From positions 496,001 through 560,000 of the forward strand of contig NZ_MWZD01000017.1 in assembly GCF_002982315.1 (NCBI RefSeq): a stretch of 64,000 bases of DNA, read 5' to 3'. Shown here in pieces: positions 1-64,000 of the stretch. How positions within the stretch are numbered: the first letter of the stretch is position 1; every line of letters begins with the position of its first letter. Origin of the DNA: Leucobacter massiliensis. Its GTDB lineage: Bacteria; Actinomycetota; Actinomycetes; Actinomycetales; Microbacteriaceae. The position numbers and the translations under genes were made by a program. The notes under the pieces are model-generated. The model had not been told where the DNA came from, did not search any database, and saw only the letters and a program-made list of their open reading frames with translations.

Positions 1-610
1 GCAGCAGCCTCAGGCCGAGCGGCCAGCCGGCGGAGGCCCGCCAGAGGCTGCGCGTGGTCTCCGGGGTGAGGGACAGTTCGAGGGCGTGAGCGAGCGCGGC
101 CGCCTCCGCTTCGGAGAAGGCGAGCTCGGCGCGCAGCAGCACGGGCTCGATCGGAGCGGGCAGGGGGAGCGGGGAATCCTCCCGGGTGGCGATGAGCAGC
201 CGTCGCGCCCCCAGGGCATCGACCAGCGCGTGCAGCGAGTCGCGCATCTCCGGGGCGCCGAGGTGGGCGAGCCCGTCGACGACGACCGCCGCCGTCTCGG
301 CGTCGCGGCCGTGCGGCGCCTCACCCGGGGTCTCCCGCAGGCGGGCGGCGAGCCCAGTCAGCGCCGCGGCCTGCTGCTGCGCGGAATCCTCATCCGGGAG
401 CGCCAGCCACTCGACCGGGCCGCGGTGGCCGTGCGCCCACTCACGCAGCACGTCGGTCTTGCCGAAGCCCGCGGGAGCGCGCAGCAGCGAGATCGGCCGA
501 TCCGAGGCGGCGTCCAGCCGGCGGACGGCAGCCGTGCGCGGAACCCTCGGGCCGCCGTCGAGCAGGCGCAGGCGAGCGGCGGACGCGGCGTGGATGGCGG
601 TGATCGTCAT
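1..610 (-). CDS. MalT/LAL-type LuxR-family ATP-binding regulator, N-terminal part only
   Basis: About 203 residues of the ATPase half of a large signal-responsive activator are visible; the gene runs off the left edge, so the expected C-terminal LuxR-type helix-turn-helix is not seen. Residues 45-52 (APAGFGKT) form a Walker A loop with Lys51-Thr52, and a hydrophobic strand ending at Asp112 (AAVVVDG) is the Walker B candidate. The later LLIATRE and LRAELAFSEAEAAAL stretches match the usual STAND/MalT layout, where they precede the winged-helix part. The ATG at 608-610 is the first start giving this fold; no clear ribosome binding site precedes it. In this family ATP binding and an inducer switch the protein on; the inducer cannot be read here. 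Confidence 0.7.
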   Translation of the reverse strand, partial: MTITAIHAASAARLRLLDGGPRVPRTAAVRRLDAASDRPISLLRAPAGFGKTDVLREWAHGHRGPVEWLALPDEDSAQQQAAALTGLAARLRETPGEAPHGRDAETAAVVVDGLAHLGAPEMRDSLHALVDALGARRLLIATREDSPLPLPAPIEPVLLRAELAFSEAEAAALAHALELSLTPETTRSLWRASAGWPLGLRLL

Positions 611-791
611 GGGGGGTGGGTGCTGCTGGGCGAGCTGAGAGGGGCACGGCTGATCGGGTCCCCCTGACATACCCTAGGCGACACCGGAGCGGTGCGGAAG
701 ATCCGCGGTGACGCAGCCCTCCCGCGGGCGTGCGCGTCCGCCGGGCCGGCGGACGCCCGTCCGCGAGACCGCGCGGATGCGATCCGGGCCC

Positions 792-1631
792 CTACCGGCG
801 GTGTCGGCCGGTCAGCCAGCCGCCGCGGCGGCCGCGGGACCGCTCCGCGAGCGCGCCAGCACGAGCCACGAACTCGGCCGTCGTCTCGGAGTTCGCGTAC
901 AGCTTGCGGATGCTCTCGAGCGCGTTGCGATGACGCTGCGGGCTCATCGCGCCCATGGCGTCCTCGATCAGGCTCACGCGGTAGCCGATGTCGGCGAGAT
1001 CCCGCACCGAAGCGCTGATGCACTGGTCGGTGTAGAAGCCCGCCATGACGACCTTGTCCGCTCCGAGATTGCGCAGCACCTGATCGATCCGGGTGCCGAC
1101 GTGGATGCCCGAGCACGTCTTCGTGAGCACGATCTCCCCCGTGGCCGGAGCGGCCTCGGGGAGGAACTCGGAGGCCGCCGAGCCGGGCGGATACAGCATG
1201 CCGCCGGCCCGGTGCAGCGCCCCGGTGTCCTCCGCCCCGGGCAGGAGGGCCTGGATTCCCACGTGCACCGCGCGGATGCCGATCGCCCGGCACGCGGCGA
1301 GCACCTCGCCGATGTTCGCGGCGGCGGCACGCGTGCGGGCTTCGATCGCGTCGAGCACCGGCTCGACGCCCGGCTCGTACAGGCCGGCGGCGGTGAGCGA
1401 TGCGCGGATCGCCGGCTTGGCGATGTGCTGCTGGGCGTCGACCACCACCAGCACGGTGTCTGCTGGGTCGAGGGGGAGAGGATCGGCGTAGCCGACCGCC
1501 CCGATGGTGCCGTAGTAGCGTTCGGCGAGCGCGTCGATGTCGGCGTCGGTGATCTCGCCCGCCGTGCCGGGGGAGCTGTCTGCAGTGCTGTCGGGGGTGC
1601 TGTCGGGGGTGGGGAGCCCGGGGCTGCTCAT
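792..1631 (-). CDS. isochorismatase-family cysteine hydrolase
   Basis: A 279-residue protein with an isochorismatase-like hydrolase core. The catalytic triad is visible: Asp65 (VVVDAQQH), Lys171 (LTKTCSG) and Cys204 (FYTDQCISASVRDL, where the family expects the nucleophile). Members hydrolyse vinyl ethers or amides such as isochorismate, nicotinamide or N-carbamoyl compounds; the substrate cannot be assigned. Residues 7-25 are a low-complexity PDST-rich leader. The ATG at 1629-1631 follows, without a spacer or ribosome binding site, a 99-bp copy of a segment of the neighbouring sensor-kinase gene. That copy is in frame, so an N-terminally extended protein carrying one hydrophobic helix is possible. 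The gene is intact, but its 5-prime flank is rearranged. Confidence 0.75.
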   Translation of the reverse strand: MSSPGLPTPDSTPDSTADSSPGTAGEITDADIDALAERYYGTIGAVGYADPLPLDPADTVLVVVDAQQHIAKPAIRASLTAAGLYEPGVEPVLDAIEARTRAAAANIGEVLAACRAIGIRAVHVGIQALLPGAEDTGALHRAGGMLYPPGSAASEFLPEAAPATGEIVLTKTCSGIHVGTRIDQVLRNLGADKVVMAGFYTDQCISASVRDLADIGYRVSLIEDAMGAMSPQRHRNALESIRKLYANSETTAEFVARAGALAERSRGRRGGWLTGRHRR

Positions 1632-1730
1632 GTCGTCGGCGAGCCAGGCCGGAACGAGCACCGCACCCAGCTGCAGAGCGACGCCGAGCACGGGAAGGCG
1701 GACGGCGAGCACGAGGGCCGCCGCCTGGAC
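1632..1730. repeat. 99-bp direct repeat, copy 1
   Basis: Identical to 1933-2031 with a 301-base offset. On the minus strand it is exactly 33 codons of a membrane segment of the sensor-kinase gene (starting VQAAALVL, ending AWLADD). In this copy those codons are in frame with the isochorismatase gene and end directly before its ATG. Read as part of the kinase gene, this copy is out of frame. Confidence 0.95.
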
Positions 1731-2850
1731 CCGCAGACACCGAGGCCGCAACGATCCAGTTCCCCCACCCGCCGGCACGCGGGAGCAGCAGCACCGGCAG
1801 CACCGAGACCACCGCCGGCACCGCCCATGCGAACAGCGCCATCGGCCACGGGCGCCGCGCCGAGACGAGCAGGACGAGGACGGTCTGCGCGATGAGTGAC
1901 ATCACCGGCCAGGGCCACGGCCATCCGTCGCGGTCGTCGGCGAGCCAGGCCGGAACGAGCACCGCACCCAGCTGCAGAGCGACGCCGAGCACGGGAAGGC
2001 GGACGGCGAGCACGAGGGCCGCCGCCTGGACGCAGGCGAACAGCCCGGCGATGAACACCGGGAGGCCGTACCCCACCGCGAGCAGCGGCCAGCCGACCGC
2101 GACCGTCACCACTGCGGCGTAGGCCGCCGTGATGTGCGCCCACGCCAGCGGGGACCAGGCGGGGGCAGCGGGGCTCGTGCCCGGAGCGGCCACGGGAGCT
2201 CCGAGCGCCGCCGCGGTCACGGCAGCGTCGAGGCGAGCGAGAAGGTGCAGAACCGCGGGGAGGCTGACGAGCAGGATCGCCCCGAGCAGCAGATTCGTGC
2301 CGGCTTCCAGCCAGAACGTCCACGCCGGATCCGCCGCTGCGCTCCCGGGGCCCAGGGCCGCGAAGAGCAGCGTTCCGAGCCCTGAACTGTTCCCCGGCAG
2401 GAACGCACCCCAGGCCGGGAAGGTGATACCCCCCAGTGCGCCGGCGGCCCAGCTTAGCGACACCGTGAAGGTGAAGCAGCGCAGGGGCAGCGCACAGAGC
2501 GCCTCGAACGCGAGGTCTGTCCAGCGCCGAGGATCCGCGAGCGGCCGAAGCCGCCCGGAGAAGCCGTTTGCCACCGGCAGGTACCGCGCCTGCGGCACAG
2601 CGAGCCCCCACCGCCGCACCCGGGCGCGGGAGCGTTCGGCGAACACAGATGCCAGGCGCAGCGTCAGCGGCAGGAGCAGGGCCCCCAGCCACACGATCAA
2701 CGTCGACACGGCAACCGCGGTCAGCGGGACGAGCGCGACGCAGGCGAGGAGCGAGCTGAGAAAACCGTCGGCGATCAGCGCGGCGTCGCGTCCAGCGCGC
2801 GCGATCCTGTGGGCACTCGGCATCGGCGTCCCTCGTCTCTTGCTCGCCAT
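1731..2850 (-). pseudogene. sensor histidine kinase, membrane sensor part only (truncated)
   Basis: About 373 codons of an N-terminal membrane region: paired helices, a soluble section, then a run of further helices, resembling the actinobacterial putative-sensor domain found in kinases that partner NarL/FixJ regulators. The start ATG at 2848-2850 is chosen because AAGGAG lies five bases upstream. The coding frame is good down to about 1740 (GNWIVAASVSAG) and then runs into repeat copy 1 in the wrong frame. No dimerisation histidine or ATP-binding domain follows, so the product cannot act as a kinase. It is divergent from the response regulator at 2979, its presumed former partner. Confidence 0.75.
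1933..2031. repeat. 99-bp direct repeat, copy 2 (native context)
   Basis: This copy lies in the normal reading frame of the sensor-kinase gene and continues smoothly into RDGWPWPWP, so it is the original. Copy 1 at 1632-1730 is the duplicate. The 202 bases between the copies occur once. Confidence 0.95.
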
Positions 2851-2965
2851 CTCGGCTCCTTCCATTCTGCCCGCTCAGGCTACGGGCCGCGCGGCCCGGG
2901 GACATCACCCCTCCGGGGGAACGAGGGTGATACCCGCGAGCCACGCCGCCGGGCCAGCGCCCCGA

Positions 2966-2971
2966 TACACT
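2966..2971 (+). promoter_or_regulatory. -10 hexamer TACACT, leaderless start of the response regulator
   Basis: TACACT ends seven bases before the ATG at 2979 and there is no ribosome binding site between. This geometry places transcription start at or next to the start codon. Confidence 0.55.
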
Positions 2972-2978
2972 CTGAGAC

Positions 2979-3665
2979 ATGGCCCACCCCGACCCGGCTC
3001 GCGCCCCCATCCGGGTGGCGATCGTCGATGATCAGGCGATGGTGCGCCAGGGATTCGGCGCGCTGCTCGATGCGCAGCCCGACATCGTGGTCGTCGGTGA
3101 CGCCCCGGACGGCGGCGGGGCCGTGGAGCTCGTGCGCCGCACCCGCCCGGACGTGATCCTCATGGACGTGCGCATGCCCGGGATGAACGGCCTCGATGCG
3201 ACTCGGGCCGTTCTCGGGATGCCGGGCCTCGAGCATCCCCGGGTGATCATGCTGACCACTTTCGACGCGGACGAGTACGTATTCTCCGCCCTGCAGGCCG
3301 GCGCGTGCGGTTTCCTGCTCAAGGACGCCACCGCGGAAGACCTCGTCGCCGCCGTGCGCGTCGTCGCCGCTGGAGACGCGCTCCTGGCCCCGTCCATCAC
3401 GAGCAAGCTCATCGCCGACTACGTCTCGCGCCCGGCACCCCGCTCGGACTCGCGGCTGCTCTCCGCGCTCACCGAGCGGGAGCTCGACGTCATGCGACTG
3501 GTGGCGGACGGCAAGACGAACGCAGAGATCGCCGGCGCGCTTTTCCTCGCCGAGCAGACGGTGAAGACCCACGTCTCCCGGGTGCTCGGGAAGCTCGGAC
3601 TGCGCGACCGCACGCAGATGGTCATCGCGGCCTACGAGTCCGGGCTAGTGCGCGCCGGACGCTGA
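2979..3665 (+). CDS. NarL/FixJ-family two-component response regulator
   Basis: A 228-residue DNA-binding response regulator. The receiver domain (residues about 11-130) has the acidic pair Asp17/Asp18 (VAIVDDQ), phospho-acceptor Asp63 (ILMDVRMPG), Thr93/Thr94 and Lys115 (GFLLKDA). The C-terminal LuxR-type helix-turn-helix begins at LTERELDVMRLVADG and includes NAEIAGALFLAEQTVKTHVS. Length and motifs are complete. It is divergent from the broken sensor kinase at 1731-2850, so it looks like an orphan regulator unless another kinase feeds it. The start is a leaderless ATG. Confidence 0.93.
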   Translation: MAHPDPARAPIRVAIVDDQAMVRQGFGALLDAQPDIVVVGDAPDGGGAVELVRRTRPDVILMDVRMPGMNGLDATRAVLGMPGLEHPRVIMLTTFDADEYVFSALQAGACGFLLKDATAEDLVAAVRVVAAGDALLAPSITSKLIADYVSRPAPRSDSRLLSALTERELDVMRLVADGKTNAEIAGALFLAEQTVKTHVSRVLGKLGLRDRTQMVIAAYESGLVRAGR

Positions 3666-3684
3666 CCGCGGCCCTCTGGGCGGG

Positions 3685-3740
3685 GCGCCGGGCGGCCCGG
3701 GCAACTCGTGCAGCGCCGGGCGGCCCGGGCAAGTCGTGCA
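3685..3740. repeat. 28-bp tandem repeat, two copies
   Basis: Two adjacent 28-base units (3685-3712 and 3713-3740) differ at one base and lie between the response regulator and the acyltransferase gene. A partial third unit start follows. No function is evident. Confidence 0.9.
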
Positions 3741-3854
3741 GCCCGGGCCCTCCCGAGTCACCCCTCCGGCCGCCGCGGTTCACTCTGCCGGGGGACGCGC
3801 TTCCGTGCACCCCGCCCGTAGCTTCGCTCCCGGTACCCGAGAGAAGGAGCCGAA

Positions 3855-5342
3855 GTGACCCTCATCAGCAGTCCGCCCGCGGCAGCGGCGCCCGCCGCGC
3901 CCGCCACCGAGCCGGGAACGCGCAGCGACGCAGCCCGGGCCCCCTACCCCGCCTCCGCCGCCGAGGTGCACCGAGACACCACGATCGACGCCGTGCGGGC
4001 TGGAGCGTTGTTTGCCGTCGTCGTGCTCCACGCACTGATGGTGGGGGTGCAGACGGCTCCCGACGGGTCGATCCTCACGAGCGTCGCCCTCTCCGGAGAG
4101 CCCTGGTTCGTGCCACTGACCTGGGCCTTCCAGATCATGCCGCTCTTCTTCATCGCCGGGGGCTTCGCCTCCCTGACGCAGTGGCGACGCCTCCGCAGCG
4201 GCGGAGGCACCGCCTCTGAGTACGTGCTGGGCCGCGTCCGACGGCTTGCGGTGCCGGCCGGGGTCATGACCGCCGTCGTCGGCGGGGCGTTCCTCTGCGC
4301 TCTGGGGGCGGACGCCGAGGAGCGCCTCGTCGCCGAGTCCGCCCTGCGCGTCGGCCAGCCGCTGTGGTTCCTCGCGGTCTACTTCGTGGTGACCGCGCTC
4401 GTCCCGGCCATGGCCTGGGCGCACGAGCGTCGGCCGGGGTTCCTCCTCGCCGGCCTGAGCGCCGCGGTCGTGGCCGTCGATCTCACGCACACGCTCTGCG
4501 GGGTGCCCGTCGGCTTCCTCAACCTGCTGTTCGTCTGGGCGCTCATGCAGCAGCTCGGCTTCGTCATGCGGGACGGCGGCTGCGCACGGTGGTCCCGTCC
4601 GGCGCTCCTCGCGGCGGCGAGCGCGCCGCTGCTCCTGCTCGTCGGGCTGCTGACCGGTGGTGGACGGTCCGCCGACATGCTCGTGAACCTGAACCCGCCC
4701 ACCCTGGTGCTCGCCCTCTGGGGCCTCGCGCAGTTCTTCGTCCTGAACCTCGCCCGCCCGGCGCTCGACAGGCTGCTGCGGACGTCCCGGCTCGTGCGCC
4801 TCGTCGCACGTGCGAACGCGTGCGCGATGAGCGTCTACCTCTGGCACATGCCGGTGACCCTGGTGCTCGTGCTCCTGCTGTGGGCGGTCGGGGCGCCGCT
4901 TCCCCCGCCCCACTCGGCTGCGTGGTGGGCGACGCGCGCACCGTGGCTGCTCGCCGTCGCTGCCGGGGTGTGCCTCGTCGCCCCCGCCGCGACCGCGCTG
5001 GACCGGCGCGTGACCGGGATGCTGCGTGCGTGGTCGCCGTTGCCGGCAGGGTCCGCGCGACAGCTGCGGGGGAGCGCGGTCCGTTCGCATGGGAGCGTGG
5101 CCCGCGCGGTGAGCTCGGTGCTGTGCGGCGTCGCGGGCACCGCGATCGTCCTGCTCGTCGGAGTCGACGCGCCGATTCCGTACCTCGCGGCACTGTTGGC
5201 GTTCGCTCTGGCGGTGACGCTCAGCATCCCGATGCCGACCGGCGCCGCGGCGCGGCGCGGCTCCCGGCGCGCCCCCGGGCGTGTGTCCCGGTTCAGCGCC
5301 GGACCGCTGCTCCCGAGCGCGGGAAGAGCGCTGCGGCGGTGA
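3855..5342 (+). CDS. acyltransferase 3 family membrane protein
   Basis: A 495-residue polytopic membrane protein of the acyltransferase-3 (OafA/WecH-like) family, which transfers acetyl or other acyl groups to envelope sugars or lipids. The family Arg-x10-His signature is Arg48-His59 (DAVRAGALFAVVVLHALM), followed by about ten hydrophobic helices including MPLFFIAGG and SVYLWHMPV. The N-terminal 35 residues are Ala/Pro-rich. The GTG at 3855 is chosen because AAGGAG sits six bases upstream (3844-3849). The substrate is unknown. The last 50 bases overlap the 3-prime end of the convergent GNAT-CPBP gene. Confidence 0.87.
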   Translation: MTLISSPPAAAAPAAPATEPGTRSDAARAPYPASAAEVHRDTTIDAVRAGALFAVVVLHALMVGVQTAPDGSILTSVALSGEPWFVPLTWAFQIMPLFFIAGGFASLTQWRRLRSGGGTASEYVLGRVRRLAVPAGVMTAVVGGAFLCALGADAEERLVAESALRVGQPLWFLAVYFVVTALVPAMAWAHERRPGFLLAGLSAAVVAVDLTHTLCGVPVGFLNLLFVWALMQQLGFVMRDGGCARWSRPALLAAASAPLLLLVGLLTGGGRSADMLVNLNPPTLVLALWGLAQFFVLNLARPALDRLLRTSRLVRLVARANACAMSVYLWHMPVTLVLVLLLWAVGAPLPPPHSAAWWATRAPWLLAVAAGVCLVAPAATALDRRVTGMLRAWSPLPAGSARQLRGSAVRSHGSVARAVSSVLCGVAGTAIVLLVGVDAPIPYLAALLAFALAVTLSIPMPTGAAARRGSRRAPGRVSRFSAGPLLPSAGRALRR

Positions 5343-6612
5343 GGGCGAGGGCGAGCACCGCCGCGTTCGCCGCGAGGGTGCCGGGCCAGGAGGTCGGCGG
5401 GATCCCGAGCGTGAAGCTCGCCGCGTTGAAGACCGTGTGGGTGAGGATGCACAGCAGCACGCCGTTGCCGCCGCCTGCCCGGAAGATTGCCCCGTAGAGG
5501 AAGCGGAACGTGAGCACCTGGACGGCGAACATGCCGAAGTCGATCACGCCGGAGGCGTGGTTCGTGCCCGGGATGAAGAACAGGGGGACATGCCAGAGCA
5601 GCCAGATGACGCCGACCACGAGCGAAGACCGGACGAATCCCCACCGGCGGTCGAGCTCGGGCTGCAGCGCGGACATCCATCCGGCTTCCTCCATGCCGCC
5701 GATGACGAGGTTCCCCGGCAGTGAGAGGAGGAACATCGTCCACGGGAGGGCTGTGGCGGACGGCCCCGAGATGCACAGGTGGATCGTGAAGTACATCAGG
5801 AGCGCCGCGACCGCGAGCAGCGCTCCCGCCGGGCGGCCGCGGAGGACGAAGACCAGGCGGATCCACTGCAGGGGCCCCGTGACCCGCCGATGCGCCCTGA
5901 GGACGACATAGGAGGCGATGGCGGGGGAGAGGATGTAGATCGAGAAGGGCACGTTCGCCAGGAACTCCGGCACCGTGGAGACCACGTTGCTGACGGCGTA
6001 CCCGAAGCGGCCGGCGACGATCAGCCCGCCCGAGAAGACGCCGGCGATGGCGAAGGTGAGCAGGGTGAAATGCCAGGCGATGCGTCGCTCGGTCGCTCCG
6101 GGATGCGGCCGCACGCCAGCGGCTGGCGCCGGTGGAGTGGGCGTCGGCGCTGCCGTCCGCCCGCGGAAGCGGTGCATGCCGTCGTCGAGCCCCTCGTCGG
6201 TCCATCCCTGCCGGGCGAAGAAGCCGAGGGCTCGCGTGTTCGCGGGCTCCACGAACGCCACCCAGCCGTGCGCCGGCGGGTGACCGCGCCACGACGTCGC
6301 CGCTGTGAGGACGGTCCTGCCGATGCCCGCCCCCCGGTCAGCGGGACGCACCGCGATGTCGGTGACGGAGTGGGCGTCTCCGTCCGGATCCCAGGCGACG
6401 CCTACGAGCCCCGTAACGGCTCCGTCGAGCTCGACGACGAGCTGCACCCCCTCGGGATCGCCGAGGGCGGCGGCGAGCCACTCCTCGTCGACGGGACCGA
6501 GGGCCCGGTCGAGCTCGGCGTCCTCGAACCACTCCCGCACCCAGTTCCAGTCCTCGACGACGAGGGGACGCACACGCGGCGCCGGGGCCGGGCGCGAGGG
6601 CCCGCGGCTCAT
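5293..6612 (-). CDS. fusion of GNAT acetyltransferase and CPBP intramembrane protease
   Basis: A 439-residue two-domain protein. Residues about 14-150 form a GNAT N-acetyltransferase with an acetyl-CoA loop at RPADRGAGIGRTVL. A Pro/Ala linker (154-170) leads to a C-terminal membrane domain with the CPBP (Abi/CAAX-protease-like) pattern: Glu308-Glu309 (GGMEEAGWM), His341 (WLLWHVPLFF), and His392/Asn396 (THTVFN). Motif 1 usually reads EExxxR; here the Arg position is Met313. The start ATG overlaps the stop of the upstream cat-like gene by four bases (ATGA), so the two are co-translated. Targets of both domains are unknown. Confidence 0.85.
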   Translation of the reverse strand: MSRGPSRPAPAPRVRPLVVEDWNWVREWFEDAELDRALGPVDEEWLAAALGDPEGVQLVVELDGAVTGLVGVAWDPDGDAHSVTDIAVRPADRGAGIGRTVLTAATSWRGHPPAHGWVAFVEPANTRALGFFARQGWTDEGLDDGMHRFRGRTAAPTPTPPAPAAGVRPHPGATERRIAWHFTLLTFAIAGVFSGGLIVAGRFGYAVSNVVSTVPEFLANVPFSIYILSPAIASYVVLRAHRRVTGPLQWIRLVFVLRGRPAGALLAVAALLMYFTIHLCISGPSATALPWTMFLLSLPGNLVIGGMEEAGWMSALQPELDRRWGFVRSSLVVGVIWLLWHVPLFFIPGTNHASGVIDFGMFAVQVLTFRFLYGAIFRAGGGNGVLLCILTHTVFNAASFTLGIPPTSWPGTLAANAAVLALALTAAALFPRSGAAVRR

Positions 6613-7286
6613 GCGGAACGCGGACGCGCCGGCGCATCCGCCCACGAGGGGTCGGCGAGGAGCTCGCGCAGCTCGTTCACGAGGCGCGCCGTGTGGAACC
6701 CGTCGGCCGCGGCGTGGTGGACCTGCACGGCGAGCGGCATCAGCACCCGCCCGTCCCGCTGCTGGTAGCGGCCGATGGTGAAGATCGGAGCAAGGTACCC
6801 CGAGCGCTCGTCGACGTTGAGGGTGAACCCGGTGAAGCCGGTCCACGGCAGGCTCGACACGTTGAAGGTGTGTGCCGGGGGCGCACCCTGCGGGAACATC
6901 TCGGGGCTGCCGGCGTGCTCGGCGATCACCCGCTCCGCCGCCTCGTGGAACGCGGCGAAGTCCCGGTCGAACGGCACCCACAGGCTCGCGAAGGTCTCGC
7001 GCTCCGCGTCGAACACGGTGAAGGCGGGGTGCGTCTCCGCCCAGACCGCCGGCGCGCCCTCCTCGTCCAGGCACATGCGGAACTCCTGGTGACGGTTCAC
7101 GACGGACGTGATCGCCCAGATCTGCGCGAGGTAGCCGCGCTTTCCGGCGGCGCGGACCGCGGGGACGAACGCCGTGACGTCGATGTCGACGGTCATCGCG
7201 TAGCTGCACGGCACCGTCCGCAGGTAGTGCTCGAAGTGCGGCCGGCGAGGCCAGGAATCCAGGTCGATGGGAGCGGGATCGGGCAT
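6609..7286 (-). CDS. cat: chloramphenicol acetyltransferase (CatA-type)
   Basis: A 225-residue protein of the trimeric chloramphenicol O-acetyltransferase family, close to the usual 213-220 residues. The catalytic signature is HHAAADGFH at 190-198 (family HHxxxDG), and upstream SYAMTVDIDVT and YLAQIWAI match the family core. It would use acetyl-CoA to acetylate the drug in the cytoplasm; members with this fold can also have other acceptors, so resistance is inferred. The start at 7286 is six bases after CACAAT (minus strand 7298-7293). It is followed by the GNAT-CPBP gene with an ATGA overlap, a possible two-gene resistance or modification unit. Confidence 0.87.
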   Translation of the reverse strand: MPDPAPIDLDSWPRRPHFEHYLRTVPCSYAMTVDIDVTAFVPAVRAAGKRGYLAQIWAITSVVNRHQEFRMCLDEEGAPAVWAETHPAFTVFDAERETFASLWVPFDRDFAAFHEAAERVIAEHAGSPEMFPQGAPPAHTFNVSSLPWTGFTGFTLNVDERSGYLAPIFTIGRYQQRDGRVLMPLAVQVHHAAADGFHTARLVNELRELLADPSWADAPARPRSA

Positions 7287-7621
7287 CCCCCCATTGTGCC
7301 CGACGCCCCGCTTCGCCGCTGCCCATCGCCCAGCGCCGCTCCTCCGGCAGGCGGGAGACGAGCAGCGGGGGAGCTGCGCCACGGGGGAGCTGCGCCGCCG
7401 CCCGAAGGCCCCGGCTCGCCACGGCTGCGCAACACCCCACGCTGCGCGAGGGTGAAATCAGGGGTGAATTCGCGTCCGCCGACCAGCGCGCCATCCGAGC
7501 CGCGCGCACACTGAACGCGACTCATGACGTGTCACCCGGCAGGCCGGGCGACACGCGTTCCGTTCCGACGGGCGTGGCGGGATCCGCGTCCCGCGGCGCC
7601 CAACCCCGATCGAGGTTTCAG
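7287..7621. other. 335-base intergenic region between divergent genes
   Basis: No gene is seen. It holds a minus-strand CACAAT -10 candidate for the cat-like gene (7293-7298), a 15-bp direct repeat (7366-7380 and 7382-7396) and a possible plus-strand -10 CACACT at 7507-7512. An in-frame GTG at 7529 could extend the surface protein but would add a non-signal-like leader. Confidence 0.6.
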
Positions 7622-10600
7622 ATGCACTCCACCCCCGGGTTCAGGCACGCAGCGCGTGCCCTGACTCGACCCCGCAGCGGGTCGTCACGCAGCAGGCTCA
7701 AGGCGGCACTCGCGCTGTGCGGAGCGGCGGTGCTGACCGCCGGGCTCGCCACTCCGGCGGTCGCCGCTGGCGAGACGCTCGAAGTCGAGCTCTCGCAGGT
7801 CACCGGCACGCCGGACTTCGACGCGGACGACGCGCCCGGAAACGACTCCTCCCCGGACAACTCCGTGATCCGGACGAACGACCTGATCACGTACAACGTC
7901 GAGATCCGGGCCGAAGGGGGCGCCTCGAGCAACACCACCTTCGAGCTCGTGCTCCCGCTGGGCTATGAGCTCGAAGCGTTGCCCGCCATCTGCACGGGTC
8001 CCGGCTCCTCGCTCGTTCCCGAGCGCCTGCCTGCGCCTGAGCTCCCGCTCACCGCAAGCTCCTATGAGGGGCTCGGCCAGCAAGTGCTCAGGTGCAATGT
8101 GGGCGAGCGCACGCCCGGGTCGACGCTGAGCTACCCGGTCTCGGCGAAGGTGCGCGCGGAAGTGCCTAACGGCACGGCATCCGACGACGTCACGGTGTCC
8201 GTGGTGTCGGATCAGGTGCCGGAGCCCGCACGGTCGAACCCGGTGTCCTCGGTGGTGTCGTCCGCCGCGAAGTGGGACCTGTCGAAGAACTCCACCGCGC
8301 TGCAACCCGACACGGGCTATGTCGCCGGCAGCAGCCGGGCCTGCTCCTTCGACCCCGAGCAGATCTGCTTCCGCCGCACCGTCAGCATTCTCGTCGGCGC
8401 CCAGAACGGGGCGAAAGGCACATCGCCGCTGACCGGTCCGATCACCTTCCTGGACGACCTCTCGCCCGAATCGCTCTACCCCGAGGGCGCGACCGCCTCG
8501 CCGGCATGGCTCGCGGCTGGCCCTGACGCGCTCGCGCGGTACGGGGCGCGCCTCATCGGCTGCTACGACAGCAACCTCTACTCCAGCCCCATCCAGGGGA
8601 TCGGGCAGTCCGGTTGGGGCGGCACCGGAACCGAGGAGAACGCCGTGCGCGACAGCGGCTCCGTCGCGTGCACGCAGTCCGGTCCTGGCGCCCCGGTCTC
8701 GGTCACCGTCACCGGCACCGACTCCTCGCTCGCGACCTTCCCCAGCAGTGTCGGCGCGCCCGCCGGCGCAACCCTTCCCGCGAACACCGCTTACATCATC
8801 TCCCAGTCCCTTGAGTTCGAGATTCCGGTGGCGGCCGTCCGCGATCTCGGGTCGAGCGACGGCAGCACGCAGTCCTTCGAGATCGTGAACCGGTTCCGCG
8901 ACTTCGCGGCGACCGCGCTCGACGGCACGCCAAACGTGCCCGGCGCGGACGCGGAGTGGAACAACTTCCGCACGATCAACCTGGAGGTGAAGGCGCCGGG
9001 CGGCTTCGACAAGTACTTTGTCTGCGTTCCGGGCGCCGCAGGCAACACGCCCGCGGCCGACTTCAACCCCGGCTACGATTTCGCCGAAGGCCCTCCCGGC
9101 CAGCAGCGGCTCCACTCCGGTCAGATCACGGTGGCGCCGGGGCAGACCGTCGTCTCATCGCTCCTCATCAAGGGGAGCAACGCGGCCGCCGATCGTCCCG
9201 GATCCGCACTCGCCTGCGACGCCTGGGATCCCGCGCTCCTCACCCTCGCACCGGGCGACTATCCGGGAGTGAGCTCCGTCGGCCAGCGGTACCCCTCGAA
9301 CGGCGCAGCGGTCTGGCGCTCGGGTGAGTACGAGGCCGACCCTGATCCGGGGTTCCGCATCCAGTATTCGACCGGCCCCGGGGGCTCCGGCGACGCCTCC
9401 ACGTGCGCCTCCGGGCAGTGGTTCGACGATCCGGAGGAAGTTCCCGGAGGCATCGACGCGGTCTCGCGCGTCCGGATCTGGGTGGAGCTCGCCGCAGGCA
9501 GCCAGTACGACATCAACGAGACCTTCTTCTCGATCGCCCTCCGCGTCTCCGACGCCGCGACGGAAGGCACCAAGATCCCGAACTACGCCGGGGTGCTCTT
9601 CCACTTCGGCGAGCAGCAATCGCTCGATGAGCTTCTCGCGGATCCCGGAAACGAGTGGATCTCTTCCAGCTACGACCCCGCGAACCACTCGGGAAGCCTG
9701 GGGGACCGCCTCATCGCGGCTCCGGCGTACTCGCGGATCGAGAAGACCGTGAAGGGCCCGCGGGACTCGGACTTCTCCCATATCGTCCCGATCACCACCG
9801 GCGGAGATACGGTGCAGTACCGCCTCGCTCCCACGCTGACCTCCTCGGCGGCGACGCCGAGCGTGACCCAGCGCGTCATCGTCGAGGACTGCCTGCCGCT
9901 CGGCCAGAGCTTCCAGTCGGCGGCGCCCGCGCCGTCGCTTGTGACGACGGAGGTGCCGGCCGGAGCGGGGATCGAGTGTGGTCCGCGGGAGACGTACCTG
10001 CGCTGGGATCTCGGCGAGCGCGTCCCGAATGCCGCGATCGACCCGATCGAGGTGAGCGTCCGCGTGTCGCCGACGGCGGCCTCCGGAACCTACACCAACC
10101 GGGTTCGCGTGTCCGCTACCGGCGACCTCTCGACGCCCGAGCAGCGCAGCGACGAAGCCCAGGTCAAGATCGACCAACCCGCCGGCGTGAAGATCGACAA
10201 GGTGCCGCTCACCCCGGTCTCGGAGGTGAACCGTCCGGAGGAGTCGAATCTCGACCCGCTCCGGTGGCGGATTGAGCTGGCGAACGTGCAGGCGCCCGGG
10301 GCGCTCAGCGACGTCGACGTCATCGACGTTCTGCCGCGGTCGGGGGAGCGCGGGTCGGAGTTCACCGGCTCTCTGACCTTCTCCGACGCTGCCGTCGACT
10401 CCGGCGGGGACGGCGTCCGTATCCTCTACACCTCGGCGAGCGACCCGGTGCAGGATCCTCAGGACCCCAGCAACGCGCCCGGCGGCTCCACCGCCTGGTG
10501 CAGCGAAGCGGCCGGCGGAAGCGTCGTCATCGGCGCCGAGGCCTCCGTTTGCCCGGCGAGCGCCGAGGACGTCACGGCCATCCGCATCGTCCGGCCGGGC

Positions 10601-11608
10601 GATTTCGCCTCTGGCGATCTCGTTAGCGTCGTCGTGTCGCTCACGCCGGTGGGCAATGCAGCGGGCGACAGCTATGTGAACCGGGCCTTTGCGCGGGTCA
10701 ACGGCCTGGTGCTGCCCGTCGGTCCCGTGGATGCGCCCGAGACGATCATCGCGTCGGCGATCGGAGACTACGTCTGGTTTGACGCCAACGGCAATGGGAT
10801 CCAGGACGACGGCGAGCTCCCTGCCGCAGGCTTCCCGGTCGCGCTGTCGGGGACGGACAGCAGCGGGAACCGGGTCGAATTGACGACCCGCACCGACGCC
10901 TCGGGCCGGTATCTCTTCACCGGGCTGCAGTCCGGCACGTACACGGTGACTTTCGACCCAGCCGGGCTGCGCCCGGGCCAGTCCTTCACCCTGCAGCACC
11001 AGGGAGACGATGACGGACTCGACTCGGATGGCGATCCTGCGACGGGCGTGGCTGGACCGATCGAGCTGGGCGCGAACACCGAGGACCTGTCCGTCGACCA
11101 GGGGATCATCGCCGCCCCCGCGGAGATCGTCGTCTCGAAGACCGTGCAGGGCCCGGGACCCGCGGGACCCTACTCCTTCACCGCGACATGCACCCTCAAC
11201 GGCGTCGACTACCCCCTCCCGGCGGCAGACGCCCGATTCACCCTGAGTCACGGTGAGCAGCGGACCATATCGGTGATCGCCGGCGTCACGTGCGCCGTCG
11301 CCGAGGAGGATGGCCGCGGAGCCACGGTCGCGATCCTCGACAGCGATGATCGCGGCAGCGGCGGTGCGAGCGACGGGGTCGTTTCCGAGGTCGCGGGCCG
11401 TGCCACCGTCCACGTGACCAACACCTTCACGGAGCCTCCCGCACCCCCGCAGCCGCACGAGCCCGGCCAGCCGGGAGGGAGGAGCCCCGAGCCGGGACTC
11501 CCGGTGACGGGCGGACAGGCCTTGCTCGGCCTCTCCGGGGTCGCCGTGCTGCTGAGCGCGGCGGGAGCGGCGCTGGTGCTCCGCAGGGGGAGACGCGCCG
11601 CGGAGTGA
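7622..11608 (+). CDS. large LPXTG-anchored surface protein with SdrD-B and DUF5979-like domains
   Basis: A 1,328-residue secreted, wall-anchored protein. A long N-region and hydrophobic core form a signal peptide with likely cleavage after AVAA near residue 49. A large DUF11-type beta-sandwich region follows, then an SdrD B-like domain (about 1046-1160, GDYVWFDANGNGIQDDGE with Asp-rich calcium-site character) and a DUF5979-like domain (about 1164-1271, IVVSKTVQGPGP). A Pro-rich spacer leads to LPVTG (1293-1297), a hydrophobic helix and an Arg-rich tail. The ATG at 7622 is chosen because GAGG lies about seven bases upstream and the signal peptide starts there. It is probably adhesive; the ligand is unknown. 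No sortase is in the window. Confidence 0.85.
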   Translation: MHSTPGFRHAARALTRPRSGSSRSRLKAALALCGAAVLTAGLATPAVAAGETLEVELSQVTGTPDFDADDAPGNDSSPDNSVIRTNDLITYNVEIRAEGGASSNTTFELVLPLGYELEALPAICTGPGSSLVPERLPAPELPLTASSYEGLGQQVLRCNVGERTPGSTLSYPVSAKVRAEVPNGTASDDVTVSVVSDQVPEPARSNPVSSVVSSAAKWDLSKNSTALQPDTGYVAGSSRACSFDPEQICFRRTVSILVGAQNGAKGTSPLTGPITFLDDLSPESLYPEGATASPAWLAAGPDALARYGARLIGCYDSNLYSSPIQGIGQSGWGGTGTEENAVRDSGSVACTQSGPGAPVSVTVTGTDSSLATFPSSVGAPAGATLPANTAYIISQSLEFEIPVAAVRDLGSSDGSTQSFEIVNRFRDFAATALDGTPNVPGADAEWNNFRTINLEVKAPGGFDKYFVCVPGAAGNTPAADFNPGYDFAEGPPGQQRLHSGQITVAPGQTVVSSLLIKGSNAAADRPGSALACDAWDPALLTLAPGDYPGVSSVGQRYPSNGAAVWRSGEYEADPDPGFRIQYSTGPGGSGDASTCASGQWFDDPEEVPGGIDAVSRVRIWVELAAGSQYDINETFFSIALRVSDAATEGTKIPNYAGVLFHFGEQQSLDELLADPGNEWISSSYDPANHSGSLGDRLIAAPAYSRIEKTVKGPRDSDFSHIVPITTGGDTVQYRLAPTLTSSAATPSVTQRVIVEDCLPLGQSFQSAAPAPSLVTTEVPAGAGIECGPRETYLRWDLGERVPNAAIDPIEVSVRVSPTAASGTYTNRVRVSATGDLSTPEQRSDEAQVKIDQPAGVKIDKVPLTPVSEVNRPEESNLDPLRWRIELANVQAPGALSDVDVIDVLPRSGERGSEFTGSLTFSDAAVDSGGDGVRILYTSASDPVQDPQDPSNAPGGSTAWCSEAAGGSVVIGAEASVCPASAEDVTAIRIVRPGDFASGDLVSVVVSLTPVGNAAGDSYVNRAFARVNGLVLPVGPVDAPETIIASAIGDYVWFDANGNGIQDDGELPAAGFPVALSGTDSSGNRVELTTRTDASGRYLFTGLQSGTYTVTFDPAGLRPGQSFTLQHQGDDDGLDSDGDPATGVAGPIELGANTEDLSVDQGIIAAPAEIVVSKTVQGPGPAGPYSFTATCTLNGVDYPLPAADARFTLSHGEQRTISVIAGVTCAVAEEDGRGATVAILDSDDRGSGGASDGVVSEVAGRATVHVTNTFTEPPAPPQPHEPGQPGGRSPEPGLPVTGGQALLGLSGVAVLLSAAGAALVLRRGRRAAE

Positions 11609-11625
11609 TCGCGCGAAGGCGTGGT

Positions 11626-11670
11626 GCCGCAGCGCCGGAGGTTCCCGGGAGGGGCCTCCGGCGCTGCGGC
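11626..11670 (+). terminator. strong hairpin after the first surface-protein gene
   Basis: A perfect 16-bp stem (11626-11641 with 11655-11670) around a 13-base loop, starting 17 bases after the stop codon. A short T-rich stretch follows. Confidence 0.8.
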
Positions 11671-11722
11671 GCGAATGGGATTTCTCGTTCGGGTGGAAAG
11701 GCGGGTACTGTGATGGATCGTG

Positions 11723-11753
11723 CCGATGATTAGGATAACCTAACTATCATCGG
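11723..11753 (+). promoter_or_regulatory. dyad and iron-box-like operator upstream of the HtaA-like gene
   Basis: An outer perfect inverted repeat (CCGATGAT at 11723-11730, ATCATCGG at 11746-11753) encloses TTAGGATAACCTAA. The 19 bases at 11725-11743 match the DtxR/IdeR consensus TTAGGTTAGGCTAACCTAA at 14 of 19 positions by my count. TAGGAT at 11731-11736 could be a -10 hexamer inside the site, so a bound repressor would block transcription. Iron control is inferred. Confidence 0.55.
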
Positions 11754-11858
11754 ACCTGCCTGCGCCGACGTCGCTCCGCGACCATGCGACGGAGGCGCAC
11801 TCGTCAACCGCCACGCACCGCCAGGGAAGTCCCTGCGCTGAAGGAGGGCTCCGCCTCG

Positions 11859-14800
11859 ATGAACGCACGATCACGCACGCTGCGCCTGGCAGCGGCACTG
11901 CTCGCGACCGGGGCGCTGGTCACCGGCCTCGCGGCTCCCGCCCTCGCCGAGGACACGACGGTGCCAGGGGTGGATCCTTCGTTCCGCTCGTTCTTCGAGC
12001 TCGCCCCCGCTGCGGTCGATGAGCATTCGGCTGACGCACAGTTCATGCAGATCCCCGCGGGCAGCTACAGCGCCGTCACGCAGAACGGACTGTACGTCCA
12101 AGCCGTGAACGACGGCGGCCGGACCTCGCTCGAAACCGTCGGGAGCTCCGACAGCCTCGTCACGAGCCGTATCGAGCTCTCCGACGTCCTCGGCCGCATC
12201 GACGCCGTCGCCCTCGTCGACGAAGGCGACGGGGCGCTCGTCGCCTACGTGCGCGGCCTCGCGGGCGGGACCTCCGCGCTCGTGCGCGTGGCATCACCGG
12301 AGTCGACCACGTGGGACGGCTCCCAGATCGCGACGATCACGGAGCGAGACGGATTCCACCCCGAGCGGCTCCGCCTCCTCGGCGACATCGGCAGCGGCCT
12401 CGTCGGAGTCGCGCCGAACGCGGACGGAGCCCTCGTGGCCCAGCGCTACGCCTACGATCTCACCCCCAACACGGCGCGGCCGGCGGTCGAGCTTCCCCTG
12501 AACCCCGGAGCGCAGCTCTCCTTCGACGCCAACTGGGGCAACTTCTATGCGGCGGGTGCCGGGGTCCTGGAGCGGGTGTCCCTCTACGACGCGAGCACCG
12601 TGCAGACCGCCGCGCTGCACGGGATGGGGCAGATCACCCGAGTCGTGCCGAGCGCCAGCCACGTGCTGGTGAGTGACGATGCGGGCCGGGTCGCGGTGCT
12701 GGACAACGCCAGCTTCGAGCTCGTCTCCCGCGTTGCGCTTCCCGGCCCTGCCGGCAGCGTGGTCCTCGGCGAGAAGACCGCGGAGGTGATCGCCTCTGCC
12801 GCCGACGGCTCGGCGATGTGGCGCTACGGTTTCGACGGAACCCCCCACCAGGCCATCGACCTCGGAGGCGCGAGCGTGCAGCACGGCTCGCTGCACGCTG
12901 CCAGTTCCTACGACACCACCTACACCTTCGCGGGAAGCGTGGAGGGCCAGAGCTTCCGGTACGTGGCCCAGTACCTCGAGCCGTACCGCATCAGCTACCT
13001 CGGTGAGCTCCGAGCCGAGGAGCGCGGCGAGGCGGTCGAGCTGAGTTTCGCGAGCCTCGGCGCGGAGGCACCCGGCGACACGGTCGACTATGCCTGGGAG
13101 TACAGCCTGGACGGCGGAGCGCACTGGGCCGGACGCACCCAGTCCTGGGATGAAGCGCGCGCCGCGGAACGCACCGCCGTCCACCCGCGCCCCGAGCTGC
13201 CGCCCGCGATCGGCCCGGCGCGGGCCGCACGCACCGACGTCAGCGCAGACGGGCCGCTCGCGACGAGCGGATACTCGGCAACCGAGTCATCCGTCACCCT
13301 GCCCGAGCACGCCCAAGACGCGCTGTGGCGGGTCAAGCTCACCAACGGCTACGGCACCACGGTGAGCGAGGCGCGCACCGTGAGCTGGGGGCCGTCGGAG
13401 GCGGGCGAGCCGGCGAGCTTCACCCGTCATCCGTCCCCCGTCCAGGTCGCGGCGGGATCTCCGGCCGTGTTCAGCGTCGCCGTGGCAGGCACCCCGGAGC
13501 CCGCGGTGTCCTGGCAGATCAAGCGCCCCGGAGGCGAGTGGGAGGACCTTGACGCGAGCGGAGCGGAGCTGACGATCCCCGCCGCCACGACCGCGGATGA
13601 CGGCGCCCGGCTGCGCGCCGTCGCGGTGCAGGGCGAGCGCCGCGTCGAGTCGAACCCGGCAACCCTGACGGTGCTCAGCGAGGCCGCGGCAGAGCTCGGC
13701 GCCGCGCCCGCGGGTGCCGTCACGATCGCCGATGCCCGCATGCGCTGGGAGCTCAACCAGTACTCGCGCGACTGGAAACGGGAAGCGTCCGGCGGGGTCG
13801 AGCTTGCCGGGGACCACGGCTTCGACTTCACCGGAGGCGTCGGCTGGTTCGATGCGCGGACCGGGGCGGCGCAGCTATCGTGGAGCGGCGTGGCGGACTA
13901 CCGTCCCTACGGCGGCATGAACGGACTGAAGCTCTCCTTCGCCAACATGTACCTCGCGGTGGATGCGTCAGGACAGGCGACGCTCACCGCGGAGCTGTTC
14001 TGGAACAACGGCGGCGGAGCGGGTGGTGCCGGCAGCAGCGGGGAGAGCGACGGCCGGACGCGGGTCGTCATCGCGACCTTCGCGCAGGCCGGACTCACCC
14101 GCAGTCCCGCAGCGATCGCGCTGCAGGCGACCCCGGAGTGGGACCACCGCAGCTACCTCGCACCCGGCCTCGGTGACGCGACCGTCTATCCGAGCAGTTT
14201 CCCTGCCTCGTTCCTCGACCACCTCGACAGCGGCCTGCGTCCCTGGTTCCTGCCGACGGGCAACCAGGACGTCCGCAAGCAGGGGACGGAGGTGACGGTG
14301 AGCGGTACGCTCACCACGCGGCCGGCACGAACCACCGGAGACCGGATCGACGCGCTCGACCCCCTCGGTGACGGCGCCCAGCACTTCGCGGACTCAGCGC
14401 CGCGGATCGTCGCGCAGCCGGCGGACGTGCGTGCGGCGGCGGGCGGATCCGCGACGGTCGCGGCGGCAGCGGTCGGTCACCCGGCGCCGACGGTGCAGTG
14501 GCAGCGGGAGGTCGCGGGAGCGTGGGCGGACATCGAGGGGGCGAATTCGCCGGCGCTCGAGCTGACGGAGCTGCGCGAGGGGACGTTCGTCGTCCGCGCG
14601 GTCTTCCGCAACGCGATGGGCACTGCGGTGAGCGACAGCGCCCGGGTGCAGGTCGCCGATCCGTCGGAGCCGGGACCGGGCGGGGAGCCGGGACCGGGAG
14701 GGGAGCCGGGACCGGGAGGGGAGCCGGGCACCGAGTCCGGCACTCAGGGCGGCGGGCTGGTGGCGCCCGGCGCTCCCGCCCAGTCCGCTCCGGGCTCCGC

Positions 14801-14945
14801 GCCCGGCGCTGCCGTGACCGGTGCGCAGCTCGCCGCCACCGGGGCCGGGGCGCTGTGGCTGTGGGCCGGCTCCGGTGCGGTGCTCCTGCTCCTCGGGGGC
14901 GCCGCGCTCGTGGCCCGCCGCCGGCGCGCAGCCCCGGCCCGCTGA
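11859..14945 (+). CDS. wall-anchored HtaA-like haem-binding surface protein
   Basis: A 1,028-residue exported protein. The signal peptide ends near ALAE (about residue 32). Residues about 50-390 look like a repetitive beta-propeller, followed by Ig-like domains (about 525-610 and 845-930). Between these, about 621-827, lies a region with HtaA-like spacing: MRWELNQYSRDW, then FDFTGGVGWFDARTGAAQLS and GLKLSFANMYLAV. HtaA domains bind haem at the cell surface of corynebacteria. A Pro/Gly repeat and an LAATG motif (991-995), hydrophobic helix and Arg tail end the protein; LAXTG is typical of class E sortase substrates. AAGGAGG at 11841-11847 precedes the start. The HtaA call is by pattern recognition only. 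Confidence 0.65.
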   Translation: MNARSRTLRLAAALLATGALVTGLAAPALAEDTTVPGVDPSFRSFFELAPAAVDEHSADAQFMQIPAGSYSAVTQNGLYVQAVNDGGRTSLETVGSSDSLVTSRIELSDVLGRIDAVALVDEGDGALVAYVRGLAGGTSALVRVASPESTTWDGSQIATITERDGFHPERLRLLGDIGSGLVGVAPNADGALVAQRYAYDLTPNTARPAVELPLNPGAQLSFDANWGNFYAAGAGVLERVSLYDASTVQTAALHGMGQITRVVPSASHVLVSDDAGRVAVLDNASFELVSRVALPGPAGSVVLGEKTAEVIASAADGSAMWRYGFDGTPHQAIDLGGASVQHGSLHAASSYDTTYTFAGSVEGQSFRYVAQYLEPYRISYLGELRAEERGEAVELSFASLGAEAPGDTVDYAWEYSLDGGAHWAGRTQSWDEARAAERTAVHPRPELPPAIGPARAARTDVSADGPLATSGYSATESSVTLPEHAQDALWRVKLTNGYGTTVSEARTVSWGPSEAGEPASFTRHPSPVQVAAGSPAVFSVAVAGTPEPAVSWQIKRPGGEWEDLDASGAELTIPAATTADDGARLRAVAVQGERRVESNPATLTVLSEAAAELGAAPAGAVTIADARMRWELNQYSRDWKREASGGVELAGDHGFDFTGGVGWFDARTGAAQLSWSGVADYRPYGGMNGLKLSFANMYLAVDASGQATLTAELFWNNGGGAGGAGSSGESDGRTRVVIATFAQAGLTRSPAAIALQATPEWDHRSYLAPGLGDATVYPSSFPASFLDHLDSGLRPWFLPTGNQDVRKQGTEVTVSGTLTTRPARTTGDRIDALDPLGDGAQHFADSAPRIVAQPADVRAAAGGSATVAAAAVGHPAPTVQWQREVAGAWADIEGANSPALELTELREGTFVVRAVFRNAMGTAVSDSARVQVADPSEPGPGGEPGPGGEPGPGGEPGTESGTQGGGLVAPGAPAQSAPGSAPGAAVTGAQLAATGAGALWLWAGSGAVLLLLGGAALVARRRRAAPAR
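14667..14720 (+). repeat. 18-bp in-frame tandem repeat, three copies
   Basis: Three near-identical 18-base units encode EPGPGG repeats in the wall-spanning linker of the HtaA-like protein, and a partial fourth follows. Unit number could vary between strains without breaking the frame. Confidence 0.9.
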
Positions 14946-15087
14946 GCCGTCGCAGGGAACGGGGCGCGCCGCTCGACGGCGCGTCCCGGAGCCGCATCCC
15001 GAGCGAGGCCGAGTACGCTCGCAGGGGGAAGCAGAAGCGCGCGGGGGCATGCAGGACTCTGCGGCGAGAGGTGGAGGGGAATCCGAT

Positions 15088-16428
15088 ATGTCCGTGGCCG
15101 GGGACGAGACGGATCCCCTGTTCGCCCCGCCCAGCGGTCCGGTGAGGGGTCGCGTCGACGGCGCCGTCGTGCGCGCACAGGGCATCCCATTCGCCCGCGC
15201 TGAGCGGTTCGGGGCCCCATCGCGGCTGGACCCCGGCACGGAGCTGCGCGAGGCGGTCACTCCCGCCCCCGCGTGCCCGCAGCACCCCGTGAGCATCCTC
15301 GAGCGCCGGCTCGGATACCGCACCGCGGACATCCCGGTGGACGAGGCGTGCCTGCGGCTGTCGGTCACCATGCCGCGCGGGCCGCATCCTGAGCCGCTTC
15401 CGGTGATGGTGTGGCTGCACGGAGGCGCGTACGTCTCCGGGGCCGGGGACCTTCCCTTCATGGACCCCGCCGCGTTCGTCGCGGAGCAGCGTCTCATCGT
15501 CGTCACGGTCACGTACCGGCTCGGCCTGCTCGGCTTCATCGGCGATGGCACCCGAAGAACGGCGAACGCCGGGCTGCTGGATCAGCTCATGGCGATCGAC
15601 TGGGTGCACGACAACATCGCCGCCTTCGGAGGGGATCCGGGGAATGTCACGCTCTTCGGTGAGTCCGCCGGGGCAGACGCGATCCTCCACCTCCTCGCCA
15701 CCGACGGCATCGCCGCGAAGGTGCGGCGGGCGATCGTGCAGAGCGCGCCCATCGGCGTCCTCACGCGCAGGCGGGGCCGCATGCACGACGCGATGACGGC
15801 CGCGGCGGAAGCGCTTGACGAATCGGCAACCGTGGACGATGCGCTCGCCCTCCAGGCGGAGGTGGAGCGCGCTGCGCGGGGCTTCGGGCCCGCCTCCCTC
15901 ATGCCCTTTGGGCCGCAGACCGGGCATCACCCGGTGCCCGAACGGCAGGCGCTGCGCCGAGCATGGCGGGATGCGGCACCGCGCGTCGAGCTGCTCATCG
16001 GGCACAACGCGCACGAGGCAAGGTTCTTCGCGGACGCGGTGCCTGCGCTCTCCACGCTGGGCCGGGTGCCGTTCGTCGGCGGGCGCCTGCAGCAGGCCGT
16101 GGCGTGGCTGCTCACTGGGCTCGTGTACCGGTGGCCCGCCCTGCGGTGGGCGCGCGGATATCGCCGGGCCGGAGGCCGGGTGCACTTCTACAGGCTTTCC
16201 TGGTCGGCTCCGGGCAATGCGCTCGGAGCAGCGCACACCATCGATCTGGCACTGCTCTTCGGGGATCGGCGGGCGTGGGCTGACGCGGAGATCGTGCGGG
16301 GCGCCGCGTGGGACGACCTCGACGGGCGCGGACGGCGGGTTCGAGAGGTCTGGGGCCAGTTCGCCTCGGGCGCCGGGCTCCCGCAGAGGACCACGATCCC
16401 GGGCGCCCTCGCGGTCCGATCGCTCTGA
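15088..16428 (+). CDS. type-B carboxylesterase
   Basis: A 446-residue cytoplasmic alpha/beta hydrolase of the carboxylesterase/PnbA group. The oxyanion loop is HGGAY at 111-115, the nucleophile is Ser193 in GESAG, the acid is Glu310 (GHNAHEARFF) and the base His383 (ALGAAHTIDLALLFG). The ATG at 15088 follows GGAGGGG (15073-15079) by eight bases. The protein is shorter than the usual 480-500 residues but has the whole triad. It acts on carboxylic esters; the natural substrate is unknown. It follows the HtaA-like gene by 142 bases and ends before a strong bidirectional hairpin, so it may have its own promoter. Confidence 0.87.
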   Translation: MSVAGDETDPLFAPPSGPVRGRVDGAVVRAQGIPFARAERFGAPSRLDPGTELREAVTPAPACPQHPVSILERRLGYRTADIPVDEACLRLSVTMPRGPHPEPLPVMVWLHGGAYVSGAGDLPFMDPAAFVAEQRLIVVTVTYRLGLLGFIGDGTRRTANAGLLDQLMAIDWVHDNIAAFGGDPGNVTLFGESAGADAILHLLATDGIAAKVRRAIVQSAPIGVLTRRRGRMHDAMTAAAEALDESATVDDALALQAEVERAARGFGPASLMPFGPQTGHHPVPERQALRRAWRDAAPRVELLIGHNAHEARFFADAVPALSTLGRVPFVGGRLQQAVAWLLTGLVYRWPALRWARGYRRAGGRVHFYRLSWSAPGNALGAAHTIDLALLFGDRRAWADAEIVRGAAWDDLDGRGRRVREVWGQFASGAGLPQRTTIPGALAVRSL

Positions 16429-16533
16429 CGCGCGTGCGGCGCTGGTCGCGCTGATCGGCCCTGCGGTCGTCCTCGATCCGGCGTGCCGCCCTTGATCCAC
16501 TCGGGTCCCCCGACGGGGCCCGAGAATGCGGAA

Positions 16534-16579
16534 GGCGGGTGTGGCGCAGAACCGGTTTCGGTTCTGCGCCACACCCGCC
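16534..16579. terminator. bidirectional terminator hairpin between convergent genes
   Basis: A perfect 21-bp stem (16534-16554 with 16559-16579) and a four-base loop, between the plus-strand esterase and the minus-strand giant surface-protein gene. Confidence 0.85.
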
Positions 16580-16616
16580 TCATGGCAGCCGCCCCCGAAG
16601 AGGCAGCTGATCCCGG

Positions 16617-19600
16617 TTACTCGATCAGGTGACGCGAGTTCTCCGTCGCCCGGGCCGCGCGAGCGCGGCGTCGTGCGATCCAGAGGATCCCGCCACCGGT
16701 GAGCAGGAGCACGAGTGTCGTCCAGAGTGCCGCGGTCGCCATCTCGCCACCGGTGACGGGCAGACCCGGCTTGGGCGGCGTTGTGTTGTGCTGGGTACAC
16801 AGCGGCGAGTCGGGTGTGCACACCGGCGCCACACCGGTCATCGCGACGACGTTATCGAGCTGATGGTCGCCCTGCTGGTCGTAGGCCTTCACCTTGACCG
16901 TGTAGGACACGGTGTACACCTCGCCGTAGGGCACCGAGCCCGTGATCCGGATCGTGTTCCCCTCGGTCACGGCCGTGAGATCGGTGCTGGACGCTGCCGG
17001 CCCCGCGGTGAGGGTGGCATCGTCGAGGACGTCCTTCATGTAGTCGGTGTAGTCGATCGCGGCGGGCGCCGAGTCGGCGCTTTCCGAACGGTTCGTGAAG
17101 GTCAGCGTGTACGTCACGTTCTGGCCCTCCTCCACCGAGGCGCCCGAATCGGGGTTCGAGGACTTCTCCACGAACACCGCGGACACGGGGTTGACGGTGC
17201 AGTTCGGGCGCTCGCCGGCGGTCGGCACGCACTCCGCTGGCGGGTCCTCGCCCTGCGGGACGAGGAAGTTCCCCAGGCGGTCGTCGCCGCGCGACCCGTC
17301 GGCCTTCACCGTGACGGTGTAGGTGACGGTGGCCTGCGCCCCCGTATCGAGCGAGCCGGTGACGGTGAAGCGGCCGTCGCTGATCGGCGAGACCGTCAGC
17401 GCGTCGCTGGACGCCTCCGGCTGGGTGGTGACGTCGGCGTCGTCGAGGACGGCCGTGAGGACGTCATCGCGGGCGACATCGACCGGCGCGGTGCCGGTGT
17501 TCTCGAAGTGGAGCGTGTAGGTGGCGGTGTCCCCGGCGCGCAGCGTCGTCCCGGAGGCCGGGTCGACGCTCTTCCACGTCGTGAGCTCGCCGATCGGGTT
17601 CTCCGTGCACGACACGCCCTCGTCCCCGCATGCGGGGTCCGGGTTGTCGCTGTCGGCGAGCACATTGCCGAGCCTGTTGTTGCCGCGCTCGCCATCGGGC
17701 TTGACCGTCACCGTGTAGTCCACCGTCACGGCCTGTCCCGCGGCGAGGGTGCCCGTCACGCCGATGTTCTCACCGTCGCGCACGGCCGTCAGCGCCGCAT
17801 CGGAGGCCGTGGGGCCGTCGCCGAACTCGGCGTCGTCGAGCACGTCGGCGAGGTCATCGCGATAGTCGATGCCGCCGGGCGCCGTTCCGTCGTTCTCGAA
17901 GGACAGTGTGTAGCGCACCACCTGACCGGCGTCGACCTTCGTGCCGGAGGCGGGGTCGACGCTCTTCGAGACCACGAAGTGGGGCAGCAGCACGGCGTTG
18001 TCGGCACACGCAGGGTCTTCTCCGGCGTTGGGCGCGCACGCCACGTTCAGCAGCTGGTGATCGCCCTCGTTCGTGACGACGACGGAGTACGTCACCGTCG
18101 CGGACTCGCCGGGCGCCAGCGCGCCCTCCCACGACAGCGTCGGAGCCGCGTACGACACCGTGCCAGATGTCGCCTGCGCATCCTCGCCGTAGCTGGCATC
18201 ATCGAGCACGCCCGTCAGGTCATCGCTGAAGCTTGCGGGGGCGTCCGCGGTGAACGCGCCCGTTCCGTCATTGGTGACCTCGATCGAGTAGGTGACCGTG
18301 TCGCCCGTGCGGGCGGTCTCCACGTCCGAGCTCTTCTCGATCGACAGGTGCGGGACCCGGTGCTCAATCGGATCGCACAGGGCCGTGTCGTTCGCCTCGC
18401 ACTGGGCGAGCGCGTTCGTCAGGACGCTGTCGCCGCGATCCGCGAACGGCCGCACCTCGACGGTGTACGACACGGTGTAGTCCCCGCCGGGAGGGACGGC
18501 GCCCGAGACGCGGACGGTGTTCCCGTCCAGCGTGGCGGAGAGGCCGGCGCCAGAGGAGCTCGGCCCCGACACGAGGTTCGCATCATCGAGCACGGCGGAC
18601 AGATCGTCGCTGTTCTCGACCGTCGCGTCGGCCTGGCCCGTGTTCCGGAAGTGCAGCGTGTACGTGATCTGCTCGCCCGCGGCGACGTTCCCCGAGGACG
18701 GATCCGCGGTCTTCCACTGCTGCAGCGCGGCTCCGGGGATCTGCACCTGGCGGCACGGATCCGAGGGATCCTGGGCGAGCTCCACCGGGAGGCACGCCAC
18801 GTTCACCAGCTGCTTGGTGCCGCCCTTGTTCGCGTCGTATTCGACGTCGTAAGAGACCGTCACCGAGTCGCCGGCTGCCAGGGGTCCCGACCACGACAGG
18901 GCATCCCCGTCACGCGCCGGGGTGCCCGAGGACGCCGTCAACGATCCATCCACGAAGTCGCCGTCATCGAGCACGTCTGACAGGTCATCCTCGAATGAGG
19001 CGGGGTTGCTCGCCGTCGCGTCGCCCGGCCCCTGGTTCGTGATCGTGATCTGGTAGTTCACCGTGCCGCCGTTGGTGGGCAGCTCGGAGGTGCTCGAGGT
19101 TTTGGCGATCGTGAGCTTCGGGAGTTCCGTCGTCGTCGATGCGCAGTTCTCTTCGCCGGAGGACAGCGCCTCCGGAATGCAGGCGGTGTTCAGCACCGTC
19201 CCGTCGCCGGCGTTCGTCACGGTGACCGAATAGGTGATGGTCGCCGTTTCGCCGGCGAGCAACGGACCTGACCAGCTGATCTCGGTGCCGTCGAGCGTGG
19301 GCGTTGCACTCGTGGTTCCCTCCGAGAAGGCGATCGCGAGGTCGTTGTTGAACGTCGCGTCGTCGAGGATTCGCGTGAGATCGTCGGTGAAGGAGGCAGG
19401 GTTGGCGGCCGTGAAGTCCGCCTCGCTGGTGTTGGTCAGCGTGATCTCGTAGTCGACCACGTCACCGACGGCGGAGTCCGCACCCGCGGACGAGGTCTTG
19501 GCGATCGACAGGCCTGGCGCGCAGGATCGGGTGTCGTCCGTGTTGTTCTCCGCGTTCGGATCCTCCTCGTTGCCGAGAACGGAGGCGCCGTTCACGATGC

Positions 19601-20774
19601 ACTCGGACGGGTTCGCGTTCGCGTCCGCTTCGATCCGGAAGGTGATCGACTGGTCCACCCCCAGGCGGCCGCCGCTCACCGTCACGTTGGAACCGGAGAT
19701 GTTGGGCGTGACGTTGCCGATCACGGTCGGGTTGGTGAGGCCGGCGGGGAGCGAGTCGGTCACGGTCCATCCGCTGGAGACGCCCTCGCCGTTGTTGGTC
19801 ACCCTGACGTCGTAGCTGATCCGGTTGCCGGGGGTGAAGGACGCCGGTCCCGTCTTCGAGATCGAGAGGTCGGCCGGGAGGCCCGGAATCGCGGTGCCGT
19901 CGTTCAGCGAGGAATGGGGACCGTCGACTCCCGGGAACACGGTGAATGTCGGGTTGTTCGAAGCCGCGTTCTGGATTGCGAGCTGGAAGACGTCACCCGA
20001 GCCGTTGTCCGAGAAACCCAGGTTCCCATTGCCGAAGGTCCAGGAGGCGCCGTATGGCGAACCGCCGGCGGGCAGCGTATTGGGGAACGTCCGGACCTCA
20101 CCCGTGGTGAAGTTGTAGCGGAAGAGCGTGCCCGTGGCGTCCGCGCCCCATCCGAAGCCGTCTTTGAACGAGAAGTCGAATGCCCCCAGATTCGCCGAGA
20201 GGGTGATGGTGCGCTGCGCGCCGGTGGCGACATTGATCGCGAGGACGGAAGACTTCTCCGCGGTCCCGACGTAGAAGAGTCCGTCGGCCGGGTTGAACGC
20301 GCCCGAGTAGAAGGCCGTAGTGCCGTCGGGGTGGCGATACACCTGGGTGCCTACGCGCTGGGTGACGCCGTCCTGGCCCACGCGTACCAGAGCGCCGAAG
20401 GGAAAGGCGGTGGTTGCGCTGGAGGCGCCGGAGACCATGCCGTAGATGTAGTTGTCCGCCGTGTTGAAGCCGATGGCGTTGTAGGTCGTGACCGAGGGAC
20501 CGCCTTCGTCGATGAAGGCGAACTTGCCGGTGCCCGTGGTCTCCGCTCGCTGCAGCTGCGTCGGCGTCTCCTGGGCGATGAACACGGTTGGCGCTGCCGG
20601 GCTGAAGGCGTCACCGGGTGCCGCGTGCGCGGGATCGGAGGGGGCAAGCGTGAAGCTCGCCAGGGACATGCCCGCGCCGACGACGGCGACCGCGAGGGTT
20701 CCGGCGAGCAAGCGCTTGAGAGACGTGGCTGAGCGGCGCCTCGGGAGTGACCCCGAGGGAGGCGGGTGATGCAT
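16617..20774 (-). CDS. giant LPXTG surface protein with DUF6923-like head and repeated DUF11/DUF7927-like stalk
   Basis: A 1,385-residue exported protein. The signal peptide core is at about 20-43, with cleavage near AHAA (52-53). Residues about 60-300 resemble a DUF6923-type propeller head. One DUF11-like domain (302-418) is followed by seven related stalk repeats of about 130 residues. Each repeat opens with a K-S/T-S-type strand (for example LSIAKTSS), carries a D-D-L-x-x-V-L-D-D-A-like core and most contain paired cysteines. LPVTG at 1338-1342 is followed by a helix and a basic tail. The ATG at 20774 begins the signal peptide; the ribosome binding site is weak. The gene is inverted relative to the other surface genes. 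It is likely a long rod-like adhesin; the ligand is unknown. Confidence 0.82.
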   Translation of the reverse strand: MHHPPPSGSLPRRRSATSLKRLLAGTLAVAVVGAGMSLASFTLAPSDPAHAAPGDAFSPAAPTVFIAQETPTQLQRAETTGTGKFAFIDEGGPSVTTYNAIGFNTADNYIYGMVSGASSATTAFPFGALVRVGQDGVTQRVGTQVYRHPDGTTAFYSGAFNPADGLFYVGTAEKSSVLAINVATGAQRTITLSANLGAFDFSFKDGFGWGADATGTLFRYNFTTGEVRTFPNTLPAGGSPYGASWTFGNGNLGFSDNGSGDVFQLAIQNAASNNPTFTVFPGVDGPHSSLNDGTAIPGLPADLSISKTGPASFTPGNRISYDVRVTNNGEGVSSGWTVTDSLPAGLTNPTVIGNVTPNISGSNVTVSGGRLGVDQSITFRIEADANANPSECIVNGASVLGNEEDPNAENNTDDTRSCAPGLSIAKTSSAGADSAVGDVVDYEITLTNTSEADFTAANPASFTDDLTRILDDATFNNDLAIAFSEGTTSATPTLDGTEISWSGPLLAGETATITYSVTVTNAGDGTVLNTACIPEALSSGEENCASTTTELPKLTIAKTSSTSELPTNGGTVNYQITITNQGPGDATASNPASFEDDLSDVLDDGDFVDGSLTASSGTPARDGDALSWSGPLAAGDSVTVSYDVEYDANKGGTKQLVNVACLPVELAQDPSDPCRQVQIPGAALQQWKTADPSSGNVAAGEQITYTLHFRNTGQADATVENSDDLSAVLDDANLVSGPSSSGAGLSATLDGNTVRVSGAVPPGGDYTVSYTVEVRPFADRGDSVLTNALAQCEANDTALCDPIEHRVPHLSIEKSSDVETARTGDTVTYSIEVTNDGTGAFTADAPASFSDDLTGVLDDASYGEDAQATSGTVSYAAPTLSWEGALAPGESATVTYSVVVTNEGDHQLLNVACAPNAGEDPACADNAVLLPHFVVSKSVDPASGTKVDAGQVVRYTLSFENDGTAPGGIDYRDDLADVLDDAEFGDGPTASDAALTAVRDGENIGVTGTLAAGQAVTVDYTVTVKPDGERGNNRLGNVLADSDNPDPACGDEGVSCTENPIGELTTWKSVDPASGTTLRAGDTATYTLHFENTGTAPVDVARDDVLTAVLDDADVTTQPEASSDALTVSPISDGRFTVTGSLDTGAQATVTYTVTVKADGSRGDDRLGNFLVPQGEDPPAECVPTAGERPNCTVNPVSAVFVEKSSNPDSGASVEEGQNVTYTLTFTNRSESADSAPAAIDYTDYMKDVLDDATLTAGPAASSTDLTAVTEGNTIRITGSVPYGEVYTVSYTVKVKAYDQQGDHQLDNVVAMTGVAPVCTPDSPLCTQHNTTPPKPGLPVTGGEMATAALWTTLVLLLTGGGILWIARRRARAARATENSRHLIE

Positions 20775-20829
20775 GGACGAGCTCTTTTCTGTATTCGGTC
20801 CCGCTGCTATCGCGGGATTCGAGAAGCTC

Positions 20830-21095
20830 AGCCCCCACACCGCGTCCTCAAGGAGGTCGCAGCTCCCGCGGGCTACGTCCTCCCGGCTGATCCGTTCACT
20901 GCGGTGGCCGTGAAGATCGGCGAGACCACCGTCTCGGACAACGTCGACATCGTGAACACGCAGCAGGACGTGCCCGAGCTGCCCCTCACCGGTGCTGCAG
21001 GTCAGGCCATGCTCATCGCAGCTGCGATCGCAGCGGTCGCCATCGCTGCGGGGCTCGTGCTGGTGAACCGCCGCCGGCAGGACCTGGACGCCTAA
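20830..21095 (+). pseudogene. C-terminal remnant of a SpaA-type pilin or anchored surface protein
   Basis: About 88 codons starting near VLKEVAAPAGYVLP match the end of a SpaA/prealbumin-like domain (the APAGY motif is typical). They are followed by LPLTG in VPELPLTGAAGQ, a hydrophobic helix and an RRR tail, with a normal stop and terminator. There is no signal peptide or upstream pilin body: the sequence before about 20830 is the 5-prime flank of the inverted giant gene. The rest of the gene was apparently removed when that gene arrived or was inverted. No start codon with a ribosome binding site is evident, so expression is unlikely. Confidence 0.75.
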
Positions 21096-21105
21096 ATAGG
21101 CACGC

Positions 21106-21141
21106 ATCTGTGTGGGTCGCGCTTCCGCGGCCCACACAGAT
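21106..21141 (+). terminator. hairpin after the pilin remnant
   Basis: 11-bp arms (21106-21116 and 21131-21141) pair perfectly, with partial pairing inside the loop. It is placed 11 bases after the stop at 21095, which supports the remnant having been the end of a real gene. Confidence 0.7.
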
Positions 21142-21272
21142 CCGGCGTCTATCGAGCCCCTGCTCACCCAGCAAGAATCCCCATTGCCCGTCCCTCTTCC
21201 GAGGGGTGATGCAGTCGGGTGCACCCGAGTCGTTGCCTGAGCAAGCTTCGAACAACTTCGAGGAACGGAACT

Positions 21273-24200
21273 ATGGTCACATCCAGTGTCAGAGCAGTGC
21301 CGCCGCAGGATCCGGCACCTTCGCATTCACAACGCCTGCGAGCCCGGTTGAGGAAGGTCAGTGCGGCTTCTCTGGCAGTGGTGGTTCTGGGCGGCCTCGC
21401 CGCCGCACAGCTTCCCGCGTCGGCCCAGGCTGCCACCGTCTATGAAATCGAGGGCGCGTGGGGCGAGAACACCCCGGGCACGGTCAAGACCGGTGACGTG
21501 GTCAGCACGACGTGGCGCTACAACATCAACGACGACGGTCCCGCGCCCACGAACGATCCCGTCGACAACGTCACCCTCACCTTCGCCGCACAGGGGGCGG
21601 TGTTCACCACGCTTCCCAGCGTGTGCAAGGTCGAGGGGGTCAGCCCGGCCTCGTCGATTTCTGCAGACGGCAAGACGATGACGTGCAACCTCGGAACACG
21701 GGACCAGGGCACCGCCGAACTCGTGATCACCGGGATGTCGGTGCAGGCCGTGGATGGCGAGCGCGTCACCGTGTCCGGGAGCGCGGGTGCCGCCTCCGCG
21801 GAACTGCCTCCCCTGTCCGTGACGAACGTGTTCGCGATGGATCTGAAGTTCGACGGGACGGCGACGAGTCGCCCCAGCCAGAACGGAGCGAATCAAGAGT
21901 TCGAGCTGCCGTGGTCGCTCCGGCACGGACCCAATGGACCCGCGGGTCCCGGCTCGGTTTCGTACCGCATCCAGGTCACCGACTCGCTGAACCAGGATAT
22001 ACAGCTCTTGGGGAGCGGCCCGTGCCAGGCTCTGGACCTCGTTTTCTCCGGGTATCCGAGATCCGATGGCGCCGCTCCTGCGGACCAGCGGGCCGCATTC
22101 CCCTCATGCACGATCACGCGCGACTCGAAGAACAACTTCACGCTCACCCTGAGCGGACTGAACTACACACAGGCGTCTTATCCGACGCAGGACGGCGCCG
22201 GGATCGACCTGCCTTCGGGCTGGAATGTGATCGCATCGGGGAAGCTCAGGATGTTCTTCTCGTACACGGCTCCGGGCAACCTCACGGTGACGGCGAGCGC
22301 GCCGACGTACACCGCCCAGAATTCCAGTGCGACCTCCGCTGACGATCCCGCGAACAATGCTCACCCGGTGAGCTACACGCGTGGCAGCGCCACCGGCGGA
22401 TGGCAGCCTCAAGCCATGAGGCCGCGCCCGATCGGGAGCTACTGGGATGACACGTTCCGGCAGTTTGCCGGCGGTCCGGTCCGTCAGGGCGTTGGGGTCG
22501 TGCCGACGACGAACACCACGACGAACCAGGTGTGCACCATTCTCGACACGAAGTACGTCGAGTTCGAGCAGGCCGCCGTGGGTGTGTCCAGTGGCGGGAA
22601 AGTCACACCAGACCCGAACGTCACGGAGTGGTACTACGTGGGCGCCGACCCCCTGGTGAATCCCAGCAGCTCCTCCTACAACCCGAACGGATTCAACTGC
22701 GATACCGGCTGGGGAACCAGCGACTGGGTCTCCACTCCGCCGGCAGATCGAAGCCGCGTGAAAGCCGTCCGCGCTGCTATCGGGAACCAGAGCGGCTTCG
22801 ACATGACCGGTCGTGAGTTGGTGATGTTGTATGTCGACTCGAAGATCAAGGCAGGAGTCCCAGAAGGCCAGGACATCTGGGAGTGGGGGTCGTACAAGCT
22901 CGGTTCGGACGCCTGGGTGTCCCCGCAGCGAGAGATGGACCCGGCGAAGAAGCCGGCCTACGGCACAGCCACACCGAACTCTCGCTACCCCTTCACCGGA
23001 GCGTTCCGGGACGTCATGCGGGTGATCGCAGCCCAGCCCACCATCACTAAGGAAGTGGATGCGAGCGAGACGATCCCCGGCGCAACGGTCACCTACACGC
23101 TGCGCTACCGCGCTGAAGGAGCGACGAACATCACCGTGCCCGGCTACAAGGTGGTCGATACCCTCCCGGCGGGGATGAGCTTCGTGCCCGGCAGCGCTTC
23201 AGTGGCTCCGAGCTCGGTGAGCGGGCAAACCCTCACCTGGGACTTCGCAACCGTCAACACGAATACGGACTACGTCATCACCTTCCAAGCGACGATCCCG
23301 GGCACCGCCGTTCCCGGAGCGAAGATCGTGAACTCCGCCGCTTCGAGCATCGGCCAGCACCGGGCAACAGCGAACGCCACGACCACGATCCGCGAGAGCG
23401 GGCTGACCCTCCTCACCAAGACTGCGGAGCACACAAAGGTCCCCCACCAGGATGGCACCGCACAGGACTCGTGGACGGTGCGAATCACCTCAGCAGACGT
23501 CAGGCCGCAAGCGTTCACGGACACGATCGATGTGCTCCCCTACAACGGTGACGGCCGGGGAACGCAGTTCTCCGGTGACTACCAGCTGAGCGGACCGGTT
23601 CAGGCGGTCGCCGGCGCTACCGTCTACTACACCCGGGCCGACCCCGCGACGCTGAAGGCCGACCCTGCGGACCCGGCGAATGGAGCGGCGAACGACCCGA
23701 GCGGGAATACGGCGGGTTGGGATACCACGTTCATGCCCGACGCGACGGCAGTGCGCGTCATCGGGCCCGCGCTGGCACCGTCCGCACAGCAGGAGTTCAC
23801 CATCCCCGTGATCACCGCGGGGGCAGCAGCTGAAGACGTCTACGTGAATGTCGCAGAGGCGCGTGCTGAGCGGACCAAGCTCAAGATGCGTACCTCGAGC
23901 AGATTCGAGATCGCAGCAGTCAATTCGATCGCCCTGAAAAAGTACGTGCAGGACTCCGCCGGGGAATGGCACGACGCGCAGAACGTGGACGACTACCCCA
24001 CCCGCTACGCGGGGGAGACGGTTCGGTACCGCCTGGTCGTGACCAACACGGGCGACCAAGCGCTCACCGATGTGCGGATCACGGATGACCGGGTGGATCT
24101 CGCCTCCCTGAAGCCACTGCCGGACGGCCTCGCGGCCGGGGCCGTGATCCCGGAGCTCCTTCCTGGCGACGACAACGCGGTCACGATCGAGTACTCGATC

Positions 24201-24773
24201 GTGCTGGGCGACGAAGCCGCTGGCGGGCCGCTGATCAACAACGCGTGCGCGATCCCCGCAGACACGGAGGTCGATGAATCCTGCGATCCCGCAGGGATCA
24301 AGGTCGACACCTCGGCGCTCTCGTGGGAGAAGGTGAACGCGGGAGACACGACCGAGCATCTCGCTGCTTCGGAGTGGTCGCTGGTGCGAGTCGATTCGAA
24401 GGGCAGCCCGATCGGCTCCCCGATCGCGGTGAAGGATTGCATCGCAGACACGGCCGCCGGGTGCCGTGATGCCGATGTGGATCCGGAGCCGGGGAAGTTC
24501 AGGATCACCGGGCTCACTGCCGGGGACTATGTTCTGACGGAGACGCGCGCCCCCGCGGGGTATGTTCTCGACGACACGCCGCGTCAGATCACCGTGCGCG
24601 GTGAAACGGCGTTCGAAGTCCCCATCGAGAATGTGCAGTCGGAGGTTCCGCAGTTGCCGCTCACCGGAGGGACAGGGACGTTTGCGATCTTCCTCGGGGC
24701 TGGCGGTGCCGGTCTGGTGATCGCGTTCATTCTGTGGGTGCAGCGGCGTCGCTCTCGCGTGGTCGCCGGCTAG
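21273..24773 (+). CDS. LPXTG surface adhesin with DUF11 and SpaA-like domains
   Basis: A 1,166-residue exported protein. The basic N-region and hydrophobic stretch (about 28-50) form a signal peptide ending near AQAA. A long unassigned beta-rich region is followed by DUF11-type repeats (TITKEVDASETIPGATVTYT; TRYAGETVRYRLVVTNTGD). A SpaA/prealbumin-like domain lies at about 1013-1126 (LSWEKVNAGD, DYVLTETRAPAGYVL). LPLTG at 1128-1132, a helix and an Arg tail complete the wall anchor. The ATG at 21273 follows GAGGAA by seven bases. It may be a pilus tip or stand-alone adhesin. G+C looks slightly lower than in neighbouring genes, which fits horizontal movement. Confidence 0.85.
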   Translation: MVTSSVRAVPPQDPAPSHSQRLRARLRKVSAASLAVVVLGGLAAAQLPASAQAATVYEIEGAWGENTPGTVKTGDVVSTTWRYNINDDGPAPTNDPVDNVTLTFAAQGAVFTTLPSVCKVEGVSPASSISADGKTMTCNLGTRDQGTAELVITGMSVQAVDGERVTVSGSAGAASAELPPLSVTNVFAMDLKFDGTATSRPSQNGANQEFELPWSLRHGPNGPAGPGSVSYRIQVTDSLNQDIQLLGSGPCQALDLVFSGYPRSDGAAPADQRAAFPSCTITRDSKNNFTLTLSGLNYTQASYPTQDGAGIDLPSGWNVIASGKLRMFFSYTAPGNLTVTASAPTYTAQNSSATSADDPANNAHPVSYTRGSATGGWQPQAMRPRPIGSYWDDTFRQFAGGPVRQGVGVVPTTNTTTNQVCTILDTKYVEFEQAAVGVSSGGKVTPDPNVTEWYYVGADPLVNPSSSSYNPNGFNCDTGWGTSDWVSTPPADRSRVKAVRAAIGNQSGFDMTGRELVMLYVDSKIKAGVPEGQDIWEWGSYKLGSDAWVSPQREMDPAKKPAYGTATPNSRYPFTGAFRDVMRVIAAQPTITKEVDASETIPGATVTYTLRYRAEGATNITVPGYKVVDTLPAGMSFVPGSASVAPSSVSGQTLTWDFATVNTNTDYVITFQATIPGTAVPGAKIVNSAASSIGQHRATANATTTIRESGLTLLTKTAEHTKVPHQDGTAQDSWTVRITSADVRPQAFTDTIDVLPYNGDGRGTQFSGDYQLSGPVQAVAGATVYYTRADPATLKADPADPANGAANDPSGNTAGWDTTFMPDATAVRVIGPALAPSAQQEFTIPVITAGAAAEDVYVNVAEARAERTKLKMRTSSRFEIAAVNSIALKKYVQDSAGEWHDAQNVDDYPTRYAGETVRYRLVVTNTGDQALTDVRITDDRVDLASLKPLPDGLAAGAVIPELLPGDDNAVTIEYSIVLGDEAAGGPLINNACAIPADTEVDESCDPAGIKVDTSALSWEKVNAGDTTEHLAASEWSLVRVDSKGSPIGSPIAVKDCIADTAAGCRDADVDPEPGKFRITGLTAGDYVLTETRAPAGYVLDDTPRQITVRGETAFEVPIENVQSEVPQLPLTGGTGTFAIFLGAGGAGLVIAFILWVQRRRSRVVAG

Positions 24774-25149
24774 GAGAGCACGCGCCCGCGATGGAGGGGC
24801 GGGGTGAGTGTCGATCATGACACTGATCCCGCTCCTTCAGCGCACTGAGCGGGGGAAGCGTCTAGGCTCGGTACAGACGTCGAGTATGACGTCGCCCGCC
24901 AGGCGCAGGGGAGCTGGCCTGGCGGGCGAAGTCGGGCGCAACAGGGAATCTGAACGACAGAAGTGTGGCTTCAAGATTATGTTGCTCCTGGCGAGTGCCT
25001 GTCGGGGAGTTCAGCCACTCAGAAACATAGACACGAGCGGTCCTGGATTTCTGACGGAGGTTCCGAAGTACCTTGACGAATACGATCCGCCCTGCGATGA
25101 GGGCGAATAGCGTGCATGCGGCACGGGCGCGCAGTGCGCGGGTGCAGCG
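24774..25149. other. 376-base intergenic region before the sigma-factor gene
   Basis: Contains the adhesin terminator (24893-24928) and about 220 further bases where no convincing gene or clear ECF-type promoter is seen. The stretch around 24950-25080 looks less GC-rich than the coding sequence around it. Confidence 0.5.
24893..24928 (+). terminator. hairpin after the SpaA/DUF11 adhesin gene
   Basis: A perfect 12-bp stem (24893-24904 with 24917-24928) and a 12-base loop. Confidence 0.75.
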
Positions 25150-26916
25150 GTGAAGAGTATCGCGGTTGCTGCGGCATCTGACATGGTGCTGGTCGAGCTG
25201 GCCCGCAGCGGAAACATGGACGCGTACGGGGAGTTGTGGCGGCGGCACCACTCCGCGTTGCTCGTTGCGGTGCGGTGCTTCACCGGCTTCGACGCCGACG
25301 ATGTCGTGCAGGAGACGTTCCTTCGCCTGCTGCAGCAGCTCCAGGAGGGTCGCGGCCCGGAGACCGCGTTTCGCGCCTATGCGATTATGACCGCCCGCAA
25401 TGTTGCCAGAAACATGGCCCGCAGCCGGAGCGGTGACGAGATCACCGGTGTCGAAGACCACGTCTTCGATGCGCGGGCCACGGACATGCCGGACACGGCG
25501 GATACGGTGCTGAAGAGCGCATTCACGCAACAGGTGTTCTCGTCGCTGCCGACACGGTGGCAGGAGGCGCTCTGGTACCGGGAAGTCGAGGGGCTCCAGG
25601 TCCAGGAGCTGTCCGTTTACCTGGGTATGAGCGACAATGCGGCGTCCGTGCTCCTGAAGCGTGCCCGTGAGGGGTTCAAGCAGGCGTGGATCGCTGCGAA
25701 CCTCGAAGCTGCATCTGGCCTATCCGCCGACTGCCGATGGGTGGTGGAGAGACTCCCGCAGTTCGTTCGGGGAAAGGCCACTGCGCGAGCCGAGCGGAAG
25801 CTAGCCGAACATTTCGAGAACTGCACCAGATGCGCGGTGCTCTCCAGCGAGGCCGAAGGTGTGCATGAGCGTCTGGCGATGGTGCTCCTTCCCGCCGTGT
25901 TCGGCGGTGCCGCCTTCACTGGGTATGCGGCATGGCTGCAGTCGGGGGCCGCGCCGGCGGCGGCTGTGGCATCGGGGAGCGCGCACGCCGGGCAGGCGGG
26001 TTCTCTCGTCGGGAGCAGCGCGGCCAAGGCTGCGGTGGCGCCGCTGGCGGTGCTGTCGGTGGCGGCGCTGGCGGCTTCGATCGTGTTTTCAGTACCGCTC
26101 GATTCGCAGAGCCCAGGCACGCTGCACGCAGAGGACGCCCCCGTTCGGTATGCGGAGACGCTTGCGGACAGCGATGGCCACGAGGATGCCCGCACGGCTG
26201 AGGACCGGGATCCTGCGAGCGGCGCGGACGGGGCAGCTGCTGGGCCTGCTGAGAGCACGGGGGAGGACCCGGTCGACGACGCGAAGGCGGGGGCGGGCGA
26301 GTCTGCGGCGGCGGATGCTGCGGACGCCGACGGCGCGGCCGACTCGCTGACTGAAGCCCCGCCGAGTGCCCCGCCTCAGCTGACAGCCACCCCGGCAGAC
26401 GGGATCGAGGTCGGCGTCTATCCACGGCTGCTCGGTGAGGGCGCTCCGCATGCGACCGTGCATCTGGCCATGGTGAATCAGAACGGGCAGGCCGCTGAGG
26501 ATACGGTTACTGCGGACGCTCAGGGCCGCTGGGCGTACACGCCCACACAGCTCATGGGTCAAGTGACCGTTACGGGCTATCAGGAGTACTCGTTCTCGGG
26601 GGAGAGCCGCCAGGATGGCGTGGTGCATCTGGGCGTCTATGACGTCGGTTATGGTCTCGACATTCAGGTGGATGCTTCCGGGCCAGGGCAGACTACGATT
26701 CGCGTGAGCGGCCTCTCAGCACCCACGAAGAATCAGGTGGTGAATGTGGAATCCACCGCCCAGGGCATGCTCGCTCAGCAGGTCCCCGCCACGGCGCCGG
26801 GCGAAGTGCTCATCATCGTCGCCTACGCGCGTTCAGCGCTCGGTGATCTCCGGTTCTGGCAGGGAGCGACATCCGAGGGCCCGAGGCGAACCTGGTGGCG
26901 GACCCTGGAGCAGTAG
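25150..26916 (+). CDS. ECF sigma factor fused to zinc-finger anti-sigma-like, membrane and C-terminal domains
   Basis: A 588-residue one-piece signalling protein. Residues about 12-90 are sigma region 2 (FDADDVVQETFLRLL) and about 125-182 region 4 (LPTRWQEALWYREVEGLQVQ). A cysteine-rich segment follows with His221, Cys225 and Cys228 (HxxxCxxC, plus Cys195), the zinc-finger anti-sigma signature. Two hydrophobic stretches (about 244-262 and 294-314) would place an acidic, Ala-rich linker and a beta-rich domain (about 395-588) outside the cell. Such C-terminally extended ECF proteins are known in actinobacteria. It sits just after the anchored adhesin, its most obvious candidate target. The start is either GTG 25150 or ATG 25183; neither has a good ribosome binding site. 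Confidence 0.8.
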   Translation: MKSIAVAAASDMVLVELARSGNMDAYGELWRRHHSALLVAVRCFTGFDADDVVQETFLRLLQQLQEGRGPETAFRAYAIMTARNVARNMARSRSGDEITGVEDHVFDARATDMPDTADTVLKSAFTQQVFSSLPTRWQEALWYREVEGLQVQELSVYLGMSDNAASVLLKRAREGFKQAWIAANLEAASGLSADCRWVVERLPQFVRGKATARAERKLAEHFENCTRCAVLSSEAEGVHERLAMVLLPAVFGGAAFTGYAAWLQSGAAPAAAVASGSAHAGQAGSLVGSSAAKAAVAPLAVLSVAALAASIVFSVPLDSQSPGTLHAEDAPVRYAETLADSDGHEDARTAEDRDPASGADGAAAGPAESTGEDPVDDAKAGAGESAAADAADADGAADSLTEAPPSAPPQLTATPADGIEVGVYPRLLGEGAPHATVHLAMVNQNGQAAEDTVTADAQGRWAYTPTQLMGQVTVTGYQEYSFSGESRQDGVVHLGVYDVGYGLDIQVDASGPGQTTIRVSGLSAPTKNQVVNVESTAQGMLAQQVPATAPGEVLIIVAYARSALGDLRFWQGATSEGPRRTWWRTLEQ

Positions 26917-26986
26917 GCGCGCATTGCAGCATCAGCTCACCGTCGCGTCGAGCACCGCCCCCACGATGTCTCCATTCCATGGCCCG

Positions 26987-27526
26987 CTACAGCCCAGGCA
27001 GGCCGTCAATGCTGAGCGTGTTCTTCTCCCGGCGGTAGTCCTCCATCCCCGCCGGCCCCTTTTTTTCCGCATGGAGCCGAATGAGGTCGCGTTCCTCGCG
27101 CATATCCATGATCGGCACTCCCCACCCGCAAGAGTCGCTGATCCTGGTCACGTCTACTGTGATGACGGCGCGCGTGCTCGGGTTGTCCGGGTGCCGATCG
27201 ACAACCTCATCGAAACCAGGATCGCCGGGGAGCAGAACGGAACCATTCCCATGGAGTCGCACGATCCGAGGGCGGCTGTCGAACGACAGGAACATCAGAC
27301 AGATGCGTCCGTTCTCGCGAAGGTGCGCGATTGTCTCGACTCCGCTGCCGGTGTAGTCGACCCAGGCGACGCGGCGCGGGCCGAGGACGGATAGCGTGTC
27401 ATGACCGCGGGGAGATACGTTCACATGCCCGTTCTCCGCGAGCGGTGCGGTGGCGACGAACCAGAGTGGTTGAGCCTCGATCCAGGAGGCCAGCCTGGCG
27501 TCGATTTCCTCGAAGAGCTTGCCCAT
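26987..27526 (-). CDS. pyridoxamine 5-phosphate oxidase-family protein
   Basis: A 179-residue protein with the split-barrel flavin-binding fold of the PPOX family. Recognisable segments are PLWFVATAPLAENGHVNVSP near the N-terminus, VAWVDYTGSG, and NGRICLMFLSFDSRPRIVRL. Members bind FMN, F420 or haem and act as oxidoreductases; the cofactor here is not determinable. The ATG at 27526 is six bases after TACTGT on the minus strand, a leaderless arrangement. It is divergent from the AraC-type regulator gene, which could control it. Confidence 0.82.
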   Translation of the reverse strand: MGKLFEEIDARLASWIEAQPLWFVATAPLAENGHVNVSPRGHDTLSVLGPRRVAWVDYTGSGVETIAHLRENGRICLMFLSFDSRPRIVRLHGNGSVLLPGDPGFDEVVDRHPDNPSTRAVITVDVTRISDSCGWGVPIMDMREERDLIRLHAEKKGPAGMEDYRREKNTLSIDGLPGL

Positions 27527-27855
27527 GACTCGACAGTAACGGTTGCGAGCGTCGGGGGCATTCGTTTGTAGCTTCTCGCAACCGCTCGAACTGATCGTCA
27601 GCCGGTGCGGCTCGTCCTGGATTGACCGGCCGAGCTGCACCGTAGCGTCAGGACCGGCAGCCGTGCGGCGATCGACCGCCACGAACACTTCGTCCCTTGA
27701 TGCGTTTGAGGATCTGGGGGAAAATCCACGACCGCACGGTGTGAAGAGGCTCTCCGGCGAGCAGACCGCATGGCATATCCATATTGGCGAGTACGAAAGG
27801 GCCGCCGCCTGATGGTCACGCCGACAGTCGGGTCACGGCGTGGAAGAATGAAGCG
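27527..27855. other. 329-base intergenic region between divergent genes
   Basis: No gene is supported. The minus-strand -10 TACTGT (27533-27538) for the PPOX gene lies at one end. The plus-strand promoter of the AraC-type gene should be here but is not obvious. Confidence 0.5.
27533..27538 (-). promoter_or_regulatory. -10 hexamer TACTGT, leaderless PPOX gene
   Basis: The hexamer is six bases upstream of the ATG at 27526, with no ribosome binding site between. Confidence 0.45.
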
Positions 27856-28539
27856 GTGTACTTGGAGACCCGATTGCCCTTGGGCTTGACCCTGTGGCAA
27901 TCGCGGAGCGACTTCGGGTCCATGGTTCCGGCTGATGGATGCACCGACCTCATCGTGCGCGACGGTCAGCTGGTCGTTGCAGGGCCGTCAACCCGATGGA
28001 TCGCCACGAGTAGCGATGGCGACAGTGGATCGGTGGGATTGAGGCTGCCCCCGGGTTTCGCTGGTGCTGTGCTGGGAACGAGCCCCGTCGACCTGGTGGA
28101 CCGTGCAGCAGCAATTGAGGATCTCATACCTCACGACGCCGCCGCCGGCCTGCGCGCGGCGATGCTTCCCGTCGCCCGAGACCCTGGCCTGTCCGACGCG
28201 CTCTCCGCCCGAGTTCTCGATCGCATGGCCACGCCCCGTCGACGTCTGAACTTCATTCGGCATGCAGCGGGGAGAGCCGCATCGGTGCGCACAGTCGCCG
28301 CTGAGCTGGGAGAGTCCGAGCGAACGTTCCGCCGACGCATGCTCTCGGATTTCGGTTACGGATACGCCACCCTCGTCCGTATCCAGCGGGCCGCCAACGC
28401 TCGACACCTCCTTGAGCGAGGAGCCAAACCCTCGGAGGCTGCTGCCACAGCGGGTTTTGCCGACCAGGCGCACCTCACCCGGGAGTTTCGCAGACTGGTC
28501 GGCATCACCCCCGCTCAGTTCGCCGGGAGCTCGGCGTAG
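27856..28539 (+). CDS. AraC-family transcriptional regulator
   Basis: About 227 residues. The N-terminal part resembles the cupin-like region of AraC regulators in which a ligand is sensed (YLETRLPLGLTLW). The C-terminal 85 residues carry two helix-turn-helix units (VRTVAAELGESERTFRRRM and SEAAATAGFADQAHLTREFR) and end with the typical GITPAQF. The start is uncertain: GTG at 27856 with GGAAG nine bases upstream is preferred, but a TTG at 27784 is in frame. Its 3-prime end overlaps the convergent VOC gene by 25 bases. Targets may include the divergent PPOX gene or the VOC gene. Confidence 0.8.
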   Translation: MYLETRLPLGLTLWQSRSDFGSMVPADGCTDLIVRDGQLVVAGPSTRWIATSSDGDSGSVGLRLPPGFAGAVLGTSPVDLVDRAAAIEDLIPHDAAAGLRAAMLPVARDPGLSDALSARVLDRMATPRRRLNFIRHAAGRAASVRTVAAELGESERTFRRRMLSDFGYGYATLVRIQRAANARHLLERGAKPSEAAATAGFADQAHLTREFRRLVGITPAQFAGSSA

Positions 28540-28913
28540 AGGTCGACGGAGTTTCCGTCTGGGTCGAGGAGGGTGGCGTATCGCTGGCCCCAGTGGGCGT
28601 CCCACGGCTCGACATGCGCGGTGTGGCCTGCTTCGACCAGCGCCGCGAACGCCGCATCCACTGCGGCCGGAGAGCCCTTGTCGAACGCTAGGGCGATGCG
28701 ATGTCCGCCCGAGCCCGGCATGTAGGTGGGATCGAAGTCACGGATCGTTTCGACAGTGTCCCAGGCGAGGGTCACCCCGTCATCGAGCTTGGCGTCCACG
28801 TGCGGTGCCGTGTCTTGACCTTCCTCGATTGGTACGCCGAGGGACCTGTAGAAAGCAAGGGAGGAGCCCATGTCACGGGTGACGATGCCGATGAAGCCGA
28901 GTTTAAGTGTCAT
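28515..28913 (-). CDS. VOC (glyoxalase/bleomycin-resistance) superfamily protein
   Basis: A 132-residue single-module VOC protein with paired beta-alpha-beta-beta-beta units: LGFIGIVTRDMGSSLAFYRS at the start and YATLLDPDGNSVDLYAELP at the end. Members include glyoxalases, dioxygenases and antibiotic-binding proteins. Activity cannot be assigned, but the missing first-position metal His/Glu pattern argues for a binding protein or unusual enzyme. The ATG at 28913 is six bases after TAGCTT on the minus strand. It converges with and overlaps the AraC-type gene by 25 bases. Confidence 0.82.
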   Translation of the reverse strand: MTLKLGFIGIVTRDMGSSLAFYRSLGVPIEEGQDTAPHVDAKLDDGVTLAWDTVETIRDFDPTYMPGSGGHRIALAFDKGSPAAVDAAFAALVEAGHTAHVEPWDAHWGQRYATLLDPDGNSVDLYAELPAN

Positions 28914-29268
28914 GCAACCAAGCTACGAGCCAGACGTCAGCCGATCTTGAACAGAACGGCCACCAGCCTCAGACATGCCTGAGGCCCGGGCGGTTGCAAG
29001 CTCATCCCAGCGCGTCGTGGCTCGCGGCGTGAGCATTCCCCGCGTCATCGACCAGGACGGCCCCGGGTCCAGGACGGCCCCCGGCCTGAGCCCGCCGTAG
29101 CCGAGCCCGATCATCTCGCGGCCGCCCGTTTTCTTCTGGACAGCGTCACTGAGCACCTGCGTGACCGCGGCGTCTCACGGGAGGGGCACCATTTCTTAGG
29201 ATCGGAAGTGGCCGTGTTGCCGTGCCTCCTGGGATTCACCCCGAAACGGGGAGGGGCGTCTGCGTGGG
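28914..29268. other. 355-base region with one doubtful small ORF
   Basis: It holds the VOC gene promoter and a minus-strand 77-codon frame (28923-29156) containing GGREMIGLGYGGLRPGAVLD. I do not recognise it, and it may be a decayed gene fragment. A short imperfect repeat around 29047-29085 (GGACGGCCCC-like) lies inside it. It separates the VOC gene from the 3-prime end of the exporter gene. Confidence 0.35.
28920..28925 (-). promoter_or_regulatory. -10 hexamer TAGCTT, leaderless VOC gene
   Basis: The hexamer is six bases upstream of the ATG at 28913 with no ribosome binding site. Confidence 0.45.
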
Positions 29269-30735
29269 TCAGTGCATGGCGACCACGTTCTCGCCAGGGT
29301 CACCGAGCTGCGGCTTATGGATGAGCAAGAGCGCGGCCACGGCGGCAACCGCCATGACGACTGACGTACCCATGAACACCGCGGAGTAGCCGGACACGAG
29401 AGCTTCGGGCGTCTGACCGCCAGCAGAAGCAGCCACGTAGAGGTTTGTGAGGATAGCGAGCCCGATGGCGCCGCCGATCTGGTTGGTGGCGTTGGCCGCG
29501 GCAGCGGCAGCGCCGGCATCCTCGGGGCGTACCTGTGAGAGGGCAAGATTCTGCGCGGGGATGAAGATAGCGGCCATCCCGACACCAAGGACGATCAGCC
29601 CAGGCAGCACCTCGCCCCAGTACGAACCCGCGACAGAAATGCGCGCGAGAACAACACCGCCGATGGCTGCGACGATCGGGCCGGCGACCAGAAGCGGCTT
29701 CGGGCCGATCCGGTTGACGAGTCGCAACAACAGCGGGATCGATAGGCCGATGGTGAGCGCGAGGGGCAGCGTGGCAACGCCGGCGATCAGCGGTGCCATC
29801 CCGAGGACTTGCTGCAGGTGGAAGGTGAGATAGAGCGAAACGGTGGCCATTGTGGCGCCAGCGCAGCTTTGCACGATCAGTGCGCCACCGCGATTGCGGT
29901 CCAGCACCACTCTCAGGGGGAGGAGCGGAGCCGCAACCTTGAGCTCGATGATCACGAACGCGGTGAGGAACGCGAGGGAGATCGCGACGAACAGCAGTGC
30001 GCCGCCCTCAATCCAGCCGCTCTCTGCGAGGGTGAATCCGTACACCAGCGCGCTCAAGCCGAGCGCGATCGTGATGGCCCCGCCACAATCGATGGGGCCG
30101 CGTGCATCGGCTCGGCTTTCGCGCAGCGCCAAGGACGCGGCAGTGACGGCGGCGGCCGCGACGGGGACGTTGATGAGCAGGCACCAGCGCCAGTCGGTGA
30201 ATTCGGTGAGCGCACCTCCGAGCAGGATCCCGACCGCTGCGCCGCTTGAGGTGATGCCGCCGAGCACGCCGAAGGCGATGTTTCGGGCCTTGCCGGACGG
30301 GAATGTCACGGTGACCAGCGACAGAGCCGCGGGAGCCATGAGAGCGGCTCCAGCGCCCTGCAGAACGCGTCCGCCGATCAGCATGCCGGGGCCTGTAGCC
30401 ACGCCCGCGAGCAGGGAAGCGGCGGCGAAGATAATCAGCCCGAGGATGAAGGTGCGCTTGCGCCCCCAGTAGTCGGCGATCCTGCCTCCGATCAGCAGCA
30501 GGGCACCGAAGGTGAGCGCGTATGCAGTGATGATCCACTGACGGCCGTCCGCGCTCAGCTGCAAGGCCTCTGCAGCTTGGGGGATCGCGATGTTCACGAT
30601 CGTGGTGTCCAGGATCACCAGTAGCTGTGCCGCAGCGAGGGTGATCAGCACCATCAAGTCTCGACCGCTGATCCGGTCTGTTGAGGGGTGCGGAAGCGTC
30701 GAGTGTGAAGTGGTCTCGGGGGGTGCGGCGGGCAT
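29269..30735 (-). CDS. DHA2-family MFS multidrug exporter
   Basis: A 488-residue, probably 14-helix, proton-coupled drug transporter of the EmrB/QacA type. The first helix has the family pattern LVILDTTIVNIAIP. The loop motif A is GGRIADYWGRKRTF and motif C-like Gly-rich sequence is SSGAAVGILLGGAL. The ATG at 30735 starts the natural N-terminus just before a short Pro/Ser-rich tail. About 90 bases upstream lies a -10-like TATGCT with an adjoining inverted repeat, which suggests repressor control. No TetR or MarR gene is adjacent. The transported drug is unknown. Confidence 0.88.
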   Translation of the reverse strand: MPAAPPETTSHSTLPHPSTDRISGRDLMVLITLAAAQLLVILDTTIVNIAIPQAAEALQLSADGRQWIITAYALTFGALLLIGGRIADYWGRKRTFILGLIIFAAASLLAGVATGPGMLIGGRVLQGAGAALMAPAALSLVTVTFPSGKARNIAFGVLGGITSSGAAVGILLGGALTEFTDWRWCLLINVPVAAAAVTAASLALRESRADARGPIDCGGAITIALGLSALVYGFTLAESGWIEGGALLFVAISLAFLTAFVIIELKVAAPLLPLRVVLDRNRGGALIVQSCAGATMATVSLYLTFHLQQVLGMAPLIAGVATLPLALTIGLSIPLLLRLVNRIGPKPLLVAGPIVAAIGGVVLARISVAGSYWGEVLPGLIVLGVGMAAIFIPAQNLALSQVRPEDAGAAAAAANATNQIGGAIGLAILTNLYVAASAGGQTPEALVSGYSAVFMGTSVVMAVAAVAALLLIHKPQLGDPGENVVAMH

Positions 30736-30825
30736 GGGGGATGACCCTTTCGAGGAGAGTGATGCGGGGTTTTCAGCCCGGATCGCTCTCCGCGACCACT
30801 CCGGCATCGTGCCGGCCACCGAGGC

Positions 30826-30854
30826 AGCATATCAGAATCAACAGGACCATTCTG
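30826..30854 (-). promoter_or_regulatory. promoter and possible operator of the MFS exporter gene
   Basis: CAGAAT (30833-30838) and ATTCTG (30849-30854) form an inverted repeat with a 10-base spacer. It directly adjoins a minus-strand TATGCT -10 candidate (30826-30831). Repressor control is inferred from position only. Confidence 0.35.
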
Positions 30855-30973
30855 TGTCCGGTGTCCGCGCCTGGAGTGAGCGAGTTGCGAGGAAAGATGG
30901 CGCGCTGGCGATTCGAGTGGTCACTCCATGGTCGGCCGCCTGCCGATCGAGAGCGTCTCGCCCGTGGAACACA

Positions 30974-31003
30974 AAACCCCCGCCGCTTCCGCGACGGGGG
31001 TTT
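30974..31003 (-). terminator. terminator of tRNA-Arg
   Basis: On the minus strand a GC stem (arms of about 13 bases with one mismatch, GGAA loop) is followed by TTTTGTG, a standard intrinsic terminator just after the tRNA. Confidence 0.85.
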
Positions 31004-31011
31004 CAGGTGAT

Positions 31012-31088
31012 TGGCGCGCCCCGAGGGATTCGAACCCCCGACCTTCTGATCCGTAGTCAGATGCTCTATCCAGCTGAGCTAGGGGCGC
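31012..31088 (-). tRNA. tRNA-Arg (anticodon ACG)
   Basis: The 77-base minus-strand sequence folds as a cloverleaf. The acceptor arm GCGCCCC pairs with GGGGCGC, the D arm contains AGCTCAGCTGGATAGAGC, the anticodon stem CTGAC...GTCAG-type loop reads CTACGGA (anticodon ACG), and the T arm contains GGTTCGAATCC. CCA is encoded at the 3-prime end. Confidence 0.95.
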
Positions 31089-31250
31089 ACATCGGCTTCC
31101 CGACCAGAAAGACATTACACGAGCGGTGGGGAAAAGGAAAATCGCGGTCGCCCGGGCGCGTCAGTGCCGGGCGCCCGCGAGAACCGGCGGGCCGCGCGCA
31201 CGGCCGGATACATGGCCGGGTGCTTCGAGCGCCAGGCGGCCGCGTGCCGG

Positions 31251-31256
31251 TACCCT
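31251..31256 (+). promoter_or_regulatory. -10 hexamer TACCCT, leaderless apt
   Basis: The hexamer ends seven bases before the GTG at 31264; no ribosome binding site lies between. Confidence 0.5.
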
Positions 31257-31263
31257 GGATCGC

Positions 31264-31836
31264 GTGCCCGACACGATCACTGAGCAGGCGGAACCGAGCG
31301 GTCCGCAGAGCCCCCACCCCGCCGAGCTCGAACGCGCGCGCCGCCTGATCCGCGAGGTGCCCGACTACCCCTCGCCCGGGATCCTGTTCCGCGACATCGC
31401 GCCCCTGCTCGCGGACGGCCAGGCGCTGCGTGCCACCGTCGAAGCGCTCATCGCGCCCTTCCGCGGCGCCTTCGACGTGGTCGCCGGGCTCGAAGCGCGC
31501 GGCTTCTTGCTGGCGGGCCCCGCCGCCTACGCGAGCGGGACCGGGCTCATGCCGATCCGCAAGGCCGGCAAGCTGCCCCGGCCCGCCGCCAGCGCGAGGT
31601 ACGCGCTCGAATACGGCACGGCCGAGATCGAGGCGCACGACGATCTGCCCGCCGGGTCGCGCGTCCTGCTCATCGACGATGTGCTCGCCACCGGCGGCAC
31701 GCTGATCGCCGCCCGGACCCTGCTCGCAGAGCTCGGCTATGTCACCGCCGGAACGGCGATCCTCTTCGAGATCGACGGGCTCGGCGGCCGCGAGGCCTTC
31801 GGTGATCCCGCCTTGCACACCGTCTTCCACAGCTGA
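31264..31836 (+). CDS. apt: adenine phosphoribosyltransferase
   Basis: A 190-residue type-I phosphoribosyltransferase that converts adenine and PRPP to AMP in purine salvage. The PRPP loop is VLLIDDVLATGGTL; upstream VPDYPSPGILFRDIAPLL and GLEARGFLLAGPAA are diagnostic of Apt, and ALEYGTAEIEAHDD is the flexible hood segment. The GTG at 31264 is chosen because of the -10 hexamer spacing. An upstream in-frame extension would be unrelated to the family. It ends 38 bases before the DUF2207 gene. Confidence 0.92.
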   Translation: MPDTITEQAEPSGPQSPHPAELERARRLIREVPDYPSPGILFRDIAPLLADGQALRATVEALIAPFRGAFDVVAGLEARGFLLAGPAAYASGTGLMPIRKAGKLPRPAASARYALEYGTAEIEAHDDLPAGSRVLLIDDVLATGGTLIAARTLLAELGYVTAGTAILFEIDGLGGREAFGDPALHTVFHS

Positions 31837-31874
31837 GGCGGTGCCATGATCGCGCGCAGGGACTTCGCACCGCC

Positions 31875-34800
31875 GTGGCGGAACGCATGAGACGGGGACG
31901 GAGACGGGGGCCGCGGCGGGGAAGCGAACCCGGGTTCGACCCCTTCGATCTCGCCGGCTCCGACCCGGAACTGCTGAACTCGGGCCGCATTCCCGACCCG
32001 CAGCCCGCCCACACGCCGCTGTTCGCGTGGCTCGCCCGGATCCTCACCGCCGTGGAGGCGCGTCTGCGAGCGCGCGGGGACGCGACCGTGCGCAACGCGA
32101 TCCGGGCGCTCTGGGCGATCGTCGCACTCGTCGGAGCCTTCCTCCTCGTCGGCCCGATCGTCAACGAGCCGCTCGACATCGACGATGTGCTCGCCTCGGC
32201 GAAGATCGACGAGGTGGACTGGATCGCCAGCGACGCGCGGATCGACTACGCCGTCTCGCGCGACCCCGGCGGCCGCTTCGCGGTGACCGGCACCGAGCAT
32301 TACACGGCCAACTTCACGAACGGCCCCGAGGCGCGGATCGAACGGGTCTTCCCGACCGAGTTCCAGGGGCGCGACACCGGCTTCGAACTCAGCTCCGCAA
32401 CCGTCGACGGGCAACCCGCAGAGGTGGAACTCCGGCGGGGCGCGACCGTGACGCGCGTGCTGATCTCCCCGCCCGGCGGGGAACGCTTCGAGGGTTCGAG
32501 CGAGATCGAACTCTCCTTCGCGCTGCGCGATCTCGTGACCGAGAAGCACGACGACGCAACCGGCACCGAAGTCGAGCGGTGGTCCTGGGATCTGCTCGGC
32601 GCGAGCTGGCCGCAGGCCACGAAGGGCCTCGCGGTCTCCGTGACGCTGACGCCGGAGCTCGACGCGGCGCTGCTGCGCGCGCCGCGGGCCCATGTCGGCT
32701 GGCTGCTCATCGGCGGCACGGCATGGCTCAGCCCCGAGGCCGAGACCGCGGAGGGCGTGCGCTACGCCTTCACCAACGACGACACGCTGCCGCCCTACCC
32801 CGACCTCGTGATCGACCTCAGCTTCGAGCGGGGCACCTTCACCCTGCCGGCGACGACGGCCCTGTTCTGGTGGCAGAGCTGGGGGCCGCTGCTGCCGCTC
32901 GCCGTGCTCGGCGTCTTCGCGCTGTTCGCCCTGGCGGCCCGTCGCGTGGTGTGGGCGGACAGCGCGGGTGAGCCGTGGTATCTGCCGCGCGCCGAGCCGC
33001 CCGACGAGCTCACCGCCGCGGAGGCCGCGCAGCTGCGCCAGCGGCCCTGGCATGCGGAGCTGATCGACGCGCTGAGCCGGGGCGTGCCTCCTCGGCCCGG
33101 GCGGAAGCGGCGCAAGGAGCGCGCCGAGCCCCCCTCTCGGCAGTGGCTGACCGCGGTGGCGCGAGCAGGCATGCGTGCCGGCCGGCTCGGCAACCTCCCG
33201 AGCGTGCTGCGCCGACAGGCGCGCTGGGATCGCGACGACCGGGCCGTCGCGGCCGAGCTGCGCTGGGTGCCGGACAGCTACGTGCGCGACAGCTTCATCT
33301 TCGGTTCCCTCGCCATCGCCCTGCTCCAGTGGGGGCTGCTGCGGCAGCTCTCGCATCAGGTGATGCTCACCGTCGTCTGGTGGCCGGCGCTGTTCGTGCT
33401 GTGCTCCACGGTGCTGGCACTTCTCACCGTCTGGGCGGTGTGGCGACCGCGGCCGCTGACCCGCGCGGGTGCGCTCGCGATGCAGCAGCTGAAGGGGATC
33501 GACGCCTACGCGCGCGCGACGCGGCTCGTGGACCGCGGCCCCGTCGACGATCCGCTGCTGCCCTACGCGCTGCTCGGCGTCGGCCCGCGGCGCGGGGGCC
33601 GGGGCGTCGCCCGCCTCGCCGCTCAGGAGTCCGGCGACCGCTGGCTGTGGCGCGGCTGGCGCACCGAGCACTTCGTCTCGATGCCGGCGATCCTGGCGCT
33701 GCTGCTCGCCCTCGCGACGCTCGCCGCCGCGATCTTCACCGTCTCCACGCGACCCTCCCCCTACGAGCAGGCCGAGTTCGTCACCTGGCCGAGCTCGAAC
33801 GCCCCCGGCGCGATCTGGGCGCAGATCGAGGGTTTCGACATCGCGGCGGAGCTGGATCGCGACGAACAGGCGGGCGCCCGGCTGAGCGTGACCGAGCGAC
33901 TGCGGGTCCGGTTCACGCCCGGCGGCTCCTCGGTGCCGCAGCTCGCGCGGGAATGGCCGCGCGAGCGGCTCGGGCAGAGCCTCGGCCTCGCCGTCGAATC
34001 GGTGCGGGTGGATGGCGAGGAGGTGCCCTTCGCGGAGACCGCGGGGGCGCACACCACGGCGATGGTGACGCGGATGTCGGAGGTGCGCGACGGGCCCTCC
34101 GACGTCGAGGTCCGGTACACGCTGTCGAGGCCCGTGGTCGACGCGCCGGACGGGCCCGACTCGCAGCAGCAGTTGCGCTGGGCCGCAGCGCTCGGCTTCT
34201 GGGAGGACAGCTACTACACGAACCCCGCCAACCCCTTCGACGGCAGCGCACCCGTCCGTCCGCTGCGCGTCGAGCTCACGGTGGCCCCCGAGCTGGTCGC
34301 GGAGATCCGGACCGGCGGCTGGATCGCCTCGGACCGGGACGCGGAACGGGTGCCCGCCGAGCGTGGCAACGGGTTCCGGCCGTGGGTGTCCGAGCAGCGC
34401 GTGTATCTCGGGGAGGGCCTTGAGGACTCCGTGCTCCATGATCTGCGCATCGGCGAGGAGCGGAACGGCGGCGACGGATCGCTCATCGTCTCGCTCGACG
34501 CGGACGCGGTGCAGTCACGCGTGGCCGAGGACCTGGGCTCGGAGACCCCCGCCGGGCCGTGGGGAGTGTCTGAGGAGATCAACGCGGGCCTCGAGAAGTA
34601 CGAGCTGGACCTCACCGGGGACCTCGGCGCGGTGCTGAACTTCCCCGCAGGCACCTTCTCGAACGTGGACGTGGACGGCTACGAGCGGTATCGCAGCGCG
34701 TATCAGCTCCCGTACGCGACGGTGCTCGCCTTGGCCGGGGCGGTGGCCGCAGCCTCGGCGGGGACCTTCGTCTTCGCGCTGCGCCTGCGCCGGCGCGCGA

Positions 34801-35021
34801 GCGCTTCGCTGCGCACCATCGCCTTCGGCGCGATCCCGCTCGCCGCGGCGGCGCAGTGCGTGCTGTTCTGCTGGGCGCTCCTACCCATGCCGGGCGGTGA
34901 TCAGCGCATCTGGGGCGGGGTGTGGCTCGGTGCGCTGATGCTGACGGGGGTGTTCGCGCAGATGATCATGGTCGGCAGGAGGAGCGGCACGGTGCAGAAT
35001 GGTCCCCATGACGCACCATGA
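31875..35021 (+). CDS. DUF2207 predicted membrane protein with duplicated domain
   Basis: A 1,048-residue membrane protein. A short basic, Asp/Pro-rich cytoplasmic leader precedes a helix near 78-97 (LWAIVALVGAFLLVG). A first DUF2207-like extracellular beta domain (about 110-315) follows, then helices near 330-360, a cytoplasmic Arg-rich segment, two helices and a further helix. A second DUF2207-like domain (about 640-930) and two C-terminal helices end the protein. Most DUF2207 proteins have one such domain, so this looks like an internal duplication. The GTG at 31875 or ATG at 31887 could be the start. Function is unknown. Its last 14 bases overlap the next gene. Confidence 0.72.
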   Translation: MAERMRRGRRRGPRRGSEPGFDPFDLAGSDPELLNSGRIPDPQPAHTPLFAWLARILTAVEARLRARGDATVRNAIRALWAIVALVGAFLLVGPIVNEPLDIDDVLASAKIDEVDWIASDARIDYAVSRDPGGRFAVTGTEHYTANFTNGPEARIERVFPTEFQGRDTGFELSSATVDGQPAEVELRRGATVTRVLISPPGGERFEGSSEIELSFALRDLVTEKHDDATGTEVERWSWDLLGASWPQATKGLAVSVTLTPELDAALLRAPRAHVGWLLIGGTAWLSPEAETAEGVRYAFTNDDTLPPYPDLVIDLSFERGTFTLPATTALFWWQSWGPLLPLAVLGVFALFALAARRVVWADSAGEPWYLPRAEPPDELTAAEAAQLRQRPWHAELIDALSRGVPPRPGRKRRKERAEPPSRQWLTAVARAGMRAGRLGNLPSVLRRQARWDRDDRAVAAELRWVPDSYVRDSFIFGSLAIALLQWGLLRQLSHQVMLTVVWWPALFVLCSTVLALLTVWAVWRPRPLTRAGALAMQQLKGIDAYARATRLVDRGPVDDPLLPYALLGVGPRRGGRGVARLAAQESGDRWLWRGWRTEHFVSMPAILALLLALATLAAAIFTVSTRPSPYEQAEFVTWPSSNAPGAIWAQIEGFDIAAELDRDEQAGARLSVTERLRVRFTPGGSSVPQLAREWPRERLGQSLGLAVESVRVDGEEVPFAETAGAHTTAMVTRMSEVRDGPSDVEVRYTLSRPVVDAPDGPDSQQQLRWAAALGFWEDSYYTNPANPFDGSAPVRPLRVELTVAPELVAEIRTGGWIASDRDAERVPAERGNGFRPWVSEQRVYLGEGLEDSVLHDLRIGEERNGGDGSLIVSLDADAVQSRVAEDLGSETPAGPWGVSEEINAGLEKYELDLTGDLGAVLNFPAGTFSNVDVDGYERYRSAYQLPYATVLALAGAVAAASAGTFVFALRLRRRASASLRTIAFGAIPLAAAAQCVLFCWALLPMPGGDQRIWGGVWLGALMLTGVFAQMIMVGRRSGTVQNGPHDAP

Positions 35022-36783
35022 CCCGTCCGCCGCGTTCTTCGCCGCCCGCGACCAGCTGCTCGCGCTCGCCGGCGATCCCGCCCGCGCCCGCGCCGAGTTC
35101 CGCTGGCCGGAGGTCGGCCCCGACTTCAACTGGGCGCACGACGTCTTCGACCGCATCGCAGAGGGGAACGACGCGACCGCGCTGCACATCGTCGAGCAGG
35201 GCGGCGGCGAGACCGTACGGAGCTTCGCGCAGCTGAAGCGGCGCTCCGACCAGGTGGCGCAGTGGATGCGATCGATCGGGGCGCGACGCGGTGACGTGGC
35301 GATGCTCATGCTCGGCAACCGGGTCGAGCTGTGGGAGATCATGCTGGCCGCGATGAAGATCGGCGTGGTCATCCTGCCGACCTCGGTCGTGCTCGGCGCG
35401 CACGAGCTGCAGGACCGCGTCGAGCGCGGCAGCGTCCGGTGGGTGTTCGCCGCCGCCGAGGACGCTGTCAAGTTCGCCGAGGTGCCTGGCGACTACCGCG
35501 GGGTGGGCGTCGGCCTCGACACCGCCTCCCGTGACCATCGCGCGCAGCTCTACGACTGGCACCGCTACGAGGAGTCGAGCGCCGCCTCGCTCGCCCCCAT
35601 CGCGAAGGCGACCCGCAGCACCGACCCGGCGCTGCTCTACTTCACCTCGGGCACCACGAGCCTGCCGAAGATCGTGGTGCACTCGCACACCAGCTACCCG
35701 GTGGGGCACCTCTCGACGATGGCCTGGATCGGGGTGCGGCCCGGTGACGTGCACCTCGTGATCAGCGCACCCGGCTGGGGCAAGCACGCCTGGTCCAGCT
35801 TCTTCAGCCCGTGGCACGTGGGCGCGACGATCCTGGTCGTCAACTCGCCCCGCTTCGACCCCGAGTTCCTCGTCGCCGAGCTCGACCGCCACGGGGTCAC
35901 CACCTTCTGCGCGCCGCCCACCGTGTGGCGCATGCTCATCCAGCACCGCCTCGAGCGGCGGCCGCGCGCACTGCGCGAGCTCGTCTCCGCGGGCGAGCCG
36001 CTCAACCCGGAGGTGATCGCGCGCATCCGCGAGTGGTGGGGGCTCGACATCCGCGACGGTTACGGCCAGACCGAGACGACGGCGCTCATCGGCAATATGC
36101 CGGGTGACCGGGTCGTGCCCGGGGCGATGGGCCTGCCGCTCCCCGGCGTCGATGTCGTGCTCGTCGACCCGGTCACCGGCGAGGAGGCGCAGGAGGGCGA
36201 GATCTGCTTGCGGACCGACGAGGCGGACCCGGAGCCGGATCGGGACGCCGAGGCGCCCCCGCGCCTCGCGCCCGTGAACCTCATGCCCGGCTACTTCGGC
36301 GACCCCGGGGCGACCGCGCGGGCGACGGCCGGCGGGCTCTTCCGCACGGGTGACGTGGCGGTGCGCGACGACTCGGGGGTGCTCACCTTCGTGGGCCGCA
36401 CCGACGACATCTTCAAGTCGAGCGACTTCAAGGTCTCGCCCTTCGAGGTCGAGAGCGCGCTGATCGAGCACGTGAGCGTCGCCGAGGCCGCGGTGGTGGG
36501 CGCCCCCGATGAGACGCGCCTCAACGTGACGAAGGCCTATGTGGCGCTCGCCGCCGGCGTCGAGGCCGACGAGCACACGGCGCACGCGATCCTCGCGCAC
36601 GCCCGCGCGGCGCTGCCGCCGTACATGCGGGTGCGCCGGGTCGAGTTCTTCGAGCTGCCCAAGACCAGCTCGGGCAAGATCCGGCGGGTCGAACTGCGGC
36701 AGCGCGAGGTGTCCGCGTACGGCGAGGGGCGCCGGATCGAGACCGAGTGGCGCGAGGAGGATTTCCCGGGGCTGAAGGGCTGA
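35008..36783 (+). CDS. AMP-dependent acyl-CoA synthetase (medium-chain type)
   Basis: A 591-residue adenylate-forming enzyme that activates a carboxylic acid with ATP and joins it to CoA. The phosphate-binding loop is YFTSGTTSLPK (near 211-221). Downstream are GYGQTETT (adenine-binding motif), RTDDIFKSSDFKVSPFEVES (hinge) and catalytic Lys557 in KTSSGKIRR. Overall order resembles medium-chain or acetyl/propionyl-type synthetases; chain length is not determinable. The start is ATG 35008, with ATG 34999 as an alternative; both overlap the end of the DUF2207 gene, suggesting coupling. An 8-bp tandem repeat spans the stop codon. Confidence 0.87.
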   Translation: MTHHDPSAAFFAARDQLLALAGDPARARAEFRWPEVGPDFNWAHDVFDRIAEGNDATALHIVEQGGGETVRSFAQLKRRSDQVAQWMRSIGARRGDVAMLMLGNRVELWEIMLAAMKIGVVILPTSVVLGAHELQDRVERGSVRWVFAAAEDAVKFAEVPGDYRGVGVGLDTASRDHRAQLYDWHRYEESSAASLAPIAKATRSTDPALLYFTSGTTSLPKIVVHSHTSYPVGHLSTMAWIGVRPGDVHLVISAPGWGKHAWSSFFSPWHVGATILVVNSPRFDPEFLVAELDRHGVTTFCAPPTVWRMLIQHRLERRPRALRELVSAGEPLNPEVIARIREWWGLDIRDGYGQTETTALIGNMPGDRVVPGAMGLPLPGVDVVLVDPVTGEEAQEGEICLRTDEADPEPDRDAEAPPRLAPVNLMPGYFGDPGATARATAGGLFRTGDVAVRDDSGVLTFVGRTDDIFKSSDFKVSPFEVESALIEHVSVAEAAVVGAPDETRLNVTKAYVALAAGVEADEHTAHAILAHARAALPPYMRVRRVEFFELPKTSSGKIRRVELRQREVSAYGEGRRIETEWREEDFPGLKG

Positions 36784-36801
36784 AGGGCTGAAGGGCTGAA
36801 G
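36770..36801 (+). repeat. 8-bp tandem repeat, four copies, spanning a stop codon
   Basis: Four perfect copies of GGCTGAAG run from 36770 to 36801. The stop codon of the acyl-CoA synthetase lies in the second copy. Because each unit supplies a TGA in one frame, copy-number change would scarcely alter the protein end. Confidence 0.95.
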
Positions 36802-36881
36802 CGGCGGGGCTGAGCGTGCCCGCATGACTGCGGCGGGCCGTGCCGGGGTGAAGTCCCCGAGCGCTTCGGGCTCGCGGCCGC

Positions 36882-37934
36882 TCAGCGCTGGTGAGGTCGA
36901 CGCGCCGGCGCCGCGAGGAGGGCGTGGCAGCGGGCGATCCGCTCGCGCCACCAGCGCTTCCGCTCCGGCGGGGCGGCGAAGCGGTCGAGCGCGGCGCCGT
37001 CGAGCGCGGGCCGCCGCACCGCGATGGATCCCTCCCGCGGCAGCAGCGGATCCGCGGTCACGTCGCCGTCGAGCAGCGCGACCGTGCCCAGCCCGCACGC
37101 TCCGGCGAGCAGCCCCTCCGGGAGTGCGGAGGCGAGGCGCAAGCCCATCGCGATGCCCGCCGAGGTGTCGAGCGCGCTCGACACGACCACCGGCAGGCCC
37201 GCCTCCGCCACGATGCTGAGGGCGCGCCGCACCCCGCCGAGCGGCTGCGCCTTCACGATGAGCAGGTCCGCGGCCCCCGCGCGCGCCACCGCGAGCGGGT
37301 CGGCGGCCTTGCGCACGCTCTCGTCGGCGGCGATCCGCACGGTCGGGGCGGAGCCGGAGTCGCCGGCCACCTGGCCCCGCGTCTGCCGCCGCACCTCGGC
37401 GAGCTCCGCCACGGTCGCGCAGGGTTGCTCGGCGTAGTCCAGCTCGAACTCGGCGAGCGCGCGCAGCGCCGTCGCCGCCTCCGTGACCGTCCAGCCGCCG
37501 TTCGCGTCGACGCGGACGCGCGCTTCCGGACCCAGCGCCTCACGGACGGCGCGCACGCGGGCGACGTCGTCGGCGAGCGACTGCCCGCGCTCGGCGACCT
37601 TCACCTTCGCGGTGCGGCAGCCGGGGAAGCGCGACAGGATCGCGGGCACCTCGGCCGCTGGGACCGCGGGCACCGTCGCATTCACCTCGATGCGCTCGCG
37701 CAGGACGGGCGGCTGCTCGGCCCAGCCGAAGTCGAGCGCCGCGGCGAGCCAGGCGGACGCCTCCGCGTCGCCGTACTCGGGGAACGGGGAGAACTCGCTG
37801 GCGCCCTGGGGGGCGTCGAGGATGGCGGCTTCGCGCACGGTGATGCCGCGGAAGCGGGTGCGGGTGGGGATCGCGACGACCCGGGTCGCCGCCAGCACCT
37901 CGGCCAGCGGCGGGACCGGATCCTGCTCTCTCAT
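36882..37934 (-). CDS. menC: o-succinylbenzoate synthase
   Basis: A 350-residue enolase-superfamily enzyme that dehydrates SHCHC to o-succinylbenzoate in menaquinone synthesis. The catalytic and metal residues are all in place: Lys110 and Lys112 (TAKVKV), Asp143 (RVDANGGW), Glu169 (DYAEQP), Asp204 (IAADES) and Lys228 (LIVKAQPLGG). The ATG at 37934 has GGAGG about eight bases upstream. It faces away from the other men genes, with the VIT gene between. Confidence 0.92.
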   Translation of the reverse strand: MREQDPVPPLAEVLAATRVVAIPTRTRFRGITVREAAILDAPQGASEFSPFPEYGDAEASAWLAAALDFGWAEQPPVLRERIEVNATVPAVPAAEVPAILSRFPGCRTAKVKVAERGQSLADDVARVRAVREALGPEARVRVDANGGWTVTEAATALRALAEFELDYAEQPCATVAELAEVRRQTRGQVAGDSGSAPTVRIAADESVRKAADPLAVARAGAADLLIVKAQPLGGVRRALSIVAEAGLPVVVSSALDTSAGIAMGLRLASALPEGLLAGACGLGTVALLDGDVTADPLLPREGSIAVRRPALDGAALDRFAAPPERKRWWRERIARCHALLAAPARRPHQR

Positions 37935-38009
37935 GCCTCGATCCTCCCACGCCCCCGCCTCGCCGGGGTGTCCTTGCGGGGGCTCCCGGCACGGGGGGAT
38001 GATGGGCCC

Positions 38010-38813
38010 ATGCAGCAGGAACCATCCGGGGGAGCCGAGCGGGGTGCGCGGACGGCTCGCGAGGGGGAGGAGCGCGCGGGCCGCGATGCCGGATCCCTCG
38101 CGGACGGCTCCCATCCCGGCGAGCCCCACGACAACCGCCTGGGCCAGCGCCTCAACTGGCTGCGCGCCGGGGTGCTCGGCGCGAACGACGGGATCGTGTC
38201 CACCGCCGGCGTCGTGATCGGCGTCGCGGGGGCCGCGCCCGGCAATGTGATCGCGATCGCGACCGCGGGCGTGGCGGCGCTCGTCGCCGGGGCGTTCTCG
38301 ATGGCGGGCGGCGAATACGTGTCGGTGAGCACGCAGCGCGACACGGAGCGCGCGATGATCCGGAAGGAGATCCGCGAACTGCGCGAGGAGCCGAAGGAAG
38401 AGCTCGAGGAGCTGGCCGGCTTCTACCGGCAGCGGGGGCTCTCGCCGGGGCTGGCACGGCAGGTCGCGGAGGAGCTCACCGCGCACGACGCGCTCGCCGC
38501 GCACGCCGAGGTCGAGCTGGGCATCGACCCGGAGGAGTTCACGAGTCCCTGGGCGGCCGCCTTCTCCTCCTTCGTGTCCTTCACGGTCGGGGCGCTCATC
38601 CCGCTCGTCATGATCCTGCTCCCCCTCGGCGAGCACCGGGTGTGGGCGGCGGCGCTCGCGGTGGTGATCGGGCTGCTGCTGACCGGGTGGATCAGCGCGG
38701 CGCTCGGGCAGGCGCCGCGTCTGCGCGCGATCCTCCGCAATGTGCTCATGGGTTCCGCGACGATGGCGGCGACGTACCTGATCGGGATGGTGTTCGGGGT
38801 GGCGGTGTCGTAG
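38010..38813 (+). CDS. VIT1/CCC1-family iron or manganese transporter
   Basis: A 267-residue membrane protein. After a 45-residue charged leader, helix 1 carries LRAGVLGANDGIVSTAG, the family signature, followed by GAFSMAGGEYVSVSTQRD. A charged cytoplasmic Glu-rich section (REEPKEELEELAGFYRQRG) binds metal in VIT proteins and precedes three more helices. Family members move Fe(II) or Mn(II) out of the cytosol; direction and metal are inferred. It lies between menC and menB without overlapping either. Confidence 0.88.
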   Translation: MQQEPSGGAERGARTAREGEERAGRDAGSLADGSHPGEPHDNRLGQRLNWLRAGVLGANDGIVSTAGVVIGVAGAAPGNVIAIATAGVAALVAGAFSMAGGEYVSVSTQRDTERAMIRKEIRELREEPKEELEELAGFYRQRGLSPGLARQVAEELTAHDALAAHAEVELGIDPEEFTSPWAAAFSSFVSFTVGALIPLVMILLPLGEHRVWAAALAVVIGLLLTGWISAALGQAPRLRAILRNVLMGSATMAATYLIGMVFGVAVS

Positions 38814-38851
38814 CGGGTGCGGGGCCGGGCGGAGCGGGCTGCGGCCGCGGC

Positions 38852-38857
38852 TAGGCT
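38852..38857 (+). promoter_or_regulatory. -10 hexamer TAGGCT, leaderless menB
   Basis: The hexamer ends six bases before the ATG at 38864. Confidence 0.5.
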
Positions 38858-38863
38858 GGGGCC

Positions 38864-39787
38864 ATGACGCAGCAGGATCACCCGGTTTCAGAGCTCTTCG
38901 ATCCGGCCGAGTGGCAGCTCGCCCCCGGCGCGGAGGGGTACACCGACCTCACCGCGCACCTCAGCCGGGACGGCCGCATCGCGCGCATCGCCTTCGACCG
39001 GCCGGAGGTGCGCAACGCCTTCCGCCCGCACACCGTCGACGAGCTGTACGACGCGCTCGACCGGGTGCGGGTCAACCCGCGTGTGGGGGTGGTGCTGCTG
39101 ACCGGCAACGGCCCCAGCCCGAAGGACGGCGGCTGGGCGTTCTGCTCCGGCGGGGATCAGCGCATCCGCGGCCGCGACGGCTACAAGTACTCGGACGACG
39201 AGACGGGCGTCGGTCCGGAGGCTGCGGCGCGTGCGGGGCGCCTGCACATCCTCGAGGTGCAGCGGCTCATCCGCTTCATGCCGAAGGTCGTCATCGCGCT
39301 CGTGCCGGGCTGGGCCGCGGGCGGCGGGCACTCGCTCAACGTCGTCTGCGATCTGACGATCGCGAGCCGCGAGCACGCGCGCTTCAAGCAGACCGACGCC
39401 GATGTGGGCTCCTTCGACGCCGGCTACGGCAGCGCCTACTTCGCCCGGCAAGTGGGGCAGAAGAACGCGCGGGAGGTGTTCTTCCTGGCGCGCGAGTACG
39501 ACGCGGACCGCGCCCGCGAGATCGGGGCGGTGAACGAGGTGGTGCCGCACGCGGAGCTGGAGCGCACCGGCATCGCGTGGGCGCGCACGATCCTCGGCAA
39601 GTCGCCCACGGCGATCCGCATGCTGAAGTACGCGATGAACGCCGTGGACGACGGGATCGTGGGCCAGCAGCTCTTCGCGGGCGAGACGACGCGCCTCGCC
39701 TACGGCACGGACGAGGCCGTGGAGGGCCGCGACGCCTTCCTGGAGAAGCGGGATCCCGATTGGAGCCCGTTCCCGTACCACTTCTGA
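38864..39787 (+). CDS. menB: 1,4-dihydroxy-2-naphthoyl-CoA synthase
   Basis: A 307-residue crotonase-fold enzyme that cyclises o-succinylbenzoyl-CoA to DHNA-CoA. Diagnostic stretches are WAFCSGGDQRIRGRDGYKY, PGWAAGGGHSLNVVCDLTIA, and DVGSFDAGYGSAYFARQVGQ. The C-terminus ends in the usual FPYHF. Length and motifs are those of actinobacterial MenB. It is followed by menE after 141 bases and has its own leaderless promoter. Confidence 0.95.
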   Translation: MTQQDHPVSELFDPAEWQLAPGAEGYTDLTAHLSRDGRIARIAFDRPEVRNAFRPHTVDELYDALDRVRVNPRVGVVLLTGNGPSPKDGGWAFCSGGDQRIRGRDGYKYSDDETGVGPEAAARAGRLHILEVQRLIRFMPKVVIALVPGWAAGGGHSLNVVCDLTIASREHARFKQTDADVGSFDAGYGSAYFARQVGQKNAREVFFLAREYDADRAREIGAVNEVVPHAELERTGIAWARTILGKSPTAIRMLKYAMNAVDDGIVGQQLFAGETTRLAYGTDEAVEGRDAFLEKRDPDWSPFPYHF

Positions 39788-39916
39788 GCGCGGCCGCTGC
39801 GGCTCGGGAGCCGGCTCAGCTCCCCGGCCGGGCTGTGCGCCCGTCCCCGCGCCGGCCTCGCTCCCGCGCCCGTGCCCGCCCGTGCCCCGCTCGCTTCGTG
39901 CGCACCGCGACGCGAG

Positions 39917-39922
39917 TACCCT
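39917..39922 (+). promoter_or_regulatory. -10 hexamer TACCCT, leaderless menE
   Basis: The hexamer ends six bases before the GTG at 39929, which supports that start. Confidence 0.5.
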
Positions 39923-39928
39923 GGAACG

Positions 39929-41263
39929 GTGACTGCGCCTAACGGACTCCGCGCCATCCCCACCGATGACCGCGCCTGGCTCATGGCCGCGCTCGCGGAC
40001 GCGCTGTCGGGCGGCGCCCCGGTGCTGCCGCTCGGCCCCGGCGTCGACGCGGCGGCGGCCGCCGGGCTGCAGCGGGCCCCGCTGCCCGAGGGCACGGCCG
40101 TGGTGATCCGCACCTCGGGCTCCACGGGGATGCCCAAGGCCGTCGCGCTCAGCGCGGCGGCGCTGCGGGCCTCGGCGGAGGCGACGCACGAGGCGCTGGG
40201 CGGACCCGGCCAGTGGCTCGTGGCGCTTCCGACGCAGCTGATCTCGGGACTGCAGATGCTCGTGCGGTCCGAGCTCGCGGGGGTGGCCCCGGTGTTCGCG
40301 GCCGCGGGATCGGATGGTCCGGGGGCGGAGGGCGCGGGATCGCCGCGCGGCGGCTTCGATCCCGCGCGGCTGCTCGCCGCCGCCGAGACGATGGAGCACG
40401 AGCGCCGCTACGTGTCGCTGGTGCCCGTGCAGTTCTCGCGCCTCCTCGACCTCGCCGAGCGCGAGGCCGCCGCCGCCGAGGCGCTGCGCCGCTTCGACGC
40501 GGTGCTGGTGGGCGGGCAGGGCGTGTCGCTCGCGCTGCGCCGCCGCGCCCACGAACTCGGGGTCGCGCTGCGCCGCAGCTATGGCATGAGCGAGACCGCC
40601 GGCGGCTGCGTCTACGACGGGGTGGAGATCGGCGAGACGCGGGTGCGCATCCGCGCGGGGGAGGTGCAGCTCGCAGGGCCGACGCTCGCGCTCGGCTATG
40701 TGGGCGACGCCGCGCTCACCGCGCAGCGCTTCGTCGAAGAGCCCGGGCGCGAGGGCGAGCCGGTGCGGTGGTATCGCACGGGGGACGCCGGCGAACTGCT
40801 CGGCGGCATGCTGACGGTCACGGGCCGCCTCGACCGGGTGCTCATCTCGGGCGGCGTGAACGTCTCGCTCGACGAGGTGGAGCGCGTGGTGCGCGAGCTG
40901 CCCGGCTGGCACAGCGCCGTGGCGCTCGCGGCCCCGCACCCCGAGTGGGGGGAGCGGGTGAGCCTGGTGGTCGAGACGGAGGCGGGCGCGGCGCCGTTCG
41001 GCGCCGTGCGCGATGCGGTCCGGGACCGGCTCGGCGCCGCGGCCGTGCCCGAGTGGGCGACGGAGACGGAGCGGATCCCGCGCCTGGACGGCGGCAAGCC
41101 CGATCTCGTGGCGCTCGGGGAGTGGCTGCGGCGGCTGCGGGCGAGCTTCGCCGAGCTGCGCTCGGCGGAGGCCGGCGGCGGGGGAGCGGAGGCCGCCGGG
41201 CGGCCGCAGAGCCGGGAACGGCAGCAGGGTCAGGACGAGCGGACAGCGGAGGAGCAGCGGTGA
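39929..41263 (+). CDS. menE: o-succinylbenzoate-CoA ligase
   Basis: A 444-residue adenylate-forming enzyme joining o-succinylbenzoate to CoA. The ATP loop is IRTSGSTGMPKAV, the adenine motif SYGMSETAGG, the hinge GRLDRVLISGGVNVSLDEVE, and catalytic Lys390 lies in LDGGKPDL. It is compact, as in other actinobacterial MenE proteins, and has a charged, Gln-rich tail. The GTG start follows TACCCT. Its TGA overlaps the GTG start of menA (GTGA). Confidence 0.9.
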   Translation: MTAPNGLRAIPTDDRAWLMAALADALSGGAPVLPLGPGVDAAAAAGLQRAPLPEGTAVVIRTSGSTGMPKAVALSAAALRASAEATHEALGGPGQWLVALPTQLISGLQMLVRSELAGVAPVFAAAGSDGPGAEGAGSPRGGFDPARLLAAAETMEHERRYVSLVPVQFSRLLDLAEREAAAAEALRRFDAVLVGGQGVSLALRRRAHELGVALRRSYGMSETAGGCVYDGVEIGETRVRIRAGEVQLAGPTLALGYVGDAALTAQRFVEEPGREGEPVRWYRTGDAGELLGGMLTVTGRLDRVLISGGVNVSLDEVERVVRELPGWHSAVALAAPHPEWGERVSLVVETEAGAAPFGAVRDAVRDRLGAAAVPEWATETERIPRLDGGKPDLVALGEWLRRLRASFAELRSAEAGGGGAEAAGRPQSRERQQGQDERTAEEQR

Positions 41264-42213
41264 GCACGAGGGATCGGCGCAGATCGGGCAACCCGGCGGT
41301 GCGCGCGGCGGCCGAGCGGCAGCTCGATGCGGGCGAGGCGCCGGCGATCACCTGGCGCAACTGGGTGGGCGGTGCGCGACTGCGCACGCTGCCGCTGGCG
41401 ATCGCCCCCGTCGCCGCGGGCGCGGGGGTGGCGCACATGGTGCACGGCTTCTCGCTGACGCTCAGCCTGCTCGCGCTCGCCGTCGCCGTGCTGCTGCAGA
41501 TCGGCGTGAACTACGCGAACGACTACTCCGACGGGGTGCGCGGCACGGATGCCTTCCGCGTCGGGCCCGCGCGGCTGACGGGCTCGGGTCTCGTCGACCC
41601 GAAGCGGGTGCTCGTCACGGCGCTCGCGTTCTTCGCGCTCGCGGCCGTGGCGGGTCTCGTGGCGGTGGTGCTGAGCGGACGCTGGTGGTTCCTGGCGCTC
41701 GGAGTGCTCGCGATCCTCGCGGCCTGGTTCTACACCGGGGGCAAGCGGCCCTACGGCTATGCGGGGCTGGGCGAGGTGATGGTGTTCCTCTTCTTCGGGC
41801 TGGTGGCCACCGTCGGCACGGTCTACCTGCAGACCGAGGTGCAGACGCAGGAGGCGTGGTACGCGGGGGCGGGCGTCGGGCTGTTCGCGGTCGCCGTGCT
41901 CGTGGTCAACAATCTGCGCGACATCCCCACCGACCGGCTCGCCGGCAAGCGCACCCTCTCGGTGCGCATCGGCGACCGCGCGAGCCGCGCGCTCTACGTC
42001 GCCTGCGTGGTGCTGCCCTTCGCGGTGCCCGCGATCTTCGGCTTCGTCAACCCGGGCATGCTGCTCGTGTGGTTCGTGCTGCTGCTCGTGCTGCCCTGCG
42101 TCCTCATCGTGATCACCGCGAAGACCCCCCGCGAGCTGATCCTCGTGCTGCAGCTCACGAGCCTCGCCGCCCTCGCCTACGGCGTGCTCCTCGGCGTCGC
42201 CTTCGCCTTCTGA
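41260..42213 (+). CDS. menA: 1,4-dihydroxy-2-naphthoate polyprenyltransferase
   Basis: A 317-residue UbiA-superfamily membrane enzyme that prenylates DHNA to demethylmenaquinone. The two Asp-rich motifs are NYANDYSDGVRGTD and NNLRDIPTDRLAGKRTL, separated by the expected four helices, with about nine helices in all. The GTG at 41260 overlaps the menE stop by four bases and has GGAGG just upstream, so it is translationally coupled to menE. Confidence 0.93.
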   Translation: MSTRDRRRSGNPAVRAAAERQLDAGEAPAITWRNWVGGARLRTLPLAIAPVAAGAGVAHMVHGFSLTLSLLALAVAVLLQIGVNYANDYSDGVRGTDAFRVGPARLTGSGLVDPKRVLVTALAFFALAAVAGLVAVVLSGRWWFLALGVLAILAAWFYTGGKRPYGYAGLGEVMVFLFFGLVATVGTVYLQTEVQTQEAWYAGAGVGLFAVAVLVVNNLRDIPTDRLAGKRTLSVRIGDRASRALYVACVVLPFAVPAIFGFVNPGMLLVWFVLLLVLPCVLIVITAKTPRELILVLQLTSLAALAYGVLLGVAFAF

Positions 42214-42264
42214 GGCCCGCCCGCCCCGCCGAGTCCGCACATTCCTGCCGGCCCGATCAGGTTC

Positions 42265-42610
42265 ATGACTTCCTCCCACGCTTCTCCCGGCGCTGGCGCC
42301 ACTCCCGCGTCCGCGCCGCCCGCCGCCCCCGCGCGCCTCTCGCTGCTGCGCGGTTTCGCCCGACTCGTCCCCTTCGCCCGGCCGGCGCTGCCCCGGCTCA
42401 TCGGCGGAGGCCTCGTGGCGCTCGGTGCCACCATGCTCACGCTCGCCGTGCCGCTCGTGATCCAGTGGGTGATCGACGGCCCCATCACCGACGGCGACCG
42501 GACCGCGGTGCTGTGGGGCGTCGCGGCGGTCTTCGCGCTCGGACTCGCCGAGGCGCTGCTCGTCTTCCTGCGCCGCGCGCTCCTGCTCACCCCCACCACC
42601 GAGGTGAAGC
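42265..42610 (+). pseudogene. ABC exporter, N-terminal fragment of the first membrane domain
   Basis: About 115 codons start with a Pro/Ala-rich leader and match the first helices of a fused ABC exporter: RLIGGGLVALGATMLTLAVP, then VIQWVIDGPITDGD, a second helix and LLLTPTTEVKR. In intact homologues this motif is followed by the rest of the membrane domain and an ATP-binding domain. Here it stops and runs directly into the -10 region of the MFS gene. The remaining roughly 450-500 codons are absent. The frame stays open to 42735 but reads the MFS gene out of frame. Confidence 0.72.
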
Positions 42611-42621
42611 GGGGCCCGGAG

Positions 42622-42627
42622 TACGCT
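42622..42627 (+). promoter_or_regulatory. -10 hexamer TACGCT for the MFS gene
   Basis: Eight bases upstream of the ATG at 42636. It sits immediately after the point where the ABC fragment loses homology, so the MFS gene kept its own promoter. Confidence 0.45.
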
Positions 42628-42635
42628 GGATGGAC

Positions 42636-43904
42636 ATGTCGAACTCCTCACGCTCGCAGCTGTGGCGCCTGGCTCCGAGCATCTACGGGCCGACGATCCT
42701 CTTCACGCTCGGCGAGTACGCGATGCTGCCGTTGATCCCGGTGCTCGCCGTCGACATGGGGGCCGGTCTCGGGCTCTCCGGGGCGATCGCCTCGGGGGTC
42801 GTGGTGGGGCAGCTCGCGGGCAACCTCCCGGCGAGCTGGGTGGTGGCGCGCTCCGGAGAGCGGATCGCGATGCTGCTCGCCGCGGGCGTCGCGTTGATCG
42901 GAGCGGCGGGGGTGGCGCTCGCGCCGAATCTCGCCGTGCTCGCGATCTCGGTGTTCGTGATCGGCTTCGCGGCCGCCACCTTCGGCCTCGCGCGGCACTC
43001 CTTCATGACGACGCGGGTGCCGTTCTCCTTCCGTGCTCGCGCCCTCTCGCTGATCGGCGGCTCCCACCGGCTGGGCCGCTTCGCGGGACCGTTCCTCGCG
43101 GCCGGGCTGCTCGCCGTGACCGGCTTCGGCGCCGCGCCGGTGTGGGCCTTCGCGGTGTGTCTCGCGCTCGCGGCGCTGCTCGTCGGCTTCGCGCCCGATC
43201 CTGAGCGGCTCGTGCCGGTGGCGGGAGCTGGCGGCGGGGCGGGCGCGCCCGCTCCGGCGGCGGGCACCGGATCGGCGGGCGCAGATCGCGGCGGCGGGAT
43301 CCTGGCCGCGGTGCGCGCGGGGCGCGGGCCGCTGCTGCGCGTCGGTGGCGCGGCGGCGGTGCTCTCGGGGCTGCGCTCGGCGAAGGACGTGCTGCTGCCG
43401 CTGTGGGGCGTCTCCATCGGCATGGACGCCGCGAGCATCGCGCTCGTCGTCGGCGTCTCGGGCACGATCGACTTCGCCCTCTTCTACACGAGCGGGCAGG
43501 TGATGGACCGGTACGGCCGGCTGTGGGCGGCGCTGCCGGCGACGGTCGCGATGGCGGTGAGCTTCCTGGTCCTCGCGCTGACCCACGATCTGCCGGGCGC
43601 GGGGGCGTGGCTGCTCGGCTGCGCGATCGTCACGGGCCTCGGCAACGGGCTGTCGAGCGGGATCCTGCTGACGCTCGGCGCCGACCTCGCCCCGCGCGAC
43701 GATCCCGCCCCCTATCTCGCCGCGTGGCGCACCCTCACGGACCTCGGGGGAGCGCTCGCCCCGCTCGCCGTCTCGGCGATCGCCGTCGCCTCGCTGCCGC
43801 TGTCGAGCGCGGCCCTCGGGGTGCTCGCCGTGCTCGGCAGCCTCGGCTTCGCGCGCTGGATCCCGCGCTACATCCCCCGCTCCCGCCCGCCCCGCACCCC
43901 CTGA
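42636..43904 (+). CDS. MFS transporter
   Basis: A 422-residue 12-helix transporter of the major facilitator superfamily. Helix 1 is IYGPTILFTLGEYAMLPLIP. A Gly-rich helix with GVVVGQLAGNLPASWVVARS provides the motif-A region, and SLIGGSHRLGRFAGPFLAAG lies in the fourth to fifth helices. An Ala/Gly-rich central loop separates the two halves. The substrate is not evident. ATG 42636 is preferred over ATG 42630 by spacing from the -10 hexamer. Confidence 0.83.
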   Translation: MSNSSRSQLWRLAPSIYGPTILFTLGEYAMLPLIPVLAVDMGAGLGLSGAIASGVVVGQLAGNLPASWVVARSGERIAMLLAAGVALIGAAGVALAPNLAVLAISVFVIGFAAATFGLARHSFMTTRVPFSFRARALSLIGGSHRLGRFAGPFLAAGLLAVTGFGAAPVWAFAVCLALAALLVGFAPDPERLVPVAGAGGGAGAPAPAAGTGSAGADRGGGILAAVRAGRGPLLRVGGAAAVLSGLRSAKDVLLPLWGVSIGMDAASIALVVGVSGTIDFALFYTSGQVMDRYGRLWAALPATVAMAVSFLVLALTHDLPGAGAWLLGCAIVTGLGNGLSSGILLTLGADLAPRDDPAPYLAAWRTLTDLGGALAPLAVSAIAVASLPLSSAALGVLAVLGSLGFARWIPRYIPRSRPPRTP

Positions 43905-44021
43905 GCCCGCCGCCCGCTTCGCGGGCGCTCCGGGCGTTCCGGGCGTTCCGAGGCTGACTGCCTAGACTGGACGCCGTCCGCGCACCCGCGCACGTTCACC
44001 GACCGAAGGACTCCCGCACCC

Positions 44022-45209
44022 GTGAGCACCACCGATCGCCCCGCCCCGATCCGCATCCTGATCGGCTGCGACACCTTCCTGCCCGACGTCAACGGCGCCG
44101 CCCGCTTCGCGGAGCGGCTCGCTGCAGGCCTGGTGCAGCGCGGCGAGGACGTGCACGTCGTCGCGCCCTCGGTGCGGCACAATCGCACGGGCACCTTCGT
44201 GGAGACCATCGAGGGCGAGCGCATGACCGTGCACCGCTGGGCGAGCTGGCGCTGGTACCCGCACGACTGGCTGCGCTTCGTGCTCCCCTGGCGGGCCCGC
44301 GGTTACGCACGCCGCCTGCTCGACCGGGTGCGGCCGGACGTGATCCACATCCAGTCGCACATCGTCATCGGCCGCGCGCTCGCCATCGAGGGCGCCAAGC
44401 GCGGGATCCGCATCGTGGCCACCAACCACGTCATGCCCGAGAACGTGCTCGACTTCACGCCCCCCCCCGAGAAGGCGAAGCGCGTCTTCGTGCGCGGGGG
44501 CTGGACCGCCGCCGCCCGCGTGCTGCGCCTCGCCTCGGCGGTGACGCCCCCCCCCCGCCGAGCCGCCGACTTCCTGGAGCGCAACACCCACCGCAGGGGC
44601 GTGCTGCCCGTGAGCTGCGGGCTGCGCGCCGCGAACTACACCGCCGACCTCACCCCGCGCAGCAGCAACCGGCTCGTGTTCGTGGGCCGGGTGACGCTCG
44701 AGAAGGAGATCGACGTGATCCTGCGCGCGATCCCGCGCATCGATCCCGCGCTCGACGTCAGCCTCACGATCGTGGGCGACGGCGACCAGCGCAGGAACCT
44801 CGAGAAGCTGGCGGTCGAGCTGGGGATCGCGGACCGCGTGCGCTTCACGGGCCGGGTCAGCGACGAGCAGCTGCGCGCGCAGCTCACCGGCGCGAGCGCC
44901 TTTGTGATCGCCTCGATCGCCGAACTGCAGTCGATCGCCACGATGGAGGCGATGGCCTCGGGCCTGCCGATCGTCGCGGCCGATGCGATGGCGCTGCCGC
45001 ACCTCGTCCACGAGGGCGAGAACGGCTATCTCTTCCAGCCCGGCAACGACCGCGAGCTCGCCGAGCGCATCGAGCGCGTGCTGCGTCTCTCGCCCGAGGA
45101 GTACCAGCGCATGCAGCGCGCCTCCCTCGACGCTGTGCAGGTGCACGACATCGACCGGACCCTCGACACCTTCGAGGCGCTCTACCGCGGCGAGGCCGTG
45201 GCCGGCTGA
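44022..45209 (+). CDS. GT4-family glycosyltransferase
   Basis: A 395-residue GT-B glycosyltransferase. The N-terminal acceptor domain starts ILIGCDTFLPDVNGAARFAE. The C-terminal nucleotide-sugar domain has RLVFVGRVTLEKEID, GDGDQRRNL and the E-x7-E pattern in AELQSIATMEAMASG. It resembles actinobacterial mannosyl- or glucosyltransferases of lipid glycan synthesis, but donor and acceptor are unknown. The GTG at 44022 has GAAGGA about ten bases upstream. The gene contains C9 (44460-44468) and C10 (44547-44556) tracts, both in frame as Pro codons. The stop overlaps the next ATG by one base. Confidence 0.87.
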   Translation: MSTTDRPAPIRILIGCDTFLPDVNGAARFAERLAAGLVQRGEDVHVVAPSVRHNRTGTFVETIEGERMTVHRWASWRWYPHDWLRFVLPWRARGYARRLLDRVRPDVIHIQSHIVIGRALAIEGAKRGIRIVATNHVMPENVLDFTPPPEKAKRVFVRGGWTAAARVLRLASAVTPPPRRAADFLERNTHRRGVLPVSCGLRAANYTADLTPRSSNRLVFVGRVTLEKEIDVILRAIPRIDPALDVSLTIVGDGDQRRNLEKLAVELGIADRVRFTGRVSDEQLRAQLTGASAFVIASIAELQSIATMEAMASGLPIVAADAMALPHLVHEGENGYLFQPGNDRELAERIERVLRLSPEEYQRMQRASLDAVQVHDIDRTLDTFEALYRGEAVAG

Positions 45210-46438
45210 TGCACATCCTCGTCGTCACCGATCAGCACCCCGATTCGCTCGGCGGGGTGCAGGTGGCGATCCGCCTGCAGCGGAGGTTCCTGGAGCGGCT
45301 CGGCCACCGGGTGACGGTCGCGGCGCCCGCGCTGCACCGGCCCGGCTATGTCGCCGACGCCGCGGACCGCGAGGCGTACCTCGACCTGCCCTCGCTCCCG
45401 ATCACCCGCGACCGCGAATACGGCCTGAGCCTGCCCGGCGCCCGCACCGACCGGGCCCTCGCGGGCGGCCTGCGCGGGCTGCCTCCCGTGGACCTCGTCC
45501 ACGTGCAGGGCGATTTCTGGGGGGCGATGACCGGCGTGCGCGCCGCCCGGGGACTGAGCGCCGCCCGGGGGAGGCGCGTGCCGCTCGTCCTCACGATGCA
45601 CAATCACGTCGACGCCGGGACGCGGGCGGTCACCCCGCTCGCGCCGCTCGCCTTCGCCGGGCTGCGCGGGTGGCGGGCGGCTGCGCTCGGGCGGCCGAGG
45701 GGTGCGGTGTCGCCGCTGGCGCGCGGTGCGTGGCGCTACCTGGCGGAGCTCGCCGCGGAGGCCGCCGCGGTGACGGCCCCCTCCCGCCACTTCGCCGAGG
45801 AGCTGGAGCGGCACGGCGTCGCCCCGGAGGTGCTCGTGACCCGCGGGGGCGTCGACGACGAGGCGATCGCCGAGGCCCGCTCGCGTCCCCGCTCGCCGCG
45901 CCCGCGCCCCCGCCTCGTGTGGCTGGGCCGCATGAGCCCCGAGAAGCGGATCCTCGAGTTCGTGGAGGCGATCGGCGAGTCGGACGTCGACGCCGACGTC
46001 GTGCTGCACGGAGCCGGCCTGCTGCTGCCCCGGGTGCGCGAGCGTATCGCGCGGCTGGGGATCGCGGACCGGGTGTCGCTCGCGGGTCCCGTGCCCTATG
46101 CCGGAGCGCTCGCCGCGATGCGCGACGCCGATGCGCTCGTGCAGACCTCGATCGGCTTCGAGACGCAGGGGCTCACCCCCTTCGAGGCGGCCGCGCTGGG
46201 CACGCCCACCGTGTTCTGCGATCCGGCGATCGCCGACGATGTCGATGTGCGTGCCGGCTGGCGCGTGCCCGGCCGCAGTGTGGCGGAGCTCGCCGCCGCG
46301 CTGCGCGACGCCGTGGCGGCGCTCGCCGGGGACCCCGCAGCGCACCGCGTCCCCGAGGCGGAGGGCCGCCGCTTCCTGCAGTCGGCCCAGACGACCGTGC
46401 TGCTCGACGTCTACGAGCGGGTGCTCGGGGGACACTGA
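45209..46438 (+). CDS. second GT4-family glycosyltransferase
   Basis: A 409-residue GT-B enzyme beginning MHILVVTDQHPDSLGGVQVA. The donor domain has RLVWLGRMSPEKRILEFVEA and TSIGFETQGLTPFEAAALGT, which holds the Glu residues of the family motif. It is translationally coupled to the preceding glycosyltransferase (TGATG), so the two likely act in sequence on the same envelope glycan or glycolipid. No transporter or polymerase is adjacent to reveal the product. A strong hairpin follows. Confidence 0.87.
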   Translation: MHILVVTDQHPDSLGGVQVAIRLQRRFLERLGHRVTVAAPALHRPGYVADAADREAYLDLPSLPITRDREYGLSLPGARTDRALAGGLRGLPPVDLVHVQGDFWGAMTGVRAARGLSAARGRRVPLVLTMHNHVDAGTRAVTPLAPLAFAGLRGWRAAALGRPRGAVSPLARGAWRYLAELAAEAAAVTAPSRHFAEELERHGVAPEVLVTRGGVDDEAIAEARSRPRSPRPRPRLVWLGRMSPEKRILEFVEAIGESDVDADVVLHGAGLLLPRVRERIARLGIADRVSLAGPVPYAGALAAMRDADALVQTSIGFETQGLTPFEAAALGTPTVFCDPAIADDVDVRAGWRVPGRSVAELAAALRDAVAALAGDPAAHRVPEAEGRRFLQSAQTTVLLDVYERVLGGH

Positions 46439-46477
46439 GGCCGGCCCGGGTGCGCTGGTCCGGGGCGCCCGTGCGAG

Positions 46478-46498
46478 GGGGGGCGCCGGGCGCCCCCC
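46478..46498. terminator. GC hairpin between convergent genes
   Basis: GGGGGGCG (46478-46485) pairs with CGCCCCCC (46491-46498) around a five-base loop, between the glycosyltransferase and the ABC ATPase genes. Confidence 0.65.
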
Positions 46499-46523
46499 GT
46501 GCCGGGTTCCGTCCGGCGTGCGC

Positions 46524-47327
46524 TCAGAGCACCTTCGAGAGGAACTGCCGGGTGCGCTCGTGCTTCGGAGCGGTGAAGACGAGCTCCGGATCGCCCTGCT
46601 CGATGATCGCGCCGGCGTCCATGACGATGACCCGGTCCGCGACCTCACGGGTGAAGCCCATCTCGTGGCTCACGATGATCATGGTCATGCCCGCGGCCGC
46701 GAGATCCTTCATGACCTGCAGCACCTCGCCGACCATCTCGGGGTCGAGGGCACTGGTGGGCTCGTCGAAGAGCATGAGCGCGGGGCGCATGGCGAGCGCA
46801 CGCGCGATCGCCACGCGCTGCTGCTGCCCGCCGGAGAGCGAGCGCGGCCGCACATCGGCCTTGTCCGAGAGGCCGACGCGGGCGAGCAACTCGCGGGCGT
46901 AGGCCACGGCCTCCGACTTCTTCTCCCCCTTCACCCGCACGGGAGAGTGCCAGATGTTCTCGAGCACGGTCATGTGGGGGAACAGGTTGAAGTGCTGGAA
47001 GACGAAGCCGATGTTGGACCGCTGCTTCGCGAGCGCCTTGGCGGAGATCTCCGCGGTGCGTCCGTTCTCGCGCACGCGCTCACCGATCCGCTCGCCGTTC
47101 ACGTAGATCTCGCCGCTGTCGATCGGCTCGAGCCGGTTCAGGGTGCGCAGGAAGGTCGTCTTGCCGGCGCCCGAGGGGCCGACGAGCACCACGACCTCGC
47201 CGCGCTCGATCTCGATCGAGACATCGGTGAGGATGTGCCGGTCGCCGAACCACTTGTTGATGTCGACGGTGCGCACGATCGGACCGTCCGAGGTGGTGAC
47301 GGGGGCGGTGAATTCCGTGGCGGTCAT
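46524..47327 (-). CDS. polar amino-acid ABC transporter ATP-binding protein
   Basis: A 267-residue ATPase of the GlnQ/HisP type. Walker A is GPSGAGKTT (50-58), the Q-loop [14 protein letters not shown], the signature LSGGQQQR, Walker [13 protein letters not shown], and the H-loop His lies in MIIVSHEMG. It energises import through the permease encoded directly upstream, whose stop overlaps this start by four bases (ATGA). Confidence 0.93.
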
Positions 47328-48133
47328 GCCGTGACTCCTTCCAGCTCTGCGAGCGGGTTCTTCGGCGCGACCCGGTCGCGCTTGCTGCGGAAGCCGAAGA
47401 GGCGCTTCCACACCGATTCGGCCTTCGGCAGCCCGGCCTTCGCGTTGAGCCAGTTCTCGATGAAGGTCTGGATCACGGTCCAGATGGTGGTGAGCAGCAG
47501 GTAGTAGAGCGCGACGACGATGTAGATCTCGAAGACCTTGAAGGTCGCCGCGCTCATCGAGGACCCGACCTGGAACATCTCGGCGACGCCGATGATCGAG
47601 AGGATCGAGGTGCTCTTCATGAGCCCGTTGAAGGAGTTGCCCAGGGGCGGCACCATCACGCGGATCGCCTGCGGGACGATGATCCAGCGCATGGAGCCGA
47701 GCGGAGTCATGCCGAGCGACAGCGCCGCCTCGGTCTGCCCCTTCTCGATGGACTCGAGTCCGCCGCGCACGATCTCGGAGATGTAGGCGCTCTCGTTCAG
47801 CATGAGTGCGACGATGGCAGCCTGCACAGCGCCCTTGATGAGGATCCCGACGGTGACGTCTTCGAAGCGGAAGATGTTGGCTGCGGCGAATCCGGTGTAG
47901 ATGATGACGAGCTGCACGAGCAGCGGCGTTCCGCGGATGATCCAGATGTAGAGGCTGGCGAGGATGCGGAGCGGGATGAAGCGGCTGCGGCCCATGAGCG
48001 CGATGAGCAGGCCCAGGATCAGGGCGAGGAACATCGCCACCACCGAGATCACGATGGTGAGTGCGAGACCGTTGAGGAAGCTCTCGCTGGGGGTGAATAG
48101 GCTCTGCCAGAAGTAGTCCCAGTCGAATTTCAT
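47324..48133 (-). CDS. polar amino-acid ABC transporter permease
   Basis: A 269-residue HisM/GlnP-type permease with five or six helices. The conserved cytoplasmic loop ([20 protein letters not shown]) contacts the ATPase, and [15 protein letters not shown] is the usual N-terminal signature. A charged C-terminal extension (about 235-269) is longer than typical. A single permease gene implies a homodimer. It lies between the binding-protein and ATPase genes. Confidence 0.92.
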
Positions 48134-48214
48134 GCGGCGTCTTTCTGTGTCGGGAAGCGGTGGCGGTGCGCGCTCGGTGGCCGCACCCCCACCCGGTCGT
48201 GTCGGCGCGCCCGG

Positions 48215-49096
48215 TTACTCCGGCTGGGTGATGTCGTTGCTCTCGACGCCCCACTCGGCGAGGATCTCGTGGTAGGTGCCGTCGTCGACGAGCGCCTGGA
48301 ACGCCTCGTCGAGGGCGTCGTTCAGCTCCGTGTTGTCCTTGAGCGTGGCTGCGCCGATGCGGATCTTGCCGAAGGGCTCGCCGACGGCGATGAGCTCGCC
48401 GTCCGACTGCTGTTCGTAGTAGCTGACGATCTCGGTGGTGTCGATGAAGGCGTCGGCCTGCTGCGCGAGCACCTGCTGCAGGGCGCTCGTGGCTTCGTCG
48501 ACGAGGGTGATGTTGATGGCCTGTTCGCCCGCGGCGACGCACTCGTCGGACTTCTCCTGCGCCGAGCTCGCGCCGGTGGCGCCGTTGATGGCGACGACCT
48601 TCGTGCCGCAGAGCGAGTCGTCGAAGCCGGTGATCTTCTTCGGATTCGCCTTGTTGACCGACACCGCCGTCCCGGAGTAGAGGTAGGGGACGAAGTTGGC
48701 GATCTCCTCGCGCTCGGGCTTGATGTAGAGCGAGCCCATGATGACGTCGCACTGCTTGGCCTGGAGCGCGGGGATCAGCCCGGCGAAGGCGTACTCGCCG
48801 AGCGTGGTGGTGAGGCCGAGCTGCTTGGCGAGGGCGTTGGCGATGTCGATCTCCACGCCCTGCAGCTCGTTGTTCTCGTCGTAGTAGATGTTGGGCGCGC
48901 TGTCGCCGGTGCAGACGGTGAGCGTGCCCTCCTTGATGATCGTGGGCGGGGCGACCGCGGCGCTCGCGCCGCTCGTCTCGTCCTTCGCGGTGTCGGGCGC
49001 CGCCTGCGCGCAGCCGGCGAGGGCGAGTGCGGAGGCGGCGATGAGGGCGGTGAGGGATCCGGTGATGGCGCGGGCGGGGGAGGGGGAGGAAGCCAC
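48215..49096 (-). CDS. amino-acid ABC transporter substrate-binding lipoprotein
   Basis: A 293-residue family-3 solute-binding protein. The signal peptide ends in a lipobox (ALAGC, Cys29). The mature part starts [20 protein letters not shown] and includes [18 protein letters not shown], typical of polar amino-acid receptors. Ligand-contact residues cannot be assigned by eye. The GTG at 49096 has AGGAG eight bases upstream. A FadR-type palindrome 75 bases upstream probably controls the three transporter genes. Confidence 0.9.
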
Positions 49097-49170
49097 GGTG
49101 GTTTCTCCTAACTGATCGTGGTTCGGCTTGCCCTTCGACGGCGAAGGAGTATGCTGTGGACGGTGGCTGA

Positions 49171-49181
49171 TGGTCAGACCA
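49171..49181. promoter_or_regulatory. GntR/FadR-type operator TGGTCAGACCA
   Basis: A perfect 11-base palindrome matching the FadR-subfamily pattern TGGTnnnACCA, between the divergent transporter and gntR-ggt-tauE units. On the minus strand it lies about where the -35 of the transporter promoter would be (a CATACT -10 candidate is at 49147-49152). The adjacent GntR protein is the natural ligand candidate. Confidence 0.65.
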
Positions 49182-49348
49182 ACTGACTAAGCTGTGATGG
49201 ACGATACTCGGCCGCGGCGGTATCGTCAACCGCGTAACTGAACCGAAACATCGCGGTGAGGAACCCGTCACAGCGCCGCCGGGCCGAGCCGATGAGCCGC
49301 GGCCCGATGCACGAGTATCCGGTGTCGAGCACGGCGAAAGGAGCCGAT

Positions 49349-50080
49349 ATGGACTGGGAGGCGGTGGATCGCGCGACGATCCTCTCCGTGCCCGATCGCC
49401 TGTCCGTCGACCTCGAACGGCTGATCCTCGAGGGCAAGCTCACGCCCGGCGAGAAGGTGCCGCCCGAGCGCGAGCTCGCCGAGTACTTCGGCGTGTCGCG
49501 CCCCTCGATCCGGGAGGCGCTGCGCGAGCTCGAGAACCGCGGGCTCATCGACCGCAAGCCGGGCCGCGGCACGATCGTGCTGAGCCCGGGCGAGCGCTCC
49601 AACGGCTCGGACGTGGTTGCCGAGGCGATCAGCGCGATGCGGCCGGAACTGCGCGACATCATGGAGCTGCGCGCCATCGTCGAACCGCCCATCGCGCGCA
49701 TCACCGCGGCGCGGGCCACGCCGCGCGACCTCGCGCAGCTGCGCGAGCTCGTGGAGGCGATGGAGGCCGACGTGTCGAAGGAGCGCTACGCCGAGCTCGA
49801 CCGAGCCTTCCACCAGGCCATCGCGCAGTACGCGCACAACCCCCTGCTCGCGCTCATCAACGAGCAGATCGCCCAGCAGATCGCGCCGAGCCGCGCGAGC
49901 CGCTACCAGACCAAGGCGCGGCGCCAGGCGTCGAGCGTGGCACACCGCCGCATCTTCGAAGCGATCGCGGCGGGGGACGGGGAGCGCGCCGAGCAGGAGG
50001 CCCGGGACCACGTGCTCGACATCAGCAAGCAGATCGCGATCGCCGCGCAGCGCGGCTCGGAGAGGACGGAACCACGATGA
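49349..50080 (+). CDS. FadR-subfamily GntR transcriptional regulator
   Basis: A 243-residue repressor or activator. The N-terminal winged helix (about 10-80) contains [20 protein letters not shown] and [14 protein letters not shown]. The all-helical FCD effector domain (about 95-235) carries conserved Asp/His metal- or ligand-site positions ([15 protein letters not shown]). ATG 49349 is chosen because AAAGGAG lies five bases upstream, which rules against the in-frame starts at 49256 and 49292. The stop overlaps the gamma-glutamyltransferase start (ATGA). It probably binds the palindrome at 49171. Confidence 0.9.
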
Positions 50081-51618
50081 CGGAAGCCCGGAGCCCGCGG
50101 GGCGCGATCTCCACCTCCCACCACCTCGCCACGGAGGCCGGGGCGGCCGCGCTGGAGGCCGGCGGCAACGCCATCGACGCGGCGCTCGCCGCCGCCGCTG
50201 CCCTGTGCGTGGTGTACCCGAACAATGTTGCCCTGGGAGGCGACCTCGTCGCGCTCGTGCGCAGCCCCGACGGTGAGGTGCGCTTCCTCAACGCCACCGG
50301 CACCGCTCCCGCCGCGCAGTCCCTCGACGCGCTCCGCGCGGAGTACGGCGAGCTGCTGCCGCTGCGCGGGATCGACACCGTCACGGTGCCGGGCGGGGTG
50401 CAGGGCTGGGCCGAGCTGCACGAGCACGGCGCGACGCGGGAGTGGGCAGAGCACCTGGAAGCGGCCACCCGCTACGCCGCCGAGGGCGTGCCCACGGCAC
50501 GCTCCGTCGCTGCCGCGATCGTGGAGGAGCGGGAGGTGCTGGAGCTCGACCACGGGTGCCGTGAGGTCTTCATCCCGCGCGGGCTGCCCCTCGTGGAGGG
50601 CGAGCCGCTCGTGCAGCCGGCCCTCGCAGAGTCCCTGCGGCTCCTCGCGGAGCGGGGGGCGCGCGAGTTCTACGAGGGTGAGCTGGCGCAGCGCTGGATC
50701 GGCGGTCTTCGCGAGCTCGGATCGCGCATCGCTCCTGCCGATGCCGCGGCCTACCGGGCCTTCTGGGACGAGCCCCTCGCGGGGGACTTCGCGGGGCACC
50801 GCGTCCTCACCGGCCCGCCCAACACCTCCGGCTTCATCCTGCTGCGCGCCCTCGCCGCCATCGAGGCCGGGATCGCAGACCCCCTCGGCGCGGGCGCCGG
50901 TGCGCTGGCCGCCGCTTTCCGCGACGCGAACGCCGTGCGTGCGGCGTTCCTCGCCGACCCCGCCGCCGGCGGTCCGAGCGGGGCGGAGCTCATCTCGATG
51001 CCGCGTCCCGAGCACGCCCCGCCGCGCGAGGCGAAGCCGAGCGGCGACACCGTGGGCCTGAGCGCGGTGAGCGCCGACGGCTGGGCGATCTCGCTCATCA
51101 ACTCCGTGTACTTCGCCTTCGGCGCGGCGGTGCTCGAGCCGCGCACGGGGATCCTCTTCCAGAACCGTGGGACCTCCTTCTCGCTCGACCCCGCCTCGCC
51201 GAACGCCTTCGCGCCCGGACGGCGGCCGCGCCACACGCTCATGCCCGTGCTGATCCTGCGCGACGGCGAGCTCGCCTGGGTGCCGGCCACGATGGGGGGA
51301 TCCGCCCAGCCGCAGATCCACACGCAGCTGCTGCTGCGCTCGCTGGCGGGCGCGACCCCGCGCGAGGCGACGCACGCGCCGCGCTGGATCGTCGACGAGC
51401 CGGGAGCGGACGGCCGGGTCCGCGTGACGATCGAGGAGGACGTGCCCGCGGCGGCCCGCGATTCGCTCCTCGCCGCCGGATTCGAATTGAAGACGGTGCC
51501 GCCCTACGCTGAGGATCTGGGACACTCGAACCTCATCCGGATCACCCGGGAGGGCACTGACGCGGCGAGCGACCCGCGTTCCGACGGCTCGGCGATCGTG
51601 CTCCCCGGAGCCGGATGA
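50077..51618 (+). CDS. ggt: gamma-glutamyltransferase family protein, apparently cytoplasmic
   Basis: A 513-residue Ntn-hydrolase that would cleave or transfer gamma-glutamyl groups. After autoprocessing the nucleophile should be Thr325 (PSGDTVGLSAV). The substrate-site segment is NSVYFAFGAAVLEPRTGILF, and MGGSAQPQIHTQLL is typical of the small subunit. There is no signal peptide, unlike the exported enzyme of most bacteria; length and layout resemble the YwrD-like group. It is translationally coupled to the GntR gene before it and the TauE/SafE gene after it (ATGA overlaps). Exact substrate is unknown. Confidence 0.86.
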   Translation: MTEARSPRGAISTSHHLATEAGAAALEAGGNAIDAALAAAAALCVVYPNNVALGGDLVALVRSPDGEVRFLNATGTAPAAQSLDALRAEYGELLPLRGIDTVTVPGGVQGWAELHEHGATREWAEHLEAATRYAAEGVPTARSVAAAIVEEREVLELDHGCREVFIPRGLPLVEGEPLVQPALAESLRLLAERGAREFYEGELAQRWIGGLRELGSRIAPADAAAYRAFWDEPLAGDFAGHRVLTGPPNTSGFILLRALAAIEAGIADPLGAGAGALAAAFRDANAVRAAFLADPAAGGPSGAELISMPRPEHAPPREAKPSGDTVGLSAVSADGWAISLINSVYFAFGAAVLEPRTGILFQNRGTSFSLDPASPNAFAPGRRPRHTLMPVLILRDGELAWVPATMGGSAQPQIHTQLLLRSLAGATPREATHAPRWIVDEPGADGRVRVTIEEDVPAAARDSLLAAGFELKTVPPYAEDLGHSNLIRITREGTDAASDPRSDGSAIVLPGAG

Positions 51619-52454
51619 GCGCCGGAAGCCCCACGCCCCGACCGCCCGCGAACCGCAGAATCGAATCACTCATGTCCGAATCCCCACGTCCCAGCATCAT
51701 CGTCCTCGCCCTCCTCGGGGCGCTCACCGGCCTGCTCTCGGGGGTGTTCGGCATCGGCGGCGGGATCGTGCTCGTGCCGATGCTGGTGATGATCCTCGGC
51801 TTCCAGCAGCGACTCGCCGCGGGGACCTCGGTCGCCGCGATCCTGCCCGCGGCGGTGCTCGGCAGCATCGGCTACGCCGTGCAGGGGAATGTCGACTGGG
51901 TCGCCGCGGCCCTGCTGGCGGTCGGCATCGTCATCGGCGCCCAGATCGGCAGCTACCTGCTCGCCCGGGTGCCCACGGGGTTTCTGCGCTGGATGTTCAT
52001 GGCGTTCCTGCTCGGCGTCGTCATCAGCCTGTGGTTCGTGGTGCCGCAGCGCGACGCGACGATCGACATCACCGTGCTCAGCGGCGCGCTGCTGGTGGTC
52101 ACCGGCCTCATCACGGGCGTGCTCTCGGGGCTGCTGGGCGTGGGGGGCGGCGTCGTGGTCGTGCCGGTGCTCATGTTCTTCTTCGGGGCGAGCGACCTCG
52201 TCGCGAAGGGCACCTCGCTGCTCATGATGATCCCGGGATCGCTGTCGGGAACGATCGGCAATGTCAGGCGCCGCAACGTGGACCTGCGAGCCGCGGCGGT
52301 GCTCGGGATCGCCGCGAGCCTGTGCTCCCCGATCGGATCGGTGGTCGCCACGCACATCACCCCGTTCTGGTCGAACATCGCCTTCTCGGTCCTGCTCGTG
52401 CTCGTGCTCGCGCAGATGCTGGTGAAGACCCTGCGCAGCCGCACGGGGAAGTAG
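51615..52454 (+). CDS. TauE/SafE-family sulfite or organosulfonate exporter
   Basis: A 279-residue membrane protein with two homologous halves. Each contains the family Gly-rich signature: GLLSGVFGIGGGIVLVPML and GVLSGLLGVGGGVVVVPVL. About eight helices are predicted. Members export sulfite, sulfoacetate or related small acids. The start ATG 51615 overlaps the ggt stop; ATG 51672 is an alternative that lacks the polar leader. Placement after ggt suggests removal of a sulfur product of gamma-glutamyl-thiol breakdown, which is inference. Confidence 0.88.
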   Translation: MSAGSPTPRPPANRRIESLMSESPRPSIIVLALLGALTGLLSGVFGIGGGIVLVPMLVMILGFQQRLAAGTSVAAILPAAVLGSIGYAVQGNVDWVAAALLAVGIVIGAQIGSYLLARVPTGFLRWMFMAFLLGVVISLWFVVPQRDATIDITVLSGALLVVTGLITGVLSGLLGVGGGVVVVPVLMFFFGASDLVAKGTSLLMMIPGSLSGTIGNVRRRNVDLRAAAVLGIAASLCSPIGSVVATHITPFWSNIAFSVLLVLVLAQMLVKTLRSRTGK

Positions 52455-52471
52455 CCGTCCGGGCCGGGCAT

Positions 52472-52522
52472 GCAGCCCGCCCGGCATGGCCGGGTCCGCG
52501 GCCGTCGCCGCGGGCGGGCTGC
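52472..52522 (+). terminator. long GC hairpin after the tauE-like gene
   Basis: 10-base arms (52472-52481 and 52513-52522) pair perfectly around a loop that contains its own smaller stem. It lies 17 bases after the stop. Confidence 0.55.
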
Positions 52523-52544
52523 TCCCGGTATCGGCCGGAGCGGA

Positions 52545-52588
52545 AGTTTAATTAGCTCATTTAGGGATAATTGTGTTTCAATGGGCGT
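52545..52588 (+). promoter_or_regulatory. AT-rich promoter region with AATTA/TAATT dyad
   Basis: An unusually AT-rich 40-base stretch before the nitrilase fragment contains AATTA (52550-52554) and TAATT (52568-52572) as a dyad. It is a likely promoter-operator; the regulator is unknown. Confidence 0.4.
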
Positions 52589-53128
52589 ATGACCGATGGC
52601 GCCCGCACCCTGAACATCTCCCTCTGGCAGGCCGCGAGCGTCCCGGCCGACGTCGATGCCAATCTCGCCGCGCTCGACCGCGCCGCGGCCGAGGCGAGCG
52701 GGCGCGGCGCTGAACTGCTCATCACCCCCGAGATGTTCGTCACCGGCTACAACATCGGGGAGCGGCTGCGGCCACTCGCCGTAGCCCGGCCGCTGGAGCG
52801 GGTGGGCGAGATCGCCCGCCGGCACGGCATCGGGATCATCGCCGGCGGCCCCGAGCCGCTCGCCGAGGGGGAGGACGCTCCCATCGCCAACGCGGCCTGG
52901 CTCATCGACGAGCACGGGACCGTCCTCGCCAGGCACCGCAAGATCCAGCTCTTCGGAGAACTGGACCGGCGGCTCTTCGTCGCCGGCGAGGCGCCGTGCA
53001 CGCTCGCCGACTTCCACGGGCACCGCATCGCGATCCTCATCTGCTTCGACGTGGAGTTCCCCGAGACGGTCCGGGCGGCCGCCCGCGCCGGAGCCGAGCT
53101 CGTCGCCGTGCTGACCCCGTCGCGACAG
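52589..53128 (+). pseudogene. carbon-nitrogen hydrolase (nitrilase superfamily), C-terminally truncated
   Basis: About 180 codons match a nitrilase-family amidase. The catalytic Glu is in LITPEMFVTGY, the Lys in RHRKIQLFGELD, and the Cys in ILICFDVEFPE. Homology stops after AGAELVAVL; the usual last 80-100 residues are missing. Instead the frame enters a T/A homopolymer tract and ends at 53236, overlapping the next gene. Loss of the C-terminal strands should prevent folding. Neighbours (APC permease, GntR) suggest a former amide or amine catabolic cluster. Confidence 0.75.
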
Positions 53129-53154
53129 TTTTTTCTTCTTTTTTTTTTTAAAAA
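53129..53154. repeat. T6-C-TT-C-T11-A5 homopolymer tract
   Basis: A 26-base stretch with only two non-A/T bases sits exactly where the nitrilase gene loses homology. Such a tract is exceptional in this sequence and marks a breakpoint or an assembly fault. Confidence 0.95.
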
Positions 53155-53169
53155 GAGGCCGCCCCCAAC

Positions 53170-53232
53170 AGATTCTCCCACCCTTATTATGGTGGGCAGC
53201 GTAAGATGTGAAAAAGAGAACGAGGAAGTTCA
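53170..53232 (+). promoter_or_regulatory. promoter and leader of the APC permease gene
   Basis: CCCACC and GGTGGG form an inverted repeat around CTTATTAT (about 53178-53197). A GAGGAAG ribosome binding site at 53222-53228 precedes the ATG at 53233. The low-GC composition and hairpin suggest regulated transcription. Confidence 0.4.
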
Positions 53233-54705
53233 ATGACGCACGAGTCCACCAGCCCCCGCACCGCCGCGGCCGCGACCGAGGCCGCGCCGCCGCGGCGCTC
53301 CCGCCTCACCGGCAATCTCGGCACCGGCAGCATCGCCTTCATGGTGATCGCCGCCGCGGCCCCGCTCACCGTGATCGGCGGCAACGCCCCGCTCGCCATC
53401 GGGCAGGGCAACGGCGCGGGCGCGCCGGTGGGCTTCCTGCTCGCCTCGCTCGTGCTGCTCCTCTTCGCCGTCGGCTTCGTCGCGATGACGCCCTTCGTGA
53501 AGGAGGCGGGAGCCTTCTTCAGCTACGTCACCATCGGCCTCGGCAGCCGCCTCGGCATGGGCACGGCCTACGTCGCGCTCGTCGCCTACACCGCGATCCA
53601 GGCGGGGATCTACGGCTATATGGGCTGGGCGATCATGGATCTCGTGCGCACCCTCGGCGGACCCGAGATCCACTGGTCCGTGTTCGCGATCCTCACCCTC
53701 GTGGTCGTCGGGCTGCTCGGCTACCGGCACATCGAGCTCTCCTCGAAGGTGCTCGGCGTGGCGCTCGTGCTCGAACTGCTCGTCATGATGATCGTCAACG
53801 TCGCCGTGATCGTGAACGGGGGCCCCGAGGGGCGCTCGCTCGCCTCCTTCGACCCGCAGGTGTTCCTCACGCCCGGCCTCGGGGTCGCGGTGCTCTTCGC
53901 GCTGACCGGCTTCATCGGCTTCGAGTCCACGGCGATCTACCGCGACGAGGCGCGCGAGCCGAGCCGCACCATCCCGCGCGCCACCTACCTCGCCGTGGGC
54001 ATCATCGGCGTCTTCTACACGATCTCGGTGTGGGTGCTCGTCGTCGCGGCAGGTCCGGCTTCCGTCGTCGAGGTGGCCCAGCAGACGCTCTTCGGATCGA
54101 AGAACATGCTGCTCGACACCGCCGGGGACTTCGCCGGCGGCCTCACCCGCAGCGTCATGCAGATCCTCCTCATCACCAGCCTCTTCGCCTGCGTGCTCAG
54201 CTTCCACAACATCGTCGCCCGCTACCAGTTCGCGCTCGCGCGCATCGGGTCCATGCCGGCGGCGCTCGGCCGCGTCCACGACCGGCATCAGAGCCCCGCG
54301 GCCTCCTCGCTCGTGCAGAGCGTCACGGCGCTCGTCATCATCGGGATCTTCGTCGTCATCGGTCTCGACCCGCTCGTCCAGGTCTTCGGCTTCATGGCCG
54401 GCGTCGCCACCATCGGCATGGTCATGATGATGCTCCTCACCACGCTCGCGGTGGTCGTGTTCTTCCTCCGCAACCCGCGGCTGCGCAAGAACCCCTGGAC
54501 GGGCACCGTGATCCCGGTCGTCGCGGTCCTCGCCCTCGCGGTCTCGGCCTGGCTCGTCCTCTCCAACTTCACCATGATCACCAGCGGCAGCGTGGCGGTG
54601 AGCATCGGGCTCGCCCTCATCCCGCCCGCCGCCCTCGTCGCGGGCGCCATCGTGAACCGGAAGGACGGCGGCCGCACGGTCGACATCCAGCTGGAGAAGC
54701 TCTAG
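53233..54705 (+). CDS. APC-superfamily amino acid or amine permease
   Basis: A 490-residue 12-helix transporter. The N-terminal signature IAFMVIAAAAPLTVIGGNAP and the helix-6 region GFIGFESTAIYRDEAREPSR are typical of APC amine and amino-acid permeases found beside amine catabolic genes. The ATG at 53233 has a GAGGAAG ribosome binding site. It is intact although both flanking genes (nitrilase and GntR) are broken. The substrate is unknown. Confidence 0.88.
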   Translation: MTHESTSPRTAAAATEAAPPRRSRLTGNLGTGSIAFMVIAAAAPLTVIGGNAPLAIGQGNGAGAPVGFLLASLVLLLFAVGFVAMTPFVKEAGAFFSYVTIGLGSRLGMGTAYVALVAYTAIQAGIYGYMGWAIMDLVRTLGGPEIHWSVFAILTLVVVGLLGYRHIELSSKVLGVALVLELLVMMIVNVAVIVNGGPEGRSLASFDPQVFLTPGLGVAVLFALTGFIGFESTAIYRDEAREPSRTIPRATYLAVGIIGVFYTISVWVLVVAAGPASVVEVAQQTLFGSKNMLLDTAGDFAGGLTRSVMQILLITSLFACVLSFHNIVARYQFALARIGSMPAALGRVHDRHQSPAASSLVQSVTALVIIGIFVVIGLDPLVQVFGFMAGVATIGMVMMMLLTTLAVVVFFLRNPRLRKNPWTGTVIPVVAVLALAVSAWLVLSNFTMITSGSVAVSIGLALIPPAALVAGAIVNRKDGGRTVDIQLEKL

Positions 54706-54752
54706 GGCCGGGACCGGGGCCGGGGCCGGAGCCGGAGCCGGGGCCGGGGTCC
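54706..54752. repeat. degenerate GGGCCG/GAGCCG hexamer array
   Basis: About eight imperfect hexamers lie between the permease stop and the next promoter. The stretch is low-complexity and might act as a weak terminator. Confidence 0.7.
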
Positions 54753-54774
54753 GCTCGCCCCGGTTCCGACCTCC

Positions 54775-54780
54775 TACACT
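54775..54780 (+). promoter_or_regulatory. -10 hexamer TACACT, leaderless gntR fragment
   Basis: The hexamer ends six bases before the ATG at 54787. Confidence 0.5.
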
Positions 54781-54786
54781 GGGGGC

Positions 54787-55546
54787 ATGACCGATGCGAC
54801 GCCGCGGGGCCCGCTGACCGCTCGACCCGACGCCGCCGCCCCGCGCGTCGCCGCGATCTCCCGGCTGAGCGCCGTCGACACCGTGCGGGCGCGCCTCACC
54901 CTCGCCGTCAACCTCGGCCTGCTGCAGCCCGGGGAGCGGCTGCCCGGCGTCGCCGAGATGGCGGAGTCGTTCGGCGTGAGCGTCGCCCCCCGCACAAGCG
55001 GGCCCGCCCGTCCCCCGGCCCCGCTACTTTACACATCTGGCACTGCACGCGATAGGCAGCTACGTGGGCGGCGCCCAGCAGGGCGGCCACCACGGCGCCG
55101 ACGACCAGGTCCGCTCCTTCCTCGACGACGACTCGCACGTGCACACCCTCATCGACGAGCGCGCCGTGATCGAGGCGGGTTTCGCTGCGCTCGCCGCGGG
55201 CGCGCGCAGCGAGGACGATCTCGCCCGGCTGCGCCGCCTCACCGCCCGCATGGCCGAGACCGGCAGCTGGGCGGAGTTCCGCAACCTCGACCGCGCCTTC
55301 CACCAGCTCGTCGTCGCCTCCGCGCGCACCCCCCGAGCCGAGGGCCAGGCCGCCCGCGTCACCGAGGCCCTCGACCCCTACTTCCTGCCCTACAGCATGG
55401 GGCTCCTGCACGACAGCAACCGGGAGCACGAGCGCATCGTCGCAGCCCTGGAGGCCGGCGACGCCGGCGCGGCCGCCCGGCTGACCGCCGCGCACGTGCA
55501 GGAGCTGCACGACTCCATGTACGTCGGGCTCACGAACGCGGGCTGA
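54787..55546 (+). pseudogene. FadR-type GntR regulator, broken in the middle
   Basis: Codons from 54787 encode the start of a winged helix (RARLTLAVNLGLLQPGERLP, then EMAESFGVS). From about 54985 the frame turns to nonsense (APRTSGPARPPAPLL). From about 55064, in another frame, a complete FCD effector domain resumes (SFLDDDSHVHTLIDERAVIE, then RNLDRAFHQLVVASART) and ends at 55546. The second half of the DNA-binding domain, including the recognition helix and wing, is replaced by about 80 bases of unrelated sequence. The product cannot be a normal DNA-binding protein. Confidence 0.75.
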
Positions 55547-55587
55547 GGCGGGCCCGGCGGGCCCGGTCCGGCCGTCGCCGGCGGGCC

Positions 55588-56380
55588 TTAGTCGAGCAGC
55601 TCCGCGACCGAGCCGATCACCTCGTCGGGGCGGAACGGGAAGCGCTCGATCTCCGCGCGGTTCGAGATGCCGGTCATCACGAGCACGGTGTGCAGCCCCG
55701 CCTCCATCCCGGCGACCACGTCGGTGTCCATCCGGTCGCCGATCATGCCGGTGTTGTGCGAGTGCGCCCCGATCCGGTTGAGCGCGGATCGGAACATCAT
55801 CGGGTTCGGCTTGCCGACGATGTAGGGCAGCTTGCCGGTGGCCTTCGTGATGAGCGCGTTGATCGCGCCGGTCGCGGGCAGCGGGCCCTCTGTGCTCGGC
55901 CCGGTGGCGTCGGGGTTCGTCGAGATGAAGCGGGCGCCACCGATGATCAGCCGGATCGCCTTCGTGATCGCCTCGAAGGAGTAGTTGCGCGTCTCGCCCA
56001 CCACCACGAAGTCGGGGTCCGACTCGGTCATCACGTAGCCGGCGTCGTGGAGGGCGGTGAGGATCCCCGCCTCGCCGATCACGAACGCCGAGCCGCCGGG
56101 CTGCTGCTGCTTCAGGAAGGCGGCGGTGGCGAGCGCGCTCGTCCAGATGCGGTCCTCCGGAACCTCGATGCCGGAGGCGGCGAGGCGCGCGCTGAGGTCG
56201 CGGGCCGTGAAGATCGAGTTGTTGGTGAGCACGAGGTACGGGATCTCCCTGCTGCGCCAGTGCTGGATCAGCTCGGCCGCGCCCGGGATCGCGCGGTTCT
56301 CGTGCACGAGCACGCCGTCCATGTCGGTCAGCCAGCACTCGATCTCGCTGCGGCGGGGGGTGGATCGCGCTCACGGTCAT
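55588..56380 (-). CDS. HAD-IIA (NagD-like) sugar phosphatase with a frameshift near the start
   Basis: A NagD/AraL-type phosphatase. Motif II region is YLVLTNNSIFTARDLSARLA, Lys is in KPNPMMF, and motif IV is MIGDRMDTDVVAGMEAG. The frame giving the long open reading starts only at Met in MDGVLVHEN (56322), which cuts off the nucleophile Asp of LTDMDG. The upstream ATG at 56380, six bases after TACGCT, is out of frame by one base. Removing one C from the C6 run (56355-56360) restores MTVSAIHPRRSEIECWLTDM. The gene is therefore either inactive or carries a sequencing error. Confidence 0.8.
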
Positions 56381-56386
56381 GCCCCC

Positions 56387-56392
56387 AGCGTA
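56387..56392 (-). promoter_or_regulatory. -10 hexamer TACGCT, HAD phosphatase gene
   Basis: It lies six bases upstream of the ATG at 56380, the same spacing seen for other leaderless genes here. It supports 56380 as the true start despite the frameshift. Confidence 0.5.
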
Positions 56393-56453
56393 ATCCTCGT
56401 GCGTGAACGCGGGGTTTCCGCGGGTCCCGCTGGAGGCGCCCGGGCGCCGCTGG

Positions 56454-56459
56454 CAGACT
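56454..56459 (+). promoter_or_regulatory. possible -10 hexamer CAGACT, leaderless pgm
   Basis: It lies six bases before the ATG at 56466; a weaker match than the other hexamers. Confidence 0.3.
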
Positions 56460-56465
56460 GGGGGC

Positions 56466-58124
56466 ATGCACGAGAGAGCGGGACGGCCGGCGCAGCCGGA
56501 GGATCTGATCGACGTCGAGGCGCTGCTGGCCGCCTATGCCGAGACGGTCCCGGATCCCGCGGACCCCGCGCAGCGGGTCGTGTTCGGCACCTCCGGGCAT
56601 CGCGGCTCCTCGCTCACGGGCTCCTTCACGGAGGCCCACATCGTGGCGATCAGCGCCGCCATCGCCGAGTACCGTGCGGCGCAGGGCATCGAGGGGCCGC
56701 TGTTCATCGGCGCCGACACGCACCCGCTGTCGGCGCCGGCCGAGCGCACCGCGACCGAGGTGCTCTCCGCGGCCGGGGTCCGGGTGCTCGCGAGCGCCGG
56801 AGCCGGCTGGGACCGATTCGTGCCGACCCCGGCCCTGAGCCACGCGATCCTCAGCCACAACCGCGACCGGGCCGACGACGATCCGCAGCGTGCCGACGGC
56901 ATCGTCGTCACCCCCAGTCACAACCCGCCGGCCGATGGCGGCTTCAAGTACAACCCGCCGCACGGCGGCCCCGCCGACAGCGAGGCGACGAACTGGATCG
57001 CGGCCCGCGCCAACGAGTTGCTCGAGCGCGGCGTCGAGTCGATCCCGCGCCAGAGCGCGCCCGTCGGCGAGCACGACGCGGGCGCGGAGCCCGTCGGCCG
57101 CTACGACTTCCTCGGCGAATACGTCGAGTCGCTGGCGGAGGTCATCGACGTGGCGGCGATCCGGGAGGCGGGGATCCGCATGGCCGCTCACCCGCTGGGC
57201 GGGGCGAGCGTCGCCTACTGGGCCGCGATCCGGGACCGCTACGGCCTCGACCTCACCGTGCTCGGACCCGGCGTCGACCCGCAGTGGGGCTTCATGCACC
57301 TCGACTGGGACGGCAGGATCCGCATGGATCCCTCCTCCCGGCACGTCATGTCGACCGTCGAGGAGTACCGCTCCCTCTACCCGCTCGTCACCGGCAACGA
57401 CGCGGACGCCGACCGCCACGGCATCGTCACCGCCGAGGGCCTCATGAACCCCAACCACTATCTCGCGGTCGCCATCGACTACCTGCTCGAGCACCGGCCG
57501 GACTGGCCGCGCGAGGCGGGGGTGGGCAAGACGCTCGTCTCCTCGGGCATCATCGACCGCGTGGTCGCCGCGCACGGGCGCCCCCTGCTGGAGGTGCCCG
57601 TCGGCTTCAAGTGGTTCGTGCCGGGGCTCGCGGGCGGCGGGCTCGTCTTCGGCGGGGAGGAGAGCGCCGGCGCCTCGTTCCAGCGCTTCGACGGCACCGC
57701 GTGGAGCACCGACAAGGACGGGATCCTGCTCGCGCTGCTCGCCGCCGAGATCCAGGCGGTCACTGGGCAGTCGCCCGCCGAGCGCTACCGCGAGCTGACG
57801 GCACGCTTCGGCGACCCCGCCTACGCGCGCGTGGACGCCGCCGCCTCACCCGAGCAGAAGGCGCGCCTCGCCGCGCTCACCCCCGAGGACGTCGCCGACA
57901 CGGAGCTCGCCGGCGACCCGATCACCGCCGTGCTCACCGCGGCCCCGGGGAACGGCGCGCCGATCGGCGGCCTCAAGGTGCAGACGGAGCACGCCTGGTT
58001 CGCCGCCCGGCCCTCCGGCACGGAGGACGTCATGAAGGTCTATGCGGAGTCGTTCCGCGGGCCCGAGCACCTCGCGGAGGTGCAGGCCGCCGCGCAGGAG
58101 CTCGTGGCCCGCGTGCTCGGCTGA
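56466..58124 (+). CDS. pgm: alpha-D-glucose phosphate-specific phosphoglucomutase
   Basis: A 552-residue phosphohexomutase interconverting glucose 1- and 6-phosphate, which feeds sugar-nucleotide and glycan synthesis. The phosphoserine is Ser151 (VTPSHNPPADGG), the metal loop GNDADADRHG, the sugar loop GGEESAGAS, and the phosphate-binding loop RPSGTEDVMKVYAESF. The N-terminal GTSGHRGSS is also conserved. Length is as expected for this type. Confidence 0.95.
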   Translation: MHERAGRPAQPEDLIDVEALLAAYAETVPDPADPAQRVVFGTSGHRGSSLTGSFTEAHIVAISAAIAEYRAAQGIEGPLFIGADTHPLSAPAERTATEVLSAAGVRVLASAGAGWDRFVPTPALSHAILSHNRDRADDDPQRADGIVVTPSHNPPADGGFKYNPPHGGPADSEATNWIAARANELLERGVESIPRQSAPVGEHDAGAEPVGRYDFLGEYVESLAEVIDVAAIREAGIRMAAHPLGGASVAYWAAIRDRYGLDLTVLGPGVDPQWGFMHLDWDGRIRMDPSSRHVMSTVEEYRSLYPLVTGNDADADRHGIVTAEGLMNPNHYLAVAIDYLLEHRPDWPREAGVGKTLVSSGIIDRVVAAHGRPLLEVPVGFKWFVPGLAGGGLVFGGEESAGASFQRFDGTAWSTDKDGILLALLAAEIQAVTGQSPAERYRELTARFGDPAYARVDAAASPEQKARLAALTPEDVADTELAGDPITAVLTAAPGNGAPIGGLKVQTEHAWFAARPSGTEDVMKVYAESFRGPEHLAEVQAAAQELVARVLG

Positions 58125-58214
58125 TCCGGAGCCGCGGAACCCGCGGATCCGCGTCGGATCCGCGCCGCCGGGAATCCCTGGTTTCCGAGGCGATTCCGCA
58201 CCGTGCGGGCGCGG

Positions 58215-58220
58215 TACGCT
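58215..58220 (+). promoter_or_regulatory. -10 hexamer TACGCT, leaderless pheA
   Basis: The hexamer ends seven bases before the ATG at 58228. Confidence 0.5.
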
Positions 58221-58227
58221 GATACCC

Positions 58228-59184
58228 ATGCCGCAGCAGTCCGAACCCGTCCGCCGCTACTCCTACCTGGGGCCGGCCGGCACCTTCACGGAGGCGGCGC
58301 TCAAGCAGGTGCCCGAGGCGGCCGGGCAGGAGTGGAACCCGGTCTCGAATCTGGGCGAGGCGCTCGGCGACGTGCTCTCGGGATTCAGCGACGCGGCGAT
58401 GATCGCCATCGAGAACTCCATCGACGGCGGCGTGACCGTCGCGCAGGACGCCCTCGCCACCATGCCCGGGCTGCGCATCGTGGGGGAGTACCTCGTCCCG
58501 GTGCGCTTCGTGCTCGTCGCCCGGCCCGGCACCCGCCTCGAAGACATCGCCGTGGTCGCCGGCCACCCGGTCGCCTACGGGCAGTGCCGCGCCTGGCTCG
58601 ACGACCAGGTGCCGCGCCACCGTCACCTCCCCGCCACCTCGAATGTGCAGGCCGCCGCAGACCTCTTCGACCCCGAGAAGGGAGCCGACGCCGCGATCGC
58701 GCCCCCCGGGATCGAGGCCCACTACGAGGTCGAGGTGCTCGCGGAGGGCATCGCCGAGAACCCCGACGCCGTCACCCGCTTCGTGCTGGTCAGCCGCACC
58801 GTGCCCGTGGGCGAGCCCACCGGGGCCGACAAGACCTCCCTCGTGGTGGAGCTCCCCGAGGACCGCGCCGGCGCGCTGCTCGAACTGCTGGAGCAGTTCG
58901 CGACGCGCGGCGTCAACCTGACGCTGCTCGCCTCCCGGCCCATCGGCGACCGCATGGGACGCTACCGCTTCGTGATCGACGCCGAGGGGCACATCAAGGA
59001 CGAGCGCGTCGCCGATGCGCTGCTCGGCGTGAAGCGCTTCAGCCCGCGGGTCGTGTTCCTCGGCTCCTACCCGCGCGCCGACCGGGTGCGCGCCACGGTC
59101 CGCGACTCCCACGACGACGACGCCTTCCGCGACGCCCGCGACTGGCTGCGCGAGGTCATCGACGGCGTCGCCCCCGCCGAGTGA
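58228..59184 (+). CDS. pheA: prephenate dehydratase with ACT domain
   Basis: A 318-residue monofunctional enzyme converting prephenate to phenylpyruvate for phenylalanine synthesis. The catalytic Thr-Arg-Phe is at 183-185 (DAVTRFVLVS), and the N-terminus opens with YLGPAGTFTEAAL. The ACT regulatory domain (about 197-275) holds GALLELLEQFATRGVNLTLL followed by ASRP, the variant of the ESRP loop that binds Phe. No chorismate mutase domain is fused. It is convergent with the diacylglycerol-kinase-like gene. Confidence 0.94.
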   Translation: MPQQSEPVRRYSYLGPAGTFTEAALKQVPEAAGQEWNPVSNLGEALGDVLSGFSDAAMIAIENSIDGGVTVAQDALATMPGLRIVGEYLVPVRFVLVARPGTRLEDIAVVAGHPVAYGQCRAWLDDQVPRHRHLPATSNVQAAADLFDPEKGADAAIAPPGIEAHYEVEVLAEGIAENPDAVTRFVLVSRTVPVGEPTGADKTSLVVELPEDRAGALLELLEQFATRGVNLTLLASRPIGDRMGRYRFVIDAEGHIKDERVADALLGVKRFSPRVVFLGSYPRADRVRATVRDSHDDDAFRDARDWLREVIDGVAPAE

Positions 59185-59247
59185 CGACCGGCCGGGGCCC
59201 GGATCGCGCGGCCCGGGCCGCCCAGGGCGCGGGGCCGCTCACGCCAC

Positions 59248-60255
59248 TCAGGCGGAGAGGCCCCGCGGCGCCCACTCCGGCAGCACCCGCACCAGCAGCG
59301 CCCCCGGATCCACTTCGCCCCGCACCGCCACCGCGAGCCCGAAGTCGTCGCCGTCGAGCTGGACCGGCTCCGCTTGCGCGACCGCCAGGGCGTACCGGGT
59401 GGCGCGCGTGTAGCTCACGCTCCGCGTGTCGTTGACGAGGTCGATGATCCGCCGCCCCGTCCTCGTCTTGCGCAGCACGCCGTTCTCCCAGCCGATCTTG
59501 TTCCAGATCCGCAGCCACGAGAAGGCGCCGAGGGGGCGCAGGGCGACGACGTCGAGCTGCCCGTCGTCGAGCTTCGCCTCCGGGATCAGCAGCACCCCGC
59601 CCGGCATCAGGCCGCAGTTCCCGATCATCACCGTGTAGACCGAGAGCGGCCGCACGGGCGAGCCGTCGACGGAGTAGTGGATCTGCAGCGGCCGCTCGTG
59701 CAGCATGGTGCGCACGCCCGCGTCGACGTAGGCGAGCCAGCCCAGGCGCTTCTTCAGCGTCGCCCGGGTCGCGGAGATCGCCCGGGCGTCGAGGCCCATG
59801 CCGGCGAGCACGAGGAAGGCGTGCTCGCTCTCCGAGCCGTCCTCGCGCACGATCGACAGCAACCCCAGGTCGATCGGCCGATTGCGCCCCGCGAAGGCGG
59901 CCCGCACGCTCGCGTCGAGCCGGTTCAGCGGCGCACCCAGATTGCGGGCGAGCAGATTGCCGGTGCCCTGGGGCACCACGGCGAGGGGGATCCCGCTCCC
60001 GCGCAGCGCCTCGGCGGCGGCGCGCACCGTGCCGTCGCCGCCGCTCGCGAGCACCACGCTCGCGCCCTCCGCGAGCGCCCTGCGGGTCGCCGAGACGCCG
60101 GCGTCCTCCGCAGCTGTCTCGTACCAGCGGCTCGGAGACCAGCCGGCCAGCCGCTCCTGCGCGGCGACCGCTGCGCGCAGGGCCGGGAGATCCGTCTTGA
60201 GCGGGTGGTACACCACGGCGGCGCACGGCAGCGGGCGCGCGGGGGTGCTGGTCAT
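59248..60255 (-). CDS. diacylglycerol/lipid kinase family protein
   Basis: A 335-residue cytoplasmic lipid kinase of the DagK/YegS-LCB5 fold. The nucleotide motif is SGGDGTVR with Gly72-Gly73-Asp74-Gly75-Thr76, followed by [14 protein letters not shown] and DGQLDVVAL, all conserved. Members phosphorylate diacylglycerol or related lipids. The ATG at 60255 is seven bases after a minus-strand TACCCT, so leaderless. Adjacent to pheA and serS in the housekeeping block. Confidence 0.9.
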
Positions 60256-60262
60256 GCCACCC

Positions 60263-60268
60263 AGGGTA
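60263..60268 (-). promoter_or_regulatory. -10 hexamer TACCCT, leaderless lipid kinase gene
   Basis: The hexamer is seven bases upstream of the ATG at 60255 with no ribosome binding site. Confidence 0.5.
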
Positions 60269-60319
60269 CTGCGCGCCGCTCCGCCAGACCGCGCACGGGA
60301 GCTTGTCGGAGGGCAGCGC

Positions 60320-60325
60320 TAAGCT
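60320..60325 (+). promoter_or_regulatory. -10 hexamer TAAGCT, leaderless serS
   Basis: The hexamer ends seven bases before the GTG at 60333, which selects this start over the in-frame codon at 60303. Confidence 0.5.
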
Positions 60326-60332
60326 GGGAACC

Positions 60333-61598
60333 GTGATCGATCCAGTACTGCTCCGCACCGATCCCGAGACGGTCAGGCGCTCCCAGCGGGCCCGCGGCAA
60401 CGACGAGGGCGTGGTGGACGCGGCGCTCGCCGCCGACGCGGCCCGCCGTGCGGCCCTCGCCGAGTTCGAGTCCCTCCGCGCCGAGCAGAAGGAGTTCGGC
60501 GGGCGCGTGAAGGCCGCCTCGAAGGAGGAGAAGCCGGCGCTGATCGCGGAGGCGCAGCAGCTGGCCGCCTCGGTCAAGGCGGCGGAGGCGCGCGCCCGGG
60601 AGGCGGAAGCGGCCCTCGACGAGGTCGCGCAGCGCATCGAGAACGTCGTCATCGACGGGGTGCCCGTCGGGGGCGAGGAGAACTTCGTCACCCTCCGCGA
60701 GATCGGCGTGAAGCCCGAGTTCGACTTCGAGCCGCGAGATCACCTGGAGCTCGGCGAGATGCTCGGCGCGATCGACATGGAGCGGGGGGCGAAGGTCTCC
60801 GGCGCCCGCTTCTACTTCCTGCGGGGCGTCGGGGCGCGACTCGAACTCGCGCTCATGAACCTGGCCCTCGACCGCGCCCTGGCCCACGGCTTCACGCCCC
60901 TCATCACGCCCACCCTCGTGAAGCCCGAGATCATGCGGGGCACCGGCTTCCTCGGCGAACACGCCGACGAGGTCTACCACCTCCCCGAACAGGATCTCTT
61001 CCTCACGGGCACCAGCGAGGTCGCCCTCGCCGGATATCACGCAGACGAGATCATCGACCTCGCGGGAGGCCCCCTGCGCTACGCAGGCTGGTCGACCTGC
61101 TACCGGAGCGAAGCCGGCTCCCACGGGAAGGACACGCGCGGGATCCTGCGCGTGCACCAGTTCAACAAGCTCGAGATGTTCGTGTACACCACGCCCGAGG
61201 AGGCGGAGGCCGAGCACGAGCGCCTCGTCGGATGGCAGGAGGAGATGCTCGCTTCGCTGGGCCTCCACTACCGCGTGATCGACGTCGCCGCCGGCGACCT
61301 CGGATCCAGCGCCGCCCGCAAGTTCGACATCGAGGCCTGGGTGCCTACGCAGGGCACCTACCGGGAACTCACCTCCACCAGCAACTGCACCACCTTCCAG
61401 TCCCGGCGACTCGGCACCCGCTTCCGCACCGAGTCGGGCAAGACGACGCCGGTCGCCACCCTGAACGGCACGCTCGCGACGACCCGCTGGCTCGTCGCCA
61501 TCCTCGAAACCCACCAGCGCGCCGACGGCAGCGTCGTGGTGCCCGAGGTCCTGCGCCCCTTCATGGGCGGGCTCGAGATCCTGAGCCCGGAGGCCTGA
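60333..61598 (+). CDS. serS: seryl-tRNA synthetase
   Basis: A 421-residue class II synthetase charging tRNA-Ser. The N-terminal antiparallel coiled coil (about 25-110) is evident. The catalytic core has the motif-1 region [17 protein letters not shown], the motif-2 loop [20 protein letters not shown], and motif 3 [21 protein letters not shown]-type active-site residues (LTGTSEVAL) are present. The stop is three bases before the downstream HAD gene. A tRNA-Ser gene lies about 0.9 kb downstream. Confidence 0.96.
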
Positions 61599-61601
61599 GG
61601 C

Positions 61602-62462
61602 GTGACGGAACTCCTCCCGGCCGAGCGCCGGCACCTGATCGCGCTCGACCTCGACGGGACCGTGCTGCACCACGGCTTCAGCGGGGCCGGCGACGACTAC
61701 GAGTCCGGGCACATCGACCCCGAGCTGGGCGCCGCGATCCGGTCCCTGCACGAGGCCGGGCACGAGGTGGTCATCGCGACCGGCCGATCCGTCGACGCGA
61801 CCCTGCCGATCGTCGAGCAGCTCGGGATCCGCCCCGAGTGGGTCGTCGCCGCCAACGGCGCCGTCACCCTGCGCCGCGACCCCCTCGCGCACCGCGGCTA
61901 CCGACGCGAATACGTGGAAGCCTTCGACCCCAGCGACGCGCTCGTGAAGATCCGCACCCAGCTCGTCACCGCCCGCTTCGCGGTCGAGCTCGCCGACGGC
62001 GGCTTCCTCTACACGGAGCCGATCCCCGCCGGCACGCTGCCCGCGCGGCAGCGTCGCGTGCCCTTCGACGAACTGCTCGGCGTGCAGGCCTCCCGCGTGG
62101 TCGTCGTCTCGCCCGACCACCACTTCGAGGAATTCGTGAGCGTCGTCGAGAACCTCGGCCTCACCCACGTCTCCTACGCGGTCGGCAGCACCTCCTGGCT
62201 CGACATCGCACCCGACGGCGTCACGAAGGCCAGCGCGCTCGAGGTCATCGCCGAGAAGACCGGCGTCGACCGCTCCCGCGTCTTCGCCGCCGGCGACGGC
62301 CGCAACGACATCGACATGCTGCGCTGGGCCGCGCGACGCGGTGACGCCGTGGCCATGGGCCAGGCCACCCCCGATGTGCAGGCCGTCGCGAGCCGCGTCA
62401 CCGGCACCATCGAGGAGGTCGGCCTGCTCACCGCGCTGCGCGAGCGCTTCGACTGGCTGTAG
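61602..62462 (+). CDS. Cof-type HAD-superfamily phosphatase
   Basis: A 286-residue HAD-IIB phosphatase. The nucleophile pair is Asp16/Asp18 (LIALDLDGTVL), motif II is VVIATGRSVDA, motif III Lys is in VTKASALEVI, and motif IV is GDGRNDIDMLRWA. Members dephosphorylate sugar phosphates or cofactors; specificity is unknown. The GTG start three bases after the serS stop makes coupling with serS likely. Confidence 0.9.
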   Translation: MTELLPAERRHLIALDLDGTVLHHGFSGAGDDYESGHIDPELGAAIRSLHEAGHEVVIATGRSVDATLPIVEQLGIRPEWVVAANGAVTLRRDPLAHRGYRREYVEAFDPSDALVKIRTQLVTARFAVELADGGFLYTEPIPAGTLPARQRRVPFDELLGVQASRVVVVSPDHHFEEFVSVVENLGLTHVSYAVGSTSWLDIAPDGVTKASALEVIAEKTGVDRSRVFAAGDGRNDIDMLRWAARRGDAVAMGQATPDVQAVASRVTGTIEEVGLLTALRERFDWL

Positions 62463-62530
62463 CTCCGCTGGGGGGGCTGGCGAGCCCCGGACGGCCCGCG
62501 ACGAACCGCGGCTTTGCTAAGCTCGACGGC

Positions 62531-62621
62531 GGAGGGTTGTCCGAGCGGCCGAAGGAACTTGTCTTGAAAACAAGCAGGCGGTAACCCCGTCTCAGGGGTT
62601 CAAATCCCCTACCCTCCGCCA
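62531..62621 (+). tRNA. tRNA-Ser (anticodon TGA)
   Basis: A 91-base class II tRNA. The acceptor GGAGGGT pairs with ACCCTCC, the anticodon stem CTTGT pairs with ACAAG around CTTGAAA (anticodon TGA), a long variable arm follows, the T arm has GGTTCAAATCC, and CCA is encoded. Confidence 0.96.
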
Positions 62622-62624
62622 CGA

Positions 62625-62657
62625 ATGCCCGGTCAGAAGCTATTTCTGGTCGGGCAT
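62625..62657 (+). terminator. terminator of tRNA-Ser
   Basis: Arms at 62625-62638 and 62644-62657 pair with a small internal mismatch and are followed by CGTTCTT. Confidence 0.65.
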
Positions 62658-63172
62658 CGTTCTTCCTGCTCGAGCGCACTGAGTGGTGCCGTGGTACTCA
62701 CGTGGTACTCGGGATACTGAATCGGGCTCATTGAGCTCATTGAGTCGCCGCGCTGCTGCCGCGCACTGGTGCATCTCGGATGTGCGCGCGTTTGCCGTCG
62801 AACGTCTGCTCTCGTCCTTGTGCGCGTTTGCTGCGCAACGTTGCGCGGTCCAGTGCCGGCGTACACTGGTGGGCGTAGGGCCTCCCCGTGAAAGCGCCGA
62901 AATAATGCGCCGGTTGAACTCGCGGGCTAGGGCACCGCACGGCGGGCCATGACAGGCAGTGCTCAGATCGTACAGCCCAGTCGTGGCTCTTGCTGTGTCT
63001 CGGGTCGACATGCGAAGGTGGTTCTAGGGGTCCCGCTGGGAGTGCGGAATAAGGCACCGACAGAAACCGGGGGACAGCCCCTACCGTCGAGGGCCGTTGC
63101 AGCCAGTTCACCATGGTCGAGAGACTGAGGACAGGCCAGCAGCGGCCCCTCGCTTGCGCTCTGTGCCCGTTT
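62658..63172. other. 515-base region without a supported gene
   Basis: By eye G+C is lower than in the preceding genes. Short frames exist on both strands but none resembles a known family. A GTGGTACTC repeat (about 62690-62710) and GAGCTCATTGAG-type repeats lie near its left end. It could be the non-coding edge of an integrated element next to tRNA-Ser. Confidence 0.4.
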
Positions 63173-63835
63173 TCAGGCCAGACGCCGGTTGTGTTCGGCG
63201 GCGAGCGCGGCCATATTCTCAGACGTTGGCCAGAACCCGCCCGTGGGGTTCGCGTCTCGCGCGTAATCAGCGCATGCGTCGAGTAGTGGGCAGCCTGAAC
63301 AGATCCGGGCGAGATGCCATGCCTCACCGGGCACGAGGGCGTCGAGGGTGAAGCGTCCGTCCTCGGCGCACTCTGGCACACTCGAGGCGAGCGCGGCGCG
63401 GAGGCGAGCCCACGGTGACCCATCACGAGAACGCGACGGTGGACGGCTTGGTGCGCTCGCCGCAGGGGTTGCCCCGACCACGGGCGACGCTCTACGAGAC
63501 TTCGTACTTACGGAGAGCAGATTGACGGTCCGCGGCTCGGCGGTGGCTTCTCCGACTAGCTCAGGGTCGTGCCCACTTTCGAACCAGGCAAGCGGGTCGG
63601 CCTCGAACTCGGCTCTTGCCGCCCGACCCTCTGGGGTCTGATTGCGGTTGTCTTGCTCGCAGCGACGACGAAACTCGGCGAGCAAGATCTCGTGCGCGAC
63701 AACACGCTCACCTTGCTGATTCCAGGTCATCGGCATGCCGGCCATGCGCCACTTGCGGATCGTCTGCGGGTGACGGTGCACGCGTTCTGCTTCTTGGTCG
63801 TAGGTGTAGAACTTCCGATTGGTGATCTGCCTCAC
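63173..63835 (-). CDS. HTH-WhiB-like fusion protein
   Basis: A 220-residue protein. Residues about 8-40 (YDQEAERVHRHPQTIRKWRM) look like an excisionase-type helix-turn-helix. A polar linker (about 60-145) leads to a WhiB-like domain with Cys156, Cys179, Cys182 and Cys188, i.e. C-x22-C-x2-C-x5-C, the 4Fe-4S ligand pattern (ARICSGCPLLDACADYA). The usual GVWGG turn is GGFWP here. The GTG at 63835 follows AAAGGG by six bases, with TACACT further upstream. WhiB proteins are actinobacterial and phage regulators. This gene is isolated in lower-GC DNA beyond tRNA-Ser. Confidence 0.65.
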   Translation of the reverse strand: MRQITNRKFYTYDQEAERVHRHPQTIRKWRMAGMPMTWNQQGERVVAHEILLAEFRRRCEQDNRNQTPEGRAARAEFEADPLAWFESGHDPELVGEATAEPRTVNLLSVSTKSRRASPVVGATPAASAPSRPPSRSRDGSPWARLRAALASSVPECAEDGRFTLDALVPGEAWHLARICSGCPLLDACADYARDANPTGGFWPTSENMAALAAEHNRRLA

Positions 63836-63942
63836 GATCAGCCCTTTCCGCTCGCCCAGGATCGAGTGTAGACGCAGCAAAGCCCCGGCAGGCAGTAGTG
63901 CTCCACCAGGGCCTCGTGCGGTCAGAGAGAAGGCGATCCTCG

Positions 63943-64000
63943 TTAGCTCTGCTCCTCACCTCCGCCTACAGGCTGTGCGCGCAGTACGTCAGCGGCAGCG
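63943..64000 (-). CDS. C-terminal end of an unidentified gene (runs off right edge)
   Basis: An open frame from the window edge gives DVLRAQPVGGGEEQS before TAA at 63943-63945. It is too short to identify; it would be transcribed towards the HTH-WhiB-like gene. Confidence 0.3.
   Translation of the reverse strand, partial: AAADVLRAQPVGGGEEQS

Follow-up and report, generated by a model that had tools for sequence, protein, structure and literature searches.

Genes and features at the locus

The window, by which we mean the whole analysed stretch of 64,000 nucleotides from Leucobacter massiliensis, contains a gene whose product joins an ECF sigma factor, a zinc anti-sigma domain, a membrane region and a C-terminal extension in one chain (Table 1). 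The protein is an ECF sigma factor (sigma-70 group 4) with regions 2 and 4 only, as seen from Pfam matches above the curated cut-offs to Sigma70_r2 (residues 41-94) and Sigma70_r4_2 (128-174), a TIGR02937 match above cut-off (2e-16) and PDB sequence matches of the sigma part to CnrH (4.5e-10) and E. coli sigma-E (6.8e-10). A third Pfam match above its cut-off, zf-HC2 (195-229), covers the zinc motif, whose HxxxCxxC consists of H221, C225 and C228 and is completed by C195 to the four-ligand anti-sigma pattern. All four residues are invariant across an alignment of nine sequences, the window ECF and eight relatives. Among 134 distinct homologues, 129 carry HxxxCxxC and 127 also have a Cys or His ahead of it; the window ECF has both elements, which define a zinc anti-sigma (ZAS) domain. 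Regions 2 and 4 and HxxxCxxC in a single chain had been described in a first-pass annotation of this DNA, and the Pfam matches and the invariant zinc ligands bear this out.

Table 1. Features of the fused ECF gene and its surroundings (positions within the window)
Feature	Position	Strand	Basis and remarks
DUF11/DUF7927 LPXTG gene	16617..20774	-	start as in the first-pass annotation; located where srtC and the bulk of the shaft gene would be expected; shown for context, outside the system
3' remnant of shaft (major) pilin gene	20843..21095	+	NF033902, 4e-16 over profile positions 458-540
Large LPXTG pilin, 1166 aa, tip-type by inference	21273..24773	+	SpaA, DUF11 and isopeptide-domain match; LPLTG end
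Promoter-like site TCAGAA-N14-GTGTCTA	25028..25054	-	matrix scan, 13.8 bits; beside ECF, pointing away from it
Fused ECF sigma / zinc anti-sigma / membrane / ectodomain protein	25150..26916	+	588 aa, GTG start, clade I
ECF sigma regions 2 and 4 (residues 1-184)	25150..25701	+	Pfam PF04542, PF08281; PDB sequence matches
Zinc anti-sigma motif C195-x25-H221-x3-C225-x2-C228	25732..25836	+	PF13490, 6.3e-6
Hydrophobic helix (residues 242-260)	25873..25929	+	Kyte-Doolittle mean 1.66, borderline; helix in AlphaFold2 model, confidence falling past 240
Probable spanning segment (residues 286-304)	26005..26061	+	Kyte-Doolittle mean 1.62, borderline; basic residue close to its start and, farther along, an acidic linker
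Probable ectodomain, two Ig-like beta-sandwiches (residues 412-585)	26383..26904	+	AlphaFold2, profile match, Foldseek

The genome contains four further places that match the window ECF at 1e-20 or better, the nearest of which, on contig C2, encodes a paralogue with 74% identity over the full length. Relative to C2 the ECF and the large pilin are under purifying selection, with dN/dS values of 0.16 (0.08 for the first 235 residues) and 0.14, respectively, at a dS of about 1, which means that the comparison is near saturation. Given this identity and a dN/dS of 0.16 at such a dS, the reading frame of the ECF is not a chance one.

The cluster on contig C2 (L037) has the order class C sortase (5e-74), major pilin (NF033902, 4e-111), large LPXTG pilin and ECF. 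With a class C sortase, an isopeptide major pilin and a second large LPXTG pilin, L037 and a further cluster, L040, qualify as SpaA-type sortase-assembled pilus clusters, whereas the window has kept only the large pilin and the shaft remnant. Similarity of the window DNA to C2 starts at 20843, inside the major pilin gene, runs to 25949 and resumes at 26380-26903, and the 109-aa ORF 20766-21095 retains only the last part of a major pilin; the window therefore holds a 5'-truncated pilus cluster from which srtC and the greater part of the shaft gene are missing. None of the five full major pilins of the genome lies in the window, and all class C sortases above cut-off are encoded on contigs other than the window's.

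The gene preceding the ECF, which had been taken for a wall-anchored adhesin, does end in LPLTG and its stop codon lies 376 bases before the ECF start, as reported; it is, however, the large pilin of a pilus cluster, with 78% identity to its counterpart in L037. Three other anchored proteins had been named nearby. The sorting signals of those at 7622 and at 20774 (minus strand) exceed the TIGR01167 cut-off, whereas that of 11859 falls below it (14.3 vs 15.9 bits). The latter gene (11859-14942) has Ig-like and HtaA matches above cut-offs and so may encode a haem-binding surface protein. The local surface programme suggested for this region therefore stands in so far as the ECF is linked to a surface structure, a sortase-assembled pilus cluster, while a wider island of anchored proteins found no support.

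Membrane topology and C-terminal domain

Two hydrophobic segments are present behind the zinc motif, as had been stated from the letters, but both are borderline by hydropathy and only the second probably spans the membrane. The first (242-260) is perhaps the last helix of the anti-sigma domain and not a spanning segment. By the positive-inside rule the protein probably has a single spanning segment (286-304) with the C-terminus outside. Clade I proteins, to which the window ECF belongs, carry a K or R near the start of the second segment, and clade II proteins have a short or weak first segment, with a run of basic residues immediately ahead of the second. Because of these clade II features two spanning helices were judged less likely; if both segments span, the C-terminus would be inside. 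The wider charge statistics are weak: in 115 homologues with two segments the net charge averages +0.5 before and -1.2 after the second segment, an asymmetry that is weak in view of medians of 0 and -1, and it is about 0 on either side of the first. The charge asymmetry is more distinct in clade II. Counted at a hydropathy of at least 1.6 within 200 residues of the zinc motif, 62 of 124 homologues have one segment, 55 have two, four have none and three have three.

The AlphaFold2 model of the full ECF (47 sequences; mean pLDDT 74, pTM 0.36) shows strands from residue 412 to 582 that form two beta-sandwiches, in agreement with the beta-rich C-terminal domain of the earlier description. The sigma, zinc and C-terminal parts are for the most part modelled with high confidence, but over residues 266-354 the pLDDT falls below 50; modelled alone (nine sequences), the C-terminal part reaches a pLDDT of 77 and a pTM of 0.54. 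The search of this part against structure and profile libraries, which had been proposed as a check, yielded an Ig-like fold; a profile matched the large adhesion protein 6xi3 (5.7e-8), which was also ranked first by Foldseek, where an S-layer protein came second, a biofilm-associated protein eighth and many antibody folds were among the matches. As the Foldseek TM-scores are low, the C-terminal part is classified as Ig-like and nothing beyond that.

Linkage of fused ECF genes to class C sortases

Fused-ECF matches were found in 46 of the 54 genomes of the genus. These 54 genomes contain 117 class C sortases above the cut-off, of which 22, spread over 16 genomes, have an ECF match no more than 10 kb away and 95 do not; conversely, 25 of 150 ECF matches have a class C sortase at this distance and 125 are unpaired. 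The ECF counts refer to matches and not to genes, since a gene sometimes produces two, and scoring covered up to 24 candidates per genome. After merging of neighbours 22 of 104 remained linked, whereas 2000 random placements gave 2.3 on average and never more than 8, an expectation that assumes uniform placement in 3.2-Mb genomes. Sortases below the cut-off were near an ECF match in 0 of 33 cases among the matches listed (Fisher p 0.0026). Among 11 fetched loci that have a sortase but no ECF match, an unfused ECF of 208 aa was present once and none was detected in the other ten.

Within the family, 94 of 249 genomes contain an ECF match at 1e-20. The 35 fetched loci of other genera (L042-L076) contained no shaft or class C sortase match, and by motif test an LPXTG protein was absent from 34 of them, the 35th having a weak FPQTS match; the expectation that homologues always neighbour LPXTG proteins was thus contradicted. 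One genome outside the genus (G121) carries a complete type I cluster. In the genomes compared, the association with anchored proteins is specific to certain clades of the genus and one genome of another genus.

Some genomes of the genus are rich in relatives of the fused ECF, namely G295 with 20 and G260 with 12 matches. The fetched loci of G295 have weak LPXTG matches only, and G260 has one locus with anchored proteins (L164). In L041 (G096) a clade-I ECF at 7604-10434 is interrupted by stops while its upstream motif is intact, and the fetched 19 kb are without shaft or sortase match; the locus is read as a lost pilus cluster. L038 and L128 carry ECF genes at both sides of the pilus cluster, one long and one short without hydrophobic segment.

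Gene orders and co-inheritance

Comparison of the linked loci revealed several arrangements. The type I order srtC-shaft-large pilin-ECF is found in L037, L040, L124, L125, L126 and L129, and the type II order ECF-large pilin-shaft-srtC, on one strand, in L173, L178, L184, L187, L188, L189 and L191. A divergent layout is present in L038, L127, L128, L164, L185 and L186, and a convergent or other layout in L153, L177 and L192; in L190 the genes are separated by 7 kb.

A quick tree, which carried long-branch warnings, was calculated from 133 rows of the 134 homologues (one short match was dropped), with the window set to 'pilus' by hand. Its 26 'pilus' rows do not represent a frequency, because the nine loci L184-L192 were fetched for their nearby sortase. 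Linked rows require 9 changes on the tree vs 24 in shuffles, and at least 5 are forced by starred branches. In the midpoint-drawn tree clade I comprises 11 rows, of which 10 are linked (the smallest starred set around it has 13 rows, 11 of them linked), and clade II is a set of 10 rows with 9 linked. A third set of 10 rows includes four linked ones (L038 twice, L153, L192).

The distances between ECF proteins agree with those between the SrtC proteins of the same loci. Mantel tests, which did not include the window (no sortase) or, for L038 and L128, the second ECF, gave r 0.86 for 23 linked loci and r 0.77 for 18 loci after thinning of near-identical ones, each with 0 of 5000 permutations as extreme; on 21 loci without L164 and L190 the value is 0.94, and inclusion of both lowers it to 0.86. 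Within clade I r is 0.65 (6 loci, 122/5000) and within clade II 0.85 (6 loci, 102/5000). In genomes with several clusters, the nearest relatives of an ECF and of its sortase mostly share the same other locus.

Alternatively, ECF and pilus genes could simply be co-mobile cargo of one element and their linkage a product of transfer instead of regulation. The complete cluster lies on a contig of 17.9 kb (G000:C2:1-17889), where the ECF is followed by a serine-recombinase-like gene and a MobF family relaxase, and contig C2 is perhaps a mobile element; a near-identity search of a plasmid collection, however, returned no match to it. Five linked loci (L124, L125, L153, L187, L189) are moreover situated on contigs of more than 3 Mb, and transfer leaves unexplained both the motif before srtC described below and the rearranged orders that keep the pair together. 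We consider cargo of this kind very improbable as the sole cause.

A further alternative is that the protein resembles ECF52/53 in being a sigma factor for envelope stress in general, which would sit in pilus islands by history and exert no pilus control. Linkage recurs in several tree groups with differing gene orders, the ECF and SrtC distances agree also after thinning, and the motif precedes srtC, all of which makes this decidedly unlikely, even though pili are not close to the homologues fetched from other genera or to most matches within the genus and SCO4117, from the similar ECF52 group, is described as a pleiotropic regulator (PMC5826349). A fused ECF that travels with sortase-built pilus genes in Leucobacter and probably turns them on is the reading we prefer.

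A candidate promoter motif

In all six type I loci the region upstream of srtC contains TCAGATT-N13-(G/A)TGTCT. Written as TCAGAT-N14-GTGTCT, the motif precedes srtC in all six, exactly in four and with one mismatch in two; the defining loci stem from G000, G251, G252, G255 and G274 of the genus and from G121 outside it. In the 54 genomes the exact pattern had 24 matches vs 5 for the pattern read backwards. At a spacing of N14, 11 of 13 exact matches have a class C sortase or an ECF match no more than 10 kb away, as opposed to 1 of 11 at N15-17. Seven of these 13 come from motif-defining genomes, and four of the six others are located at a clade-I ECF or class C sortase (two in G277, one each in G096 and G268), those of G293 and G295 not.

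A matrix built from five type I sites was run over 2.56 Mb of fetched DNA, of which clade-I loci make up 0.23 Mb (9%). All 13 sites of at least 20 bits fell in clade-I loci; six are training sites or identical to one and seven are not. At a threshold of 12 bits the matrix is unspecific, with 39 of 185 matches in clade-I loci. In the window's own genome a loose pattern gave 6 matches, 3 of them at the two clade-I loci, vs 5 for the backward control, so that the loose motif alone is not significant. Additional sites precede the shaft gene in several loci and both ECF and large pilin in L127. One further site of this genome (G000:C9:572596-572622, TCAGATT...TTGTCTA) is outside the window, and no LPXTG match is listed near it.

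Scanned at 12 bits, the window contains three sites, 25028-25054 (minus strand), 13315-13341 and 62963-62989. The first-pass annotation had suggested looking for a shared motif upstream of the genes at 7622, 11859, 20774, 21273 and 25150; the clade-I matrix, which derives from loci outside the window, finds a site only at 25150, on the minus strand, and a promoter common to the five genes found no support. The site beside the ECF has counterparts at 8345-8371 of L037 (13.8 bits), 9915-9941 of L126 and 7863-7889 of L129, which point back through the pilin gene. It is directed away from the ECF in the window, L037, L124, L125, L126 and L129; L127 and L041 are the only loci where it faces the gene, and L040 has none. 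The away-pointing site may possibly reflect antisense transcription, a bidirectional site or the relic of an inversion.

ECF -35 elements usually contain AAC, which is absent from TCAGAT-N14-GTGTCT. The motif might accordingly be the site of another regulator, with the ECF using a different promoter. That it is often directed away from the ECF would fit, as would the partial inversion of the element ends in some sites (TCAGA / TCTGA) and an exact clade-I motif in G268 (G268:C1:239679-239704), 107 bases before a class C sortase match and more than 300 kb from the nearest ECF match. On the other hand, the two halves differ in their conserved bases, their spacing is fixed as in two-element promoters, and in the fetched loci every site of at least 20 bits, including the seven that are not training sites, is in a clade-I locus; we therefore regard a foreign regulator as unlikely and retain the motif as candidate promoter of the ECF sigma factor.

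For clade II, dyad searches for a sigma-specific motif did no better than shuffles. In an alignment, conserved TGCTA-like bases stand immediately ahead of the ECF start; we read them as resembling an extended -10 element of the vegetative type.

Proposed regulatory switch

What is known of how Gram-positive bacteria control pilus formation mostly concerns cytoplasmic regulators. RlrA, RofA/Nra and EbpR are sortase-pilus regulators encoded with the pilus cluster, and they are cytoplasmic DNA-binding proteins, not membrane-tethered sigma factors. For the protein described here we propose, with a probability of roughly 0.65, a membrane-tethered one-component ECF sigma factor that is dedicated to its own sortase-assembled pilus cluster. 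At rest, the zinc anti-sigma domain would hold sigma regions 2 and 4 of the same chain, while one membrane segment would place the acidic linker and the two Ig-like domains outside. An outside cue, which could be contact, the state of the wall or the supply of pilin, would lead to intramembrane cleavage or a conformational change and set the sigma domain free. The free sigma domain would then initiate transcription from TCAGATT-N13-GTGTCT promoters that precede srtC and the shaft gene in its own cluster and, in some loci, the ECF gene itself.

The window has lost, together with srtC and the shaft gene, the sites that would be expected to precede them, and the ECF may therefore act in trans or be on its way out. 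Any action would be restricted to trans, with the complete paralogous C2 cluster as the most likely target, and the selection observed so far argues for a protein that is still functional.

More tentatively, one might extend the proposal to the whole family: self-contained tethered sigma factors would serve in several groups of the tree as dedicated switches of sortase pili and move with the pilus genes as a cassette, each would sense the surface, perhaps pilus or attachment, by its adhesin-like Ig domains, and those of clade I would in addition fire a promoter backwards through the pilus genes as a damper. Taken together, these elements form a possible but rather doubtful picture.

Should the dedicated switch prove true, receptor, brake and promoter reader would be united in one chain and inherited with one pilus cluster, which would be the simplest switch of this kind. 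One of the little-studied ECF kinds that bear extensions would gain a concrete target, consisting of a defined gene set and a candidate promoter, and genomes with several paralogous pairs would offer tests of specificity between related switches.

Relation to known systems

Sigma-I is another kind of sigma. The SigI/RsgI systems of Clostridium thermocellum resemble the present one, as far as their published description goes, in that several paralogous sigma systems, whose membrane sensors respond to substrates outside the cell, control an extracellular machine; they differ in that sigma and anti-sigma are two proteins and the target is the cellulosome.

C-terminally extended ECF groups were correctly described in the first annotation as known from actinobacteria (PMC8999054, PMC5826349). 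The groups ECF48, ECF52 and ECF53 are described as sigma proteins extended by a zinc-finger domain and by either one or two membrane helices (PMC8999054), and by that description the window ECF fits this kind, its membrane helices being assigned by hydropathy only. SCO4117 of Streptomyces coelicolor is the sole ECF52 of its genome, and release by proteolysis has been proposed for ECF52 (PMC5826349). According to these sources ECF52 and SCO4117 are, like the window ECF, actinobacterial and combine sigma, zinc finger, membrane region and a further C-terminal region in one chain. Their C-terminal region, in contrast, is a carbohydrate-binding module, for which the window protein had no Pfam match at E 1; it has two Ig-like domains instead, and an assignment to ECF52 by this module was rejected. 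Compared with SCO4117 as described, the window type is also pilus-linked and has several paralogues per genome. The fused build itself is hence already known, whereas a search of the open-licence PMC literature found no report of an ECF tied to sortase pili, nor of a cassette-like inheritance or of the candidate promoter.

IutY of Pseudomonas putida (ECF243) is likewise a fusion of sigma and anti-sigma and is described as activated by regulated intramembrane proteolysis; in the same description it differs in belonging to iron uptake in a Gram-negative bacterium, with no pilus system (PMC8999054). The L. massiliensis genome contains one M50 (site-2 type) protease gene.
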